Source of the DNA: Henricia sp. BOLD:AAB3569
Taxonomy: Eukaryota; Echinodermata; Asteroidea; Spinulosida; Echinasteridae
Assembly (NCBI GenBank): GCA_037783545.1
Contig: JBBELK010000315.1
Location: 620,001-684,000 of the forward strand
Length of the DNA: 64,000 nt
Direction: 5' to 3'
Below are positions 1 to 64,000 of the stretch, piece by piece (within the stretch, counting starts at the first letter, position 1; each line of letters opens with the position of its first letter). The notes below the pieces were generated by a model. It searched no databases and was not told the DNA's origin. It saw nothing but the letters and a program-made list of their open reading frames with translations. A program made the position numbers and the translations under genes.

Positions 1-1126
1 GGCAGGGGACGAATGGCTGCGGCAGGGAACGGAGTCTAGCGACCAAAATCGGACGTTGTCTGGGCGGCGAGTGACGATGTCTCGACGGAGCCCGGCAACA
101 AGGAACGAGGTCAGGCGGCTGGCGGTGGATTGGCTGGCGACAAAAAACGGTGGGTTGTGGCGACGATGACGTGGATCAGCGGCCGACATCATAGCCTGTG
201 TGTTTGCGGGTCGTATAAATAGTCGACTTCAAAAATAGTCAAAAAACGTCAAAAATTGTACAAAAAAGTTTAAAATTGTGGACCATCGTTTCAAAATCGT
301 AACCCATCCATGACCACCGTTGTAATGCCGCAGGTACTCGCAAACGACCCGCCATCAACAGTCATCACCCGTCACCCTCCAGACAAAATTCGCAAGCCAT
401 TGTCGCACCAAGGTCGTTACAATTTCGTTACTTGTCGCAATGTGTCGTCAGGGTTCGATATGTGACGTCACTTACAGATGTTTTGTCGTCAATGGTCGTT
501 GACAACGACTACCAACGAAATTGTGACGACCTCAAAACGACTAGAGACGGCCTCGCACGGCATGGAAACGTCAAGGGAATGAGGGTTGCGGTCTCCAACG
601 AAATCTTAACGGAATAACAACGAATTTTTTGCCGCCACAAAATTTTCAACATGTTGAAAATTTGCCGACGGACGCGACTGATGATTTCGGCCGTCTGCGG
701 TCGCCAGCGAATTCGTCAGCGACAATTGAAGGCAACACACGATGATTGGCGGTAAATTCACAATTGCAATTCGCAGCTTAACGTAGCTTGCCGTACCCCC
801 CTATTCGTCACAGTGTGAGCCAGCCTTAACCAACCCAACTGAAAACCAAGTCAAACAAACCCAGTCCAACGCAACGCAACGCAACGTAACGTAACGTAAG
901 GCACCACAATGCAACACAGCAGCACTCAAGTCGATATGAGTCAAAGCAAAAAGACCAAACGCAACAAATAACCCAAGAATCGCAACCTGGCGAAATGTAA
1001 TCTCATTAAAATGTACTCGCCGCATTGCCTTGACTCAATACTGTAACCTTGATATTAAGAGCACTATTGACACAACATTCTGAATATAACAAGGAACAAA
1101 TTATTGTTTTTGTTCCTAATGATACA
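1..1126. other. No gene seen; GTCG-rich repeat-like DNA
   Basis: The first 780 bp is rich in CGAC/GTCG words and lacks a plausible coding frame. It contains a 24-bp perfect palindrome (AAATTTTCAACATGTTGAAA...) at 640-663. It is probably a mobile-element interior whose left end is outside the window. Confidence 0.5.
868..899 (+). repeat. Pentamer microsatellite (GCAAC/GTAAC)
   Basis: Three to four GCAAC units followed by three GTAAC units. Confidence 0.8.
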
Positions 1127-1798
1127 AGGGCTGCGTTCAACATACGCGATAATTTGCAAACGTTGGGGCTAACGTTTTGCTCGATGTGGAACGGATAGTG
1201 CCAAAATACATTGTCAAGATGGCGGCGCCTACGGTGCAGCGGTCGACGGTAGCGACTTTGTAATGTGGCTCTCCGCTGCTTACCAAATTGTTAGGGAAAT
1301 GTGAGTTATGTGACACGTTGCCTTAGATTGTGTATCGTCAGCCATAAGGGAAAAACACGAAAGGTGCGATTTATTTGTTGCATATAAACATATAAAACAA
1401 GAAATGCGGAAAGCCTTATGCTCTGTTATAAACAGACATAGTATCTCCAGTTTCAAAACTAGAAACCAGCGTCTGTCATCTTTCATGTCGCGCGCGCCAT
1501 TTTGAAATGACTCGCGAACATCGCGAACAAGGGCCTGTTTTCGCGACCACAACCAGAAACATGTTTCTGACGTCATTAGTCATTACTGATTCAACTAATG
1601 AACGGCCTCGGTTGCTGCCGACCAAGCTGGCCATTGGTCCATTCCGCTCTTACGTCAGAAACATGTTTCTGATTGTGGTCGCGAAAACAGACCCCAAATT
1701 AACAAAGGTTTGTTGGCCAACGTTGGCGAACGTTAGTGGCGCACAATGCGTTCCACTCGAAATTGTTGGCCAAAAGAACGTACATTAATTGCAGCCCT
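1127..1798. mobile_element. 672-bp imperfect inverted-repeat element
   Basis: AGGGCTGC at 1127 is mirrored by GCAGCCCT ending at 1798. Degenerate inverted homology continues inward for about 80 bp (AACGTT, GATGTGGAACG / CGTTCCACTCG). A smaller hairpin element is nested at 1531-1694. No protein is recognisable. Confidence 0.55.
1531..1694. mobile_element. 164-bp hairpin MITE nested in 1127-1798
   Basis: Near-perfect arms of about 43 bp: CCTGTTTTCGCGACCACAA at left and its complement at right, both including the palindrome AGAAACATGTTTCT. The centre is about 75 bp. Confidence 0.75.
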
Positions 1799-3397
1799 AG
1801 TTCCTGTTACAACAAGGTAATCGGAAAAGTTTCAAGGACTTCTTATTAACGAGGTTTGTCTGTATTTCGTCCTGCGTCAATTTCACACAACCCTTAACTA
1901 ACACAATTCCCAACCCAAATAATCCCCGCACCGAATAAACGATAAATTCTGCTAATGAGGCAATTAGAGGATACTCATCGCGGGAGTTATTGGAACTATC
2001 TCCAGGAAGAGCCAATTTGCAGCGTATGATCCGCAGGGAAACGGGCAAATTGAGCAAATAAATCACACTTGCGACGAACAAAGGTCATTTGAAATTGATC
2101 TCGAAATTGCACCACGGTAATTTCGCCAAGGTTGTGGCTATTCAAACCAGAAACCTCGTTTGATCTGTCGTATTAATTATACTTCTCAAAATTAGATATT
2201 GTAATTAACATATGTCATTTAAAATGACACAAAACACAAACGAAGAAACAAGACTTACATACAGGTGTAGACGTACAAAGTTGAAAAACACGTCCAACGG
2301 ATGGAGCAACACTTTCGAAGTATTGCCATAATAATGCACGAAGTACTTGTACCCCAAAACGTCATTTCTCGCCCAATTTTCGAAGAGTATGACGGTGCCC
2401 AAGGCATCGCTGCGATTGCCATTTTTTTGTGAATTTCGTATCCACTTTTTAGTGGGTCATGTTTCGTTTGTATATTAACCAATATTTACGGGTTATTGTT
2501 CAAACAATGTCTTTTGTTTCCTGGGTATAAATTATACTGGTGGCAGTATAATTATAAGCCTTTGTACTGGCACGAGTTTAAACACAATACATAGTTCCGA
2601 CCTGTCAATCAAGCCGAACCCGCCGACCAATCGCAACAAAGCTAGCAGACATCGCCCACATAGGTCAAAGTGCATTGCCTCACAGCAACATCACGCGATT
2701 TTCTGCCGATACAATTTACAGTGTTGTATGCGGTGTTCCAGGTGAATTTTTGGTTTCAAGGCCAGGCGATTCGCTGTTCAAAAGTAAGAAAGCACGCATT
2801 TCACGATGACATCCCTGTATTACTGGCCCTTTACTCAGTGTGTTCTAAGATAACTGTCGACCCTGAAACATGAATACCTTTGAGTTTTCTCCAGTGAATC
2901 TGTGCTTTCCGTTGAAGGTCCCATTGGTTTGTGCAGTGTGTGTCGCCATTTCAACGATAGCGTGTGAGGCATAGCAACAATATCCAAGGGGCGGGGTTAA
3001 TTGGGCAATCTCGGAACTATGCATTATCAGAGTTGCAAGACCATGATCCAGGCTTTGTGTAAACGCCTACCTTTTGCAACATATTTCATTTTAGGGTCCA
3101 AAGGACGCTTTATCCTGAGATTAACTGAAGGTGTGCAATGTAAAATTAAAGAGCTAAGTGTGGTTTACCCTTGAGAAAGATAATTACCCAGCAACCTGCG
3201 TTAATATTTCATTTCGTGCAGTAATAATACAGAAACGGGCAGCTCCTGGCCTTTCGAGTGAATTAAATAATGTACACTTTACTGTGTAAGGACAAACTTC
3301 ATAAAAAAATTCATTACACTGAAGAACGATGCGAAAATACCGGGTCCTATAGTTGTGATAGCTATATCAATTTTTCTTAATTAGTGTTGAAAATTAA
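1799..3397. other. No gene seen
   Basis: A+T-rich DNA with only short open frames lacking codon structure or recognisable motifs. No clear repeat units. Confidence 0.5.
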
Positions 3398-3747
3398 TTT
3401 TCCTTGAATTTTGTATAATTGGAAAGCCCTGTTATTACTATTTACAATGATGTGTTATTTGTTACGATTAAGCAATTGGGGATGTGCAGCACAGCTGAAT
3501 ATTGGGGTGGGTGTAAAGTGAAATGTCACAGAATGCATTGCTATTGTTAACAAGTGTATTGATACATTCCCATCCCCCAAGCAAAAGGGAATGCACTGCG
3601 TGACAATATCAGTGAATTTGTAACATTTCATTTTACACCCACCCCGGTATTCAGCTGTGCTGCACATCTCCCGATTGCTTAGTCATAACAAATGACGAAT
3701 AAGAAGAATAACAGGGCTTTCCAATGACGCCATGTTCAAGGAAAATA
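3398..3747. mobile_element. 350-bp inverted-repeat MITE
   Basis: Arms: TTTTCCTTGAA, a ~10-bp gap, TTGGAAAGCCCTGTTATT, then TTTGTTA...AAGCAAT and GATGTGCAGCACAGCTGAAT, all mirrored at 3590-3747. The loop is about 60 bp. The outermost 20 bp are more diverged than the core. Confidence 0.75.
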
Positions 3748-3936
3748 ATTGGGCAACAAGAGAGAAATTGTCGGTCAAACTTGAGTTTCCGAACAAAAAG
3801 ATATACTGAAAAGTAATAAAAGTAATACAAATGTATTATTTTGCAAAGACATTCTTCTACGACATGCCAATAAAAACAGTTTGTCCAGTACACGTACATT
3901 TTGTTTTATTCTACATAATTTCAAAGTCATTTTTCT

Positions 3937-4360
3937 CAGCGGTGCTCTGAGAGTGCCATCCTACTTGTCTGGTTACCGAAATAATTTATCTTACCAAGTT
4001 TACTTATAACATGGATTATGTCGACTTCCTAGACTTAATAAAGTCGACTTGGTCAGATAATTGATTGCCAAGTCGATACGTTGTTATGTCGACTTCCCAT
4101 ATTTGAATTAGTCGACTTGGGGAGACAATTTGTTGTCAAGTCGGTTTGACTTACATTATTACCTCGCCAAGTCGACTTTAGAAAGGCGACTTGGCAACAA
4201 AGATATCTCGTCTAGTCGACTTTATCAAATCAAGGAAGTCGACTTGGCAACACAAATTATCTGACCATGTCGACATGTTCCACATTATAAGTCAACTTGG
4301 TGAGATAAATTATCTCGGTATCTAAACAGTAATTGGGATGGCACTCAAAGAGCGCCATAC
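3937..4360. mobile_element. Inverted-repeat element with AAGTCGACTT array
   Basis: Terminal inverted repeats of about 24 bp with some mismatches (left ...GTGCTCTGAGAGTGCCATC, right GATGGCACTCAAAGAGCGCC...), extended by AATAATTTATCT and its complement. Between them, AAGTCGACTT-type motifs recur roughly every 30-50 bp in alternating orientation (4018-4300). Each pair encloses a short A+T-rich spacer ending in 'gataattgattgccaag'-like words. Confidence 0.75.
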
Positions 4361-5295
4361 AATACGTTGAACTTTTATCATTATAAAATTAGGTATTTAT
4401 TGAAGTCTTTTGTTGGGCAGGGGTGGCTCGAAGCGGCGACAAAGCCCCTACCCCTCCTATCTCTCCCCGTAAACTGTGTCAGCTCCTGTCACTTCCAGGG
4501 CAATTTTGATTAAAAGATCTACACACAAACTGACACCTGAACCGGCCTGGAAGTCAACAGAATCCGCTCACAATGACAGTATAAATTGAATAATTTTTTT
4601 CATTAAAGCACCGACTTCTGTAAAGCAGGTTTGGGCATTTTGGGAAAAAAATAAGGATCTGCGCCATTCCGTGAAAACGGGACACACCGACACAGTGATC
4701 TACTTACGTCGTGACACTTCTGGAGTTGATTTGTTTTTAATGAACACCTGGCTTCAGAGAACTCAAAACATGACTAGAACGATTCAATAAACTAGTGTGC
4801 TATTCAAAATTACAATTTTGCTCGCAATGTAATTTGGATTAATTATATTTACGACTTGCACGGTCGCGTTCAAAACGAGGCTTTCCTGGCATACGTCATT
4901 TTTTTAACAATGGACAAAAGTCAACGTCACAGCAACCTACATGGTAACGACGCGAGGGAGCCATAATTGTTCATGCAGGTATAGCCCCGCTGCTTTGCCC
5001 TATTCACGCAAGTGGTGAATAGGGTGGGTATAGACCAGCAGCTATATTTTCCAGAAATGAACTGGCAACAACAAAATAATCGTAAGACAGGCCCAATACA
5101 TCATTTGCAAGGTGAAACATTTTACTGACTTCTGGAATAAGGCATAACGTAGGCCTATTCTAAAGCAGAATGTTGGAAAACAAGCCTGCAGAAATTTCAG
5201 CCACATAGATGCATCAGTGTACTTGCGAAAACCTTTCAATCAATTCCATGGGGACATTGACCGGTTACTCACCGATGGTATGGGCAATCAGAATC

Positions 5296-5656
5296 GTTGT
5301 GGGGACATTTTGTGTGTCCCCACAACGTTTTTTTCCTAAAACACACTTTTTGAAAGAGTGAATCCCTTTAAAATACTCTAAAAGAGTGAAAAAATAACTC
5401 TTTAAATCACTCCAAATAGAGTGATTTCTACTCTATTTACAGTAATTTTAGAGTGATTTTCACTCTATTTAGGGTTAAAGTAACTTTATAAATTGTCACT
5501 CTATTTAGAGTAATTTAGAGTGGTTTTCAATCTATTTAGGGGTGCTTTTAGAGTTATTAACCCCAACCCTAAACCTAACCCTATCTCTAAACCTAACCCT
5601 AATCTAATTTTCACTCTAAGTGGTTTTCACTGTATTTAGGGTGATGTCCCCACAAC
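5296..5656. mobile_element. 361-bp inverted-repeat element with ACTCTATTT array
   Basis: Bounded by GTTGTGGGGACA (5296) and TGTCCCCACAAC (to 5656). The left end is itself a hairpin (5296-5326). The interior is a tandem, self-palindromic array built on AGAGTGATTTTCACTCTATT-like units (5345-5540, 5605-5640) and includes a telomere-like block at 5560-5604. No coding potential. Confidence 0.75.
5560..5604. repeat. Degenerate telomere-like CCCTAA repeats
   Basis: About 45 bp made of CCCTAA/CCTAAC variants (ccccaaccctaaacctaac, then a second such run). Related TTTAGGGTT words occur at 5468 and 5636. The animal telomere unit is TTAGGG. This may be a derived form of the surrounding ACTCTATTTAGAGTG array and not a captured telomere. 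Confidence 0.5.
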
Positions 5657-5999
5657 TGTGTATTTGCTAGTGGGGTGTCTCAGCAAAACCTTTAAATTCC
5701 ACTGGCACGCATGTGTGTGTATATATGGTAAAAAAATGTGTGCTCGCACACATCTTTTTGAAAGACCACCTTCAGTTGTCAATTTCTTACATGCAGAAAG
5801 TACCATCTTGGACAACAATAAATGTATGGGGTGTTTATTACAATTGCTACCAACACTTCGAGTACGTTTTTCTTGTATATAATGAAGGAAACATTTAGGT
5901 CATTGCAAATGATATGATTGGCCTTTAAATGCCTGACTGTCCCCCTTACGTCGTTATAAAAAAATGATTCGACATAAAAACTATGACACCAAAACGTAT

Positions 6000-6489
6000 T
6001 TAAAGATAGTAGCCTATATATGATTGGTAAACTGTTACAAATAGTTTTATCCCCCCTGCGTGATTGAAGATATGCATGATTAAAACCAACCTGAGCAAAA
6101 ACCAGCTCCGTGCTTCGTCTAACATTTGAGAAAATAGTCAAAACAGTCATTTCGCCCCAAAACCACTTCGCCCTGAACCATTTCCCCCTGAACCACGGCC
6201 TGTGCACGAAGTGGTTTTGGGGCGAAGTAGCATTTGGGCGATGTAGTGTTTGGACGAAGTGATTTAGGGCGAAATGGCACTCGTGCCAAGTGGTTTTGGG
6301 GCGAATTGAATTTTCGTCTCATGAGACGAACAATAACTGTTTTACTCATTTCTCAAAGACTATAGCACTTCAGACAAAACCATTTCAGGGGAGGTTTTTT
6401 ACGGTCATCATGTTTATATTGTGTAAGTCGGGCGTAAATTTGTGAACATTTCTGATTTTTGAGATACCAATCATGTATACTGCCTTTAA
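6000..6489 (+). mobile_element. GGGCGAA-phrase MITE, copy 1
   Basis: Non-coding element of about 490 bp with imperfect terminal inverted repeats: TTAAAGATAG...ATGATTGGTA at left, and at right the complement of TTAAAGGCAGTATACATGAT. The centre (6145-6305) is a run of 12-19-bp phrases containing TTCGCCC at left and GGGCGAA at right, turning over at the CGGCCTGTGCACG core. It is followed by CGTCTCATGAGACG and a unique 3' third. Overlapping reading frames here are translations of the repeat. Confidence 0.85.
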
Positions 6490-7056
6490 CCGTTCTTAAA
6501 TTGGTTGGGAATTTCTTTGAAAGAAATAGTGACTTGGCGAAGCTGTTTTTACAAAAATGCATCAAAATGTCACACTTTGGCTCTCGTTTTATGGAAACAC
6601 ATCTGCAAAACAACGACTGCAAAAGTACCTGGAGCGGGACAGATGTGAACTAAACCTACGTTGTTTTCATAACTTCTTCATAAACACACCATCACAAACA
6701 ACGCCACACCGTCACAAACAACATATACAAGAGTCAAAATTGGCAAACCTTGGGCACATAGGCCATCATCTACGTGTAGGATTAAGAATAGGATAGGCCT
6801 CGGCGCTTTTTCTTTCCAACACAAATCCCACTGGCAAAATTAATTTAGCGCCGACAAATCCAATAAGCGTCTGTATATACACCTTTCGCCTGTAGGCGAA
6901 GACTGCTTTTTGTGACCGCGTAACCAAATTGGGCAGTCTATAGACGTAAGTAATCAACGTATTGTACATAATTAAAGGCCAGTTATGAAATATGCAGAAT
7001 GATGAATTTTTTAAAGGAACCCCAGGAACAGCAGCAACAACAGCATTATACATAAC

Positions 7057-7472
7057 TTAAAGATAGTATACATGATTGGTAAACCGTTTCATCCCCCTGT
7101 GAGATTGAAGCTAGGCATGATTAAAACCAACCTGAGCAAAAACCAGCCTGAACCACGGCCTGTGCACGAAGTAGTTTTGGGGCGAAGTGGCATTTGGGCG
7201 ATGTAGTGTTTGGACGAAGTAATTTGGGGCGAAATAGCACTCGGGCGAAGTGGTTTGGGGCGAAATGGCACTTGGGCGAAATGGTTTTGGGGCGAATTGA
7301 ATTTTCGTCTCATGAGACAAAAACTAATTGTTTTACTCATTTCTCAAAGAATATAGCAAAACCATTTCAGGGGAAGTTTTCTACAGTCATTAGTTTATAT
7401 TGTGTAAGTTAGGCGTAAATCTGTGAACATTTATGATTTTCGAGATTACCAATGATGTATACTGCCTTTAAA
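7057..7472 (+). mobile_element. GGGCGAA-phrase MITE, copy 2, inserted in another MITE
   Basis: Same ends and same phrase array as the copy at 6000, but lacking most of the left TTCGCCC half. It interrupts a member of the second MITE family: 'cataac' lies at its left and 'aagcaatgttgg' at its right, which are contiguous in other copies of that family. Both sides show TTAA, consistent with a TTAA target duplication. Confidence 0.8.
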
Positions 7473-7720
7473 AGCAATGTTGGTAAAAATGTAGCCACAT
7501 AGATGCAGTATAAAAAAAAAACTTTAAAATCCATGCATTGTTTTTGTGTAGAATGAATGGGGAAAATATCGTTTGCAAAAAAAACACAAAAAAAAACACA
7601 CACACATTCAGTCGGTTGGCAATTTTTCTCACCAAGGTACTACACGTATTTTACACGGGGAAAATATTTAGTGGGGGTTTTCTTGTCGAATCATGAAGTA
7701 AAATGTTGGGTCACTGCAAA
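7473..7720 (+). mobile_element. Second-family MITE, right piece of a split copy
   Basis: agcaatgttggtaaaaatgt, agccacatagatgcagtata, tcagtcggttggcaattttt and catgaagtaaaatgttgggt. Its 5' piece (attaaaggccagttatgaaa) lies at 6973-7056, left of the nested GGGCGAA MITE. Confidence 0.75.
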
Positions 7721-8076
7721 GGTATTGGGGCTTTGAGGGTGCTTTCGTCAACATTTCCCCCTCTTTTGATACAGATTTACATTATTGGTAAACTGTGAAA
7801 ACGGCGTTATCTCCATGTGTGATTGATAATGCGCATAATAAAAACAAACCTGTGTATAAGTCAGCTCAGTACCTCATTCCGAGAAAACAATGAAAAACTG
7901 TGTCTATGCTTTTAAGAAAATGTGCGAGGCCACCGTCCTATTTAGGCTGGTTCCCAGGCTATACTCACAGAAAATGGGACAACAATACCAAGGTAAAGTC
8001 AGGGCCCTAGTTTCGTTCATACGACGTGTTAAAATAACCTGTCCTAGTTTTAATCTTGAATAACCTCGTTATTCAA

Positions 8077-8556
8077 GATTTAAACCAATATTTTACGTCG
8101 TGTAAACACGGCCTGACAGATTTAACTGAGTGAGTTTCATCAGTTTTGTCCAAGAGGGTGATATTCAATGGCCATACAAAGAAAAACAAGTCAATTTCAG
8201 AATTCGCCACTTTCGACTTGGCCTCCTTCAATGTCGATACACCGCTGGAGACTGCAGAATGTGCATGCTGGAGCCGAAAGCTTCTAACGAAATGCAGGAT
8301 CACTCCAAATGTTATTGCAAACCATCTCGATCTCGATCGCTTCGAACATTTCATCCGGAGGTGCAAAGAGACCTTGGACATAGACAGTTTACTTGAAAAT
8401 GGCGGATGCCAAGTCGAAAGTGGCAAATTCTGAAAATGTTGGTGTTTTGTTTTCGTGTGGCTTTTAAATCTCACCCTCTTGTCCAAAACTAATGAAACTT
8501 ACTCAATAAAATGTGTCATGCCTTGTGTACATGATGTAAAAATGTGGTTTAAATCC
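8077..8556. mobile_element. 480-bp inverted-repeat MITE
   Basis: GATTTAAACCA at 8078 is mirrored near 8555, and homology runs about 90 bp inward through GTTTCATYAGTTTTG and AAGAGGGTGA. A second, inner pair (CCACTTTCGACTTGG / CCAAGTCGAAAGTGG) closes the hairpin at 8208-8425. At the left edge is a separate short palindrome (taatcttgaataa...ttattcaagatta). Confidence 0.75.
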
Positions 8557-8779
8557 GTTGGAAAATGAAAAAGTTAGTAGGACATGTTTTTTGACACATA
8601 GGACGCCCTTGTAAAACAAAGTGTGTACACAGGTTTATATAAATTCATCTCAATTTGTCATTTTCTTGTAAAAAAAAGATATAATCTCGGATGTAATAAT
8701 TGCATTGGAGAGTTGGAACTACTTCTATCTTCCGTGTGACTACGGTTTTTTTCTCGTCAAATGGTTGATTAAAACTCGA

Positions 8780-9156
8780 ACACACGACCTCCTGCATTTG
8801 AGAAAACAGTCAAAAAATGGTTTACAGTCACTTCTCCCCAAAACCACGTCGCCCCGAACCACAGCCTGTGCATGAAGTTGTTTTGGGGCGAAGTAGCATT
8901 TGGGCGAGGTAGCGTTTGGACGACGTGGTTTTGGGGCGAAGTGGTCCAGGGCGAGGAGGTTTTAGGGCGAAATGAATTTACGTTTCGCGAGACAAAAAAT
9001 TATTGTTTTGCTCATTTCTCAAAGACTATAGCACTTCAGACAAAACCATTTCAGGGGAAGATTTCTACCGCCATCTTGTTTATATTATGTAAGTTATGTG
9101 TAAATCTGTGAACATTTCTGATTCCTCGAGATACCAATCATGTATTCTACCTTTTA
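8780..9156 (+). mobile_element. GGGCGAA-phrase MITE, copy 3 (5'-damaged)
   Basis: Carries the central phrase array (8828-8975) and the complete 3' third ending near 9156. The left terminal repeat and the lead-in of the other copies are missing or unrecognisable. Confidence 0.75.
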
Positions 9157-9744
9157 AATGAATGTTTCCAGTGAAGCATTGCTGAAAAGGAAAACAAATG
9201 AATAAATAAAAAAGCTGTCAAAATTTTAAACATCTTTATTAATGCATAGTTTCGTTGTTTTGCGAGAGTTTGCGATAGCTAATTAAAACAATATACGGGA
9301 GAGAAAATTCCGCTAAATCTTCAATTTTACGCAATATTTGTTATGATATATTTACCACTGAAATGAAACAACCAAACTTGGGATAAGAGAAAAATCGATT
9401 TTGCTCTGATCCCAATGTTTGGTTGGTTCATCAATTTTATTAAAAGTTAAACCGTCCTCGAGGAAGAAAATAATCCTCAATAACGAGCTCTCGCTATTCT
9501 ATATGGACGCATCCTAGAAGCGAAGGATTGTGAAACACGTACAATGGCGTTGAATCAAATTACGAAAATTAAATTATTAGAAATAATCCTCATGCATTTG
9601 GCCTCGGGAAGTCAAAAGATATTTTATTGTGAGATTGTCCCCTCACCAGAAGAAAACATCTGAAATTCATTACGAGATTAGTTTTCGAGTGGGTTTATTG
9701 AAGGTCACTTTCGTGGCAGCCCGAAGGCTGAATTAGAAACGTTT

Positions 9745-10237
9745 TTAAAGATAGTATAGGGCCTACATGATTGGTAAACCGTTACAAACAAGTTTCATCT
9801 CCCTGTGTGATTAAAGATATGCATGATTAAAACCAACCTGAGCAAAAACCAGCTCCGTACTTCGTCTAACTTTTGAGAAAAAGTCAAAAAAGGGTTTGCA
9901 GTCATTTCGCCCCAAAACCACTTCGCCCAAAACCACTTCGCCCTGAACCATTTCGCCCTGTGCACGAAATCGTTTTTGGTGCGAAGTAGCATTTGGGCGA
10001 TGTAGTGTTTGGACGAAATGATTTGGGGCGAAATGGCACTCGGGCGAAGTGGTTTGGGGGCGAAATGGCACTTAGGCGAAAACTTTCTTTTGCTCATTTC
10101 TCAAAGACTATAGCACTTCAGACAAAACCATTTCAGGGGAAGTTTTCTACGGTCATCATGTTTATATTGTGTAAGTTAGGCGCAAATCTGTGAACATTTC
10201 TGATGTTCGAGATATCAATCATGTATACTGCCTTTAA
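9745..10237 (+). mobile_element. GGGCGAA-phrase MITE, copy 4
   Basis: Nearly full-length copy with both terminal repeats (TTAAAGATAG at left, CTGCCTTTAA at right). The array after the CTGTGCACG core has lost one phrase, and the CGTCTCATGAGACG block is deleted. Confidence 0.85.
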
Positions 10238-10267
10238 GATAAAACATTGCATAGGCGTAGGAGAGCG

Positions 10268-10336
10268 GGGGGGGGGGGGGGGGGGGGGCGGGGGGGAGGT
10301 GTGTGCAAAGATGTTTATTCCCCCCCCCCCCCCCCC
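10268..10336 (+). repeat. Poly-G run followed by poly-C run
   Basis: G21 or longer, a C, then more G (10268-10297), then a 20-base spacer and C16 (10321-10336). The two could pair as a stem or form separate four-stranded structures. Confidence 0.85.
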
Positions 10337-10404
10337 ACTTTTTTGCCTCCCATATATGATGTATCCACGAGGAAGGTATAATAACGCACTTAAGAGTACC
10401 GGTG

Positions 10405-10778
10405 GGGTACCGTGGCCGAGCGGTTTAGGTCATTGACTCGCAATCATAGGTGAAAACTTGGGGTTGCAGGTTCGAACCTCCCCACGGCTATGGTACCTGT
10501 GCCCTTGGGTAAGGCACTCAACCACACTAGCTCCATCCTTCGGAAGGGATGTAAAGCCGTTGGTCCAGTGTGTTATGTAATGGAAACGCACTCTAAAGAT
10601 CCCAGAGCATTCTTTCGTAAAGAGCAAGGGGGATCATCCCCGGTGTCTCTGGCCATTTTCTAATTCTGATTAGAATTCTTCATGGGTTTCCTCACGCTTG
10701 CGAGTGACAGTGCAATGAGCACTATTGAGGAATCCTTGGTATGAATACCAGAAAGAAATAATAATAATAATAATAATC
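10405..10778 (+). mobile_element. tRNA-derived SINE, near full length
   Basis: The head resembles a long-variable-arm tRNA (Ser/Leu type): box A GTGGCCGAGCGG near 10411 and box B GGTTCGAACC near 10469. Next comes a conserved central block (TGTGCCCTTGGGTAAGGCAC, CATCCTTCGGAAGGGATGTAA), then a 3' part ending in an (AAT)n tail at 10752-10777, typical of a LINE-copied SINE. Two diverged relatives lie at 31676-31950 and 44975-45260. Confidence 0.8.
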
Positions 10779-12417
10779 CTAAAATGTCGGAAAACTAATG
10801 AATGTATTAATACTTTATCATTGCATTTATTTTCAGTAAAGTATCATCTTGTACCACGACGATCTTCCAGGCTCAAGCTCATCTAGTTTCTGCTACACAA
10901 GCGAAGTTTTGCATCGTGTTTATTCAGCTGTGCATAAAACGGACTGCATTGTCATATAATAACGATTGGTTGAATACTGGCTGGCAGAGGGCCGCCTTCT
11001 AAAACTTCTTATGGCCGATGATTACAGTTTTATGAGGGAAAATTACCTCGCATTATTTGTATCTTGTAAATTGGCTACTAAAATATCAAAATTATCAATT
11101 TTATCATATCTTCCTGGCAAATCCTTGACTTTCTTCATTTTTATGCGAGTGGATGTTCATTTAAGTGGGACTTTCAAGGTCGCGGTGAGTGCTCGTCGGT
11201 CCCGTACGCGCGCGCCGCGCAATTTAAAGTGAAAGTTGAGTGTGTCATTATACAAGTGCATCATTTTAGTCCATCTTTGTCTTGTTCCCCATAGTACGTG
11301 TCAGGCACGACCATTGCATCTGCGCGACCGCGCGATGGCGCGTGTAATCTCCCGTTGTTGTTTTGAGATAATCACTGTCCGCGATGCGCGTTTTCTTGAT
11401 CGCGCTGCGCGCATGTCACTGTGATGAACACAATGAACATTTATAACACGGGACCAAACTATATACTTTTTTTTGCAAGCCTCGCTTTTGTTACGTTCAT
11501 TTTAATAGGGGAAAAGGGAAGATGGCCGCACCGTGATAAAGGTCTATACCTCAACACACTCTTCCCTTTTGTTAACGTACGACTCCCCCTAAAACCTGAA
11601 AGGAAATTCATTGGATGTTTTACACGCAATAGGGGCACATTGGAAGGGGGAGCACTCGGTCTCATATTTTGCACCAAATGCCCCCAGAGATCGCCTGAGA
11701 TACGACCCAAACCCCTGACATATTTGCATCCATTTGTTTTGTATCTTTGTATTAAATGGTTGTTTCGCGTCAAAAACATGCGTTTTGCGTCAAATGAAGA
11801 CTGTCCCGTGCGTAACACCAGTCTTGCTGATTTGCCACTTTCAAATCAATTAATTGAAACAATCAATGACCCTGCTGAAAAGTACTTTATAACATTGCCA
11901 CTTCTCAAAAAGGTATGGTGTACACTGGTTCAAAATCTGTATAGATATGGTTATTTTAATTCGCTTGAAATTTTGAAACTGTGGTTGACATATATTTAAT
12001 GCTATTTTGAAACACCTTAATCGTTGTTTCGTTTTCGTTTAGTCTTGTGTTTAGTCATTACAAATGTTTTTCCTGCGCTTTTGTGGTAAGAACAAACTAA
12101 TATAAAGCGAAACAAAATATTATAATCATAAAACCATCCACGTTTTATTTGTTTTGTCTCCACAACGCACGCATCGCTTCAATCATTAACTCCCCTCGCT
12201 TTCATCGTAATAAGACAACGTACTTTTCTCCCCTTATTTTCAAGTTTTGTCACGATGCGGATGAATACCCGTGGCATCTAGTCATTAAGGCCGTGTCAGT
12301 GAACAACATTATTTATTATACTACTATATCACCGCTGCATTGTTACTAATGGCACTGTGAACGCATGCATTATCCAAAACCTGCCCAGATATTTGTTTTC
12401 TTTGACAAGGCAGTCAT
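10779..12417. other. No gene supported
   Basis: Includes a region with CG-rich short words (cgcgcgcc, gcgcgaccgcgcg) at 11200-11410. A 192-codon open frame at 11421-11999 has no recognisable domain and its end lies in a dispersed repeat, so I do not call it. Confidence 0.5.
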
Positions 12418-12830
12418 ACACCCTAAAAACAGATTTGGTTAAATTCAACCAATGTGGTTGGTAAATATGTGTCCAACCAATCTATTGGTTAAAATAACCA
12501 ATCTTAAGCGGGCCTCCCATCTGTGCGATTTTTGCCACGAATTTCCAACTATTAGGTACGATTTGGTACGATAACCAGAGACTGTCCATAGACTCTATAC
12601 ACAATCGTACTAAATCGTACCTAATCGTTGGAAATTCGTGGCAAAAATCGCACAGTGGGAGGCCCGCTTTACATGTATATGGTTTCCTTACATGTATATG
12701 ATTTAACCAATATGGATTGGTTGAAAAAGGAAACCATATACATGTAAGATTGGTTATTTTAACCAATAGATTGGTTGGACACATATCTACCAACCACATT
12801 GGTTGAATTCAACCAATTTTTGTAGGGTGT
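12418..12830. mobile_element. AACCAA-rich palindromic element
   Basis: Mirror-symmetric element with ACACCCTA ends and arms made of repeated TTGGTT/AACCAA words (e.g. AACCAATCTATTGGTT), plus an inner ACATGTATATGGTTTCC pair. A different hairpin element is inserted in its left half at 12507-12668. Without it, the element is about 248 bp. Confidence 0.8.
12507..12668. mobile_element. 162-bp hairpin MITE with TTA target duplication
   Basis: Ends AGCGGGCCTCCCA / TGGGAGGCCCGCT, followed by GTGCGATTTTTGCCACGAAT and its complement, giving arms of about 65 bp. Flanked by TTA at 12504-12506 and 12669-12671. Inserted into the AACCAA-rich element. Same family as 62678-62817. Confidence 0.85.
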
Positions 12831-14389
12831 ATTGATATGGTACTGAGCATATCTGGTGAATAAATCGTTGATCTATGATATTGCATAACAAAGATAGACA
12901 CAATTTTCTCCTCTGGGTTGTGAAATAGCTACTAACACAATGTTTTGCCTCAATGTTGTCTTCCAGCTCGACATTCAACCTGGCTTCATTTTAAACGCAG
13001 CAGCTCTGTTTTCACATCTCTGTCCTGCGTAGTGCCTGGGTTACAGCAGATATGCGATTTCTTAGCGCCTGAAGGGTATTCGGAAGAGTCAAAGTCACAA
13101 AATGCGTTTGGAGTTATTTCAGAACCCAGAAAAGAAACGTGTCTATCTTTGTTATGCAATACTATTAACCAATGATTCATTAACCAGACATGCTCAGTTA
13201 CCATATCAACATGACTGCATTGTCAAATAAAAAAATATCTAGGCACGTTTTAGAGATATAAATTTGCAAAACAAAAAGAGAGTTTTTTTGACTCACCCTC
13301 TTATTTCACATCAGTTATGTCAAATCAGTTATTTTACATAATTCGTGATTCATTTTTTTATTTGTTGGGTATATTACCGCAAGCCTATGTGCTCCACAAA
13401 TTTCATTCTGGAATTGTTGTGCTACATGTGTGTCCCACGCGTAACGCCAACTTTGCTGATTTGTCACTTTGATGTCAAGTAACTGAAACCATTACGGTAG
13501 GCACTGAGGTTGAACCACCGCAATGACATTGTCACAAACATGAATCTTAAGCGTTGAATAATTTAGAAGGTTTAGCGTGCGCGCGCAGCCACTGCCACCG
13601 CCACGAGGTACACGTACTATAACTATAGTCCATAACGAACGGCGGCACAGCGTTTACACATGTTTACCTGTTCGTGCGAAAAATGAACCGCTTCCGTAAT
13701 CAGATTTTGCATTTTGAAGGGACGCGAGAAACCCCGGGGAGAAAACCGCCACGATTATTTTTCAAATAAAAAGACACGCTCCTACGACCATAAATGTTTT
13801 ATGATTTATTACACACTTAGAATGTATTCAATTTCGGGACTTTATTAGTAATTTTCATTGTTTCAAACAAATGAAACTCGTGCTATCCAAAGAGAATTTT
13901 GTGTACTCACTGAACACGGAGATCGCTGGGATCATGCACATGTACACATAATACGTGCAGGTATTGTGAGGAAAAACCGGAAAATCTGCACCGCCAGCGG
14001 GTATGCATAATCATATGCATCTAGAGTGACGATGTCATTTTGGTGGTTCTACAAAAGTGCTCACCAACAATTAATGACACTGCTGGAAAGTACTTTATAA
14101 CATTGCATGTCAAGTAACTGAAACAATTAATGATCCTGCTGAAAAGTACTTGATAACATTGCAACTTCTCAAAAAGGTATGGTGTACACTGGTACCATCA
14201 CGTTGCGGGGTACTTTGTTTTTCAACTATTTTTGACAGTATAGCTCGTATTTCAAGTATTTTGGACAATATAGCTCGTAAAATGGCCATATTTTGCCTAG
14301 TAACGTATTGGACTTTTTCAAAAATGGACGCTTGTCTGTTTGGAACCTTTTTCTTTTGCATGGGTGTTTTTTTTATTTTGGTAATTAAT

Positions 14390-14826
14390 GAAAAAACGTG
14401 ATGGACAACCCACACAAAATTGAACAGATTTGAAAAGATAAGACTCCAATGACCATTTTGCTTTTTGCTCCAAAAGGATGTAAGATTTTGGGGTGTTTTA
14501 AAATGATTTTTGAATATTGGGCATTTAGGGGTTGACGAAGTCACCGATTATCTACGATATGCACATATTTTCTATGACAGTGATAAAACAAAAATGGAGA
14601 ATTATGTTAGTACATTGATGATTTCTGACAATATTAGCCTTTTGCGTGATTCACGTGAATATGGTTTGCCAATTTTCTCTTTTGAATAGGTGGTTTTATA
14701 TAGTGAATTAGCGAAAAAACGAGATGGACAACCCACACAAAATTTAACAGATTTGAAAAGATAAGACTCGAATGACCATTTTGCTTTTTGTTCCAAAAGG
14801 CTGTAAGATTTTGAGGTGTTTTTGTG
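14390..14826 (+). repeat. Two direct copies of a ~110-bp repeat
   Basis: 14396-14502 and 14713-14820 both contain atggacaacccacacaaaat, agatttgaaaagataagact and aatgaccattttgctttttg. The spacing is about 320 bp. Confidence 0.75.
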
Positions 14827-15829
14827 CCATCATGTGATACGCATGTCTGCCCCGGTGGCTGACACCACTGCTCCAACTCGTGGCCGGCTCTCTGGTGTAA
14901 GGCTCGGTGTATTGACGCCAACCGTCCGGTGGTGAAATATGGGGAACACAGGGAAATCGCGACTTGAGTACCAAAACAAGCACATGTTTATGACAATTTG
15001 AAAAATATAAGGGAACGTGGAGTGTACATGCATCGGTTGATGTCTGTGGGCATTGACAAAGTTTAACTTTACTTTTAGGACAACTAATTTCGCGTCAGTA
15101 TAACGCCGGCAGTGTTTTTCATCACGAGTCAAACGATAAGTGTTTTTAAACGCCTCCCGGCAACAACCTTTGACCTGTGTTCCAAGAACTCAAAGCGAAA
15201 CCCCATGGCGTTCGTCTTGCATCTTATGGAGACTTCCACACAGTGACCACTCCCTGCAAAACCCTGCGGCGTTCGTTTTGCAGCGAAACCGAACGCATCT
15301 TATGACTTTCCCCATTATATGGCCCCACGATTTCATTTCACGAACCCTTCCAAACCCTTGTCGAACCCTCTGGCCAATCTTTCCACGCCCGATCTTTCCA
15401 CACCACTAAATAAAAGTCAAGTTGCCCTGGAAATGTATTCGCCAGAATGGTATACAGCCAACAGTGCCATTAAAATGTTTGTATAATCATTATCATTTTG
15501 TAAAGAAAAGAGTTGTAAAGTACATCAAAATGTAGGGCTGAAAATCAAATTAACCTAATTCACTACGCTCATTTCTCCACTGAAATGCAATTTTTGAAAG
15601 GTTTATTAGACTAATGTATTAAAATTACTTACATTACACGATTTACGCATGAAATGATTTTTACACTTTTATGTGATAACTGTGACATTGTTTCACCCAG
15701 AAGTCAGAGTGCCCCATAATGAAAAAAACGCTACAATTAACGAAAAATTTTTCACTTTTTCCTGGAATAGTTTTTTTTTTCAGAAATAATTTTAAAAAAA
15801 ATCTCTTAAAACACGTTTTATTCCCTTAA

Positions 15830-16080
15830 AGCCCAGTACGTACACCATTTGCAGTTACCAAAAATGTTACTTCACGGGTTGACAACTTGAAAAAAAAAAC
15901 CACAAAAAGTGCCGACATCATCGGCAACAAGCCCACACGATTTTCCTCGTGTAAAGTGGTACTTTTGTGGGCGAAATTCCCATCTGAAATAAAACTGTCT
16001 GCAGATTTTTGTTAACCATTTATTCAACATAAAAACCATGCATGAATTTTTAAGCTTATCTGAAATATTACTGCATGTAT
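15830..16080 (-). mobile_element. Second-family MITE, reverse partial copy
   Basis: Reverse copy with gttacttcacgggttgacaa, cgtgtaaagtggtacttttg, tttattcaacataaaaacca and tattactgcatgtatct, cut off by the tRNA-like repeat at 16082. Confidence 0.65.
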
Positions 16081-16081
16081 C

Positions 16082-16300
16082 TCTGTGGTTAGGAGCCCGA
16101 ACCCACCAACCCCGACACGCTTCCTGACACCAATAACCCCTGTGTCGTAAAGCAAGGGTTGGGTCGGGGCATAAACACGACATAAACACGACACAAACAC
16201 GACATAAACACGACACAAACACGACACAGATGGTGCGTCTTGTGTGTGTCGCGGGGTTTCCTGATTAGGAATCCTGCTTCATACCCACTAGACCACACGT
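16082..16300 (-). mobile_element. tRNA-like repeat split by a 12-bp minisatellite
   Basis: Minus strand starts with a tRNA-like 5' half (ggacgtgtggtctagtgggt) and ends with a box-B-like GGTTCGGGCTCC. Between them, 16171-16228 is a tandem run of 11-12-bp units (ATAAACACGACA / CAAACACGACA, about 5 copies). Confidence 0.55.
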
Positions 16301-16334
16301 CCACCTTAACAAAACCACACGTGCTCAGTTAACA

Positions 16335-16496
16335 AAACTGTGGTTTTTGACGATATCCTACGGACTGACAACGCGCAATTTTAGAGAAAAACATATGAGA
16401 AAAACATGACAAATGATATGGCATCAAAATTTCAACACTCATGGGAAAAATGGGGAAAGGGGTTTAAAAAATGTATTCTGGACACACTCCTTTAAG
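16335..16496. mobile_element. TTAAAGGA..GTGNCCAGA MITE, partial
   Basis: Right end tctggacacactcctttaa and the internal 'tttttgacgatatccta'. Only the right half is preserved. It lies just beyond the last visible DUR3 exon. Confidence 0.6.
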
Positions 16497-16588
16497 CCAG
16501 GCCAACCACGCATTAATTAAATTGAAAACAAAGCACCCACCCTAAGAACATACCCGGACATAATTACTGAGTCGTGCGTACAACTTAC

Positions 16589-16804
16589 CGAGTGAGTTAT
16601 CAGGGCTGTCCGTAGGGTCGTGATAAACCTTGACGACAAAAATTAGAATGATGATGAAAATAACAGACGTGTTCAAATAGGACACGTAGAACGTGGCACC
16701 CAGGCCGCCAATGAACGTGTAGGCTCCGATAACAGCCGCTAATGTCATTGATGCTAACTCCAGGCTCAAGCCATCCACCAAGTTGGTTAGAACGGCGCAG
16801 CCAC
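16589..16804 (-). CDS. DUR3: DUR3-like symporter, exon 4
   Basis: A 216-bp exon (end of the split Gly codon, then residues 228-298 plus one base). The acceptor is TTTTTCCAG and the donor G|GTAAGT. It encodes GCAVLTNLVDGL, then helices containing AAVIGAYTFIGGLGATF and YLNTSVIFIIILIFVVKVY. The YTFIGGLGATF segment is the sodium:solute symporter core motif that precedes the next helix in DUR3 (YTLAGGLKATF in plants). The exon ends in phase 1, so at least one further exon is needed. The expected following block (a GNFGTVF-type motif) was not recognised on the minus strand between 1 and 16588, so the 3' exons probably lie beyond the left edge. About half of a typical 650-700-residue DUR3 is visible. 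Confidence 0.9.
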
Positions 16805-16969
16805 CTGGAAAAAGGCAACATACATGTGGATAAGTGCACATTATCAAGTATAACATGGCGCTTCACACTATTACCTGTCGCTGGCGTCGCCAGGCCATTT
16901 TAAATAGGGGTGGGGTGTGTGTGACCCATTGCCAAAGGTCTACGGACCATCGCAGAGTCGCTCAGCGTG

Positions 16970-17002
16970 GGGGGGAGGGGGGGGGGGGGGGGGGGGGGGG
17001 GG
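16970..17002 (+). repeat. Poly-G run near DUR3 exon 4
   Basis: A run of G broken by a single A, in the intron between exons 3 and 4. Confidence 0.85.
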
Positions 17003-17118
17003 AAGGTGACACCCCTCTCTAGCGACACCATTAATACCCCCTTTTAATACCATTCATTAATTGAACCCTCTCAGCTCCCTGGGAAGGGCTGCCCATTAGG
17101 CGATCATGAGCTATAATC

Positions 17119-17325
17119 GATAATTGGATTAGCTTGCGTCGGGGAAAATTAATGTTAATTAAGGTTTGTTTTTACCCTTACATGACGTATATATTAGCAC
17201 TGTATACTCAGTGCCTTTCAGAGACACTATAAAAAACTTCATAGCGCGCCCGGGCGGGATTCGAACCCACGACCTACTGCAAACAAGGCAGACGTCGTGT
17301 AAGGGCAAAAACAAACCTTAATTAA
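17119..17325 (-). mobile_element. tRNA-headed SINE-like insertion with 14-bp target duplication
   Basis: Flanked by identical 14-bp direct repeats, CATGAGCTATAATC, at 17105-17118 and 17326-17339. On the minus strand it contains a box-B-like GGTTCGAATCC in a tRNA-like context near 17250. Unusually, most of the insert is also an inverted repeat: TTAATTAAGGTTTGTTTTT...CCCTTACATGACGT at both ends (34 bp, 2 mismatches). It lies in the intron between exons 3 and 4 of the DUR3 gene. Confidence 0.7.
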
Positions 17326-17901
17326 CATGAGCTATAATCAAACACATAACACCTCCACTACCCTCACAGGTACCCATTGACGCATGGGTGGAGAGATAAA
17401 CGATGAATCATGAACTTACATAAAATAATGCGTATAAAGACGCATTGTGAACGAGACTAGGGCCCCGATTGCCGAAGTAATTTGGCTCCGCTTATCGTGC
17501 GAAATGTCTGGAAAGCATTGCAATTTTTTGGAACGTAGATAAGGTACTGAAGTGACACAGGTTGGATTTTATCACATACATTACCTTATCACACACTGAA
17601 ATAAAGCCGTTTGTTACTAGCAGATTTCTACTCTTTTAATCTACATTTAACATTTTTGGTCGTTGTCATTTAATATTAAAGATTAAGTGCTGGACAGCGC
17701 ATGGAGCTTTTTCTTTACTGCAAGACGAAGCTTTTCGGCGAAACGGCTGTCTTTCTGGCGCTTAATCCCGGGCACAACGGATCATACGAAATTGTGTCGT
17801 GGTAGACCCATAAAATAAGGTATGTGCCCGAAATCTATTTCCAGTGGTAACAAGGGCTACGACACAAATGCGTCGTGGGTTCGTTGCGACCAAGCATTTA
17901 C

Positions 17902-18112
17902 CTAGCATAAGCATGGCCGTCACGATGACGTTGGTCATCAGACCGAAAAAGCAGAAGACGAGGTGCGTGCGGGGGCCGAACCGGGCCATGATGACTTGCA
18001 GGAAGGTCTTGGCACCGGGGGCACGGGTCTTCATTTGGGCAGAGAGTGTGGCAAAGAGTAGCAGGGGTATGGTGGCACCGGATGCGTACCAGAAGGGGCC
18101 GCTAATGCCCGT
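17902..18112 (-). CDS. DUR3: DUR3-like symporter, exon 3
   Basis: A 211-bp exon (residues 157-226 plus one base). The acceptor is preceded by a pyrimidine tract and CAG, and the donor is G|GTAAAT. It starts with TGISGPFWYASGA, the conserved DUR3 loop and helix after the QWTWAA block. It continues through a hydrophobic helix, then RAPGAKTFLQVIMARFGPRTH (the cytosolic loop shared by DUR3 homologues) and a helix containing TNVIVTAMLMLG. It follows exon 2 in frame and joins exon 4 through a split Gly codon (G|GT). The protein similarity is strong over the whole exon, so this is a real exon and not a chance reading frame. Confidence 0.92.
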
Positions 18113-18611
18113 CTGCGAATGGGAAAAAGAGCATTATTGTAATGTAGTCAGATACACCAAATACACAGACTACACGCACCCCGAATTCTCCAATGTTAAA
18201 TGGAGGTGAATGCAGTTTAGAATGTCCACATACATGTATACACTACTCACAGCATTCCGATCTTGTGACAAGGTGTGTCTGTCATGCAGATTGTCTAATC
18301 ATTGTCTAATTATATACAAAATCATTCAAGCGGAATGCATACCCTCAATGAAATATATGCGTACACCCCACAATATCCCTAACTTATTGTGAGTAGTGTA
18401 TACTATGTTGTTGTTGCTACGGGTGCACGCTAATGCATAGCAACTAACAGTCTGGTTGCTTTATGCCGTTCTCTTCAACACGGTAATAAATCTGTACTTC
18501 ACTACTGCCGCGAGCACCCGGTCACAATTACATAGCACCAAAATTAGTCTTTAAAGTAGATATATGATAGGATTGACATTTAGAGATGAATTTAAAAACA
18601 CGAGAAAATTG

Positions 18612-18700
18612 CAGTGCCCCGATTGGGATTCAAACCCAGGTCCTTGGCTTCATGGCCAACTGCTCTACCAACTGGGCCTATCTGGGCATCCCGTCGGAGC
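18612..18700 (-). mobile_element. tRNA-like SINE head / pseudo-tRNA
   Basis: Minus strand: box A TAGGCCCAGTTGG and box B GGTTTGAATCC. The acceptor stem pairs 6 of 7. The anticodon loop is one base short (TTGGC-CATGAA-GCCAA) and the D stem is poor, so it is not a working tRNA gene. It lies in the intron between exons 2 and 3 of DUR3. Confidence 0.65.
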
Positions 18701-18824
18701 ATCACAACAATATCGTGCTTGCCACTCTTTTTCCAACAATGCAGTGGGGCAAATCCATGCCAACCAATTTCGCTATACACTGATGGCCTATCTTGAAGAG
18801 AGGTATTACCTCCATAGGGGGAGA

Positions 18825-18990
18825 GGGGTTGGGGGTTGGGGTAGGGGTAGGGGGAAGGGGGGCGGTGTGGGGGGGGAGGGCGGTGTGGGGGGGGGAGGGC
18901 GGTGTGGGGGGGGGGGGGCTGGAGGGGGGGGGGGCTGGGGGGGGGGGGGGGGGGGGGGCTGGGGGGGGGGGGGGGGGGGTACGGGGGTGA
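18825..18990 (+). repeat. Long G-rich tract in DUR3 intron 2
   Basis: About 165 bp of almost pure G with occasional T, A or C, including runs over 15 G. Many G-quadruplexes could form on the plus strand. The DUR3 transcript would be C-rich here. Apparent Gly- or Pro-rich reading frames are artefacts of this tract. Confidence 0.9.
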
Positions 18991-19352
18991 AGGTGTGGTT
19001 GGAAATTCATGCCAACCCATTCACTATAGAGTTCATTATTATTATACTTGACCGCGCTGGTTTTTCCCAGGAGATTTCCCTGTGAGTTTTCCTCCCACTT
19101 TTAAAACTGCATCTCCTTCAGCTTCGCCGTCATCTCAAGTTGATAATAAAGTAAAGATGAGCTAATACATGTCCTGTATATAGTTGATAACACGAGGTCC
19201 TATAGCTACCGAATATGCCATAACATTATATAATCTACTACATTCGGTTTTATTAAGTTGTGTGAATTAATGAGATTTGGAAATCCATACTGAAATATGG
19301 CGAGAACAAAAAACTGTTCAAAAAAAACCAGACGATGCTACGTTTGGCTTAC

Positions 19353-19475
19353 CGTTGTGGCTACGGCCGAAGACTGTAGCAATGTGGCTGCCCATGTCCA
19401 CTGCGAAACCACGGTGGTAGCGGTCAGCCCCATGGACACCTGGCCACCAGCATCAAAGTCCGTGTCCAAATTAGC
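19353..19475 (-). CDS. DUR3: DUR3-like symporter, exon 2
   Basis: A 123-bp exon, exactly 41 codons (residues 116-156 of the joined protein), with acceptor CAG at 19476-19478 and donor GTAAGC, phases 0 and 0. It encodes the block ending in VVSQWTWAATLLQSS. From family knowledge this is the most recognisable DUR3 signature, which in plant proteins reads nearly the same (VSQWTWAATILQSS). It lies at the start of the second helix region, close to the predicted substrate path. The upstream DTDFDAGGQVSMGL matches the DUR3 segment before that helix. It is separated from exon 1 by about 38 kb and from exon 3 by 1240 bp. Confidence 0.9.
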
Positions 19476-20405
19476 CTGTATGGACATAGAACAAGGAAAT
19501 ATATATATAAGTAACATCACTAAAAGAACAATGTAAAACAAGCGAGTGGAAAAACAAAAGAAAAGTTGCCAATAATGTGCTTTCACGTTAGCAGTGGATT
19601 GAGTTGATGGATGTTATATGTGACATACCACGGCATAATGAGGAATGTCCCCTACATTTGACTTTTTGAGGTTTATGCATGAGAAGAAAGACTAGTTCTT
19701 CAGCTTTCCAATGACACCGAATTTATTTCTGTAACTTACCGCATTTTGGAAATTTGTTAAAGATGACACCGCGCATTGTCGTTACCAGAAAGACTTTTCG
19801 AGAAAACCGGCTTTGAAAAAAACTTGTGTTACACGGCTGATGCAGACGAAAATAAGAAAATCTCCTTTTTAACAAGTTTATTTAACATTTTGACAAAACC
19901 AACTACTCTAGGATGAATCTAGAATACTTATGCAATGTAAATATGCAAAAAAACAAAAAATCGATTGTGGACAAATTGTTCACGTATATTTAACTTCAGG
20001 CGCCGATTACGTGGTTTTAATATTTGAGGGACATTCCTCATTATGCCGTGGCAGGTCACATATATGAAGTCCCTAAAACGTACATACCCATTTTCAAATT
20101 CATTTTATCAAAAAGGTATTGACTATTTCAGAAAAAATACAAATATCTTTGGAAATATTAAAATGTACTCTATCTAATGGTATACATGTAGGTTTATAAT
20201 AATATATCATTGCCACGGATGACATCACGGATGATAAGGCAGCTGCGTAAGGTATTGAAAGCGGCACTGTGACAATTTTTTTACACCTTGAAAAAAGGGT
20301 CACAGTTGGAAATAACACAATCTTTCTATACAATAGTTTCTGACCAGGGTTCCAAACCAGAAATATTGTCCAGGATAGGTCAAACTACATCTGCACTGAC
20401 GAAAC

Positions 20406-20897
20406 TTAAAGGCAGTATACATCATTGGTAATCTCGAAAATCAGAAATGTTCACAGATTTACGCCTAACTTACACAATATAAACATGATGACCGTAGAAA
20501 ACCTCCCTGAAATGGTTTTGTCTAAAGTGCTATAGTCTTTGAGAAATGAGTAAAACAATTAGTTTTCGTCTCATGAGACGAAAATTCAATTCGCCTCAAA
20601 ACCATTTCGCCCAAGTGCCATTTCGCCCCCAAACCACTTCGCCCGAGTGCCATTTCGCCCCAAATCACTTCGTCCAAAAACTACATCGCCCAAATGCTAC
20701 TTCGCCCCAAAACCACTTCGTGCACAGGCCGTGGTTCAGGGCGAAATGGTTCAGGGCGAAGTGGTTTTGGGGCGAAATGACTGCAAACCTTTTTTTACTG
20801 TTTTTTTCTGAGGTTGGTTTTAGTCATGCATATCTTCAATCACACAGGGGGATACAACTATATGTAACAGTTTACCAATCATGTATACTATCTTTAA
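20406..20897 (-). mobile_element. GGGCGAA-phrase MITE, copy 5 (reverse)
   Basis: Full-length copy in the opposite orientation, from TTAAAGGCAGTATACAT at 20406 to CTATCTTTAA at 20897. Its end touches a LINE reverse-transcriptase fragment, so it probably inserted into that LINE. Confidence 0.85.
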
Positions 20898-20898
20898 G

Positions 20899-21082
20899 GC
20901 CATTTTGGCAGACAAGAACATCTCATTGAAAACAAAGATTCAACTAATGCGCTCACTTGTGACCTCTATATTTCTGTATGTCTGCGAATCGTGGACCCTG
21001 ACAGTAGATCTTGAAAGGAGGATTCAGGCTACCGAAATGAGATGCTTCCGCAAAATTCTAGACATTTCATACAGGGATCACA
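20899..21082 (+). pseudogene. LINE reverse-transcriptase fragment
   Basis: One open frame of about 60 codons reading KTKIQLMRSLVTSIFLYVCE, SWTL and RRIQATEMRCFRKILDISYR. This is the thumb/C-terminal part of a non-LTR retrotransposon reverse transcriptase (KxxLxxSLVxSxLLYGCExW...RRIxAxExxxxRxIL). It is cut at left by the GGGCGAA MITE (ends 20897) and at right by the TTAACAGATCTGTTAA element (starts near 21083). Confidence 0.8.
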
Positions 21083-21822
21083 GATCTGTTAACTCGGCGT
21101 CTCGGGAAATCGTGTTAATGTTAGTGTAACAGATCTGTTGACTCGGCGTCTTGAGAAATGTCAAGGCGGTACGGTTGTGCACGACTTTAAATGCTCACAC
21201 TAACATATAATTGTGACATCCGGTTCGTGTTACACGAGTTTAACCACTAAGTGATTGAAATTTGCAGAATCCTCACGGAGCAGAAATAAATGTCTCAATT
21301 GTGGGTGAAATGCAGGACCGAACACATTAAGTTGTGCTGAAAACTGAACCTCAATTTATTGAGAATTACGAAAGTTATAAAATAATCAAAATTAACACCA
21401 CCCACTTCGTTCAGATTAACTTAACAGATCTGTTACACTAACACGATCTGTAACTAACATGAGATGAACTAACATGAGATGTAACAATAACACTTCCTAA
21501 ACACCATGTTAACATCGAGTCAATACGGTGTTTGTTCTGAGGTCACAATTCTGATTAAGTTAACAAATATGTTACACTAACACTGACACGCAACACAGAA
21601 TTGTGACTTCGCCCTGTGTACAGTGCAGAGAATTAACATGGTGTTAACACCGTGTTAACAGATATGTTAACACGGTGTTAACCTGGACATTCAATTAGAG
21701 GTTGAAAATAATGCCGTGTTAACAGATCTGTTAACATATCTGTTAACATATCTGTTAACATATCTGTTAAACTAACACTAACACGTAATACACACAGAAT
21801 TGTGACCTCACCCAATGTCTTG
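21083..21822 (+). mobile_element. TTAACAGATCTGTTAA-rich element, copy A
   Basis: A 740-bp non-coding element in which the perfect palindrome TTAACAGATCTGTTAA and variants (gttaacatatctgttaac, gttaacaccgtgttaac) recur many times, densest at 21640-21770. Also holds acacagaattgtgac blocks. Its reverse complement occurs at 54826-55664. Confidence 0.8.
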
Positions 21823-22544
21823 TCCATACTGGTTATACTACTCTCACGAGAATACATGTGTTAAGTGGAATCTAAAATTAAGTACTGTATTTCCTGTAGT
21901 AAGGCGGCCGAAGCGTTGTTTCAGTTTTCGTATATAATAGCTGCTGTTATATACTCGGTCCATTTGTACAGGTCAATGTATTCGACAACCGACTGATGTA
22001 CACTACAAAATTCCAAGAAAGATAGAACAATCTTTGTTCACACCCGTTACCTTGGTAACTAACAAAAGGTGACGCGGTGAACTTTCTGTTGTTATTGTTT
22101 GACTATGCCCTATTTCCAGCATGAAAATTGACGTCATCAACTACCAAAATAGCTACACATTTATCAAATCGATGATAATTGAATTTGTGAACAGGCTTTG
22201 AGAATAGTAAAAGATTGCCATAATTACTGCCCCGTGCTGCATAACGGTATTTGTACATGTATTCACGAAATACATGTACGTGCAGTGCAATAAAATTATT
22301 CATTATAATTATAAGCACGACTTTAACGCCCAAAGCTCGTTCTATGTCATATTAACCTTTTAAAAATGCTAATTTACCTTTCCCGAAAACAATTTCTAGC
22401 TATCTAAGAAAACATTATAGTCAATTTTCTCCGCAAATAAATCCCGGACAACGGAGCCCGAACAACAAATCCCTTGAAAGGGTTTATAATGCTATTAAAC
22501 CCTTTAAAGCATTCGCGGTCGACCACTTTAAAGTGAGGATTGTA

Positions 22545-22745
22545 ATTAAAGGCCAGTATAACTTTTTTTAAAGAATTTTAGGAACAACATTACATAACTA
22601 AAGAATAATGTTGATAAACTGCCTTATGGAAATTTCAGCCACATAGATACAGTAATACTTCTGAAACCTTAAAATTCCGTACATGGTTTTGTGTTAAATT
22701 AATGGTATATAAAACAAACGATTGCAAAGCAAACGATGTGGGTCG
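22545..22745 (+). mobile_element. Second-family MITE, 5' part
   Basis: attaaaggccagtataac, acataactaaagaataatgt, aatttcagccacatagatac and catggttttgtgttaaatta. The copy is cut by the GC-rich element at 22746. Confidence 0.7.
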
Positions 22746-23396
22746 TTAATACCTAAGTCACAATTAAAGCGGAGGCCGGGCGGCGTGTGCGATTTATAGG
22801 CATCGGCCGGCGTGTAGAGGTCGGGGAAAGATCGCGCGATTGGGCGGTCACAGTCACAATTAAAAGTGCCCCGCACGCTGCCATGACGGAGTGGGTCGAT
22901 TTCTTGGCCCGTTTATCGGCCGGTGTCCGGCAGGCACTCGTCCGATGTCCGGCAGGCACTCGTCCGATGTCCTGCCGATGTCCTGCCTATTTCACTGTGA
23001 TACCCCGGCCGATGTCTGGCCGATTTCCGGCCGGGCACCGCCAAGTCGGCCGGACGCCGGGCGGGGCCCGGCCGGCGTCTGGGCGGCGCCTGGGCGGCGC
23101 CTGGCCGATATATGGATTGTCTGGGTTGTCAAAAATTTGGCCCGGAGCCCGCCCGATGTGTGCGATGCCCTGCCGGACATCGGTCAGGCATCGACCGATT
23201 TAGTGGCGATCAGTTTGCGATGCGAAACGCCGCACCAGGTTTACAATACGATTTAAAAGTAACTCGATGCCCGCCCGATGCCCAAAAATGACCCGGCAGC
23301 CGCAAGGAGTCCCGTGGGGCGCCGGCCGAAAATGCCTCAAAATCCGTCGCAAACTACTCGCAAACCACCGCAAGCTAATTGTGACTGGGGTATTAG
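22746..23396. mobile_element. GC-rich element with GATGTCCGGC units
   Basis: Ends TTAATACC..AGTCACAATTA and its complement (TAATTGTGACTGGGGTATTA). The interior is much more G+C-rich than its surroundings and built of repeated gatgtccggcaggcactcg-, ccggccg- and cgggcggcgcc-type words. An AGTCACAATTAAA copy also lies inside at 22848. Long open frames here come from the absence of A+T-rich stop codons. Confidence 0.7.
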
Positions 23397-23914
23397 TGGG
23401 ACACAATGTGTGACCTTTTTCATTTCCACAAAATGCTGGTGCATGATATGGTTGCTTTGCCTGTTCTGTGATAATTTGAGTCTTCAGTCTTGATGGAGTT
23501 TAGAGATTTTGAATTATTTGACAAAATGATGCTCACTGATGTAACAGGTACGCCACGCACTCTCAATTCACTCCAACCGTAAAAGTGATCTCGTTGAATT
23601 TGCCATTAGTACACAGTTCTCGATCTAAACAATAATTTGTAATCTAAATTTGGATTTGTAATCTAAGTGAATTTTCATGCGTTTCAAGATTATCTGTTGG
23701 AAAACACCAAATTTCACACCTCCATTTGCACAAAATTCCATTTAGTTTACTGATGTTGCTATATTTTGTCACAAATAATGTAGGTTTTTAATTTATGTCA
23801 TTCAGCTGCCGCTATATTTCTGAGTACTACTGACTAATTAAATTTGTAAGTCCAAAAATATAGGTTAAAAAGGTCTGAGATGTAACAGGGGACACCGTAT
23901 CCAAACATCATGGA

Positions 23915-24000
23915 ATGACCCATATCCAGAAGAAGCACCAATTCAGTTGGCAAATTCTCCCATACAGAGGTACCATTTTACATGGGAAAAAAATCACTTA
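23915..24000 (+). mobile_element. Second-family MITE, left piece of a split copy
   Basis: attcagttggcaaattctcc and taccattttacatgggaaaa. The right piece resumes at 24542 (gtgtttgttaccattgcaat ... tgatgaagtaaaactttg) after the nested element at 24001-24538. Confidence 0.75.
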
Positions 24001-24538
24001 AAAATGCGTGTTTCTATTGAGAACCATTTACCGGATAATGCCAGAAAAGACGGTAAATGTGCTCAGTAGAAACAGGTCTTATCCGCTATTTACCGGTAAA
24101 TGGCGGGGAGGATTTTCCGATTTTTTCCCCGGCAATTTTCCTTCTTGAGGAAGGAAAATGTCGGGGAATTTTTCCGGTGAGCGCCAATAGAAACACGCAC
24201 CGTTCCGCCCGAGTGCGCATGCAGGGGAGAAACGGAACAAGTGACCGCAAATATTGACCCAGAGTTGACCTCTGTGCAACCGCGCGCGCCAAACACATGC
24301 ATTGCGCGCTTGTGACTCGATCCGTGGACCGCGCCATCTTGAATCCCACAATGCAAGTGTCTGACCTCTGCACGTGACCTTTATCCGGTAAACTCACGAA
24401 GCATCACGAAAACCTGCAAGCTCCGCTATTTACCGGATAAAGCCGCTCAGTAGAAACTTCGCGTTAGTCCCTCGTTACCCGCTATTTACCGGTAAATGTG
24501 TTTACCGGTAAAATTCCGGATCTTCAATAGAAACACGC
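24001..24538. mobile_element. 538-bp TTTACCGG element nested in another MITE
   Basis: Ends GCGTGTTTCTATTGA / mirrored, flanked by CTTA at 23997-24000 and 24538-24541. Inside, TTTACCGG/CCGGTAAA and GCTATTTACC words recur near both ends, and GAAACACGC also occurs internally at 24189. It splits a second-family MITE: '...catgggaaaaaaatca' and 'gtgtttgttaccattgc...' are adjacent in other copies. Confidence 0.8.
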
Positions 24539-25799
24539 TTAGTGTTTGTTACCATTGCAATCAAGACTTTTGGTCGGGTTTTTCTTGTCAATTGATGAAG
24601 TAAAACTTTGTGTAAATAAAACCAAACTGTAAAAACAAGCATGCGAATTTTCGACCGTATTCGCACAACCATACGTAACTTGATCAAGATCACAAACACT
24701 AGCCATTAATCAAAGATTTAACGTCCACAACCTTGACGGGTAAATATATTCCCCCCTCCCCCCACCCCCGTGGCTTTCGACCAGTTTTGCACGGTCCTTG
24801 GTATTCTCAATATAATTTGCCCAATCCATTTACCACTGATGTAAATAGTCCAATTTGGGTGCGACCATGCGGCGCCAATACACACTGATTACAATAGTGA
24901 GCCGAAGTGTGAAGTGTTGTCATGGTAATTTGCCCCAAACATCATGGCTGCCAGATACAGTGCCTCGGCAACTAACAAAAGGGTGACGTATTCACTTCGG
25001 CAGTCTATTAGCCTTCTGCGTGTAATATTTGCATAATGGCTGACTCCCCGAAATCTTCACTTTCAATTGGATGTGCAGTTTAGAAAGTCACTTATCCTTT
25101 TAACACAATCAACGATTACACCAATATAATTATTGGGAAGATCACGGCTTGCAGCTGTGACCTAGTTTATTCAGCTACCTCACATGTCTTATCATGTACA
25201 ATCCAGTCACTTTGATCATAAAGTTGTCTAAAAGCGACTTGATGATTGTTACGATGCAAAGTAAACTTGTCTGTTAAGCAAAACCCCTTAACAAACCGAA
25301 GATCATCGCCGAGTGTGATCAGACTGCTAAAAATGTGCACATTTTAACAGTTGCTGTGTTGGTTGCCAGATACAAAAAACCACAAAAACCCATTAGTTAG
25401 GGCATTTTAGCAAATTTTCTAGCCATCTGTGAAAAAATTGCTTACCAATAGCTTTCTTCACCAATGTGTTCATATTGGTGTATACTAACACCTCTCAATT
25501 TATTCCAAACCAAATCCACTGGGAAAATTCTTGGGAGCCAATCAAAGTTGGGCTACACGGAGGGCCTGGGCAAAAAAATTGAAAAATAAAAATTTGCCAA
25601 TATTAGCTTGTGGGATGTCTATCTAGGGGTTTTGGGGGGTGCTGAAACGAATCCAACCATTAGTTTTGAGTAAAAACAACTCCCTGTCCATAAAAAAAAA
25701 AAATATATAAAATATATTTTATAAAAATCTTACAAGCAGAAACAATTAAAATCTCGATTAGTCAGTTGAAACCTCGATTAGTCAGTTCTCTAGTTCACC

Positions 25800-27600
25800 C
25801 TACTCATCGAACTCACCGGCATCTCCCTCACTTCTCTCGTCATCTGGCTGGTAGATGTTCTGGCAAGAGTTACCATGACAGTTGCCGCAAGCAGAAATAC
25901 ACTTGACTCCTTGCTTTTTACAGCAGCACCTGAGTGTGCTACAGCCCCCCTCACAGTTGCAGCTGACAAATTTCAGAAGATAGTCCGGTGCAATGGGGTC
26001 TGTTGAAGGGACCGGCGCATAACCTTGGTCACCGAGCTTCCCATCCGTAGTCCAGGACATCCAATGATGGATTTTGCAGCACCAGCCAATCTCTAGTCTG
26101 GAGATAAGCCCGGAGAGAGTGCTGTGCTGCAGCTCCTGTTGTCGGGGGCAGTACGTTTCTCAGGTTTGATGCTCCCAGCAGCGGCCCGCTTGCTGAAGAT
26201 GTCAAATCTCAAGTCCCCCAAGTCTTTGGTTGGTTTCCTGCGGAACATGAGCTTGAAGAGTTCACAGCCAGCTTTGATGATGTCATCTTTCTCGGCTCTG
26301 ATGTCCAGAAACACGTCCATGGCCCATTCCGCTTTGTCAGTCTTGCAGAGCTTGTTTAGCAAAGTTGATTTGCTAAACCCAGAGATCGCAGACACTGTAT
26401 CACAGCCGGAGAAGCTGTGCAAGAAGATCAGATACTTCCGGTATCTCTCTGGGAGGGCCTCCCGGATCTTTCCGACATCGTAAGATGTTTATTTGGCTGT
26501 TGTGGGGAAGATCGGGTGGTCTGCAGCATGATGAATCAGCTATAACCATGACGTCGGTGTCCTCAGCCCTCACCTCAACATGCGACTCTCTTGTCTCATC
26601 TAGAGCTGCCCGGACAATAAAGGTGTCCGCATCATCGGGGCATTGCTGTACACTGATCCCATTTCTACCGAATGTCTCAGCAAGTAGCAGAATGGGCTGG
26701 GCCATGTTGCTCTTGTTGTCGAGGAACTTTTCTCTTGGAACGATGCCTTTGATGTCTGGGCAAATCAGAGTGTTCGTCTCAGGTGATCATGGTCCTGCAT
26801 GGTGGAGCTGCCGTATCCGTCAAAGACCACAGTGATCCGGAGGCACTGGCTCCCCATGGACTTCACAAACAGGAGGTAGCTCTCGGCGATGTCCTTCCAG
26901 GTGAGGTTAGCCTCCCACCTGACATTGTGCAGAAGCCACCCACCATCAATCACAAGGCTCGTGTAGGGGCGGTTGTTCAACGGGTTCCACAAATGCCTTC
27001 AGGACCCTTGCTATATAGGGCAGCCTTGTCTGGCTTTCGCAACTTCTGGTGTTTGTCAAATAGAGACATCGGTGTTGGCGTCAACTCAAATCGCAGGGCT
27101 TGTTTGGTCTTGATTTCTCGCTCATTAATGATGATGATGCGGTTGAAGAGCTTGAGTGAGCCACTAATCAACTTCATCCCACTGACTTTGGGTCCACCTC
27201 TGATGCTCTTTAACGATTTGACCTTGTGCTTAGTTTCCATTGTATCCAGAACAGTTTGTCCATCCATCTTGGCCTGTATGGCTCTGCCAACCTCCTCTGC
27301 CTGATCAGCGTTGACTGGGTCTTCGGGAGTGCTACTGAACCCCGTGGAGAAGGACACCAGGGTCTACCTGTCCCGTGTTGCATTGAAGGGGTTGACCTCC
27401 TCCAACCATCCAACAATGGCGTTGACAGCATCATCGTCTTTCCTTATCTGGGCCCACGTTTGTTCATGCCTCCTTCCAGCTCTTGGTGAATGAACGAGAA
27501 GTGGTTTAGCGTCTGAACCCAAGACTCATGAGCAGATTCGTTTCGGAAGCGTCCTCTGTTCAGACCGCCTGAGGACTTGGCCTCACACAGGATGCACAGG
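25800..27600 (-). pseudogene. Decayed PIN/FEN-like nuclease + CXC-domain gene, left copy
   Basis: Minus-strand relic of a multi-copy animal gene family that I recognise by sequence but cannot name. In order: an N-terminal stretch (27600-27360; GGLNRGRFRNESAHESW, FIHQELEGG, VGWLEEVNPFNA); a FSTGF...VGRAIQAKMDGQ block; the helical SLKLFNRIIIINEREIK...LTPTPMSLFDKHQKLRK block; a PIN/FEN-like nuclease region with acidic positions in VIDGG, FDGYGSST, DDADTFIV and AEDTDVMV; HSFSGCDTVSAISGF; and a C-terminal CXC (tesmin/TSO1-like) domain with CNCEGGC...CCCKKQGVKC...CGNCHGNSC. Private damage: a 4-bp TATA insertion near 27014, a 19-bp deletion near 26777, and a +1/-4 pair near 26520-26550. It extends 0.3 kb further 5' than the right copy. 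It is not translatable as one protein. Confidence 0.75.
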
Positions 27601-27601
27601 T

Positions 27602-29107
27602 GGTTGGCAGAGCCATACAGGCCAAGATGGATGGACAAACTGTTCTGGATACAATGGAAACTAAGCACAAGGTCAAATCGTTAAAGAGCCTCAGAAGTAG
27701 ACCCAAAGTCAATGGGATGAAGTTGGTTATTGACTCACTCAAGCTCTTCAACCGCATCATCATCATTAGTGAGCGCGAAATCAAGACCAAACAAGCCCTG
27801 CGATTTGAGTTGACGCCAACACCGATGTCTCTATTCGACAAACACCAGAAGTTGCGAAAGCCAGACAAGACTGCCCTAGCAAGGGTCCTGAAGGCATTTG
27901 TGGAACCCGTTGAACAACCCCCCTGCACGAGCCTTGTGATTGATGGTGGGTGACTTCTGCACAATGTCAGGTGGGAGGCTAACCTCACCTGGAAGGACAT
28001 CGCCGAGAGCTACCTCCGGTTTGTGAAGTCCATGGGGAGCCAGTGCCTCCGGATCACTGTGGTCTTTGACGGATACGGCAGCTCCACCATGCAGGACCAT
28101 GATCACCTGAGACGAACAAAGAACGCATGCTGCAACACTCTTATTTGCCCAGACATCAAAAGCATCGTTCCAAGAGAAAAGTTTCTCGACAACAAGAGCA
28201 ACAAGGCCCAGCTCATTCTGCTACTTGCTGAGACATTCGGTAGAAATGGGATCAGTGTACAGCAATGCCCCGATGATGCGGACACCTCTATTGTCCGGGC
28301 AGCTCTATATGAGACAAGAGAGTCGCATGTTGAGGTGAGGGCTGAGGACACCGACGTCATGGTTATGCTGATTCATCATGCTGCAGACCACCCGATCTTA
28401 ATTCCTCACAACAACCAAATAAACATCTTACGATGTCGGAAAGATCCGGGAGGCCCTCCCAGAGAGATACCGGAAGTATCTGATCTTCTTGCACAGCTTC
28501 TCCGGCTGTGATACAGTGTCTGCGATCTCTGGGTTTAGCAAATCAACTTTGCTAAACAAGCTCTGCAAGACTGACAAAGTGGAGAGGGCCATGGACGTGT
28601 TTCTGGACATCAGAGCCGAGAAAGATGACATCATCAAAGCTGGCTGTGAACTCTTCAAGCTCATGTTCCGCGGGAAACCACCCAAAGACTTGGGGGAATT
28701 GAGATTTGACATCTTCAGCAAGCGGGCCGCTGCTGGGAGCATCAAACCTGAGAAACAGCCCCCGACAACAGGAGCTGCAGCACAGCACTCTCTCCGGGCT
28801 TATCTCCAGACTAGAGATTGGCTGGTGCTGCAAAGTCCATCATTGGATGTCCTGGACTACGGATGGGAAGCTCGGTGACCAAGGTTATGCGCCGGTCCCT
28901 TCAACAGACCCCATTGCACCGGACTATCTTCTGAAATTTGTCAGCTGCAACTGTGAGGGGGGCTGTAGCACACTCAGGTGCTGCTGTAAAAAGCAAGGAG
29001 TCAAGTGTATTTCTGCTTGCGGCAACTGTCATGGTAACTCTTGCCAGAACATCTACCAGCCAGATGACGAGAGGAGTGAGGGAGATGCCGGGGAGTTCGA
29101 TGAGTAG
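27602..29107 (+). pseudogene. Decayed PIN/FEN-like nuclease + CXC-domain gene, right copy
   Basis: Plus-strand mirror copy of the gene at 25800-27600, starting abruptly at VGRAIQ. It has the helical block (27600-27860), the PIN/FEN-like region (27920-28390; FDGYGSST, CPDDADTSIV, AEDTDVMVML), HSFSGCDTVSA (28489-28520), a GCELFKLMFRGKPPKDLGELRFD segment and the Cys-rich CXC C-terminus (28940-29060), with a stop at 29105. The PIN region is broken by TGA at 27951-27953 where the left copy has a Trp codon. Two frame breaks, before the YDVGKIREAL block near 28430 and near 28860 before the DGKL segment, are shared with the left copy, so they predate the duplication. The acidic pattern fits a metal-dependent nuclease by family knowledge, but this copy cannot make it. 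Confidence 0.75.
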
Positions 29108-29199
29108 GGTGAACTAGAGAACTGACTAATCGAGGTTTCAACTGACTAATCGAGATTTCAATTGTTTCTGCTTGTAAGATTTTTATAAAATATATTGTA

Positions 29200-29453
29200 T
29201 ATGGGTCTTTCTATAAATTAGGGGTCCAATGTTGGTGTCCCCCGTTACATTTTACATCTCGTTTTTGTAAATTCAGGACGCATTCTTTAAATACTTTCCA
29301 TCTCAAAGAGTGAGTACATAAAGTACAATTCATAAAAAATGGTTTAAAAGCCATTTTAATGATTTTTGTACGAAAAATAACACATAATATCAGGTGTAAC
29401 GGGGGACACTAAATGTCACACTTTTGGACCCCTAATTTATAGAAAGACCCATA
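29200..29453. mobile_element. 254-bp MITE inside the right arm
   Basis: The ends are terminal inverted repeats of about 28 bp (left TGGGTCTTTCTATAAATTAG, right its complement). Just inside are a second inverted pair (gtgtcccccgttaca and its complement). The flanks are TATA-rich (ttgTATA at left, TATAtata at right). The left arm of the inverted repeat (near 25700) keeps the uninterrupted site, which proves insertion after the arm duplication. No coding capacity. Confidence 0.85.
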
Positions 29454-31119
29454 TATATATTTTTTTATGGACAGGGAGTTGTTTTTACTCAAAACTAATG
29501 GTTGGATTCGTTTCAGCACCCCCCAAAACCCCTAGATAGACATCCCACAAGCTAATATTGGCAAATTTTTGTTTTTCAATTTTTTTGCCCAGGCCCTCCG
29601 GGTACCCCAACTATGATTGGCTCCCAAGAATTTTCCCAGTGGATTTGGTTTGGAATAAATTGAGAGGTGTTAGTAGACACCCATATGAACACATTGGTGA
29701 AGAAAGCTATTGGTAAGCAATTTTTTCACAGATGGCTAGAAAATTTGCTAAAATGCCCTAACTACATTGGGAAAAGTGGAAACGTACGCCTGACCTATGC
29801 AAACCAACGGCTTTCAGGCCAGCAATGCAACTGATAAAATTCTGAAAAACACAAAATTTTAGCGATGTGAGAATGCCCAACACCCGTGAACACCCCTTAT
29901 TTATCAACCCCCTAGAGCACTGAACCGTTGCTCTTACGTAACAAGGATAAAGCAGATTTATTCTAATTCACCGGGGCTCAAACGAATAAATCTATATCCT
30001 ATGGGGCCGCCCAAAGTTGTCAACATTTTCACGGAACTACAAAGCGTAGGAAGGAGGCGAGAGGAGCGAGGTCGAGGGCCACGTACGACTATAAATGTAC
30101 TGTAAAATGTGGACATTTCACAGTAGTGACAAAAATGTTGATAAGTACATGTAGTATTTAGGAGGGAGGGAGGGGAGTCTTCTCTCTGTAGAACCGTAAA
30201 AATGTGGGACGGCCCTTATGTTATACTAGCTCTCGGAAAACTCATTTTGTTGGGTTTTCAACTTGATTAACCCTAACACTCCTCAATCCTCCACAATCAA
30301 TATGGTTTTACATACAGCATAGAGTGTTAGGGTTAAAGCCGCGTGGCATGGGCTGACATCTGGAGTCGCGCGTTTTAAAACAGCACTAAGTGCAGGAGCT
30401 CAGTGAGGCACCGTCAGGCAGAGTGGCGCCTCCTACCTCGGCGGCTCTTACGGAGGCCGGTACAGTCAGCCTTGTCTCAAGAGGTATTTATACACGTGAT
30501 TATCCAATAAAATGTTACATCTCTCAGCCCCCTCGATGTTTCGGTCGGAGTGTTGTTGTTTGAAGTTTTTTATTTAATTGATTTGATTTGATTTGATTTT
30601 TGATTTGATTTTTTGGTGTGGTTTTTTGGTGTTTTGTTTTTACCATATACATTGCATTCCATGCCCGGATTACATGTCTCCCATCTTCACAATGCGCATT
30701 AAAATAATGCAAATTATCACGAACCACCTATAGTAAGCATTGAGACACACGGGTGTTCCGATGTTGCAAACGGACGCGCTACGGGAATTAACAAACCATC
30801 CCTAAAAATCTAATCAAATTGTCTTCGATTTAAGTTATCTGATGTGGACACGATCAGTTGTAATTAAAACCCCACACGGTTTTAAGCAAAGTGCTTAGCC
30901 AGAGATCAAGATTTCCCTTGGGTACCATGTCCACGTTTAATTATCATACACCGCGCTGTAACTTGCACATGGGTTGGCGCCAATCCGCAGACGATAATAC
31001 AATGTTTCGTTGATGCCTACACGCCGGATTGAAGCTCAGATTGCGCATTTTGTCACACTTACGATCTTATCTCTGAAGACAATACATTATAATATGTCGG
31101 CACGCGCTCAACTTGTCAC

Positions 31120-31155
31120 CCCCCCCCCCCCCCCCCCCAGCCCCCACCCCCCATT
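31120..31155 (+). repeat. Poly-C run
   Basis: C18 followed by agcccccacccccc. G-rich on the minus strand. Confidence 0.85.
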
Positions 31156-31675
31156 CGAAATGGTCTAGCGACGCCGTTGGCTGAAGAATGAACAAATTTA
31201 GCAATTTTGGTTTGTTCACATATTCGGACGTGTTTAAGTGGTTATTACTGCAATTATGATAAATTCTGTAGAGAAACGAAGAATTCGCATGGTGGAAATA
31301 ATTACTTGACGCCAGAGCTACAGATATATGAACCGGGGAATTTAACTGGATATTGGCAAAATACAGGACACTACAGAAATAAAAAAATAAAACCCACATT
31401 AAATTGCCATTTATTCGGTATTGACTTATAATTTTGGGAAACGGCAACTACTATAAGTTAATGCATATGGCCAACGGTATGTCAACACACCGAATGCGAT
31501 TAAAACGCCGCTCAAAACAGTAAAGACGGATTAAACGTCTATGTCTTATACAGCTAAGACGTCCCAACTGTTGGATATTTCAAGAAATTTTTCAATATGT
31601 CGTAGGTAAGATGTCAAGAATTCAGTTAGGACATAATGTCCGAGACTATTGTGATCCATCTCTGACGTACTGTAT

Positions 31676-31950
31676 TTGCAGCACTCGGGCGAAAACTTGG
31701 GGTTGGGCTTTCGATACCCGACTGTGGTAGGTCTACCTGTGCCCTTAAGCAAGGCACTTAGAAACACTTGCTCCATCATTCGGAGGGGATGTAAAGCCAT
31801 TGGTCAAGTGTATTGTGTAACGCACATGAAAGATCCCAGGGCACTCGTGAAGAGTAAGGGGTTCCCCAGTGTCTCTGGCCGTCGGCTGCCAATGGCGCCA
31901 CCCATCAATGTTTATAGGTGGAAGACACACATAAACAAATATAATGTGCA
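31676..31950 (+). mobile_element. tRNA-derived SINE, diverged copy
   Basis: Shares with 10405 the 'aaaacttggggttg' head fragment, CCTGTGCCCTTAAGCAAGGC and GGAGGGGATGTAAAGCCATT. Shares with 44975 the 3' block TCTCTGGCCGTCGGCTGCCA and 'atggcgccacccatc'. The box A part is lost. Confidence 0.75.
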
Positions 31951-32089
31951 GCGCTCGTGAACATATCCATATATGTATATGGAATGTGAGCTATATGTAA
32001 TGTAGAATTGTTATACATGTATGTCTGACACATAAAACCTTGTCACGTGGTACAAGGGCGAGGTACAAATCAAAACTCGACAAATTTAA

Positions 32090-33221
32090 TATAGGTTTTC
32101 CCGGCCAATTTGAACAAAAATCCATTCAAGTTAATACCCGACTCATTCAATTTCGCTTGAAAATAAATGCTCAGGTACATCAGCATTCAACAGTAAAAAA
32201 GAGTCATTCAATTTCAACACTTGAGCATTCATTCGACAAATTAAATCATTCAATTTAAAATGGTCACTTAGTTCATTCAATTTCGTCACAGCCAGCAGCA
32301 ACGGGCTGGTCGACTATTCATGTTCATCAACTGGCAAACATTTTAAAACTGTTTGCATTCAAGTTCGTTTCTGTGGTATGCGCTTTCTGGTTCGTATTTG
32401 CCTATATTTCAAGAAGTGGCTCAACCGAATGTGGGACAAATAACTCATACAATTTCGTTGAGATGGTACAACAACATGTAAACTTACATGCCGAGATGCC
32501 TAGCACGTCAGAACATTGAAGGTTAAAGAAAACAATTTCAGATATATAAACGTATCATAAATAAACAGAAAAAGAACAGGACCTGTGTTTAATTTGCATG
32601 GTCTTAACATTAACGAATAAAAAAAAAGAAGAGTTAATTAAAGACCAATGCAAACGATTACAATGCAAACAAATGCAAGCAAAACATTGTGTATTGTTTG
32701 TTTATGTGCCATAAAACTTTATTCAACCGTTCTTTAGACACATTTTACAGTTTAATCATGGGGTAACAAAGCAAAAGGAACACATTTGCAATTAAGACTA
32801 ACAATTATAATTTAATGAAACGCAAAAGACAGATAAGCTAACTTTAAACGCAAGCATGTAAGCCGTATCATACTCATGTTGAATTTGAACGCTCAAATGT
32901 TGAAATGCGTTGCCCATAAACGAAAAAGAAAACAACAATAGGTACAAAATCGCAGTGCGCTTCGATGACTTTGAATTTGATTGCACCTATTGGGAAAAGG
33001 TGGTGGATATTCAACAAAAGAATGGCGATCTTGTAGTCTTGAATGCCTATAAACGAAATAGAATGAAAAGAAAGGAATCATGGGTGCACGAAAACGAAAT
33101 TGAATTCAATAATATCGAAAGAGTAACCCTAGTTTGCTTAAATCAGAGAAATCGCGTGAATTTGAAAGCGCAATAATGAAATTGAATGATCTTTTGCTGA
33201 AATTGGCCAGGAAAACCTATA
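32090..33221. mobile_element. TATAGG-type element, long copy
   Basis: Ends TATAGGTTTTCCCGGCCAAT / mirrored (attggccaggaaaacctata). The interior is packed with degenerate ATTCAATTTCGTC words (e.g. 32148, 32202, 32275, and reversed at 33095-33185). About 1.13 kb; no protein recognised. Confidence 0.7.
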
Positions 33222-33868
33222 CTTACATTGTAGGCCTATTATATAAACGGTAAATCTCTCGTGTTTTAGACAGACTGGCGCGTGACAAACATAGCTTGTC
33301 ATTGACAGAACACACAATTTCGTGACAGATGGCGAGGATTGATCATTTGGCTGCATGATTATGTGCTCAACATGACCTCTGAGATGGAATTATGATCTGA
33401 AATGTGATTGGGATAGCAGAAAAAAGTAAACTGATATATTGTCGGTCGTCGTGGTAACGGATTTAAATGAGCGGAAGAGGTTTTATTCGTTTTCGCGGAA
33501 GAGGTTTTATTCGTTTTCGCGGGGCTGGGGCACGGTTTCATGGCAAAATTTAAGGTGCCTTTGGGGATTTTATGTTCACCCAGAGAAATGATAAAGTATA
33601 CGCTTTCCCGTATTATCGCTTATATTAATCAAATCTCATAGAACGGTATCTTAATTTCGTTTCCGAACAGCGACGAGCTCACTTCTCGATTTAAATTTAG
33701 ACAAGTCACCAATTAATTTTATTGCTTTGCGGTATAACATGCGTTCTAATTCGTCCTGATTGTATTGGAAAAATAAATTCGTCTTTTGTCATTCATTTTA
33801 GCACCTTAGTCATTTAAATTTAGAAAGTGTATTCTTTGCATTTCCTACGAAACAATTTAGATACATAA

Positions 33869-34487
33869 TATAGGTTTTACCACGCATTTTAAAACTTTTT
33901 TTTATTCAAATTCAAATCCGGTTAGCTTCAATTTCGTCCTAGGACGAGTGAAACGCGCAAATGCTACAATTGATTAGGTCTTTGGTCTTTGGTCTTTCCG
34001 ATAATGGTCAACCAATTTCAACATTTGTCCATTCAATGTCGTAGAAGATTTCAATCGATTTCGTCTAGACTGATAATCATCTACATACGTAAGGTTTGAA
34101 TTCGTCTTTGTTTAACTCATTTCAAAAGTTTATCGATCAAATTCGTCGGATGGTCAGACTGTATAGCTTTTTAAAGAACTGCTTTGCAGTTTAGTTGAAA
34201 GGGAAACATGAAGGGGTAGAAAAAACGAAAGTTATCATATACAATCAAGTGACGAATTCAAATGAAATACATTTCCATTGATTTCCGAATAACGAAATTG
34301 CTTCATTCGTCGTACGTTTGGCAACTGCTGACGACGAAATCGAATAGCCTCGAAAAAGTATGCAAACGTACGAAATAGTTCGAAATTGAACATGGGAAAT
34401 GCAAAGTCGATAATTTTCGAGACGAAATTGAAGTTAACGGCGTGAATTTTAATGAAAAATGATTTAAAATATGCAAGAAAACCTATA
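33869..34487. mobile_element. TATAGG-type element, second copy
   Basis: TATAGGTTTTACCACGCATT at left and TATAGGTTTTCTTGCATATT (complement) at right. The interior has the same TTCGTC/GACGAAATT vocabulary. 619 bp. Confidence 0.6.
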
Positions 34488-34971
34488 TTAAATTTGTAAC
34501 TGTCTCCTAGAATTTGACCTTGGGGCCACAAATTGAGGCAAATAAAAATGATTGAACTAATGAATGAATGAATGGATGGATGAATGAACATTTTTCTCTC
34601 TGTGCACAAGGATTTTGAAAAAAAGCTGCTTTTTAAAACACATTAGCCTTTACCCCTTTTGTATTTTGCGAGAGCTTGAATGACTCGTCTCCAATTAGCC
34701 ATGCATTTAACGAGATAATCGAAACGGACTGGTGTCACTCAAGGCCGGAGGCAATTGCGAGTTTAGACGTTCTGAATAGGCTGAATTTTCCCGCCATAAT
34801 GAACTAGTGTTTTGTAATTGCGCTTTAATTGCATTTAACTTAATTTGCAATTTTGCACAACTGCATTTTGTACAATCACCGTTTAACTCTACAAATTACA
34901 CGTAATGATTTGGCCACACGTTTCAATGCCATTTTTGGAGACAGTGGATAGGCCTATTATGTTCGTCACTT

Positions 34972-35474
34972 TTAAAGGAATTGCATATAGTATAGGCCTA
35001 GGCCTACATGATTGGTAAGCTGTTACAAATAGTTTTATCCCCCTGTGTGATTGAAGATATGCATGATTAAAACCAACCTGAGCAAAAACCAGCTCCGTAC
35101 TTCGTCTAACTTTTGAGAAAACAGCCAAAAAAGGTTTTGCAGTCATTTCGCCCCCAAACCATTTCGCCCTGAACCACGGCCTGTGCACAAGGTGGTTTGG
35201 GGCGAAGTAGCATTTAGGCGATGTAGTGTTTGGACGAAGTGATTTGGGGTGAAGTGGTTTGGGGGCGAAATGGCACTTGGGCGAAATGGTTTTGGGGCGA
35301 ATTGAATTTTCGTCTCATGAGACGAAAACTAATTGTTTTACTCATTTCTCAAAGAATATACTTCAGACAAAACCATTTCAGGGGAAGTTTTCTACGGTCA
35401 TCATGTTTATATTGTGTAAGTAAGGCGTAAATCTGTGAACATTTCTGATTTTCGAGATACCAATCATGTATAGG
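34972..35474 (+). mobile_element. GGGCGAA-phrase MITE, copy 6
   Basis: Complete 5' end with an extra 'ggcctaggcctacatg' stretch, a shortened phrase array (35145-35305), and a 3' third that stops at ACCAATCATGTATAGG, short of the usual end. It sits between two TATAGG-type elements. Confidence 0.8.
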
Positions 35475-35522
35475 TTATTGTAAATGCTGCAATATTTTTG
35501 TTTGAATTAATTGCGCTTTTAA

Positions 35523-35963
35523 TATAGGTTTTCTCGCTCGAATTCATCAGAAATGTGAATTAGATTTCGTTTGTGGAGGTAAGTATTCAAGTGATTTTGA
35601 TCAGGACGCAATTTCTCTGGTTCTTATTCATTTGCATGTTATTCAATTTTGTCTAAAGACATTCACATTTGTTCGCTAAGACATCTAGATTAGAATTTGC
35701 GTCATTCAAATACAAAGCATTGAATCTTCATTCAATTTAGCACAAGCTCGGGGCTTGGGCGAATTTGAATGATTTTCGCTGGTATTTCAGAATTTTGAGT
35801 GCGAAATTTTTCCGATTGCGTGCTCGAAAAACCAAATTGAATGCTCTCTTTAAATAAATGAAGGATGATCCCAAACTAAATGTTAATTTGTGCTAAAACG
35901 AATGCATCTGAAACGAACTTGGGAGGTACTTTGTTAAATAAAAACTGAACGAGAAAACCTATA
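35523..35963. mobile_element. TATAGG-type element, third copy
   Basis: TATAGGTTTTCTCGCTCGAAT at left is mirrored by ...GAACGAGAAAACCTATA at right. The interior has CATTCAATTTNG words. 441 bp. Confidence 0.7.
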
Positions 35964-35999
35964 TTTTGGCGAGCTATATTTTATATGATTGTTAGGTTA

Positions 36000-37790
36000 G
36001 AGCGAAATCCACTTTCTGAAAAGGGCTTGTAACTTTGAATGAAATCTTTTCTAAAGTGACTTTTTGGTATCTCTTCCACCACACTATATACCGTATTGTG
36101 TTTTTTTTCCCGTGATCCCATAGTAACCGAGGTATCTAGCCCCGGACAACAATTTCCGCCGTATAAGCGTTTTCTCAAAAAGCTAAATTGGATAAGGTCC
36201 AATTCCGTTATCAAACATCCATATGCCCAAACCAAGAAAGGCCTCAATTTAGCCTATTGCCATGAAGTGCACGACACGGACAAAAGTCGTATCCGTTTTG
36301 GGTGAAATCTCAAACACGGCATTTTGCGTGTTTATTCTTTCAACTTAGTCCGGGCCCTCGCAACGCCGGGATTCCTCGGGTGTCATCGAATGACACGGAG
36401 CTGAATGATCCCCCTAAAGCTCTAGCTAACTGGATCGGCAAACATCCTTGGCGTTCGTAGGACTCGTCGGTCATGTTTTAAACGGAAAGTATAGAATTCT
36501 GGCTCTTGACAATTGAAAACAAAACGGATTTGGATTTGATTCTGAATGAAGTGGTCTACAAAATGTGACCTCTCAATTTGTACCGCGTCGTTTTTGGAAA
36601 GACGACGAGTGGGGGTAACGAATGCACTACAAATAGAAACAAAATCCATTTTCTGGGGAAACAAAATGAACAGCTCCTTTAAGCATACTTAGTTTTATAC
36701 AGTAAAGGTGTACGTGCCGCAACTTCAAAAACGAGTGCATGTTTTTGCGTCCTAAATAGGAACGAAGTTTAATCATTCTATAATTCGACCTTTCCGTTGG
36801 CCAAAGTTTTAATTAAGAAATCCATTCAAAAATCGTACGTTTTTATAGCAGACAATTCTCTCCATAGACCGATCAAGTAAGCTCTGACCATTTTGGAATT
36901 GACCAATCACAGCCTCAGGTTAAGGTAACCAAAAAGTGGATCTCCATTTTGGTTACCCGAGTCCTCAAAATATTGTGCATAGAGCTACGGCGAAATGCAG
37001 CACGAGTGACGCAAAAACACCATAAACATCATTTTTATCAGCGCAGAGGACCCTAGCCGGTTTAAAACGGATTGTACTATCCAAACCTACTTTTAATTCC
37101 TTCATAAATGTGTTTTTGTGTAAACGGGAAAAACTCACCAAAATTAGCTTGTCGTTTTGCTATGTTGTGCATTCACTGCGTTCTAGATGTGCGTCGATAT
37201 GTCTTTGTTTGATCGCGCGCGTTATGCGTATTGCAGGCGTGTTGTACGTGCACGCACACGACCGGATACTTAAGTGCACATTTTGCTTTCGAGCGTGCAG
37301 TTTCTGTGTGCGTGTGCGTGTTTCAATTGATCACGTTCACAGACGCCATCTTTGTAGGAAGAAATGCTACCGCGTATTGAACTCTACCAAGTACCCGCAC
37401 ACACACGCTGAAACATGTTCCAAACACGCGCGCGTGTTGCTCGAAATTTGTTCGAAATACGGCGCAGCCAATGCGCGTCACAAAAAAATACGCTCAAAAT
37501 TCTGATGCACTTGGCGATTTTAGAATCGTGAATATTGTCGCGCAATCAGGTTTCTCAAGTCGGTTATACGGGTCGAAACCAAAATATATACTGCACATAA
37601 AAACGGTTGTCGATCGTGTGCGGGAAAATGGCATTAGTAGACGGAGAAAAACACGACCGTATTACCGAACTGATTTCAAGTCGAAAGATTTGCCTCCGTA
37701 ATATGCCACGGCAACAAATATCCCAGATATTACAGAATTACATTTTTTTAAATTATTTCTGAGAGCCAAAGCTTAATAGTTATTTACTCG
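36000..37790. other. No gene supported
   Basis: Mixed unique-looking DNA with a CpG/TpG-rich patch at 37180-37460. Open frames up to 131 codons show no family motif. Confidence 0.45.
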
Positions 37791-37794
37791 TACA

Positions 37795-38035
37795 GGAGAC
37801 GTGGTGGTCTATAGCGCGTCGGATTTTCGGTCGAGAAGTCCATGGTTCGAAGCCTGATCATTGCACCGTGTTGTGTCCTTGGACAAGACACTTTACTCCA
37901 CATTGCCTCTTTCCACCCAGGTCTATAAATGGGTACCAGCAAATACGGTTGGTGAAAGCCAACTAATTGCTGGGGACGGGTAGACCTGCGATGGACTGCA
38001 TCCCATCCAGGAGGAGTAGCAATGCTCATAGTCAC
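37795..38035 (+). mobile_element. tRNA-derived SINE of a second family
   Basis: tRNA-like head (gtggtggtctatagcgcgtc ... box B ggttcgaagcc), then GTGTCCTTGGACAAGACACT, CTTTCCACCCAGGTCTATAA, ATGGGTACCAG and TGCGATGGACTGCATCCCAT. The order of motifs is typical of tRNA SINEs with a conserved central domain. Confidence 0.75.
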
Positions 38036-38429
38036 ATTTGTAACAGGTCGTTCTACAACACTGCCATTAGATACCTCAATGGGAATTTTAAAGTTCCTGA
38101 ATGATTGGTTTCACCTTGTTATGTTTTAAACTCATTTTATAGCGTTATTAGTGTAACTAATTGTTTGTAATCCGAAATTTTTAGTGAGTAGTCAAACAAA
38201 ATTCTACTGATTACGTATGTTTTATATGATTCATGTAGCAAATGAATAAATGAAATGAAAGTAATTGTAAGCTGAAAGTGCTGTTTTTTTTACAAAATAA
38301 ATGTCTTGCAAACGATTTTTGTTTTTACCATTCACTGAACAAAAACCATAGACAGATTTTAAAGGTTTTCTCAATTTATTGTTATGTAATGCTGTTGTTC
38401 CTGGAATTCGTCAAAAAATTCATCTTTAA

Positions 38430-38486
38430 GGCCGGCCTGCCGCTGTTCGATTTTTGCCACGAACTATATCAACACGAATATATGTG
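38430..38486 (+). mobile_element. Fragment of the GCGATTTTTGCCACGAA hairpin MITE
   Basis: A left-end relic (ggccggcctgccgctgttcg, then atttttgccacgaa) similar to 12507 and 62678, with no right arm. Confidence 0.55.
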
Positions 38487-38489
38487 GTA

Positions 38490-40900
38490 AAGATGTCATA
38501 ATATTGGTAACGAGGGCGTGTATACCAGATCAATGGGAACACATTTCATTTAAAAGTAATTCAAGATTAGATTGACATTTCTGGGCTAGTCATACATGTT
38601 CAGTTGCGATGTTCTCTCGATTCCCGGATGGTTTAGAGTTACACTAACGCGACAAACAGGTCGGCCCTCATGCATGGCGTCATGTGCAGCTAGATCGCTT
38701 TCAATTGTATCGAACGGAACCAGTGGTCGATCTAGTCACGATCCTTCGTGACTAGGGTTGCGATGGAAATTATCATGAACATTCCGAATCAGATTGACCA
38801 GGAATCTTTCTAAGTCCAAAAAGGCGAAACTTTCCAGGGTAAAATTTCACGCATTTTCGGATCATTTGAATCCAAAAGGGGTAATTGTTTTGACGTTGCG
38901 TACACGATCTCAGGGCTGGTGCCGTTCCGTCCAACGCCCCTCCCCCTCCCCCCTCGAATTTTGTTTTTCATAAATTTGGCATATGTTTAAGGCAATCGTG
39001 TTCAACAACAGCAAAAATCCGTCACTTGCAGGCGTCATGACAAAAACGAATTGCAAAACGGAATTCGAGCCTACGCCCCAGTTAAAAACCTCGATGTGCA
39101 AGCTTGCATTTCGCTGGCAATTTATGGTTTAATGGCTTGTCTCGAACTCTCGATATCCAATTTAATAATTCCCAATCTGGCGCAGGAACGATCAACTTGA
39201 CCTTTCCCCCAGAGGACTTGTTTTCCCTCAGACGCAATCGAGCCATATTTAGGTACGAGCTATGCCAAATCGACAGTGACCAGAATCTAATTTTATCAAT
39301 CACACAGGGTGATACGGCTGTGTTCCCGACATTTACAGAGGATCGTGAAATAGAGCGTACCTTTGTAGGACCATTGAGCGCGAAAATGAAGCCAATTGGG
39401 CGATATTATGGAGTCTTAAGTAGCCACAAGGACGCCACGGAAGTCCGTGGTTGCTGTCGCGGCATATTCTGTAAGGAATAGCGATAGCGAGCGAGATGTC
39501 GGGGAATAAGCAGTTCGAAAACCCAGTTGTTTACTACGGCGTTCTACGAGTGTCATCAATTATCTAACCAAGTCGATTTAGTAGATTTAGGAGGTCGACT
39601 TGGCAACATAAATTATCGCCAAGTCGACCTAACAGATTTGGAAAGTCAACCGGTCTTTCCAAAATTGAAAATTTCAGAACCTCCATCAACAGCCAAAAAT
39701 CCGGTTCGCAACTGCGACTAGCAACATTAGCGACGCGCGCCATAAATGAATTAGAATCACTTGGGACCCGAAGTAAAATGAACTGTCAAATTAACCAATT
39801 AGCGCGCGGAATCAGTGAAGCATGCGCGTGTGTGATGCAGCCATTTACGAACCAGACACTGCCCGGGACGTGCATAACCCACGCCTCCTCATTAGCATAG
39901 TTTAGGGCACTTCTCATTTGCATACTTTTGGTACCATGCCAAAACGCCAAGGTGCTATTTCTTTATTTTCTAATGTAAATCGCGTTAAACACACGCGCAA
40001 CAATCACGTTGTACACCTCACGTGATATACATGTCACGTCTGACGGGAAGTATACGGCTTTAGCGAGCGTACACACATAATTTGAGTACGACATGGTCAG
40101 GAGTCATTACCATTATTTTGTTCTCATTCCAGTTTGTATGTAAATTGTCTTTGTAGTGTAAGGCGTTCCGTACAAGCCCCCGGCTTCTCATCTTCCTTTC
40201 GCAACGGTCTTTCCTGCACACGTACCTAGTTTGCCAAGAACCCTTGCTGAAACGAGTTGAGCTAAACTGTATTTCAGGCCTCGGACTATTCGACCAATTA
40301 GAGACAAGGAAAATGCTTGACGTGAACGTTTGACTTTTTAATGAACCGTTTCGAACAATCATCCACGTGTTGTTTATCTCAAGACATCGTAGCCGCAATT
40401 ACCACAATTTGTGTGCGGGAGATATTTTATGTACATGTATATCATTTGATCTTGCACGCAGTATAAATGTTCGTAACTGAAGGAAGACTTACTATATTTC
40501 GCTAAAAGCTAAACGCAGTTCATCTGAATAAAGATAGGCCTATTAAAAAACGCCCTTACACGGACTGTTCATTTAAACATTAGACCCCACCCCTAGTAAA
40601 AGTGGACGCTACCACTAAACGGAGCGAGGCGCGTGATTGGCTCTTGCTGTTGGCAACAGCGTCCGTAGCTATGATGCATTTCGAATGTCGCGCTACGTGC
40701 TACGTGCACGCGCGCTTTAGTATATCGGCACTGCATGCGATGACCGAGAAACATGCGTCTTCACACATTTCTCTTTTCGATTCATTCCTCGTTCTGTACA
40801 GATTACTTATTACATTAAATTCGTATGTATGTGACCTTCTATTTGATTTAAAGCATGGAAATAATGGAATAAAAAAACTGTGGTAAACATTTTAGACGCA
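38490..40900. other. No gene supported; one orphan open frame
   Basis: A 125-codon plus-strand frame at 39104-39481 reads FNNSQSGAGTINLTFPPEDL and later RTFVGPLSAKMKP. I recognise no domain, and a chance frame of this size is possible in 64 kb. The rest is anonymous. Confidence 0.4.
39540..39660. repeat. Fragment of the AAGTCGACTT element
   Basis: Contains the same phrases as 3937-4360 (ccaagtcgattta, aggtcgacttggcaac, aattatcgccaagtcgac) without clear terminal repeats. It is a partial, older copy. Confidence 0.6.
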
Positions 40901-40918
40901 TTCGGCACTAACTCCGGT

Positions 40919-41062
40919 GGCCACCCCCGCCCCCCATCCACCCCCCCCCCCTATCCCATCACCCCAACCCCCATTCCCCCATCCCCTCCCCCCCCCCCCC
41001 ATTCCCCCATCACCTCCCACCCCCACCCCCACCCCCCCCACCCCCCATCCCCACCCCCACTA
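40919..41062 (+). repeat. C-rich tract (CCCCA/CCCATCC)
   Basis: About 140 bp of ccccatcccc-type sequence, G-rich on the minus strand; a candidate quadruplex region. Confidence 0.85.
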
Positions 41063-41558
41063 CTCTTCCGTATACAGCTTGTGAAATCCTGAACAGAATG
41101 ACATTTACTCAAGATGTTTATCGACTGACAGCGAGTGATGTATTTTGATTGGGGAATCTGCAGGCTTCGTTCGTCCGGAATGGGCCACTTGCAGGCCGTA
41201 GTGCGACGCGAGGCAGGTGATCGAGCGGGTTTGGCGGAAGGAAGTTGGGGTGGGAAAACGGGCCACGGTCGCAGTTTGACGAGGCCCTATTTTCATAATG
41301 TTCCACTTCCCTTATTAATCGGGGACAGCCTTGCGGATATAAACACGCACCTGCGCGACATTTTCTTAAAGTACATCATTGGTCCAGCTGGCGCGACGCG
41401 CGTATCAGGTACACGCGCAGCGCGCGCTCACGCGTAGATACTTTGCATATAGGCCTAACCACACCTCGTTGGTTTTAATTTGCGATGGGTGATGTGTGTA
41501 CAAACGCCTAGTGCCCGCACTAATACGTCTTTCTTACTTGAAGGTCCAAAATTGTTGT

Positions 41559-41828
41559 CCTTAATTTGACAAGAAAATAGTTACTCAAAGTGTTGATAGC
41601 AACGGTAACAAATACCATATGATTTGTTTTCTGTTTAAAACTCCCTGCAGGAAATTAATAAATTAAGATTATTTCTTTAGAAAAGAAAACGTTCTCCTTA
41701 ATTTGACAAGAAAATAATTACTCAAAGTGTTGATAGCAACGGTAACAAATACCACATTATTTTTTTTCTGTTTAAAACTCCCTGCAGGAAATTAGTAAGT
41801 TAAGATTATTTCTTTAAAAAAGAAAATG
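41559..41828 (+). repeat. 137-bp tandem duplication
   Basis: CCTTAATTTGACAAGAAAAT starts at 41559 and again at 41696. The unit includes caacggtaacaaataccac and ctccctgcaggaaatta. It is a rearranged part of the second MITE family. Confidence 0.8.
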
Positions 41829-42529
41829 AACCTGTAGGCCTATGCTCATTTTTAGTAATTTACTTAACGCAGTCCCGCATGCATGAACCTCAGGTTTTCT
41901 GAAACATTGCTGCATATTATGCAGCTAAAACTCTGCAGGCTTCTTTACCAACATTCGTCATTAGGTACGTATTGTCGTTGATCCAAAATTCATAAAAATG
42001 TTTCAACTCACAAATGATAAATGGGCGTAATTAACTCACAATGGTACGCGGGGACTATACACCATACAACGCACAACGCTATGCGATAATCGGCAGGTAC
42101 CAGTGTGTTTCATCTACGTATCTATGGCAACGATTGATTGAAAACAAGTCCGTTGCCAAGCGAAAATGTTTGAGTGCACCAGGTGCATTTGTTCAGCGCT
42201 GCTCCGGGAGAACAATATGAAGAGCAAACTGAGTAAATGTTTACCGTTTCGAAACCAAAGTGAGCGGCCTTTTGGGCCCCCGTATACAAGATGTGTCAAC
42301 TTATCGGCGTAATACAGCTGCGCCCGGTTTTAACATTTAATCCCACAACATTGATTTTATTTGGTCATTAGAGTAATCCGTACTTACTGTGAATAAAGAG
42401 ATACGTATAGTAACATCCCCCTGTGAAAGTATCAGCCTCGTTGGTCATTTTATAGTCAAGAAAAAGGTGACAACCTTTAACTATTTTTCACATGCAATCG
42501 GGGGAGGGGGGCGGGATTACAAAATCTTA

Positions 42530-43074
42530 GGCCCGCTTCAAACGTCGCGCTTATGCCGTGTCGAAATAAATTCAACTTGGCACGACGTTGGTACGACGTT
42601 AGCACAGCAGTGGCTTCAAACGTCGAACTTAATTGCAAACTCCCAGTCGAGCTTAAATACATCCAACATGGCGGATGAGTATTGTGCACGTCATGGACGT
42701 TGTGCAGGTGCGTTTTCCATTCTGTCCGTTGTACGTCGCTATTTTATTATTTTGATGCACTTGTTTGTTGGTTATTTCTTTACTCACGTACGTGCTGCGA
42801 GCATGCGCATTCCTAGTCGGAACAAACTTGCGGACCAACTTGAACTGGAATTAAATTCGACACGGCAGAAGCACGACGTTTGAAGCCAAGCCGTGCTTGT
42901 GCCGCACTAAATTAAGTTAGCACGGCAGACCCTATCGAGCTAAAATCTTCTGCCGTGTCGAACTCATTTTGCCGAGCCAAATGGCTTCAAACGTCGTGCT
43001 TGTGCCGTGTCGAATTAAACAAATCAAGTTAAATTTAATTCGACATGGCATAAGCGCGACGTTTGAAGCGGGCC
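42530..43074. mobile_element. 545-bp inverted-repeat element with CTTCAAACGTCG units
   Basis: Ends GGCCCGCTTCAAACGTCGCG / mirrored, with TA on both sides (42528-42529, 43075-43076). The unit CTTCAAACGTCG..CTTNTGCCGTGTCGAA recurs inside in both orientations (about 42612, 42870, 42940, 42985). Open frames inside are not supported as genes. Confidence 0.8.
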
Positions 43075-43119
43075 TAATTCTCGTCTCATGAGACGAAAAA
43101 TAATAGTTTTACTCATTTC

Positions 43120-43396
43120 TCCCCAAAATATTATCCATATAAGAAGGAAACAGGACATTTTGAATCTCCAATTTGGATGTTGGTGTAATCACTGCACATG
43201 CTTTATGCAACCGGATATATTAGTTTACTAAACTTCGGTGGATTTTTGACGATATCTTTGGAAATATCTGGATTGAAGACATGAAATTTTGCAATGGTAC
43301 TGAGAAAAATATGACACATGATGTGGTATCAAATAATCTTAACACCACTTGGGAAAATGGGGTGACAAAATGTGATCTGGTCACGTTCCTTTAAGA
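43120..43396. mobile_element. TTAAAGGA..GTGACCAGA MITE, partial
   Basis: Right end gatctggtcacgttccttta, with internal gatttttgacgatatctttg and 'ccaatttggatgt'. The left end is not identifiable. Confidence 0.65.
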
Positions 43397-43944
43397 AATG
43401 TTTTCGGCATGTTCAACAATACTGTAATGTTCACGATTTACGATCACAGTTTCAGTGTTCTTAGTCTTTACTCAAACGAAAAGCCGAGAAATATTCACTC
43501 ACAGTTGTCAATCGACGAGTCGCTCAACTTTCTTTAGGTCCAATTTCTGAGTCCAAATTTCACAAAATTCACGGTTTCACAAGTCTCATAGAAGACGATA
43601 AATCTGTTTAATGAACACTCTGGACTTCCAAGTTAACACAACTTTCAGTTAAATCTGACAGTGATAAGAATATTCTGTAAACTTCGTCGTTAGGTAAAAG
43701 ACGGTTTCAGACGTGCGGACTGCTGTATGGAGCACATGCTTTCTCAGTGTGTACTAATCGCCCCATAATTCTTTGCGGTCGTACGCTTCGTATGCAAATG
43801 ATCTCCACTGGTTAAAGGCAATGTCACATGCAAATTCGTACAAGTAAATCAATATGCAAATCACACAGTTTTAAAGGGAAAATCAGCACAACAACATTCT
43901 GGAAACTACAAATACTTCAGTTAGACTGGTTTATTGCAATGGAC

Positions 43945-44560
43945 TAAACTATTTCATTTCATTTCATTTATTATTTCTCAGGACAAACATGAAAAGGTAC
44001 AGTACACACAGATGAAAATTGACATAAAACAAAACATTACATGGTAACACCCCTGAAGGATTGCCAAATGTGAACTAAATCACAATCGAGTGGCTCTCCA
44101 AATGCCGCCGTGCCAACACTTAAATACACAGTTGTACAAAATAAAATAAAACATGACGTCGCATGTAGCGCACAATTTCATGGTAGTCTCAGGGTACCAG
44201 ACAGTTTGTATAGGGCCATAGAAAAGCACGCATGTATAAGCAAACCAAGACTTTCATGTTTCAGGTGCAGGCCTACCGGTACTTAGGATGGAAATATGAT
44301 GGATTTACCGGGAGACAAAATATGATTACGCAAACTACTGAGAAACTTGGACATATTTAGTACAACTTGTTCCTTAACAACAGATGATAAACCATCCCAT
44401 AATCTTGGAAACCTAACAAATAGGGAATGGTGTAAGCAGTTAGTGCGGCCCCCCTTATGAAGAAACTCGACAGAATCACAATGCCTAGAATTAACAGAAA
44501 CATAACTGTGGATACTTACATCAAATTTATTATACAAACATTTAACAACAACAGAAACGA
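43945..44560 (-). mobile_element. 3' end of a LINE with (AAATG)n tail
   Basis: On the minus strand, 44537-44283 reads as the end of a reverse-transcriptase ORF (HSLFVRFPRLWDGLSS...LNMSKFLSSLRNHIL), fitting the LWNSLP...FK..L...L tail of CR1/L2-like elements. It is followed by a ~330-bp untranslated part and a short AAATG-repeat tail at 43950-43971. The 5' part is missing, as usual for 5'-truncated LINEs. Confidence 0.65.
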
Positions 44561-44974
44561 CAAAAACTATTGATTAAGCTAAGACCGGCTAAGCTGGATG
44601 GCCAGTTATAAAAGACCGGTCTTAGACCGGTGGCTAAATTGATTTGATTTAAATCCGCCCCAGAACTCTTAAGTCAACAACGATCATTCTTCTGTTGTCA
44701 ACTTGAAATATGAACCTTGAAACACGAACCTTGAAAAAGGAAATTGAATTATAAGTGTATAATTTTAAAAGGTATGATGGCAATTTTCCATATTAAAACT
44801 GCACCAATCTGCTCCAAAACTTTCCATGTGTGCATTTTCTTTACGGATTTTTCAATAAAAGCCCGACAACTTCGGCATACGGGGGGGAAACTTATTCATT
44901 TTTATTAAATGTTTTATTCAATTTATATCGTCAAGGTCGAAATTGGTTCTGATGACAAAAACAATTATCTGTCG

Positions 44975-45260
44975 AGTGCATGGCCGAGGGGTTTAGATTG
45001 TTGGCTCGTATTAAAATCGCAACACTTGGGCAAAAACCTCATGTTGCAGGGTCGATGCCCGGTCGTGGTATCGGTGTCCTTGGGGAAGACCCTTAACCAC
45101 AATTGTTCCATCCTTCGGAAGTGATTGTGTTGTGTAATACACTTAAAAGATCCCATAACCGCCTTACTCTGTCGTGAAGAGTAAAGGGGGTTACCCGGTG
45201 TCCCTGGCCGTCGGCTGCCAATGGCGCCACCCATCCATGTATCTCGATGTTTAGTGAAAG
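44975..45260 (+). mobile_element. tRNA-derived SINE, diverged copy
   Basis: Head with a recognisable box A (atggccgaggggtttag), damaged box B (gggtcgatgccc), central block (gtccttggggaagaccctta, tccatccttcgga) and the CTGGCCGTCGGCTGCCAATG 3' block. Inserted between LINE relics. Confidence 0.75.
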
Positions 45261-45269
45261 ACAATTGTA

Positions 45270-47600
45270 AGCTCCATAAAACCCATCAAAGAGCTAATTC
45301 ATGATTGATAAAAACAGTTAGCACTTGGACACGTCCATTATAAGCGTTTAATGCAAGGTTTGTCATTATTATATTACAAAAATAAATTTGAACAATTAGC
45401 TTTTTGGACATTTCACAGAAATAACGTCTGGTGTACTGACGCAGTTCATTTCATATGCACACTGGACCAGACTAAATGTTTGTTGCTATGTGGTGTACGC
45501 GGGAGCTGTGAAGTACAGAATTAATACCGTTTCACCGTGGGAGAAAATGGCATAAAGCAACCAGACTGTCGGTTGCTAGGCATTGGTGTGCACCACGTAG
45601 CAACAACAGTGTAGTATGCGACTTTCCTAAATTGCATTAACGTTAGTCATAGTGGAAAGGTTACACGCAAAAGGTCAATTGTCGGTTGCTCTAGTATAGG
45701 CCTACTCGAGCGTTTCGACTCCACCTCATCGCCTACCTATACTTTTCGCGAAACCTTCCTCGGCTAATAAAATAATAATAATGTTCCTAAATCCAAAAAA
45801 TATCAGCCGATCGATCATTTGTCACATTAAGATTTTAAGTAAATCACTGTCTCATTTTTAATACCGGAAAGCGAATGCAACACCGGAAAAGAAAAAGCTC
45901 GAACGAGTTTCGAACACATGTCCCCCGCGCCTTTTACGGCGTTTCAAATCGCAACGTTCGAAAAAAGTGGACGGATGGGGACTGCCGGATACACTGCACT
46001 ATACTGCAGAACCGTAATCTCGAGAGTATATACCGTCCAGCTAGGTACGCTGAATATGAATGGTGAAATATTAATACGATGATGAATTGCCAATATTCAC
46101 CATCAATTTTGTATTGTAAGAGAGAAAAACACCCACTTTAATATAGGGCAGGTTAAAATGTTTTATTTGCGTACTCCATTGTGTGCTTCAATGACTATTT
46201 ACAATTTATTGTAGCAACCTTTTCTTCATGAATGCGGTATACAAAGTACTTTGGGACAACGGGAAGATGCCGGGGTAATTTATCTGTTTGAAATTATTTA
46301 CCTTTAACAAATATAACTGAGAGCAATAGTGTTTTAATAATATACGGTTAAAAAAAGAAGAATCGTGGAGGAGGAGGTAGTTATTTTACCGGTTAACAAC
46401 GTGTAGCACATTATATGGCAAGGCTGACTGCGCCAGCCTCCGTAAGAACCGCTGAGGCTGGGTGTGCCACCCTGCCTGAAGTTCTGCCTAAGAACCTGAT
46501 AGATATCGCTTATTTTATCGGTCAGTAACTGTAACAATACTTCTTGTGGCAATTTTGACTGAACCAGCCCCCGTAGGAGCTGCTGTCACCTGCCTGAAGT
46601 GCTCCCCGAGAACTGTTTTTACCACCAGGGGCTCCAGACGTGAGCTCGTCCAAGGCAGAAAACCCAGCAAAATGCGTTTTCTGAGAGCCCTTAACTGCAG
46701 GATTTCCCCAAAAACATTTTAAAATGTCACTTTTTTTGCTGTGGGAATCACTTTGTTCAAACGGGTCCACTTGGACCTGGACGAAATCACTGAAGCGGCA
46801 CAGTCTTTAAGGCGATTATAAAGTGATTGGTCGATCAGTGCCTTATTGTTATCCACAATTTCTCTGAAGTCAACAAACTTCTGTTCCAATCAAGAAGTGA
46901 TATTTTAAGAAAATTGCTTTTTGGGGGGGGGGGGTGGGGGGGATACATATTATTTTATTTAACATGTAGCTGCCACTTACTTTAATTTGTGTACACGTAT
47001 ACTCTTACTTTGTATACCAACATGTGTCCTCTTCCCAACTGTGCTTAAAAGGAAGTATTACCATACGAACCGCGCGAGTATTCACAATACGGCACTTAAA
47101 GTGGAATTAAATGGACTTTGACTGGACAAAATTAAATTACTTCACCCGAGAAATTACCAAAATCAAATTCAAAGCATGGCTTTCCATTGTATGGCTTTTA
47201 GTTCGATGTCCGGCAACATTTTAAATCACTACAGCGCGTACATTTTCGTATTTTTTTCCCCAACAAAAGGTATTTCCCCCAATTTCGTCTGACAATGCCA
47301 CGGTGTAACTAATTAATGCAATGGCAACGGTTCTCGCGCGGCAAGATTTGATATAACGTTAGTTTTACGAAATGCTAGGGTCAGTTTTGTTTGTGACAAG
47401 AAAGAAAATTCACACAGATATTCAATTAAATTATCAATTTTGGTGACATCGCGGGTCAAAACATTATTGTAGAGCCCCATTTATTGCGCGTGGTGTCCAT
47501 TTTTACCTGAGGTTCAAATACTGTAAACAGAGAGGACAATGTAAAGAAAACAAAAGACTCGCTTTTTATCGAAGGTGATGTAGCGTCTAAGCAAGGTATA
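45270..47600. other. No gene seen; anonymous intronic DNA
   Basis: Contains a repeat at 45478-45625 (tttgttgctatgtggtgtac ... ctgtcggttgctaggcattg) that matches 18395-18500 in inverted orientation, a direct repeat of 'ctgcctgaagt' blocks at 46470 and 46590, and a poly-G run at 46922-46940. Confidence 0.5.
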
Positions 47601-47613
47601 GATCACTCATCCA

Positions 47614-47798
47614 GCGAAGTGAAGTACGAAAAGGCACCATTTGAGTAAGCAAACTAGACGCACCTCGTGCCTGTTTGACATGCCTCTCGTGGTGTGTTCT
47701 GGCGAAAAGTTACAGCAGCATTCGCTGCAGGCATGTCAAACTGACACGAGACGCGTCTAGTTTGCTTACTAAAATGGTGCCTTTTCGCACTTTACCTT
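47614..47798. mobile_element. 185-bp hairpin element
   Basis: Arms of about 75 bp with few mismatches: CGAAAAGGCACCATTT, GTAAGCAAACTAGACG, TTTGACATGCCT and their complements. The loop is about 40 bp. No flank duplication was identified. Confidence 0.75.
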
Positions 47799-47955
47799 TT
47801 AAAATTAATTTCGCACGAGTGCACTTTGCACCTACGGTCAGTATTTAGAGCTATTCATTTTGGTCACAACCTCATGCCAGTCTCACTTAATAGTTATTAC
47901 GTCTGTCCTGTACCTTGTAGGCCTACATGTACTTGTCAACGTAGTGCGCGGTATA

Positions 47956-48100
47956 GGAGACGTTTGAGACGCTTGGTGGCAGCAAACAAACCGGTCCTTT
48001 TCCATTGTCGTATACGTAATATTGAGCATGCGCACTTTAGCTTAAACGTGACTTAAACAATGGAAAAGGACCGGTTTGTTTGCTGCCACCACGCGTCTCC
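47956..48100. mobile_element. 145-bp hairpin element
   Basis: GGTGGCAGCAAACAAACCGG, TCCTTTTCCATTGT and their complements form a run of about 35 perfectly paired bases within arms of about 50 bp. The loop is about 48 bp. Confidence 0.75.
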
Positions 48101-48568
48101 CGTGGCCATTGGCGGCTCGGAGTCAGTCCAACTGTCCAATGCAATGATTCCAACCGAGAAAATATTTCTTTTTACAAGAAAACGACAACTAAAGATGGAT
48201 GTATGCAAATGCGTGTACACACGTATTTTTATTTCAAGGGGGCCATCATACGAACAGAACAGGCCCCCGACTACCGTGGTATTGATATGATGGATCCGTG
48301 TTTTGTGCAGTAGCAATGAATAGGACTATTGCCTTGCACAATTTGTTGAAAGCATGGACAAAGTTTTTCAATGTTTCTGCGAAAGTAGATGAGGCAAATC
48401 CTCGATCACACAGAGATAACCACGTTTTATAACAGTTTTCTAATCATGTAATATCTTGAATATCGTAAAAGAAAACAAATATACTTTTTACAGTGCATTT
48501 TCCCACTTTGAAATTGAAAGTGAACTGGTGAAGAAAACGAGACATAATTTGTATCAATTTTATCATTT

Positions 48569-48910
48569 TAAAGCCCCAATATAGCATTTGCATTTACCCA
48601 AAATTTTACTTAAGGAGTTGACAAGAAAAATTCGACTAAAAGTGTTGATAGCAATGGTAACAATCACCACAAATTTCCCTGTGTAAAGTAGTACCTTTGT
48701 GTGAGAAATTGCCAACTGGAGGTGCACTTTTTTTGTTTGTTTTGTTTGTTTGTTTGTAATTGTCTGAATTTTTTACCATTCATTCAACACAAAAACATGC
48801 ATAGTATTGCTGCATCTATGTGGCTAGCTGAAACTTCTATAAGGAAGTTTTATTATTAACATTTTTCTTTAGTTACGTGATGTTGCTGTTCCTCTTTTTA
48901 AAAGTTTTCC
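48569..48910 (-). mobile_element. Second-family MITE, reverse copy
   Basis: Reverse copy containing aaaattttacttaaggagtt, ttgatagcaatggtaacaat, ttcattcaacacaaaaacat and ctgcatctatgtggctagct, in the mirror order of the family. Confidence 0.75.
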
Positions 48911-49848
48911 GATCAAGATATGTAATCTGACTTTTTAAAAGACGTATTTTTTTTTTCACGCTCATATGTAAGAGGGATGAAATCTGCGTGTGTCGAGCAC
49001 GACCAGAAAATGAAATCACCATTTACCACATTGTCGTAATGCAATACTTGTTATTGTAGATATAAAAACACAACAATATGCAAAATTATACACTGTGAAC
49101 GAAATTGCTGAATTCACCGAGATCACAACACTCTGACGGAACAGCATGTGGACAAACCCATAATGCAACTGGATGCGCCTGTTTTCGTTCAATTTAGCGC
49201 TAATACAATTTCTGAAACCCAACTCTATCGGGGTATATTTTGGTAATTATTTAAACCAACCAATACAGGCGTATAAAGTTTCCAGAAGGACATTCGCGAT
49301 GATAGGCCTACTGATTTATTGAAATAAACGACCGTCGACAATTTGAGATACATCAAACTTAACAGGCTGGGGTCCATTTGATTTTTTTTAATGGAACCCA
49401 CAGGAAATACATTAAATTAGTGCAGAAGTACCAATATGGCGAGCAGGTCGTTTACTCCTGTTTAGTATTAATACAGTAGCTACGTGGGGACTTTAAGGAC
49501 AAAACAAATAACAAAATCAAATCAAATCAAATAAAAAAACGAAAATGAGGCGCGTCTTCGTAGCTTATTTATGTTATCTGTATCAATATCTAGTAACCAA
49601 CACAACCATGAATATAGCCACAATTAAAATCTTGATGACGTCATTATGACGTCAATGTCCGTATTTCTATGGGTTGTCAGGGAACTAGATGGTTTGTAGT
49701 TGGTCAAAACCGATATTGTCGATAGTTTGATTGTTATTTTACTATTCGATTTTCGGAAACCAAATGGTATAAAAATGAAGTAGGCCTATAGAAATAAATA
49801 AACAAAAAGGTGTGCTAAAGACAGATTACTTGATTGAAAAACTAAAGA

Positions 49849-50214
49849 TTAAAGGAGCGTGACCAGAGTTTCTGGAAAATAGTTTTCGATGTAACTTACC
49901 AATATTATCAAGTAACTCCCATACACACCTCCCATGTCCCAAAAACCCGAAAACATTCGCAATTTCCAGTAAAAATTGAACAAAACTACCGAGTATGCTT
50001 TCAGCGGATAAACGTTGATACTGGAAAATTAATTTACAAATAATCGGTGGATTTTCGACGATATCCTCGGAAATATGCGGCCTAGAAGCGCGGGAGTTTC
50101 AGTTTCGTAATCAGAAAAATATAACGGATGTTATGATATAAAAATCTCATGACCCATAAGGTAAGTCCCGGGGAGTTATGGGTAAAAAAAAGTGATCTGG
50201 TCACACTCCTTTAA
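49849..50214. mobile_element. TTAAAGGAGYGTGACCAGA MITE, full copy
   Basis: Terminal repeats TTAAAGGAGCGTGACCAGA and its complement (tctggtcacactcctttaa). The interior has 'gattttcgacgatatcctcg' shared with partial copies at 16335-16496 and 43120-43396. 366 bp, abutting a second-family MITE at 50211. Confidence 0.8.
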
Positions 50215-50500
50215 AGAATAATGTTGATATTAAGCTGCCTTGTAGAAATTTCAGCCACATAGATGCAGTAATAAAAAACTTCAGAAAAATCAAACTTAAA
50301 ATTTCATGCATGGTATTTCAGTTGAACGAAAGGTGAAAAAAAAATCACCCGCAGATTAAAAAAAACTAACCTTCAGTTGACAACTTCTCCGACAAAGGTA
50401 CCATTTTTATATAGGGAAATCATGGAGTTGTTATATGGTAACCAACACTGACATTGGGTTTTTTTTCGTCAACTTGTGAAGTAATATTTTGGGTAACGCA
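50211..50500 (+). mobile_element. Second-family MITE, copy
   Basis: From ttaaagaataatgttgat through aatttcagccacatagatgc, ccttcagttgacaacttctc and taaccaacactgacattggg. It starts exactly where the MITE at 49849 ends. Confidence 0.75.
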
Positions 50501-51469
50501 CAATTGATCAACAATTCTCTACTAATCGAAGCCCAACGGTAAACCAACTGATTCTTCATTTTCAACTGAAAATAAAATTGATGAAAATGTTGTTAAACAT
50601 ATTAGACGATTGAAAAACGGCGTTATCTCAATGCATTGTTGGAGACATGCAGGATAAAAACTATAAAACCTGTGTAAATTAGTTAACTCGGTACCTCATC
50701 TACATTTCTATAGAAAAGAATGAAAATGGTATTCAGTAACACCGTCATCATCTTCGCAGGGGGTCCAAACGAATTCTGACAAAATGACGCTTCCCGTGAA
50801 ATGATTTTCGTATACGTCGTTTTGCCATCTTTCATCAAATTTTGCATAAAACACGCCCGGGATAGTCTATACCAATAGACTATCGACTAACGCGCCAACT
50901 CTTTAGATTTTTTTTCTTCATTCCCACAATTATTTGAGGGTGCACGCCACACAGAAAGTATGAATATTCATCTCAATTGCAACCAATCGGGAGGCACAAC
51001 AATCATTGCACATACTCTGTCGTTTAGAGATAATTCAGCAACCAGGCGCTAAAAATATGTGTGGCTGTTAAATACGAGAGGAATGTGCCACTTGAACCAA
51101 ATAATAGAACGGTGCGCCAAAAACAAAATGGAATTGAGTATGTTACAATTTTCTACTAACAATAAAAGCATTCAGAAACGGCCGTCTTTGTTGCAAATGT
51201 CAGTTGCCAGACAGAAACTAGGCTGTAGAAAATATTTGCAGATAGCATCATCAAAGAATCTTTTGAATTATGCAAAAACATTGAATTAAAGCACAAGTTA
51301 TTCGCATCTGAACTTGGTCCCATGCATGTTAATAACTATACTCTGAAATTAGCCTTGAGCGTGCATGTTAATATCTAGACTTACCGTTCATCCGTTCCCG
51401 TTACCTACATATAGAGCACAATAAGCTTTCCTTGGATGTACAAGGTCTTGTATGATTAAAGCCTTATTA

Positions 51470-51805
51470 GGCCTAAATTACTTGCAGTGACCCAAATTTT
51501 TACTTCATGAGTTGACAAGAAAACCCTGACTAAAAGTGTGGATAGCAATGGTAACAAACACCACATGATTTTTATTTCGTGTAAAATTGTACCTTGTGGG
51601 AGAAACTGCCGACTGAAGGTGTTTTTTGAAATCGTTAGCAAACGATATTTTTTTACTATTCATTCAACACAAAAAGCATGGCTTTTTAACATTTTCTGAA
51701 GTATTACTGCATCTATGTGGTTGAGATTTCTACAAGACATGCAGTTTATCAACATTAAGCTTAGGTTATGCTGTTGTTCCTGTTTTTAAAAGTTTTCAAA
51801 TTTTG
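51470..51805 (-). mobile_element. Second-family MITE, reverse copy in tandem unit 1
   Basis: Contains tttacttcatgagttgacaa, gatagcaatggtaacaaaca, ccttgtgggagaaactgccg and attactgcatctatgtggtt. Repeated at 52745-53085 in tandem unit 2. Confidence 0.75.
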
Positions 51806-52744
51806 TAGTCTGTCTTTAAATGGCTAGTCCGAAGACTGGGCCTCGCCACAAATCACGATTTGTTTGAACCAGTCGATAGTTTATGAATAAAAATACAATC
51901 CTCTTACCTTTTATCAAATTTATGATTTTTGAGTATTTTCCCAATAAAATGTGCTGGGTCGGCGGGGAATTTATATGCAAATAGCAGTAACTTGGGCGTA
52001 GCTATGCACGTGATACGTTTGGATGTGTTGAAGTACGCGCAAAATCTGTTCCACATATAGGCCGTTTTCGAAACGCTCGGTGTTTTATGATCAGGCTCGG
52101 TATTTTGAATTCGATGTCTTCAATTCTCTTGGTGTTAACAAATATGCTCAAGAGGGGTGAACTTTCAAATTTGCATTGGCCCAAGATGTTTCTTAATATA
52201 TATTGCTGGGATACACAGCCGGAGCCACAGACGAAGACGGTGGTTTTGATAACAGCCAATGTCGGTCGCTGTTCACATGTTTCCGTCTGTTGTTCGCATA
52301 GACTTACGATTAACACTTTTTCCAACAGGGGTGTAATTTTCTTATTTTAAATTCGGAATTTGTCTCTCTGGTAACCGAGGATCAATACAATACCTTTTTA
52401 TTCTCGTGAAAAGCGGAGAAACAACTCTGATTGCCCCTTTAAGTACCCGAAACAAAGGGTTTGCCATTGAATGGAGGGACATTTGCCTTCGAAAGGTTCG
52501 GCTGATCTAAAATACTCATTAGTGTAATTGTATGCCAAGTTACAAAACGTTTTGTCAATATTACATTATCCTCGGTCTTGCGTTTGCTATTTTTCTAGGA
52601 CGGCATGATAGGCAACTTCGAGGGGAAAAATTACATAACTAAAGAACAATGTTAATGGACTGCCTTTTATAAATTTCAGCCACATATAGAGCACAATAAG
52701 CTTTCCTTGGATGTACAAGGTCTTGTATGATTAAAGCCTTATTA

Positions 52745-53085
52745 GGCCTAAATTACTTGCAGTGACCCAAATTTTTACTTCATGAGTTGACAAGAAAACC
52801 CTGACTAAAAGTGTGGATAGCAATGGTAACAAACACCACATGATTTTTATTTCGTGTAAAATTGTACCTTGTGGGAGAAACTGCCGACTGAAGGTGTTTT
52901 TTGAAATCGTTAGCAAACGATATTTTTTTACTATTCATTCAACACAAAAAGCATGGCTTTTTAACATTTTCTGAAGTATTACTGCATCTATGTGGTTGAG
53001 ATTTCTACAAGACATGCAGTTTATCAACATTAAGCTTAGGTTATGCTGTTGTTCCTGTTTTTAAAAGTTTTCAAATTTTGTAGTC
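52745..53085 (-). mobile_element. Second-family MITE, reverse copy in tandem unit 2
   Basis: Almost identical to 51470-51805 because it lies in the duplicated 1.28-kb unit. Confidence 0.75.
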
Positions 53086-53904
53086 TGTCTTTAAATGGCT
53101 AGTCCGAAGACTGGGCCTCGCCACAAATCACGATTTGTTTGAACCAGTCGATAGTTTATGAATAAAAATACAATCCTCTTACTTTTTAGATCCATCAAAT
53201 TTATGATTTTTGAGTATTTTCCCAATAAAATGTGCTGGGTCGGCGGGGAATTTATATGCAAATAGCAGTAACTTGGGCGTAGCTATGCACGTGATACGTT
53301 TGGATGTGTTGAAGTACGCGCAAAATCTGTTCCACATATAGGCCGTTTTCGAAACGCTCGGTGTTTTATGATCAGGCTCGGTATTTTGAATTCGATGTCT
53401 TCAATTCTCTTGGTGTTAACAAATATGCTCAAGAGGGGTGAACTTTCAAATTTGCATTGGCCCAAGATGTTTCTTAATATATATTGCTGGGATACACAGC
53501 CGGAGCCACAGACGAAGACGGTGGTTTTGATAACAGCCAATGTCGGTCGCTGTTCACATGTTTCCGTCTGTTGTTCGCATAGACTTACGATTAACACTTT
53601 TTCCAACAGGGGTGTAATTTTCTTATTTTAAATTCGGAATTTGTCTCTCTGGTAACCGAGGATCAATACAATACCTTTTTATTCTCGTGAAAAGCGGAGA
53701 AACAACTCTGATTGCCCCTTTAAGTACCCGAAACAAAGGGTTTGCCATTGAATGGAGGGACATTTGCCTTCGAAAGGTTCGGCTGATCTAAAATACTCAT
53801 TAGTGTAATTGTATGCCAAGTTACAAAACTTTTGTCAATATTACATTATCCTCGGTCTTGCGTTTGCTATTTTTCTAGGACGGCATGATAGGCAACTTCG
53901 AGGG

Positions 53905-54195
53905 GAAAAATTACATAACTAAAGAACAATGTTAATGGACTGCCTTTTATAAATTTCAGCCACGTATAGGTGCTGTAATACTTCGGAAAATCTGAAAAAT
54001 CCATACATGGTTTATGTGTATGAATAAATGTCAAAAAAGTTGACTGCAGACAACTTAAAAACAAAACGCCTTCAGTTGGCAATTTCTCACCCAAATGTAG
54101 GTACCATTTTACACGGGAAAAAATCATGTGGCGTTTGTTACCAATGAAGTAAAACAAAATTGGAACACTGCAAATGATGTAATGGGGTTTTCATA
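53905..54195 (+). mobile_element. Second-family MITE ('cagccacatagatgcagtaat'), copy
   Basis: Reads acataactaaagaacaatgt, actgcctttta, tttcagccac, gctgtaatacttc, ccttcagttggcaatttctc, taccattttacacggg and gtttgttaccaatgaag in the family order. Its 5' part overlaps the end of the 1.28-kb tandem copy. Confidence 0.75.
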
Positions 54196-54261
54196 ATGAT
54201 GGCATAACATGCGTAGATGTCTGTGGAACTACATGGGCTGCAAAAGGATTTTAAGTTCATT

Positions 54262-54390
54262 ATATTCTTGCTGAGAAGAAGGTGGGAGGATGATGCATCT
54301 GAGGTGCTTAATAAGAGCCTATCAGAAGCGATGAGCCGACGTGCTCAGGACAGAGAGGCTTACAGGAAACTTGTCAGGGTCGCAACGTTC
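54262..54390 (+). pseudogene. LINE reverse-transcriptase C-terminal fragment
   Basis: Reads LRRRWEDDASEVLNKSLSEA and RRAQDREAYRKLV, the typical extreme C-terminus of non-LTR retrotransposon polymerases (RRWxDDI...A.DRxxWRxLV). The frame is lost soon after. It may come from the same LINE type as 20899-21082, whose sequence would lie just upstream of this part. Confidence 0.6.
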
Positions 54391-54628
54391 AATTGGATAC
54401 GCAGAAGATGGCGATATTCTTGCTCAATCCTGTGCGCAACATTGATTCTAATCTTTTTGTAGTGCCGTTTGCCCTTCGCCGAATTGCACGTGATGATCCT
54501 TTTTTCCGCTCTCTCGGAGACGTAGGCAATGAGATTTTATCAATAACCGAAATAGCGTCACTAATGCAGAAAACGCCGCCTATGGCTATGCGTTGCAATA
54601 AGCGAAAGGATTGATCTACCATACCCTA

Positions 54629-54762
54629 AAGGCACAGGCTCGTCAGCAATGCGCGCGCGCCAAATTCGTGCCACGAAATACGCAGCTCCATGCTTTGCTA
54701 CACGGAGCTGCGTATTTGGTGGCACGAATTTGGCGCGCGCATTGCTGACGAGCCTGTGCCTT
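54629..54762. mobile_element. 134-bp near-perfect hairpin with TA flanks
   Basis: Arms of about 60 bp (AAGGCACAGGCTCGTCAGCA...GAAATACGCAGCTCC) pair almost completely, with a loop of about 13 nt. TA is duplicated at 54627-54628 and 54763-54764. It may be a mariner-type MITE. The fold also resembles a small-RNA precursor. Confidence 0.8.
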
Positions 54763-54825
54763 TAATATAAGCAGGACGATACTTCTGACAGTCTGACTAC
54801 ATTTTGTTTTCTTCATATATTGGGT

Positions 54826-55664
54826 GAGGTTACAATTCTGTGTGTATTACGTGTTTGTGTTATCTGTTAACAGATCTGTTAAAGCCCGCCGCACACCTTT
54901 GCGATTTACCGGATAATCGGACCATCGGACCACTTACCGGAAAGGTGTGCGCTGAAACAATTCGTGCCGGTCTGACCGTACGCTATAGACCGGAGCAAAT
55001 CAAACTTGTTTGATTTTTCCGGATCCGATGGTCCGGTGTCCGATGGGCCGGTAAATCGCAAAGGTGTGCGGCGGGCTTAACACGGCGTTAACACCATGTT
55101 AATTATCTGCACTGTACACAGGGCGAAGTCATAATTCTGTGTTACGTGTTAGTGTAACAGATCTGTTAACTTAATCTGTGACCTCACAACAAGCACCGTG
55201 TTAACTCGATTTTAACGTGGTGTTTAGGACGTACTAGTGTACTGTTAGTGTACTGTTAGTTCAACAGCTCCTGTTACAGATCGTGTTAGTGTAACAGATC
55301 TGTTAATATATCTGTTAAGTGAATCTGAACAAAGCGGGTGGGTTAATTTTAATTATTTTAGAAGTTTCGTAATTCTCAATAAATTAAAGTTCAGTTTTCA
55401 GCACAACTTATAAATGTGTTTGGTCTTGCATTCTACCCACAACTGAGACATTTGTTTGGCTCCGTGATGGTGCTGCAATATTCAATCACTTAGTGGTCAA
55501 GTTCGTGTAACACGGACCGGAGGTTACAATTCTATGTTAGTGTTAGTGTTGAAAGTCGTGCAGAACCCTACCGCCTTTACATTTCCCAAGACGCAATGTC
55601 AACAGATCTGTTAACAGATCTGTTACACTAACACTATTTCCCGAGACGCCGAGTTAACAGATCA
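54826..55664 (-). mobile_element. TTAACAGATCTGTTAA-rich element, copy B
   Basis: Reverse-oriented copy of 21083-21822 (matching cttcgtcagattaac-, cagcacaactta-, acaattctgtgt-type segments in order), enlarged by the nested hairpin element at 54883-55076. It ends with the cgagacgccgagttaacaga edge that starts copy A. Confidence 0.8.
54883..55076. mobile_element. 194-bp hairpin MITE with TTAA target duplication
   Basis: Arms AGCCCGCCGCACACCTTTGC...GATTTACCGG with mirrored right end, then an inner TCGGACC pair. TTAA lies on both sides (54879-54882, 55077-55080). Copy A of the host element lacks it, so the empty site is known. Confidence 0.85.
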
Positions 55665-56119
55665 TGGGTATGAGATTTTGATACCATATCATATGTCATA
55701 TTTTTTCTCATTTAATTTCGCTCTCTCAATCCGTATATTTTCAAGGATAGTAACAAAAACACTCCAATGTTTTGTAAACTAACTTATCCGGTTGTGTAAA
55801 GCAAGCAGTGATTACACGAATTTTTTGCTTTCACATTAAAGGTGGAGAATGCAAATTTCCCATTTTCTTCCCCAGGAGAGTATTTTGTGAAGGTATTTTA
55901 TATTGATAGTTATTTTACAAAGAAATCTGGACAAGCTCCGTTGAGTAAATGCTGGGAAAAAAAGTGTCTGCGCTCATTCAAAACACTTTCAATTGTTATT
56001 TGTTAAAGGAATGTAAGAAATATTGTGACGAAAATTACATGTATTCCGTCGGTCGCACATCCTGGCACTTTTGTGACCCGGTGTCTTTGTTGCCTTTGTT
56101 TAGGGGCATAGCACCGTGA

Positions 56120-57635
56120 CTGGAGTGAAAACAAATTTGTTAATGCCATAGAGTTGTATAAGCCGTAAGGCTAGAGTGCGCAGTCGCCATGCCTCCTGTA
56201 TAAAGCCGCCGGCCCGCCCACCATGGTGCTCCAAGCGCCATGTTATGCCGCGGCAACTACTCGCGAAAAGTACCCGGATGACCATGTGTTTGTGTGTACG
56301 CGTGGCGATTTTTCTTGGTATTTTAAAACATATTTTGGTCTGTAATCCTCATTCCAAAATAGGAAATACTGGTAGTACTACTTTATAGTATGCATTTACT
56401 TGCCATTCTTACTTGAATTTTCTTTTCTTTTGGATTTTGAATTGAAATAAATGCCATGTCCACAGTCAAGTTAAATATATTGTTTTGTACGCTGTACATG
56501 TACGGTAACCGAGTTTTGTATCGCGATGGTGTTGTGGTTTCGCCATCAAATGCAAATGCTATATTACGTCAGCCGTAAATGAATTTCCCAAGTGCTATTT
56601 TCACAGCAAGAAAACTTTATTTTTTCATTCAAAATCCAACACATCCAGCCACGATTACCAAATAAACAAATTTTCTTTTTATGAATGTCAATGGGCCTGG
56701 TACTACTACACAGTGAAACTTACATATTGGTCACCCAAGGGACCGACCAAATGTGGCCAAAATAAACAGGTGGCTTTTATATGCCGGTGCAGTGGGCACA
56801 TGCATGGATATACAAACATCCTAAAACATACCACAATGCATGTGTATTGCTGAAAAACAGTGAAGTGTATGAAATAGTCCCTCGTTAAAAAGTTGAAATT
56901 TGTTAAGTTTTTAATAACAATTTAAAGCTCCTCATAAAATTGTCCATAGTAGGTTGATCCATTGAGGCAATTTACTGTATGTGGCCAGATTATCCAGGTT
57001 CAACTGCCATTGGGATTGTACACACACACACACAAATACTGGTGTCCTGGCCACTGGCCGCGTTAGACAGGGGCCCTAATAGAAGAATTGGGTATATAGG
57101 GAAAACCTGAGGGAGTATACCAACTGTGCCTTATAGCTCAGCTGGTAGAGCATCTGCCTAGTGAAAAAACAGTACAAACATGGAGCGAGGTAGGACAAAA
57201 ATATGATATTGATCAGCAGAGCTGACAATGGCCGATCATCGATCATGCATGGACATCATCACATGATTGAGGAAGGAACAAACTGCAAACGGCAGTGTTC
57301 AGTTCTTTTTGAGTTCCGTTTTACCTAATATATCTGTTAAATAGGTGGTTTAGATAATAACATTCCTCACTCGTGAAACGAAATGCCATTTCTTTGACAA
57401 CTAAATACAGCTGTATGCCGTAAAGTACACTGTACATTGTGCGCGAACGCCAGCTCTTGCCACGGCAAAACATGGCTGCCGCTCTACATGCGGGGCCGGC
57501 GAAACGTCCGAGTGCGCCCTCTAGCCTTACGGCTTATTTTTCATGCTTAGATACGTGCACGTGCTGCCTATACAGACAACGGCTTTGTTACTTCGCTTGT
57601 CACCACGGGCACATTATTGTTTTCACTCCGGATGT
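56120..57635. mobile_element. 1.5-kb element with inverted ends beside DUR3 exon 1
   Basis: Left end: GGAGTGAAAACAA (56122), ATAAGCCGTAAGGCTAGAG (56158) and ggccatgtt-like words. Right end: the same in reverse at 57519-57537 and 57617-57631. Spacing differs between arms (about 23 versus 80 bp). The centre is single copy, including a (CA)n and a tRNA-like SINE fragment. It ends about 57 bp from the exon 1 splice donor. Confidence 0.6.
57095..57170 (+). mobile_element. tRNA-like SINE fragment
   Basis: GTGCCTTATAGCTCAGCTGG with box A TAGCTCAGCTGG, then tagagcatctgcc. Box B is missing. The 5' flank 'gggaaaacctgaggga' is shared, in reverse, with 62829-62975, so both belong to one SINE family. Confidence 0.6.
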
Positions 57636-57691
57636 GACGTTGACCGACCGACAGAAGTGTTGCAAATAGGCGCATGTTTTTTGGTGCTTAC

Positions 57692-58036
57692 CTGATCTTC
57701 GTAGACGTTTTTCCGAATCCAGTTAAACCCATGTGCCATAGTGATACAGGAAATACCAAACACAGCCGTCATGATCATGGCCCCCGTAAGACTCAGCGTG
57801 GAGACCGTAAGTTCGCCGTCCGTGCTCCGGTTGGCCGCAGCGATCAACGCCACGCACTCGGGGCGAACTGTCGGACCCTGTTCGTAGCTGTCCGTAGTCG
57901 CTGTGGTCGTTGTTACATCCTCGGTTGTGTCAGTAGAATAACAATCCCCAGTCCTTACAAAGACAACGACGAGCACTCCAAAAATACCAAAGAGTTTGCC
58001 CATTCTTGCACAGGCAGTAGGAATCAAAAGCCACAT
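57692..58036 (-). CDS. DUR3: DUR3-like urea/solute symporter, exon 1 (N-terminus)
   Basis: First coding exon of a sodium:solute symporter family protein, 115 residues. The ATG at 58036 has an in-frame TAA two codons upstream. A second ATG at codon 12 has a better start context (A at -3, G at +4) and directly precedes a hydrophobic stretch (residues 15-27), so translation may begin there with a signal peptide or signal anchor. Residues 35-60 are Thr/Ser-rich and probably extracellular, and N69-R-S is a possible glycosylation site. Residues 83-104 form a hydrophobic helix that fits the first transporter helix, followed by a basic NWIRK cytosolic stretch. The exon ends at CAG with donor GTAAGC, phase 0, matching the phase of the exon at 19475. 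Exon 1 alone is poorly diagnostic; its assignment rests on phase, order and the next exons. DUR3 proteins take up urea at the plasma membrane. The Thr-rich N-terminal extension is unusual. Confidence 0.78.
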
Positions 58037-60413
58037 TCCTTAATGTACGTTAACAATTGAAGGTTCCAGGTGGTCAAAAAATGCGGCTTACATTTACAGC
58101 TGTCAATCAAACGAATAGTATTGCCGCGATTTTCTAAACTCTCCGTTTAAACAAATCCCTGGGTATTTTGACAAGTTATTGATTTCCTCACGTGGTTGGC
58201 TTCCAATATCCGGCAGAAGTGTTGAAAGCTATGTCACGCAGTCTGAAGCAGACGAAAACGGAACACGAACGTATTTCACGAACCATCAAGTTTTCCCGCC
58301 CTTGGAGCACCCAGATACATCATCAGACGACTTTTAGGATGCTGACCATTTTATTTAGCCGGCGTAAATGTTCCGATTTCGAATGGAACCACTAGCAGTT
58401 AATGCGAGGCAAGCGAAGCTCGGTTTTGCAAGAAAAGAGCAAAGTCTTCGAGGTAAACGATGGCAGGCAGACTGGAATTAATATTTTCTGTAATTGAAAG
58501 TAGTTATCTTCGTCGAATTCACAAAAAAATACGAATTCTTTCGCGGCAGAGTACTCGAGAGCGAAGCAAACTAATACACCTACAGCCTTGGCCTACATGG
58601 CAGACCTTTTTAATCCGGTTGTATTTTTGTTTCTCTCAAAAAGGGGCCACCACTCAGTAATTGTCGAGAGACCGTTCCAAGTGTTATGCGACCGTCTTTC
58701 TCATCTTGCTGCAACGAGGTGATTTGATTGAGTGCAAAATTGGGAAGAAAGATTTAGCCCGCTTCGTGAAAAAATACTCATTAGCATTCTGCCCATTTGG
58801 TAACACATTCAGGCAAGCGAAATCATACAGCACGTACCCTCCGACTGCGCACGTACCATGCGACGTGTGACAGTGATCTTGAATCTCCGTGATTGGTCGC
58901 TTGCCATTATGTGCGCGTGCCCGACAATACGTAATCATAACAGATGTGTAACAACCGCCATAGAAAATATTTGTAGAACTACAATTTTTATACGCATGCT
59001 ACATGGATACAATGTGAACACTAATCTTCTAATCAGAAATTATAATATTTATCATTGTTCGTGACCGATATAAATTAGGAACATTTTGTATTTCCTCACA
59101 ACTTGATTTCTTTATCGATGATGGATATCAACGATAACCAGATACCAAAATTAGGCATACCAAAATTACCAATATTATTATTTTTTTTTCAATTTAACTT
59201 GTGTGAAACCCATGGCTAATAAGTCGCTATGTAAACAAAAAGACAGCTGTCCGAGTCCTGCGAAATGCGAAGAACAAACGACGCTTGGTGGCAGCAGACT
59301 CGATTCTTGCACCGCAAGGAGCATGCAATGTGGTAGGTAAACTGGTTTCCAGTCCACATACTCGAGGATACTTCTACCCAACACATGTGCATTAGGCTTG
59401 GGCGATTCCATTCGGGAATCGAGTAGAATAATCCACCTTAGGAATCGGAATCGCGATTCAAGATTTCTGAGGAATCGATTCCCAGTAACCGATAACCTTT
59501 TAGCAACTGACATTCGATTCCTAGTTATTATAACTTGCCGATTCTAGAAATTACCAAGCAATTTCGTACCCAAAACACTTGACTTCTGCAAGAGTATTCA
59601 GCCTCTAATAATCTCCTCATTATAGGAACGTATGTGTGGCACAGGCTGACATCATTTTATAGACGCTCGGTGCCAACAAATAGGTCGCCATCTGCACAAT
59701 ATGCAGTATCGTCAACGTAAGCTTGGTTTCCATATCATCGCAACAAACGCAGACAGTACCGCAAACTAGACGTAAACTGCAACGCAAACGGTCGGCCAAG
59801 TTGAATCAAGTTTAACTTTTCCGATTGTTTCCGTCAGTGTGTTACGATGATGTATGGAAACTAGGTTCTAAATACGCTAAATGTAGTTGTAGTGTTTCCC
59901 GTGAAAATGGAATCGATTCCGAATCGAATGACTCCGAAAATGCTGGAGTCACCCAAGCCTAATGTGCATGTACTCTTAGTTAGTGGGTATACGTGCGATC
60001 CACATTGCACTCTAGCATGCCGAATTTAGGGCGTTCACGGTAGCCACAGCCCATTTTCTCTCATGCCCTAAACAGTTCGCGGCACGTGACCTTTTCCCCC
60101 TGCTGGTCAACGTTTTCCATCTACTTCAACAGCCTTTTGTGCTCAGTCCCAAACGATTACTTAAAGGATCGTGTCAGATTTTTCACAACAAAAAAAGATT
60201 TCGTTCAAATCTAACAATCATATAAAATAATGTTCCAAATTACTATCCATGGGAGGAAAAACAGGAAATTTTCAATCCCCAATTTGGATGTGGAAGCAAA
60301 ACGGTTGAATGTGACGATAAACAAATTGGCCACTCCAACAATTACTTTTTATACCAAAACCGTCAATGTCCAGCGCGCTTGCCTTGTGTAAACGTCCGGG
60401 CATAGCTAGTTTT
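58037..60413. other. Upstream of DUR3 exon 1: no second gene seen
   Basis: The transcription start and promoter of the minus-strand gene should lie here, but no TATA box or other element can be assigned. Open frames are short. At 59395-59480 and 59905-59960 are related inverted words (taggcttgggcgattcc / ggagtcacccaagccta, and GGAATCGATTCC-like) that bound a ~560-bp probable MITE. Confidence 0.45.
60161..60360. mobile_element. TTAAAGGATCGTGTCAGA MITE, partial
   Basis: Left end TTAAAGGATCGTGTCAGA and the 'caatttggatgt' block shared with 43120-43396. The right end is not identified. Confidence 0.55.
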
Positions 60414-60504
60414 CACTATGAGCAACTAACAATGGAAATTGGGCACAAACCATTGTTATTAACAATGGTGTGTGCCCAATTTCCATTGTTAGTTGCTCAT
60501 AGTG
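60414..60504. repeat. 91-bp almost perfect palindrome
   Basis: Arms of 45 bp with a single mismatch and a one-base centre. The left arm begins CACTATGAGCAACTAACAAT and the right arm ends with its complement. The flanks are not symmetric. Confidence 0.9.
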
Positions 60505-62677
60505 TTTGGCCTTAAAGGAAGGGAAAACACTTGCAAAGGGTTGCCTAACTCTGTACGCTTCGTGTAAGTCGCCATCTTTTGCAGTTCGGCACTCGGACTT
60601 AAGAGGGCGTGAGCCGGGACACAACAGATTTTTACATACTTCACGGCGTATGGGAGTCGGGGAAACAAGGCATCAATCTTGACGTCATCCATGCAATCGT
60701 TGCATGGTTGACGTCATCATCCCTTTCAAAATTTGTAATATGACGCTGCACATATAGTTACATTAGTTGCAGAGTTTATCATCAAAATTAATTGGGTTGC
60801 CGACGTTGAAAAGAAGATTCTCATGAAGGATTATTTCACCGGGCAATACATCAGTACTATTTTTTTTATTAAATTCGTCGATAACTTCAAACAAGTGTTC
60901 CTTCCTTTAAAAATCAAAATGATAATGGACATAAGCAATGTTGACTTTCCTTAATTTTTCGTCCTCTATTTTCATTATTGGACACAGTCACTTCTGGTAT
61001 AGAAGGAAAAACGATATACATACCTAATAATGGGCTTAACTCATTTTAGCCAAAACTGGACGTAGGCTGTTCCGGTTTTAAGAGTATGATATGGTATCGA
61101 AATCTTAAGACCCACGAAAACAATGAGGGCGTCAAAAATGCGACCTAATTAATTGTTCCTAAGTCACTTAGGAACAATTAATTAGGAAAATTCCTAACAT
61201 TTTCTAAGTTAGGAACAATTTTTACCTAAATACATCAACTATAATTATACAAACGGTAGTTTATGGGTACAGTGTAATCCAGGCTAGGCTTTGAAAAGAA
61301 AATGGCTAGGTTTTGGCCCTTAACAAGGCAAGGTTAGGCTGGACTGTAATAACAGGGATGTGATTTTTCTTTTTTTTCTCCTGAAATCAGGTTTTATTTA
61401 GCCAAAAAACATGACCCCTGTGAATCGTGTGAATCCCACGCCATAATGGCTTCACGCTGTGCGCTCGCAATTTCAGTTTTTTTTTCTTCAAACATCCAAT
61501 CACATCCATATCCCTGTAATAAGGAAAACCACGAAGCCTACCTTAGTGGGAAGCCTATCTGCTTATAGACTATTCATTTGCATGTTTGTAAAACAGCAAA
61601 GGAGTGTTTGTTGTTAAGCAAAATGATAATCATGAGGCACGGAAGTCTGCTGAAGTAGTACTTTGCGTGCTTCTTTTCATCGTTCCAAAAATCCAGTGGG
61701 TTGCTTCTGTCTCTTAATTTTCCCTTTCAAGTAGGCTTAAAGCCTTGAATTAGTAGCCATAATCGACATAGGCCTACAAAGTTGAACTGCCATAACCTTT
61801 TTTGATTGAAAATTCCTACCAAACTACCATGTCATAAATTTCCATGAACTATCTAGTTTTCAATGAACGATCTTGTGGCAATCTTCTGTGGACTAATATC
61901 TGCGATGATTCGTCATTCACAATCTCACGGTCACAATAGTCACAGCCTAACCGAACTTTAGGTCTGATTACGATCAGTCCTAAAGTTAGGAACAATTTCA
62001 GCCAAGTTATGAACAATATTTTTCCTGAGTTGCTTTATGAAATAGAACTTTAGGAATGTTCCTAAAGTTAGGAACAATTTAGATTTAGGATTGCTAAATC
62101 TTCATAAATCCGAGTTAAGAAAAATCAATACTCCTAATTTTTATGCAATAGGGGTCTCGCTCCTTTAATAGGAGTAACTCCGTCTTTCATTTTATTTTGG
62201 TTAAAAGAAAGCTGATGGATGGAACTGTCCAAATTGCAATTAAGGCTTACTATGCAAGATCATGTCCAAGTTTCACTGTTAATACATTTTGTTACCTACA
62301 CTGCGCCATCACAATTCCGATCCCAGCCATTAAACAACGGAATTTTCTCTCAAAGTCACGTTGCAAAGTCACTTTCTCAACATGCATAATTGCTAACTTT
62401 CATTCGTCAGAGACCGATTGCTGCTTGTTTGTACATTCGGCGTCTCGATCTTCCTCGATGTTGGGCTTTAAAGAGCAATTCATCATGTACTCGGCACCGT
62501 GCCATCCGGCACATCCTTCACGCTACCCGATAGCCCACGATAAATTGACGGTGATGGAGCTGGGTAGTACATGTAGGTCAAGTGGTTGATTTTTACAAGA
62601 TCAGGAATTCTTGTGTAGTACGGGTGATGTCAATTTCCGCAACGCATAATTAGTCAAAAATGCCTCAATGGCTCTTA
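60505..62677. other. No gene seen; TTAGGAACAATTT repeats
   Basis: The word TTAGGAACAATTT and its complement recur at 61150-61215 and 61980-62085, including a palindrome (attgttcctaag/cttaggaacaat). They probably mark the two ends of a ~950-bp inverted-repeat element. No coding support. Confidence 0.5.
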
Positions 62678-62817
62678 AGTGGGTCTCCCACTGTGCGATT
62701 TTTGCCACGAATTTGCTACGAATTGGTATTACCAGATACTGTCTATTGGCCCTACACACAATCGTAGCTAATCGTTCCTATAATTCGTGGCAAAAATCGT
62801 ACAGTGGGAGGCCCGAT
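62678..62817. mobile_element. 140-bp hairpin MITE with TTA target duplication
   Basis: Second copy of the family at 12507: AGTGGGTCTCCCACTGTGCG at left, mirrored by a ...CAGTGGGAGGCCCGAT end, with the shared TTTTTGCCACGAATT words. TTA flanks are at 62675-62677 and 62818-62820. Confidence 0.85.
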
Positions 62818-62828
62818 TTACGGGGGCT

Positions 62829-62975
62829 GGTGCAACCAAACTTGGTATGAGAGCTAAATCGTATAAGGGCCTTATCGGGATTCAAACCAGAGACCTCTGA
62901 TTCACCGGGCAGATGTTCTGTCAGAGCTGTTATATAAGGCACAGTGGTATCCTCCCTCTGGTTTTCCCTATGAAC
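62829..62975 (-). mobile_element. tRNA-like SINE, reverse copy
   Basis: Minus strand reads GTGCCTTATATAACAGCTCT (damaged box A), ACATCTGCCCGGTGAATCAG and box B GGTTTGAATCC. It resembles the fragment at 57095 and abuts the hairpin MITE at 62678-62817. Confidence 0.65.
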
Positions 62976-63091
62976 CCGTGCATACAGTCAGCTTTGCCAC
63001 AATAATGATGTTACATCTCTCAGCCCGCTTGGACATAAATTTTTTTATCGTCAGATGCATTATACAGGGTGGATAAAAAAATAAAAAAGAA

Positions 63092-64000
63092 ACCGAGATA
63101 TTATTGCTAATCGTTACTAAAGTAGGGCACATTATGAATCAAATGGGGATATCCTCTGTTAGGGTTGAATCTCCTCTTTAAAATGACACCCTGATCATGT
63201 CATTATGTTTCCGGTTGACTGAGCAGGGACCAGTGTTATGCAAGGGTCTAGTTATTGGTAACCTAGGACGCATCAGAAATTAACATGCCGATAAAAATGT
63301 TGGTTGGGGGGGAGGGGGGGGGGGGGGGACACCTGCATTTTCTTAAACGGAACACATTCAGTCCTACATGAGAATGCAGCGATTTTTTTGTTGAGTCCAA
63401 AGTCTGGGCGAAGGGGAACTGGTCGGTCATCCGAGAACATTAATGCAATTCAGCAGGCCTTGCAGCAGGGAGAACGCATGCAGTCATGGACAAAATAGTA
63501 CCCTTACAGAATTGTGAGACAACATCAACTGCTTTCTGGTGATCTTCAGAGGCGTCTTTAATAATTTTTCCAATGGATACTTGATCGTCCAAACAGGCTA
63601 CGCCATGGTTCAGGCCACTGGACGTCATTAAAGAAAGTGGCGCAAATTCCAAGCTACAATCCTGGACAAAATAGTTGGGACACTTGGAGTGTGTACCCCC
63701 GCTCCCGATCCCCCGTTCAATGTTGACGCCGACTGGTGCAGATTTCGGTGGCGCGCAGTACCCCAGCGACCCAACATTGCGCGGGGGCGCGGGGGTTGCA
63801 CGGGGTAATTAGCCAGAGTGTCCCAAGCTATTTTGTCCAGGATTGTAGACCCTTGCATAACATTGATCCTTGCATATCATTGATCACAATGACATGATCA
63901 GGGTGTCATTTTAAAGAGGATATTCCATCCTAACAGATGATATATCCCTTTAATTCACAATGTGCCCTACTTTAGTCACGATTAGCGATAATATCTCGGT
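63092..64000. mobile_element. Inverted-repeat element reaching the window edge
   Basis: Arms of about 155 bp: ACCGAGATATTATTGCTAAT, AGTAGGGCACATTATGAATC, ATGTCATT and TTATGCAAGGGTCTA at 63092-63255, mirrored at 63846-64000. The right arm ends exactly at the window edge, so the element may continue. It contains a nested hairpin (63654-63848) and a G-rich run (63305-63329). Confidence 0.8.
63654..63848. mobile_element. 195-bp CTACAATCCTGGACAAAATAG element
   Basis: Terminal inverted repeats CTACAATCCTGGACAAAATAG (first 20 bp exact), extended by TTGGGACACT. The centre is GC-rich with two ACCCAACATTG/CAATGTTG-like words. A related 'catggacaaaatagtaccc' lies at 63486. Confidence 0.8.

Follow-up and report, generated by a model that had tools for sequence, protein, structure and literature searches.

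A dispersed palindromic element in Henricia, very probably a foldback derivative of a DDE-type DNA transposon

The palindrome in the stretch of Henricia DNA analyzed here (64,000 nucleotides; the window) is very probably a non-autonomous foldback derivative of a group of DDE-type DNA transposons, most likely AcademX, which would have originated by inverted duplication and been moved in trans. In the element, one transposon end with the last third of the gene is present twice, in inverted orientation, around a 293-bp loop, and this structure is dispersed as a unit. As read from the sequence, each arm consists of a transposon 3' end and the disrupted final third of a large, putatively transposase-like gene. 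The features of the element are as follows.

25391..25393, no strand: left target-site duplication, CAT, read from the sequence
25394..27300, minus strand: left arm, with the transposon 3' terminus (TAGTTAGGGC...), the 3' flank and the disrupted final third of the transposase-like gene, running leftward
25800..26159, minus strand: left-arm gene piece, cysteine-rich C-terminus (CXC-like, named by eye), matching the C-terminal part of relative L047
26093..27363, minus strand: left-arm gene pieces, nuclease-like region (tblastn from relatives L047, L048 and L049)
27301..27593, minus strand: loop, extra parental gene sequence extending the left-arm gene to the end of the DDE-like region
27594..29202, plus strand: inner part of the right arm, in which the gene pieces are repeated in inverted orientation
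29203..29450, no strand: nested insertion of 248 bp bounded by inverted ends of its own (GGGTCTTTCTATAAATTAGGGGTCCAA), also present in the sister copy C1261
29451..29764, plus strand: right arm, outer part, with the same terminus at its end (GCCCTAACTA)
29765..29767, no strand: right target-site duplication, CAT

The palindrome occupies positions 25394-29764 of the window, and 4078 of its 4371 bp belong to the arms when the nested insertion is counted. The left arm (25394-27300) is 1907 bp long, the right arm (27594-29764) is 2171 bp long including the 248-bp insertion, and the loop (27301-27593) is 293 bp long, in agreement with the arms of about 1.9 kb and the 0.3-kb loop described in an earlier note on this DNA. 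The two arms differ by 45 substitutions at 1897 aligned sites. Both ends of the element start with TAGTTAGGGC, forming identical inverted termini, and the CAT duplication borders them at 25391-25393 and 29765-29767. The gene pieces in both arms point outward from the loop and are split over several frames (26093-26488, 26400-26786, 26765-26998 and 26977-27363 in the nuclease-like region of the left arm, the last of which extends into the loop; 27573-27953, 27954-28511, 28423-28878 and 28703-29107 in the inner right arm), as expected from the earlier claim that each arm carries a decayed gene; residues 232-280 of L047 match within the loop. The earlier note was thus right about the anatomy and about the spread of the family; however, the structure is not a single inverted gene copy but a dispersed foldback transposon, the arms of which represent one transposon end.

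The family to which the window element belongs (family A) was found at 24 loci, the window included, with both arms or orientations at 19 of them, which rules out a gene duplication unique to the window site. Target duplications of 3 bp were detected in 10 of the 12 family A elements in which both termini are present, in two of three elements of family B and in two of three of family C (two weaker terminus matches, L043:1390 and L050:2031, were ignored in the B and C counts), giving 14 of 18 elements in the three families; a perfect 3-bp duplication was absent from the other 4 of 18. The copy on C1261 shows 99.2% identity to the window element along its length and carries the same nested insertion; its duplication is GTA and its flanks are unrelated to the window site, so the palindrome is transposed in its entirety. 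A probe for the family A junction was present in 18 of 26 stitched entries, eight of which are C47 duplicates, and a version with five differences was found in C93, C422 and C899. The element therefore has the very long inverted repeats, the fixed-length duplication and the unit transposition of a foldback-type non-autonomous transposon. Very long inverted ends are also typical of Galileo and other Drosophila foldback-like transposons; however, Galileo belongs to the P superfamily, whereas here a single end is present twice and related palindromes make up four families in one genome. No title among the literature matches listed concerned foldback, palindromic or long-inverted-repeat Academ elements.

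To describe arm divergence within family A, 8 of 13 element entries were used; the means exclude C1261 (the sister of the window element), C47b (a duplicate) and three entries in which one arm is short (C634, C615 and C622). In these eight elements, left and right arms differed by 3.06% within an element, compared with 3.4-3.6% between elements, and no alignment column distinguished left from right arms at a threshold of 75%. Of the recent private changes, 248 fell in one arm and 12 in both. A common stop codon and frame break occur in the readable arms of five elements. Among the 16 aligned family A arms, the stop was present in 11 and the frame-break version in 12, including the window copy and the recent sister lineage; the stop was absent from C93_L, C422_L and C485_R, and at the frame break C93_L, C422_L and both C485 arms have the shorter version. 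A founder of family A that was already broken is not supported, given the arms that lack the stop and the frame break; these lesions therefore mark a later sublineage. At 13 marker columns, the right arms of C93 and C422 showed the main-lineage state at five, the other state at four, and mixed or third states at four. These right arms are mosaic, and the lesions and the 13 markers divide family A into sublineages. The marker states lend no support to arms evolving in isolation: sequence has probably passed between arms or copies, or else there was a second palindrome, and one founder followed by plain decay is therefore too simple a history.

Three further palindromic families occur in the genome, with different centre breaks and with the 3' end of the gene outward in each; related families became palindromes separately within one genome. 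Four families built from the same transposon side with different breaks constitute a natural experiment on the origin of foldback elements. For family C, a single-copy parent of about 96% identity (L049, on contig C2) ends at the C terminus, and the C palindromes track it from the terminus to position 3439 and then change strand to 3302; one junction sequence is shared by four of the five family C copies. The frame of L049 consists of two overlapping pieces, and its 5' terminus was not obtained. No parent of family B was found. A search with an upstream-half query found no full parent or transposase source of family A in this genome, which may be incomplete; the seven matches obtained, on four contigs (C485, C972, C2 and C616), were all distant relatives of family A.

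We propose that a break or strand switch within a parent copy would have generated an inverted duplication of its 3' half, and that transposase supplied in trans would treat the product as a complete element, since it has two copies of the same terminus, and move it. The DDE-like part is absent from the family A arms, and together with the shared stop and frame break this means that movement in trans was needed. The elements may have spread while their arms were nearly identical; decay would have followed, accompanied by a certain amount of exchange among arms or copies. Host read-through transcription would be the source of any hairpin RNA, which would be a by-product.

The 3-bp duplications (14 of 18) and the gene make-up suggest that the group is AcademX, for which target-site duplications of 3 or 4 bp and an encoded nuclease are described in the available part of PMC10045372; the duplication length observed here fits that description. 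As would be expected of AcademX, the upstream part and the putative nuclease-like part lie together in a related intact frame (C37, 1458 codons), which was matched by both queries; unlike AcademX, the window copy is a palindrome of the 3' end, with one end and the upstream part of the transposase missing. Searches of Pfam and NCBIfam with the transposon protein gave nothing over the curated cut-offs (the best Pfam match was ING, E 0.0015, under the cut-off; DUF6589 matched L049 with E 0.07), and PDB sequences gave no convincing match. The transposase and nuclease assignments are therefore motif readings, and the assignment to AcademX is based on duplication length and gene make-up. The acidic motifs in the nuclease-like region were read by eye and follow what we take to be the FEN/PIN pattern, with a link to XPG. 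The literature search gave no paper combining Academ with XPG; among the matches listed, DUF6589 was absent from the Academ papers and no paper on CXC, PIN or foldback was to the point by title.

The earlier note had placed the palindrome in intron 1 of the urea transporter gene DUR3 and had regarded it as a possible source of hairpin RNA in a self-limiting circuit. The DUR3 gene is real, as two minus-strand pieces match solved chains.

19341..19613, minus strand: DUR3 urea transporter, furthest upstream of the exon pieces recognised (match to solved DUR3 chains, E 4.3e-6)
17765..18133, minus strand: DUR3 exon piece (solved DUR3 chains, E 3.9e-22)
16545..16862, minus strand: piece of a sodium/solute symporter, probably the DUR3 exon that follows (TIGR00813, E 6.3e-8, below the curated cut-off)

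In the orientation of DUR3, the first recognised exon, which aligns from approximately DUR3 residue 64-75, begins about 5.8 kb downstream of the element. No exon further upstream was recognised in a crude motif scan of the whole window or in a crude scan of the hydrophobic minus-strand frames between 19.6 and 64 kb; the placement in intron 1 therefore stays unconfirmed.

A silencing hairpin is possible by analogy with Mu killer of maize, a locus that silences MuDR and is made of a single MuDR end in duplicate together with an inverted duplication of part of its transposase gene (PMC3440606, as far as the part available describes it). Families A and C have this layout, with both ends derived from the same transposon end and partial transposase copies inverted. 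A self-silencing locus of this kind, in which a read-through hairpin RNA would be cut by Dicer into small RNAs against intact family members, is nevertheless unlikely here. Piwi and Dicer-dimer domains were found, and the sequences would allow such targeting: 1187 of 1887 21-mers match perfectly between the window arms, perfect matches to parent L049 account for 1034-1277 of 1859 21-mer sites in five family C hairpins, and 12 other family A entries have 33-91% of their 21-mers in common with the window hairpin (830/2510 to 3972/4343). Families A, B and C also contain more palindromes than parents found; however, non-autonomous elements commonly outnumber their parents without any silencing. 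The upstream part of the gene is absent from both arms, and its promoter is therefore probably missing too; the recent private changes are mostly one-armed, and the family A parent that would be silenced was not found in the possibly incomplete genome. In the same part of PMC3440606, read-through from a flanking gene accompanied a failure of Mu killer silencing, Mu killer is one dominant silencing locus, and its TIRA ends carry promoters near which the gene starts, whereas here the element is multi-copy and mobile and the 3' side of the gene faces outward. Literature matches on hairpin siRNA in a sea urchin context were off the point.

Slightly less likely again is the broader idea that the group repeatedly spawns mobile one-end palindromes, roaming "Mu killers" in an animal that would silence the parent through hairpin small RNAs, contribute to its extinction and outlive it. 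Each new family would spread by the parent's transposase, land in transcribed genes and target the parent's transposase message; if so, the constant 3'-outward polarity and the unfound A and B parents would be its footprint. The palindromes bear on the possible silencing of a transposon by its own debris, and family C offers a matched parent and hairpin within one genome.

That the arms encode a useful truncated protein, such as a transposase repressor, in two copies per palindrome is very improbable. In each of two family B elements one arm retains a long frame (492 and 495 codons), the family A arm C634 has a frame of 478 codons, and the founder of family A may have been open, because the stop and frame break are missing from some older arms. 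However, the longest open frame is 118-394 codons in the 16 aligned family A arms, and the window copy and its sister lineage, like most of these arms, carry the stop and the frame break and spread anyway; a protein function is thus unlikely, and we favor a foldback element moved in trans.

Fold-back artefacts do occur in long reads (PMC12870357, in the part available), yet chance or an assembly or long-read artefact can be practically dismissed here, given the identical termini, the CAT flanks on both ends, arms set apart by 45 substitutions and the 248-bp insertion, a junction common to copies at separate loci, and palindromes elsewhere with other 3-bp duplications.

Inverted-repeat analysis of the window resolved the palindrome into the following parts.

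Parts of the window palindrome
25394-29764, whole palindrome
25394-27300, left arm
27594-29764, right arm
293 bp, loop separating the arms
29203-29450, nested insertion of 248 bp in the right arm, with inverted ends of its own, GGGTCTTTCTATAAATTAGGGGTCCAA

With the nested insertion excluded, the arms differed at 45 of 1897 aligned sites, which bears out the earlier note's description of long, similar, head-to-head arms around a loop of about 0.3 kb. The left and right outer ends both start with TAGTTAGGGCATTTTAGC, with CAT directly outside each, and both arms carry gene pieces that are directed outward from the loop and split over several frames. The palindrome is a transposable element, genuine and well formed, and represents a variant type of foldback transposon. 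By appearance, the 248-bp insertion is a short, non-autonomous DNA element.

A search of the window's own assembly (740.7 Mb, 2104 contigs) placed this family, family A, at 24 or more separate loci including the window, the eight copies on contig C47 being taken as one insertion repeated within a large duplication. Both orientations were present at no fewer than 19 of the 24 loci, and a single orientation at C226:137k, C340, C258, C886:107k, and C118. Perfect 3-bp target duplications flanked 10 of the 12 elements with both termini (all except those on C615 and C622), and the ten were all different (CAT, GTA, TAT, AAG, TCT, TTT, TGA, GTT, CTT, and TAG). Over its full length, the copy on contig C1261 matched the window element at 99.2% identity and carried the same nested insertion, but it had its own duplication, GTA, and unrelated flanks. 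These results show that the palindrome transposed as a unit, recently, and later than its gain of the nested insertion. On contig C47 (L005-L008, L014-L021, L056, and L057), the eight copies lie approximately 100-330 kb apart and have one and the same left flank, with flanking frames of 254-386 codons; two copies are 99.8% identical over 7.7 kb. This repetition could be a large duplication, an array, or a feature of the assembly.

The right-arm protein piece, used as a query for distant relatives, matched longer frames at L047 (contig C485), L048 (C972), and L049 (C2), in which an upstream part, interpreted by visual inspection as DDE-type transposase, precedes a nuclease-like part and then a cysteine-rich tail. 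The window arms align with only about the last third of this gene, and the loop extends the match further upstream, as far as the end of the DDE-like part. Since Pfam and NCBIfam gave no match above the curated cut-off for the transposon protein, and PDB sequences none that was convincing, the names in the earlier note's "decayed PIN/FEN-like + CXC" gene are motif readings unsupported by profiles; the broken gene pieces themselves are present in both arms. Related families had uninterrupted frames of at least 1165 codons at 23 places, and a single 1458-codon frame on contig C37 was matched by upstream and downstream queries alike. Related 1466-codon frames at four places (contigs C71, C480, C1037, and C638), with equal or nearly equal scores, suggest that a further family of the group has been active recently.

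According to a published description (PMC10045372), AcademX transposons have 3 or 4 bp duplications and encode a nuclease, whereas AcademH transposons have 9 or 10 bp duplications and encode a helicase. Set against that description, the 3-bp duplications (family A, 10/12; B, 2/3; C, 2/3) and the gene make-up, with its nuclease-like part read by motif, fit AcademX.

Three related families, B to D, relatives at approximately 30% protein identity, were palindromic as well.

Palindromic families B, C, and D
Family B, termini TAGTCCAGTC: L043, L044, L045, and L046, arms 97-99% alike
Family B, incomplete: L050, partial; L051, single-armed
Family C, termini TAGGCCAGTA: L052, L053, L054, L055, and L058, palindromic by sequence
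Family D: L060 (contig C76), arms 94-99% alike except for one piece at 88%, a more upstream part of the gene carried

By strand of matches, family C occurred in both orientations at 13 of 15 places (exceptions, C62:2282k and C307:199k); C242 and C903 of family D had the same opposite-strand pattern, known from coordinates alone. In all four sequenced families, the 5' side of the gene faces the loop and the 3' side the outer end, and the palindromic form with one polarity in four related families of a single genome is notable. Because the centre breaks are not alike from family to family, we infer that the palindromes arose separately. An upstream-half protein query (seven matches on four contigs) had no palindrome among its matches; protein searches would miss any 5'-end palindrome without coding sequence. 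Beside the family B palindrome at L044, a 484-codon frame (6048-7499, minus strand) weakly resembled Transposase_21 (E 0.024, under the cut-off).

L049 is a single-copy parent of family C, terminating at 5180 with the family C terminus. Relative to L049, the C palindromes extend backward from the end to 3439, change strand, and continue in the forward direction over 3302-5180, which leaves a 137-bp stretch of L049 as the loop; in most, one arm also contains sequence absent from the parent. Within the limits of the search, four of the five copies had the same junction, in which a lone unmatched base separates the two pieces of the parent; L055 was missed by the junction search, yet its alignment to L049 breaks at the same place. 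The common junction is consistent with one founder palindrome that would later have multiplied, formed either by switching strands or by the end-joining of two 3' halves after breakage. Near the 3' end of L049 (4619-5153), and in the C palindromes too, are subterminal repeats of about 180 bp, approximately 80% alike, which are possible transposase binding repeats. The parents of families A and B were not found with upstream queries: the L047 query matched nothing beyond L047 itself, C972, C2, and a frame of 85 codons on C616, and the L049 query met family B only within palindromes.

Across eight family A elements, no column distinguished left from right arms at a column threshold of 75%. The mean left-right difference within an element was 3.06%, and between-element means were 3.53% (left-left), 3.37% (right-right), and 3.60% (left-right). 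C93 and C422 were the exception, their like-sided arms (left, 2.21%; right, 1.68%) being closer to each other than the two arms within either element (2.53% and 3.37%). Of the private changes, 248 affected a single arm and 12 affected both. This pattern suggests that the arms were near identical while the family spread and that exchange between them has been rare of late. A stop codon was present in 11 of the 16 arms (three had another codon, one was deleted, and one diverged), and the longer version of a frame break in 12. Both lesions occurred in every readable arm of the window copy, C30, C1512, C47, and C494, in only the right arm of C93 and C422, and neither in C485 as far as readable; they mark a sublineage. 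Since some arms lack the lesions and marker columns showed the right arms of C93 and C422 to be mosaic, the founder may have been open-framed; either the lesions arose later and passed by copying from arm to arm or from element to element, or a second palindrome formed. In either case, the window lineage multiplied with its frames already broken and the DDE-like part missing, so it moved in trans.

The earlier note proposed that the palindrome feeds a hairpin-siRNA circuit. According to PMC3440606, maize Mu killer, which silences MuDR, contains two copies of one MuDR end with a portion of the transposase gene duplicated in inverted orientation, antisense transcripts begin inside it, and read-through from the flanking gene accompanied failure to silence. 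The palindrome layout here is similar. The genome has 15 Piwi domain matches on three contigs and one Dicer-dimer domain match (E 2.5e-4). Perfect matches to the right arm were found for 1187 of 1887 left-arm 21-mers, and twelve other family A entries had from 830 of 2510 (C634) to 3972 of 4343 (C1261) 21-mers in common with the window hairpin, which thus could act on its own family; L047, L048, L049, and L059 had none. Family A as found comprises palindromes and fragments, whereas the five family C hairpins matched their parent L049 perfectly at 1034-1277 of 1859 21-mer sites, so family C is the better place for testing silencing. A silencing function is possible, although the mostly one-armed recent changes are mildly against a maintained circuit.

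The earlier note placed the circuit in intron 1 of DUR3. The transporter gene itself is real, in that 17765-18133 and 19341-19613 (both minus strand) match solved DUR3 chains; 16545-16862 resembles sodium/solute symporters. The most upstream piece begins near DUR3 residue 64-75, and scans of the window recognised no DUR3 exon further upstream; the element may sit either within intron 1 or beyond the gene on its upstream side. At approximately 57.6-58.0 kb, a minus-strand frame from 58039 with hydrophobic stretches may belong to a different gene, with a secreted or membrane product.
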